A stretch of DNA of 7,152 bases. It comes from Rickettsiales bacterium. GTDB lineage: Bacteria; Pseudomonadota; Alphaproteobacteria; Methylaequorales; Methylaequoraceae. Location of the stretch: the NCBI GenBank assembly GCA_002711625.1, contig PARR01000034.1, forward strand, positions 1-7,152. Direction: 5' to 3'. How positions within the stretch are numbered: position 1 is the first letter of the stretch; each line of letters starts with the position of its first letter. The notes below the pieces were generated by a model. That model worked only from the letters and a program-made list of their open reading frames with translations. It did not search any database and was not told the DNA's origin. Below are positions 1-7,152 of the stretch, piece by piece. Position numbers and translations under genes: made by a program.

Positions 1-1
1 T

Positions 2-385
2 CCATATGGATTTAGAATTCATCCAAGGACTAAAAAAAAGCAAATGCATCATGGTATTGACATGGCAGGTACATGGCAAGAAGAGGTGAGGGCCTCTGCT
101 GACGGTTTTGTTAAATTCTCAGGAAGAAATGGCTCCTTTGGCAAAGTAGTGGAAATAGTTCATAAGCACGGTGTTACTACTCTTTATGGTCATTTGCATA
201 AGCTTTCAGTAAAAAAAGGAGATTTTGTGAAAGAGGGTGATATTGTAGGTAAGATGGGTGCTACTGGCAGAGTTGTTGGTGCACATCTCCACTATGAGAT
301 AAAAGTTAATAAAAAATCAGTGAATCCTTATAAATTCATAAATATTGGCAGAGAGTTACTGAGCAGTTCTATTATGAAGAAATAA
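2..385 (+). CDS. M23 family metallopeptidase, C-terminal part (5' end outside window)
   Basis: Zinc-dependent peptidoglycan endopeptidase of the M23/LytM family, cut by the left edge. The frame is open from base 2. The first visible residues, PYGFRIHP, are the usual lead-in to the M23 active site, so the ATG at 44 is an internal Met and not the start. All catalytic motifs are visible, counting from the first visible codon: HxxxD (H16, D20, within HHGID), the YGHLH segment (H64), and HxH (H95, H97, within HLHYEI). These residues should bind zinc and activate water to cut stem-peptide cross-links, so the enzyme looks active. The protein ends about 25 residues after the domain with a short Ser/Lys tail. 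Its stop lies 4 bp before a sigma-54 promoter for the next gene, itself a wall hydrolase. Near motor genes, a role in opening the wall for flagellum assembly is plausible, but a general cell-division role is equally possible. Signal peptide and promoter are not in the window. Confidence 0.9.
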   Translation, partial: PYGFRIHPRTKKKQMHHGIDMAGTWQEEVRASADGFVKFSGRNGSFGKVVEIVHKHGVTTLYGHLHKLSVKKGDFVKEGDIVGKMGATGRVVGAHLHYEIKVNKKSVNPYKFINIGRELLSSSIMKK

Positions 386-388
386 ATG

Positions 389-404
389 TGGCATCAAATT
401 TGCT
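389..404 (+). promoter_or_regulatory. sigma-54 (-24/-12) promoter for the lytic transglycosylase
   Basis: TGGCATCAAATTTGCT fits the sigma-54 consensus TGGCACGN4TTGCW closely. GG is at 390-391 and GC at 402-403, with the required 10 bases between them. The predicted transcription start is about 415, only about 2 nt before the ATG at 417. It lies wholly in the 31-bp gap between the two genes. Confidence 0.8.
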
Positions 405-416
405 CATTTACTTTTA

Positions 417-1022
417 ATGAATTTTTCTAAACTAAAACTTGCAACCATAATAATAATTTGTGTTTTTTCTTCTAACTCATATTCAATCGAATCAAAAGTT
501 TGTGAAAATTTAGCTGAAAAATTTGGCAGACAATTCAAAATACCTAATAAACTTCTATCCTCCATATCTATAGTTGAATCTGGTACTGTAAAGGAAAACA
601 AACTTATATCTTGGCCTTGGACATTAAATGTCGATGGAGAAGCAAAGTATTTTAAAACAAAAGAAGAAACTGTTAATTTTTTAGAATCTAATTTAAAAAA
701 ATTCAAAAATATTGATGTTGGTTGCATGCAAATTAGCACAAAATATCACTTACAAAAATTTAATAATGTTTCTGAATTAATTAATCCTGAGAATAACGTA
801 AAGTATGCTGCCAAATATTTAAGAAAACTTTTTCATACCCATAAAACTTGGAATGAAGCCATATCAAGATATCATTCTTCAATTCCTTCGCGAAAAAAAA
901 ATTATCTTTCAAAGGTTCATTATTTTTGGAAGAAACTAAGAGAAACCCGTACTCCAGAAACAACAAAAAAAAAATTAGATTTTTTTAAAAGTCAATTAAG
1001 GAAAGACTACCAAATATTATAG
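417..1022 (+). CDS. exported SLT-domain lytic transglycosylase
   Basis: Periplasmic lytic transglycosylase of 201 residues, expected to cleave MurNAc-GlcNAc glycan strands. Residues 1-23 form a signal peptide (basic start, IIII core, small residues before a likely cut after NSYS). The SLT fold covers about residues 27-170: the catalytic Glu is E54 in SIVESG, followed by the GCMQI motif (102-106), NVKYAAKYLRKL (127-138) and AISRYHSS (148-155). The segment SWPWTLNVDGEAKYF followed by NIDVGCMQIS is a form I associate with alphaproteobacterial SLT proteins (recall). The last 30 residues are a basic Lys/Arg-rich tail. The ATG has no Shine-Dalgarno sequence, and the upstream sigma-54 element predicts a 5' leader of about 2 nt, so translation is probably leaderless. 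No other start would keep the signal peptide. It lies between an M23 peptidase gene and a small sigma-54-controlled gene. A flagellar wall-opening role is inferred from this regulation. Confidence 0.85.
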   Translation: MNFSKLKLATIIIICVFSSNSYSIESKVCENLAEKFGRQFKIPNKLLSSISIVESGTVKENKLISWPWTLNVDGEAKYFKTKEETVNFLESNLKKFKNIDVGCMQISTKYHLQKFNNVSELINPENNVKYAAKYLRKLFHTHKTWNEAISRYHSSIPSRKKNYLSKVHYFWKKLRETRTPETTKKKLDFFKSQLRKDYQIL

Positions 1023-1027
1023 TTTTT

Positions 1028-1043
1028 TGGCAAGAAAATTGCA
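1028..1043 (+). promoter_or_regulatory. sigma-54 (-24/-12) promoter for the 56-residue protein
   Basis: TGGCAAGAAAATTGCA is a near-consensus sigma-54 element, with GG at 1029-1030 and GC at 1041-1042 and exact 10-base spacing. The predicted transcription start is about 1054, just before the AAGGA ribosome site at 1055-1059 and the ATG at 1066. It begins 6 bp after the transglycosylase stop codon. It points toward the 3' end of the convergent rpoN gene. Confidence 0.85.
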
Positions 1044-1054
1044 GATTATACATA

Positions 1055-1059
1055 AAGGA
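1055..1059 (+). promoter_or_regulatory. Shine-Dalgarno site fixing the start of the 56-residue protein
   Basis: AAGGA lies 6 nt before the ATG at 1066. It selects this start over an in-frame TTG at 1027, which overlaps the sigma-54 promoter and would not be in the transcript. Confidence 0.75.
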
Positions 1060-1065
1060 CGAACT

Positions 1066-1236
1066 ATGAAAAATAAATATCAAAATAATATTAAATCAGA
1101 TAGAAAAATATTTGATACGCCTATGATTAAAATCACACATTATGAAAATGAAAAAACTATTAAAACAGAAACTTTTCCAGTTATTCATTTCTTAGATAAT
1201 GTTTCAAAAGGGTTGAAAAAAATTAGTTATAACTAA
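1066..1236 (+). CDS. small protein of unknown function (56 aa), sigma-54-controlled
   Basis: Not recognised. The protein has 56 residues starting MKNKYQNN, with no signal peptide or membrane segment. It is basic and polar at the start (Lys/Asn-rich), has a likely beta-prone middle (PMIKITHY, TIKTETFPVIHFL) and ends in a basic, possibly helical segment (NVSKGLKKISYN). It is probably cytoplasmic. That it is real rests on a near-consensus sigma-54 promoter and a good ribosome site, both at ideal spacing upstream. The last 4 bp overlap the last 4 bp of rpoN, which converges from the other strand. By regulation it probably belongs with motility functions. A small flagellar regulator, chaperone or motor accessory would all fit, but the sequence decides none of these. 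Confidence 0.7.
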   Translation: MKNKYQNNIKSDRKIFDTPMIKITHYENEKTIKTETFPVIHFLDNVSKGLKKISYN

Positions 1237-2690
1237 AAATTTATATTTTGAATTTTCATCATCCTTCTTCTCACTGAAGATGCAGGAATATTTAAAAGCT
1301 CTCTATATTTCGCCACTGTTCTCCTTGCCAAATTAATTCCTTGACTTTGTAATTTGGAAACAATCATTTCGTCACTAAGTGGTGAATTTAGCGGTTCATT
1401 TGAAATCAAGTTTTTAAGCGATTCTCTTACAGATGCCGCAGAATGGGATTCTCCGCCATGTACACTATTAATCGAAGCACTAAAGAAAATCTTCATTTCA
1501 AAAATACCAATGGGAGTAAGCATCAATTTATCTGAAGTAACTCTACTTACAGTACTTTCATGCATGTCAATCTTTCTCGCTACATCTTTAAGAATCATTG
1601 GTTTGAGGAATCTTTTTCCTTTTTCAAAAAATAATTTTTGTTGATTCACAATCTCTGAACTTATTTTCAATGTAGTAATGTTTCGTTGTTGTATTGCTTT
1701 AATTAACCAACGAGCAGAGTTAAGATTGTCTGAAATATATTTTTTATCTGATTCACCACACTGTAAAGCTTCTATCTCTTTAACATAGTCATCATTTAAA
1801 GTAATTTTTGGAAGCGTACTATCATTTAATTCTACTTCCCAATCATTTCTATTTTTTTTAACAATTACATCAGGATGGAAAATATTATTTTCATCATCTG
1901 GATATTTGGTACCAGGCCTTGGATTTAGTTCTCGTATTAATTTAATATTTTCTTTAAGTGCATCCTCTTTAAGATTCGTAAGCCTTTGTAAATTTTTCAG
2001 ATCTCCGTTTCCTAAAAGTTCTAAGTTATCAATAATAAGATTTCTTTCTTGACTAAGATCACCAGTATTTCTTAATTGTATTTTTAGGCATTCGGCGAGA
2101 TTTCTTGCAAAAACTCCATTAGGTTCAAATTCTTGCATAGTGGTTAAAACTTTTTTTATTTCATTAATATCATATCCACTGAATGAAGAAATATCTTCAA
2201 GATTGGTAGTTATCCATCCAGAAGGTTCAATGTAGTCAATTAGTATGTCAGATATTTCTTTTTCATTATGTGTCTGGAATTCGATGCTAGATTGATTTTT
2301 AAGAATATTTTTCAGATTTATTTTTTCGCTTACTGTCTGTTCTACAATACTTCCCGTATCGATACTTTCATAAGAAGATAATTTTGAATTTGTTTGACTT
2401 ACTGAAACTTCGGTATCAAAGCGATTCTCGTAATCATCAATCTTTGGCTCATCTTTAAGAGATTCACCCGAATCGAAAGATTCACATAAATCCTGCGTAT
2501 CACTTTCAACAAGTTCAGTTTTTTCTTCTTCGTTATTGTTCTCAAGAAATGGATTTTCTTCTAACTCTTTATTAACTAATTCACATAGTTCGATATTATT
2601 AAGTTGTAGAAGTTTAATTGCTTGCTGTAGCTGTGGAGTCATCACCAAGGATTGACTTTGTTTTAGTTTTATATTCTGTGTTATCTGCAT
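1233..2690 (-). CDS. rpoN: RNA polymerase sigma-54 factor RpoN
   Basis: Alternative sigma factor that directs RNA polymerase to -24/-12 promoters and needs an AAA+ enhancer-binding activator to open DNA. It has 485 residues from this start, normal for the family. Region I (1-50) has the typical LKQSQSLVMTPQLQQAIKLL glutamine-rich helix. An acidic, low-complexity region II follows (about 51-100), then the core-binding domain. The helix-turn-helix that reads the -12 element is at about 368-384 (KDVARKIDMHESTVSRV, then PIGIFEMKIFF). The RpoN box ARRTVAKYRE (455-464) reads the -24 element, so the protein looks intact. The start at 2690 is chosen because AAGGAG ends 7 nt upstream; the adjacent ATG at 2693 (4-nt spacing) is possible. 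A longer frame from a TTG at 2768 lacks family similarity in its extra residues. The usual lptB/hpf/ptsN neighbours are absent. Four likely target promoters lie within the window. Confidence 0.97.
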   Translation of the reverse strand: MQITQNIKLKQSQSLVMTPQLQQAIKLLQLNNIELCELVNKELEENPFLENNNEEEKTELVESDTQDLCESFDSGESLKDEPKIDDYENRFDTEVSVSQTNSKLSSYESIDTGSIVEQTVSEKINLKNILKNQSSIEFQTHNEKEISDILIDYIEPSGWITTNLEDISSFSGYDINEIKKVLTTMQEFEPNGVFARNLAECLKIQLRNTGDLSQERNLIIDNLELLGNGDLKNLQRLTNLKEDALKENIKLIRELNPRPGTKYPDDENNIFHPDVIVKKNRNDWEVELNDSTLPKITLNDDYVKEIEALQCGESDKKYISDNLNSARWLIKAIQQRNITTLKISSEIVNQQKLFFEKGKRFLKPMILKDVARKIDMHESTVSRVTSDKLMLTPIGIFEMKIFFSASINSVHGGESHSAASVRESLKNLISNEPLNSPLSDEMIVSKLQSQGINLARRTVAKYRELLNIPASSVRRRMMKIQNINF

Positions 2691-2697
2691 CATAATT

Positions 2698-2703
2698 CTC
2701 CTT
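2698..2703 (-). promoter_or_regulatory. Shine-Dalgarno site for rpoN
   Basis: Read on the minus strand this is AAGGAG, 7 nt before the ATG at 2690 and 4 nt before the ATG at 2693. It rules out the upstream TTG at 2768 as the translation start. Confidence 0.8.
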
Positions 2704-2739
2704 AAAACTATATCACAACTTTTTACATCTAATTGCAAA

Positions 2740-2768
2740 ACTTTAATTTGACATCTTAGTCTAGTCAA
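2740..2768 (-). promoter_or_regulatory. candidate sigma-70-type promoter for rpoN
   Basis: On the minus strand TTGACT (2768-2763) and TAAAGT (2745-2740) are separated by 17 bp, giving a start near 2733 and a leader of about 40 nt. The -35 box is good and the -10 box is 4 of 6. No -24/-12 element is visible upstream of rpoN. Confidence 0.45.
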
Positions 2769-2786
2769 TTTACTGACACTTAGTCT
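2749..2786 (+). repeat. direct repeat in the rpoN/SPOR divergent promoter region
   Basis: TGACATCTTAGTCT (2749-2762) and TGACACTTAGTCT (2774-2786) are identical except for one extra T in the first copy; their starts are 25 bp apart. The first copy overlaps the spacer of the candidate rpoN promoter. The second adjoins a partial dyad made of GACAC (2775-2779), the palindrome TCTTAAGA (2784-2791) and GTGTC (2795-2799), beside the region expected to hold the -35 of the SPOR promoter. A regulator binding site is plausible but unproven. Confidence 0.5.
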
Positions 2787-2813
2787 TAAGAATTGTGTCC
2801 TGTATTTTTTTTC

Positions 2814-2822
2814 TGTTATACT
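2814..2822 (+). promoter_or_regulatory. extended -10 promoter for the SPOR protein gene
   Basis: TGTTATACT is an extended -10 box (TGN followed by TATACT, 5 of 6 to TATAAT). A poor -35 (TTGTGT, 2793-2798) lies 18 bp upstream, as extended -10 promoters allow. The predicted start is near 2829, about 27 nt before the GTG at 2856. Confidence 0.6.
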
Positions 2823-2855
2823 GGATTTTATTGGTTTTTTTTAATATTTTAAATT

Positions 2856-3425
2856 GTGATAAAAATATTTCCATTTATTTTTACTAGTTTATTTTTTTTC
2901 TTAATTATCGCTAATGTGCGAAATTTGACACTAGATTTTGGCCAAAGTAATGAGCTAAATGAGTCAAATATAACAAACACAATGGTTAAAGAAGAATCAT
3001 TTAACAAAGCAATTAAAAGTTATGAGGAGCTAAATTCCAATCATACTGTTAATGATTATGAATCAATTGAAAAAAAAGTTATGAAAACAGATAGTTCAAG
3101 TATTAAAAAGAAATTAGAAGATGACTCACATTCCTTGTTTGAATTTAAAAATGATGAGAAAAAGTTTGAAGAAAAAAATTCTAATTATTACAAACATGAT
3201 CTTCAATTTGGAGCTTTCTCGAAAAAACAGAATGCGGTAAATCATAGTATAAAGGTTATTGATGTCTTAAAGACAAAATTTCCATATGTAGATGTTAAGG
3301 TGACTTTTGACAAAAAAAATAATCTTTATAAGGTAATTTCATCTCTAGATAATAAAAATTTATTAAAAAAGATTTGTGATGAAATTAATATGAAAAATTT
3401 GAGCTGTTTCTTAATAAAAAAATGA
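2856..3425 (+). CDS. membrane-anchored SPOR-domain protein
   Basis: A 189-residue inner-membrane protein with one N-terminal helix (about residues 5-21, IFPFIFTSLFFFLIIANV), a long charged, Asn/Ser/Lys/Glu-rich periplasmic linker (about 25-110), and a C-terminal SPOR domain (about 113-188). The SPOR signature is HDLQFGAFSKKQNA at the first strand, NNLYKVIS in the middle and NLSCFLI at the last strand. SPOR domains bind denuded glycan strands, most often at division septa, where amidases have removed the peptides. The start is GTG: an in-frame stop lies just upstream and the next Met would remove the membrane helix. No Shine-Dalgarno is visible. It is divergent from rpoN and overlaps the next gene by 4 bp (ATGA), so the two are probably co-translated. 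It could serve division or the flagellar base; the sequence does not say which. Confidence 0.8.
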   Translation: MIKIFPFIFTSLFFFLIIANVRNLTLDFGQSNELNESNITNTMVKEESFNKAIKSYEELNSNHTVNDYESIEKKVMKTDSSSIKKKLEDDSHSLFEFKNDEKKFEEKNSNYYKHDLQFGAFSKKQNAVNHSIKVIDVLKTKFPYVDVKVTFDKKNNLYKVISSLDNKNLLKKICDEINMKNLSCFLIKK

Positions 3426-3613
3426 AGACTTGTCGGATTTGTGTAGCCATAAGATATTTTTTGGCATTTGTACTGTTACTAATAATTGTATCAATTACAT
3501 TGAAAGACGATCTTCATTACTTCTCATTTGTGACACCATGGAATGCAGTCAAACTAATTTTTTTCCTTGGTTTTTGTTTGTTTGTTTATAAAATTTTTCA
3601 GGCAAAGAATTAA
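3422..3613 (+). CDS. small two-helix membrane protein, unknown function
   Basis: A 63-residue protein, not firmly recognised. It starts MKTCRIC, with a CxxC pair (C4, C7) just before the first hydrophobic helix (about residues 9-26). A short polar loop (KDDLHYFSFVTPWNAV) and a second helix (about 44-59, LIFFLGFCLFVYKIF) follow, ending in a basic tail. Both ends are probably on the same side of the inner membrane. Its ATG overlaps the stop of the SPOR gene (ATGA), which supports expression and suggests the two proteins work together. The CxxC could bind metal or form a disulfide; with only one pair, a site shared between two subunits is possible. Its end is 4 bp from the end of the convergent DUF1566 gene. 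Confidence 0.7.
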   Translation: MKTCRICVAIRYFLAFVLLLIIVSITLKDDLHYFSFVTPWNAVKLIFFLGFCLFVYKIFQAKN

Positions 3614-3617
3614 GTGA

Positions 3618-4097
3618 TTACCTTTCTCTCAAAAATCTTACATATAATTTCTTTTGAGGAACAAACCTTCCATACGAATGTCCAGTGAAAAAATTTACTG
3701 ACCAATAAAATTTTGGAGACCACCAATTTTTTTGTGATGTCCAAAAAGGTTCAGCTGGGGTATTCGGAAAAATTTTTTTATCAATTTTCGCCCCTTTACA
3801 GCTCTTACAAATCAAGCTTTCCAATTCTTTTCTCTTAGGGAGTCTCCAATTTCCCTCTAATTGTTCATTAATAATAGTATTAGCTTCAACAATTTCATTT
3901 TGATCAAGTTTAACTGGCTGCCCTAAGCATTGGTTTTTAGAATCACTCCACTGTTGTCCGGCTGAGCATTTCAACCATTCAACTTTATTTTTTAAATCAA
4001 TTACATAGTAGCCCTTATCAATAAAATTTTGAGATTCAGCAAAATTAAACCTAAGAATAAGCAATATAAAAGAAAAAAAAATAACAGTTTTGTTCAT
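3618..4097 (-). CDS. exported DUF1566 (Lcl C-terminal-like) domain protein
   Basis: A 159-residue secreted or periplasmic protein. Residues 1-20 are a signal peptide (Lys at 3, hydrophobic core VIFFSFILLIL, likely cut near FAES). The rest fits the DUF1566 family: VEWLKCSAGQQWSDSKNQC with C44 and C57, then WRLPKRKELESLI (84-96), the IFPNTP and FWTS segments, YWSVNFFTG (131-139) and YVRFLR at the end. Four cysteines (44, 57, 97, 100) could form two disulfides. The family occurs in bacterial surface and adhesion proteins, such as the C-terminal part of Legionella Lcl; its biochemical role is mostly unknown. Here it stands alone without a repeat or anchor domain. It shares a back-to-back sigma-54 promoter with motA, so expression with the flagellar motor is likely. 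A periplasmic or surface motility accessory is inferred from this alone. The start codon is the only one that keeps the signal peptide; its ribosome site is weak. Confidence 0.8.
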   Translation of the reverse strand: MNKTVIFFSFILLILRFNFAESQNFIDKGYYVIDLKNKVEWLKCSAGQQWSDSKNQCLGQPVKLDQNEIVEANTIINEQLEGNWRLPKRKELESLICKSCKGAKIDKKIFPNTPAEPFWTSQKNWWSPKFYWSVNFFTGHSYGRFVPQKKLYVRFLRER

Positions 4098-4144
4098 GTG
4101 TAAAATTATACTAAATTTTTTATTTAAAAAAAAGTTTGATGTTT

Positions 4145-4160
4145 TGGTATTAAAGTTGCA
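4145..4160 (+). promoter_or_regulatory. sigma-54 (-24/-12) promoter for the motA-motB operon
   Basis: TGGTATTAAAGTTGCA has GG at 4146-4147 and GC at 4158-4159 with exact 10-base spacing and a full TTGCA. The predicted start is near 4171, 41 nt before the motA ATG. It lies in the 114-bp intergenic region between motA and the divergent DUF1566 gene. Confidence 0.75.
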
Positions 4161-4172
4161 GTTTCTATACCA
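4157..4172 (-). promoter_or_regulatory. sigma-54 (-24/-12) promoter for the DUF1566 gene
   Basis: Read on the minus strand, TGGTATAGAAACTGCA has GG (4171-4170) and GC (4159-4158) with exact 10-base spacing. The predicted start is near 4146, giving a leader of about 49 nt to the ATG at 4097. It shares its TGCA with the plus-strand motA promoter, so the two overlap head to head. The match is slightly weaker than the other three (CTGCA in place of TTGCA). Confidence 0.6.
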
Positions 4173-4211
4173 AAGTATTATTTTAATATAACATATATGG
4201 AAAAATTTTAA

Positions 4212-4979
4212 ATGGATTTAGCTTCAATCATAGGATTATTAGGAACCTTAGGGATGATAGCTGGAGCTATGATTTCAGCGGGCGGACTTGGTGCATATAT
4301 AGATGTTCCTTCAATACTTATAGTATTTGGTGGAACCTTTTTTGCTGTGATGTATACAGCACCACTACCAACTTTCCTAGGAGCCTTTGGAGCCATGGGC
4401 AAAGCTTTTAAACCACCTGTTAAAAAAATGGATGAATTAATAACAAGAATTGTTGAATTAGCAGGAATAGCGAGGAAAGATGGAATGATGGCTTTAGAGG
4501 GTCAAGAAACTCCTGACGCTTTTTTTGATAACGGTCTGCAAATGTTAGTTGATGGAGCAGATGAAGCCAAACTAACAGTTCAAATGAAAAAAGAATTAAA
4601 GGCCATGGAGGAAAGACACTCTTCCAATATAGGTGTTGCTCAAGCTTGGGTTGACATTGCTCCTGCAATGGGCATGATTGGTACTCTAGTTGGTTTAGTT
4701 GCGATGTTAGGAAATATGGCAGACCCAAAAGCAATCGGTCCCGCTATGGCAGTTGCTCTATTGACAACTTTATACGGAGCTATGATAGCTAATACTATTT
4801 TCATGCCGATAGTGACTAAATTAAAAAATTATTCAGCTTATGAGAAAATCTATAGAGAGATGATTATAACTGGACTTCAATTTATATCAAGAGGTGAAAG
4901 CCCTAGAAATATTCAAGATCAGCTAATAGCTAACCTTCCACCCAAAGAAAAGCAGAAACTTATAGAATCAGCTGCATAA
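4212..4979 (+). CDS. motA: flagellar motor stator protein MotA, PomA (Na+) type
   Basis: Inner-membrane stator subunit that, with MotB, passes ions and turns the flagellar rotor. It has 255 residues, matching Vibrio PomA (about 253) rather than the longer E. coli MotA. There are four membrane helices (about 3-23, 31-50, 147-168, 178-200). The large cytoplasmic loop carries R88 and E96 in ARKDGMMALEGQE, the charged residues that contact FliG. TM3/TM4 contain DIAPAMGMIGTLVGLVAML and DPKAIGPAMAVALLTTLYGA. D31, T158 and T186, positions tied to Na+ conduction in PomA, align without offset. I therefore infer a sodium-driven motor. The start is preceded by only a weak GGA, 10 nt upstream. It is the first gene of a sigma-54 operon; motB begins 10 nt after its stop. 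Confidence 0.97.
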   Translation: MDLASIIGLLGTLGMIAGAMISAGGLGAYIDVPSILIVFGGTFFAVMYTAPLPTFLGAFGAMGKAFKPPVKKMDELITRIVELAGIARKDGMMALEGQETPDAFFDNGLQMLVDGADEAKLTVQMKKELKAMEERHSSNIGVAQAWVDIAPAMGMIGTLVGLVAMLGNMADPKAIGPAMAVALLTTLYGAMIANTIFMPIVTKLKNYSAYEKIYREMIITGLQFISRGESPRNIQDQLIANLPPKEKQKLIESAA

Positions 4980-4989
4980 GGAAGGAAGC

Positions 4990-6168
4990 ATGGCAGAAGA
5001 AAAAAAAGATAACAAAGAATCTACGCAAGAAGAAGAAGAACACGAATGCCCAAAGTGTCCCCCTAAAGGAGCACCAGCGTGGATGGCAACCTTTGCTGAT
5101 ATGGCCACATTATTGATGGCATTTTTTGTTCTAATTTTGTCATTTGCGGAATTCAATGTTCCAAAATTTAAACAAATAAGTGGAAGCATGAAAAATGCTT
5201 TTGGTATTCAAAGAATAGTGCCTGTTGTTGAACAACCCAAAGGAACAACAATCATGTCTTTAAACTTTAGTCCAAATCCTACGCCTTCGGTTCAGGAAAA
5301 TTTGAAACAACAAACAACTGAAACTGATCAACCAAATGTTGAATTAAATATAAAGACTCAAGATTTTGCCAATGATGAGTCTGAAAATGAAGACGCTGTA
5401 GAATTAGCAAAGAATATTGAAACAGCTGTGGCAAAAGGAGAAATTGAAGTAGAGGTTTTAGGTTCTAAAGTAATTGTTAATTTCACCCCAACCAAAGTAA
5501 AAGAAAAGGATTTACCTAATTTTCTTCAGGAAACATTGAATGCTATTGAAGCAGTTAAGTCGGCCTCGGGGAAATCAGACTCAGAAGTTTTGATTGGAGG
5601 TTTAGAAAAACAATTGGCTAAATTAGCCTCCGCATCAGCACAAAAAGGTAAAAATGATGCAAAATCCTCAGAAGGTTCTAACGCTGGTGAATCTGAAGAG
5701 ATCTCAATGGAACAAAAGAAAAAAGCTGAAATTGCAGAAGATAACTATAGAATTGCTCTTAAAGAAGAGATTGGTGAGGGCCTCATTAATATTGACAGAG
5801 AAGATGAAAAGGTTGTTATCACAGTTGGTTCAGGTGGGGCATTTAAATCAGGTTCTGCTGAGCTGACAAGTAAAGCTAAAAATATTATGAAAAAGATTGC
5901 AGATGTTAATGAGAAAGGTAAAAGTGAAATTCTTGTTTCTGGTCATACAGATGACAAACCGCTTACTTTCGGTTCAATTTACAGAGATAATTGGGATCTA
6001 GCAGCAGCACGTTCATCGTCAGTTGTACAAGAATTGTCAAGAACTGGTAAGTTGATGCCTAATCGAATGAAAGCCATTAGTTATGGAGAAACAAAACCAT
6101 TAGTATCGAATGATTCTGCATCCGGCAGAGAGAAAAATAGAAGAATAGAAATTGAAATAAATTATTAA
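4990..6168 (+). CDS. motB: flagellar motor stator protein MotB, PomB (Na+) type, with long linker
   Basis: Ion-channel partner of MotA that anchors the stator to peptidoglycan; 392 residues, against about 315 in Vibrio PomB. The cytoplasmic start is acidic and carries a CPKC motif (20-23) before PPKGAPAWMATFADMATLL; D37 is the essential ion-binding aspartate of the single membrane helix (about 33-53). The plug region FNVPKFKQISGSMKNAFGIQ and PKGTTI follow, as in PomB. The OmpA-like peptidoglycan-binding domain covers about 255-392, with SGHTDDKPL (317-325), YRDNWDLAAARS (331-342) and EKNRRIEIEI (381-390). The extra length is a linker (about 90-250) holding a degenerate copy of the domain's beginning (about 141-204; EIEVEVLGSKVIVNF) and a Lys/Ser/Glu-rich stretch. 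A strong Shine-Dalgarno (AAGGAAGG) overlaps the motA stop, so stator subunits are probably translated in step. Confidence 0.96.
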   Translation: MAEEKKDNKESTQEEEEHECPKCPPKGAPAWMATFADMATLLMAFFVLILSFAEFNVPKFKQISGSMKNAFGIQRIVPVVEQPKGTTIMSLNFSPNPTPSVQENLKQQTTETDQPNVELNIKTQDFANDESENEDAVELAKNIETAVAKGEIEVEVLGSKVIVNFTPTKVKEKDLPNFLQETLNAIEAVKSASGKSDSEVLIGGLEKQLAKLASASAQKGKNDAKSSEGSNAGESEEISMEQKKKAEIAEDNYRIALKEEIGEGLINIDREDEKVVITVGSGGAFKSGSAELTSKAKNIMKKIADVNEKGKSEILVSGHTDDKPLTFGSIYRDNWDLAAARSSSVVQELSRTGKLMPNRMKAISYGETKPLVSNDSASGREKNRRIEIEINY

Positions 6169-6173
6169 AGTTC

Positions 6174-7040
6174 ATGTTAATTCAAAACAGCCCATATGGT
6201 CCGACCAATTTCGAAAAAAAAAATGGTTTAAACAACGAAAATCTTCACCAAGATAAACCGACAAATGAAAAAGGGAAAGGGAAGGGGAATGATTTTTCTT
6301 TCTGGAACTGGGTTAAGTCAACAATTAATCCTCTTCAAAACCTTCCGATAATAAGCGGTATTTACTCAAGTATGAACTCTAATGATAAAAATTCAGATAG
6401 AGACATGGTTCAAAATAGTCTTGGGGGATTTATTTATGGCGGTCCTTTTGGAGCTTTAGCGGGTTTTGGAAATTGGGTTTTCAATAAAATTTTCGATAAG
6501 ACACCATCAGAACTTGCCTTGGATTTGACAGGAATAAGTAGATTTTGGAAAAGTGATGCTTCTTTTAATAATAAAAAGAAAGAATCGGATGAAAATAATT
6601 TAGTTAGTCCGATGTTGGTTGGTTTAAATCCAAAAATAAATAGCGATAAAGAAGATACAACAGCCAAAAGTAACAAATCTGTAAGATTTAAAAATAAAAA
6701 TACAATTTCTTTAGCCGATTATAATGAAAAAAATATGAGTGATTCCAAGATTGATTTGCTTACAAAAGATAGTGCTCAGAAGAAATATAATAATGTTGTT
6801 ACTGTTGGTAAAATGGAAGAAAATTCTATTAAATCTGAACATAACATTTTATCCAAACCCAATAATCTTTACTTACCTAAAAGTTCATCTAAGACTAACA
6901 AAACATACAGGAGTTTAAATTTTAACTATCCACAATGGAATTCAGAAAACAATAAGAATCTTAACAAATCAAAGATTAAATCTTATGATTTCAATGATAG
7001 GCTAAATATTGAAAAAGGGTACCTAAATATTGATGCTTAG
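6174..7040 (+). CDS. unknown protein with glycine-rich NPLQ/GGP segment, third gene of the motAB operon
   Basis: A 288-residue protein without signal peptide, starting 5 nt after motB, so very likely co-transcribed. The recognisable part is residues 44-118: WNWVKSTINPLQNLPIISGIYS, then a glycine-rich GGFIYGGPFGALAGFGNW and IFDKTPSELALDL. I recall a similar pattern (NPLQ.PV.S..Y, then GG...GGP.G) in hypothetical proteins of flagellated alphaproteobacteria; this is memory, not a search. The glycine-rich stretch could be a short hydrophobic hairpin that inserts in a membrane or packs between helices. Before it lies a KGKGKGN run coded by a purine-only tract. The last 170 residues are Asn/Lys/Ser-rich, probably disordered, with late aromatic spots (YPQW, RSLNFNY). 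There is no strong ribosome site, so translation may be coupled to motB. Position argues for a stator or flagellum accessory role; function is unknown. Confidence 0.75.
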   Translation: MLIQNSPYGPTNFEKKNGLNNENLHQDKPTNEKGKGKGNDFSFWNWVKSTINPLQNLPIISGIYSSMNSNDKNSDRDMVQNSLGGFIYGGPFGALAGFGNWVFNKIFDKTPSELALDLTGISRFWKSDASFNNKKKESDENNLVSPMLVGLNPKINSDKEDTTAKSNKSVRFKNKNTISLADYNEKNMSDSKIDLLTKDSAQKKYNNVVTVGKMEENSIKSEHNILSKPNNLYLPKSSSKTNKTYRSLNFNYPQWNSENNKNLNKSKIKSYDFNDRLNIEKGYLNIDA

Positions 7041-7044
7041 ATAA

Positions 7045-7152
7045 TTATTGAAAGGGATCGAGTTCTTCGGTTTTATATTTATTAAAAAATTCTTCTCCAA
7101 GTATGCTCTTTGTTTTATCCATTGTCATTGTTTCTATTTTTTCACTATTTTC
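7045..7152 (-). CDS. C-terminal end of an unidentified protein (5' end outside window)
   Basis: The minus strand is open from the right edge to a TAA at 7047-7045, giving 35 residues that end SILGEEFFNKYKTEELDPFQ. The composition is charged and probably helical, with no motif that I recognise. It converges on the motAB operon with a 4-nt gap, the same tight arrangement seen at the other two convergent junctions here, which supports it being a real gene end. A small internal ORF could start at one of two Met codons, but the frame stays open upstream to the edge, so a longer gene is more likely. Confidence 0.55.
   Translation of the reverse strand, partial: ENSEKIETMTMDKTKSILGEEFFNKYKTEELDPFQ

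Follow-up and report, generated by a model that had tools for sequence, protein, structure and literature searches.

The window, by which we mean the whole stretch of 7,152 nucleotides analysed here, contains motA (4212..4979, plus strand; PF01618 MotA_ExbB, E=3.4e-27), followed by motB (4990..6168, plus strand; PF13677 MotB_plug and PF00691 OmpA), and, facing away from them, a gene for a predicted exported Lcl_C/DUF1566 protein of 159 aa (3618..4097, minus strand; PF07603, E=2.7e-20). The sigma-54 factor gene rpoN lies at 1233..2693 on the minus strand, and the activator-interacting, core-binding and DNA-binding domains of its product are all above the Pfam cut-offs. The stretch between rpoN and Lcl_C (2856-3613) encodes a 189-aa protein with a weak, sub-cut-off SPOR match and also holds a 63-aa frame; at a guess, the two are perhaps motor accessories like MotF. 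A single-direction sigma-54-like site without the opposite GG is located before a transglycosylase gene (389..404, plus strand).

The spacer between Lcl_C and motA is the site of a predicted overlapping divergent sigma-54 promoter dyad (4143..4174, both strands). The first-pass annotation had proposed here two opposed -24/-12 elements with exact GG-N10-GC spacing that overlap at TGCA, and direct reading of the window confirmed them: the motA-facing element TGGTATTAAAGTTGCA occupies 4145..4160 on the plus strand, the Lcl_C-facing element TGGTATAGAAACTGCA occupies 4172-4157 on the minus strand, and the TGCA at 4157-4160 is common to both. The GC at 4158-4159 belongs to the plus and the minus element alike, so that core bases are common to both orientations. 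The perfect 8-bp inverted repeat said to be formed by the -24 parts was likewise correct in coordinates, sequence and gap (TTTGGTAT at 4143-4150 and ATACCAAA at 4167-4174, 16 bp apart). When the starts are placed at GC+12, they are predicted at 4171 on the plus strand and at 4146 on the minus strand, each within the GG of the opposite element, which agrees with the claim that each start lies in the other's -24 box. The minus -12 reads CTGC instead of TTGC, and the palindromic TGCA by itself supplies half of the bases that make up this element.

The assembly comprises 1.34 Mb in 48 contigs, and the host bacterium is likely marine. We refer to its family as HIMB59-like, after the title of one record, and take HIMB59 to be the AEGEAN-169 clade. 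Sigma-54 and enhancer-binding proteins are both encoded in the genome, which has five PF00158 matches, two of them on the window's contig. These two enhancer-binding-protein genes adjoin each other on the rpoN contig, facing apart (L173:2173-3327, minus strand, and 3507-4571, plus strand); a Fis-like helix-turn-helix was seen by eye at the end of the plus-strand protein only (L173:3507-4571).

Conservation of the opposed elements upstream of motA

The family sample consisted of 32 genomes, 22 of which yielded a motA locus with upstream sequence. The motA-facing element TGGTAT[TC]AAAGTTGCA was present in all 22 loci and the opposite GG, at the exact spacing, in 16 of them; the opposite arm was apparently lost in six loci, which belong to genera g9 (3 loci), g2 (2) and g11 (1). 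In the 16 arm-bearing loci the bases from TGCA to the arm vary in sequence and are constant in length, and the mean column entropy was 0.19 bits in the arm against 0.78 bits in the flank, with two of the eight arm columns fixed by the selection for CC. In the six arm-less loci the corresponding columns are no less variable than the flank (1.10 vs 0.88 bits).

The scan outside the family covered 80 named loci, the best 80 of 251 relatives, 61 of which are non-family. Forty of these were grouped as SAR116-type by the plus motif TGGTC[TC][TC]ATTCTTGCA, independently of the arm, and every one of the 40 (from the best 80 of 251 relatives) carries the opposite GG at N10. Their minus element is AGGCAYAAWTTCTGCA (one base different in L118) and is no mirror of the plus box, the two -24 boxes being unlike each other (TGGTCY on the plus strand, AGGCAY on the minus strand); the mean column entropy was 0.15 bits in the opposite -24 arm and 0.62 bits in the downstream flank. 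Among the other 21 non-family loci, again from the best 80 of 251 relatives, 18 have the motA site, with CC in L153 alone, and in three the site is absent from the scanned stretch. The first-pass annotation had named relatives with the motA-facing element alone as evidence against its proposal, and such relatives do occur in part: the motA-facing element stands alone in 6/22 family loci and in 17/18 of the other non-SAR116-type loci with a site (the latter from the best 80 of 251 relatives).

In a tree of MotA+MotB built from 45 chosen rows, the SAR116-type clade and the family are sisters (99/93), and the arm label requires five changes. These changes are most simply explained by a single gain in the common ancestor of both clades, by three later losses within the family (g2, g9 and g11) and by the isolated case of L153.

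As read from the alignments, both elements and their exact spacing are conserved, although the spacer sequence and the -24 boxes are free to vary. Since the SAR116-type plus and minus boxes differ, the constraint is the promoter consensus and not the palindrome; symmetry is a lineage detail, and the lasting feature is the sigma-54 match on each strand. The first-pass reading is accordingly borne out for the two GG-N10-GC elements and needs correcting in that perfect symmetry is not what relatives conserve, the -24 boxes differing in the SAR116-type motA loci and in the flgB dyad described below.

A second dyad upstream of flgB and control sites

A loose pattern search (TGG, TGCA, CCA) led to a second predicted overlapping divergent sigma-54 dyad in the window's genome, TGGTTTAGAATTTGCAAATTGAATGCCA, at G000:C34:11504-11531 (L182:2005-2032). 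Its minus side faces flgB, identified by a PF00460 match barely above the cut-off and followed by frames that by eye resemble flgC, flgD and flgE, and its plus side faces a 319-aa frame with no match in Pfam or NCBIfam. A FlgB match was obtained in 26 family genomes, 25 of them readable, and the opposite GG is present in all 25, including genera without the motA arm; a divergent frame accompanies it in 24 of the 25. The opposite arm has an entropy of 0.00 bits compared with 1.20 bits in the downstream flank, the variation beginning directly outside the arm, and the two arms differ from each other (TGGCAY vs TGGTTT). The flgB dyad is thus better conserved in the family than the one at motA. Judged by its sequence, the dyad design is likely reused at flgB, and the presence of two elements of like design in one genome suggests that this kind of genetic switch has been employed more than once.

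The flgB dyad had at first appeared as a candidate for a trait limited to the HIMB59-like family, which was rejected, as ten further genomes have the opposite GG. Seven of them came from 33 outgroup genomes searched, 21 of which had a FlgB match: L218, L219 and L220 (AG-426), L221+L239, L222 (IMCC14465), L230 and L236+L241. Three more (L249, L250 and L251; L247 and L222 denote one and the same site) were added by a class-wide search in which 205 of 385 genomes matched FlgB and 25 loci were read. A divergent frame lies 21-31 bp from the dyad in eight of the ten genomes; the longest frame of L249 extends into the dyad, and in the genome of L236+L241 the divergent frame is absent or 63 bp off. 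By eye, the start of the divergent protein resembles that of the family gene in nine of the ten, the exception being the genome of L236+L241. In twelve SAR116-type genomes (13 loci) the element facing flgB is retained, with the opposite GG in 0/13; where measured, their divergent frame is 70-89 bp off (L223, L232 and L235) or 31 bp off in L226, which lacks the opposite GG despite this short distance. The opposite GG is also absent from the genome of L237+L242 and from L255 and L257-L259, L256 has CC with an opposite reading that is not TGG, and no site was found upstream of flgB in L238. L260-L275 are distant flagella, most of them without such a flgB site. One of these, L273, has TGGCACAATCCTTGCA upstream of flgB with an opposite TGG at the exact spacing and no divergent frame in the scan; another, L266, has CC without TGG.

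The 28-bp string of the motA dyad has a single occurrence in the assembly of 1.34 Mb. We scored 181,326 windows in 15 genome stretches with a weight matrix built from 22 sites at other loci; the plus site ranked 2nd and the minus site 7th, in stretches chosen for holding sigma-54-like sites and with the score of the minus site obtained partly free through the shared TGCA. The SAR116-type minus motA sites are weak by this matrix (ranks 79-111 of 181,326). The strict dyad pattern matched 3/385 genomes of the class, all of them family members and all at motA. In the phylum sample it matched 2/398, namely the window's genome and one site within a pilin-like reading frame; the latter is at chance level, since a backwards control pattern matched 3/398. 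The strict pattern misses the SAR116-type motA dyads and the flgB dyads, so its counts are no measure of how frequent the wider design is, and the loose pattern matched in 30/32 family genomes, up to six times in one.

For comparison within the window's genome we collected, from pattern and matrix matches and not exhaustively, eight further sigma-54-like sites that do not lie in long frames. The opposite GG was present in 0/8 and a divergent frame within 50 bp in 0/8, whereas both features occur at the motA and flgB sites (2/2 vs 0/8; post hoc Fisher P=0.022). For six of the eight, the script located a downstream frame no more than 200 bp away, and two have a divergent frame at 89 and 127 bp. 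The idea that sigma-54 promoters in general carry the arm was rejected on these eight armless sites. At four single sigma-54-like sites (window 389-417, two in L174 and one in L178) an ATG lies 27-28 bp from the start of the site, one or two bases beyond the predicted transcription start, and the transcripts from these sites may be leaderless.

Proposed bidirectional use of the site and its alternatives

We consider it probable that sigma-54 polymerase binds one shared site either way and would at any one time start only one of the two units, motAB or Lcl_C. In favour of this are the kept opposite GG at family and SAR116-type motA loci, the second dyad at flgB, the presence of the arm in the window's genome where a divergent gene is close, and the rpoN and enhancer-binding-protein genes on the contig; against it are the six family motA loci without the arm, with Lcl_C present in the five readable ones, the lack of the opposite GG at the 13 SAR116-type flgB loci, the CTGC of the minus -12 with its palindromic TGCA, and the weak matrix scores of the SAR116-type minus motA sites. 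The sigma-54 closed complex is stable and awaits its activator, and opening of the promoter needs an ATP-driven activator. At the window dyad, each -24 box would direct the polymerase into its own orientation, and the activator would open whichever of the two is loaded. Because the elements have the -12 in common, the geometry implies that the two closed complexes would not fit together. The minus element would then be used, with RpoN and an enhancer-binding protein required, and two gene units of one flagellum would be expected to respond to a common switch-on signal and to limit each other's output. We accordingly predict minus-strand transcription, dependence on rpoN and competition between the directions. 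Competition should come more easily to a stable sigma-54 closed complex than to its sigma-70-type equivalent, and the shared site could give real mutual exclusion because this complex is stable while awaiting the activator. The two conserved natural dyads, together with the lineages that lost one arm, make the exclusion idea testable.

Three other explanations of the opposed elements were weighed. The arms could be an operator whose two TTTGGTAT half-sites are bound by a dimeric regulator, with control limited to the motA promoter. The perfect 8-bp arms in the window and the arm spacing, fixed in 16/16 arm-bearing family loci, are what such an operator would give, but in 40/40 SAR116-type loci (from the best 80 of 251 relatives) the arms are not mutual repeats while both GG-N10-GC spacings are kept, the flgB arms differ too (TGGCAY vs TGGTTT), and the arm is missing at the eight other sigma-54-like sites examined in the window's genome. 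We set this explanation aside on the unlike arms at SAR116-type motA and family flgB loci and regard it as quite unlikely. A simple coincidence is highly improbable: the TGCA is palindromic, so CC at one spot suffices for a minus element, and both the lone CC of L153 (one of the 18 other motA loci with a site, from the best 80 of 251 relatives) and the frequency of loose dyads in family genomes fit with it, but the expectation for CC from the local C frequency is ~0.0006-0.005 as against the observed 16/22, 40/40 (from the best 80 of 251 relatives) and 25/25, and two conserved dyads occur in one genome.

It is also unlikely, in our judgement, that the motA direction alone is productive, in which case the minus element would be a relic or a place where polymerase docks unproductively, and Lcl_C would be served by another promoter. 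This would account for the three losses of the arm in the family with Lcl_C kept and for the sigma-70-like sequence that precedes Lcl_C in AG-426 loci (see below). It sits poorly with an opposite -24 box that varies little or not at all in the SAR116-type motA and family flgB loci, and with the presence of the arm, within the window's genome, only where a divergent gene is close.

The best reading of the window dyad is thus a putative sigma-54 bidirectional promoter, corresponding to the bidirectional promoters known for sigma-70 in E. coli, which were reportedly described by Warman et al. (2021, Nat Microbiol). Two sigma-54 promoters facing apart also have a parallel in the hydrogenase 3 cluster of E. 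coli, whose divergent NtrA-dependent promoters are said to have been described by Lutz et al. in 1990; these are reportedly separate elements, whereas those of the window both lie within the same 28 bp. It is an evenly balanced question whether the dyads at flgB and motA represent a distinct class of sigma-54 bidirectional promoters in alphaproteobacterial flagellar systems, that is, a 28-bp either/or switch that would hold closed polymerase in either orientation and couple two flagellar gene units.

The bidirectional, or pseudo-symmetrical, sigma-70 promoters of E. coli are opposite-strand promoters with a common core (PMC12825309), and the likeness to the window lies in this core. By its sequence, the window element can be classed as bidirectional in the same sense as regards the common core bases, exclusion being what we infer; the common core is the sigma-54 -12 TGCA and not a shared sigma-70 -10 element, and neither sigma54, sigma-54 nor RpoN is mentioned in the text of PMC12825309. 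According to the same text, sigma-70-type bidirectional promoters compete when one direction is substantially activated, the interference lowers cell-to-cell noise, and basal activity is reported to be too low for much polymerase competition (PMC12825309).

The Fla1 flagellum of Rhodobacter sphaeroides is controlled by RpoN2, FleQ and FleT, and its MotA and MotB belong to the FleQ-FleT class (PMC7277832); the rpoN gene and the two enhancer-binding-protein genes of the window's contig resemble this arrangement, and a DUF1566 gene or an overlapping promoter is not named in the passages of that paper. Divergent flagellar pairs likewise occur in the Fla2 system of R. sphaeroides, where the promoters are CtrA-controlled and, in the abstract opening of PMC6180460, not described as sigma-54. 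Passages of PMC8743547, PMC10794520, PMC3844500 and PMC3247240 deal with divergent promoters or with divergent spacers that carry RpoN sites, in no case with a shared element, and among the titles and abstract openings of the open-licence PMC papers listed no description of fully overlapping divergent sigma-54 promoters was recognised.

The divergent Lcl_C gene

The first-pass annotation had also tied the exported DUF1566 protein to motAB, and this was borne out as a neighbourhood only. Lcl_C is upstream of and divergent from motA in 21/21 family loci with enough sequence (in one further locus the contig ends) and in 61/61 non-family motA loci (from the best 80 of 251 relatives), giving 82/82 in total. 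The window protein matches PF07603 with 73.2 bits (Pfam cut-off 34.9), and four cysteines are invariant among 25 aligned members. Its predicted model is lectin-like (pLDDT 94.1); the top Foldseek match was 8q4e, the C-terminal domain of Legionella Lcl, with a modest E=5.8e-3 and TM 0.47/0.56, and there was none at E<=0.001. A Lcl_C profile gave no match among the sequences of solved structures, and the sole NCBIfam match, below the cut-off, was a leptospiral adhesin model. A predicted exported lectin-like protein is tied to the stator genes by a conserved neighbourhood across several alphaproteobacterial groups, and from this neighbourhood and the signal-like N-terminus we would guess that it is an envelope protein acting near the stator. 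Open-licence PMC papers on Leptospira and Legionella contain DUF1566 together with motA or flagellar.

Loss of Lcl_C as the cause of arm loss was rejected, as the gene is present, once with a stop, in all five readable arm-less family loci; in these loci no convincing alternative Lcl_C promoter was seen by eye. The stop is in L011 (G022), where Lcl_C is broken in frame, leaving an 84-aa frame, while the match spans 160 columns; either gene decay or an assembly error would explain it. In the AG-426 group (our label), a sigma-70-like promoter, TTGGCA-N17-TATAAT, precedes Lcl_C in the six loci read of nine (L160, L162, L163, L164, L166 and L168) and is distinct from the motA sigma-54 site. In L170, TGGCAAATTTCTTGCA lies on the minus strand ~90 bp before motA and ~150 bp from the Lcl_C gene, which it faces, without a motA-facing partner; this sequence hints that another lineage, too, may place Lcl_C under sigma-54.
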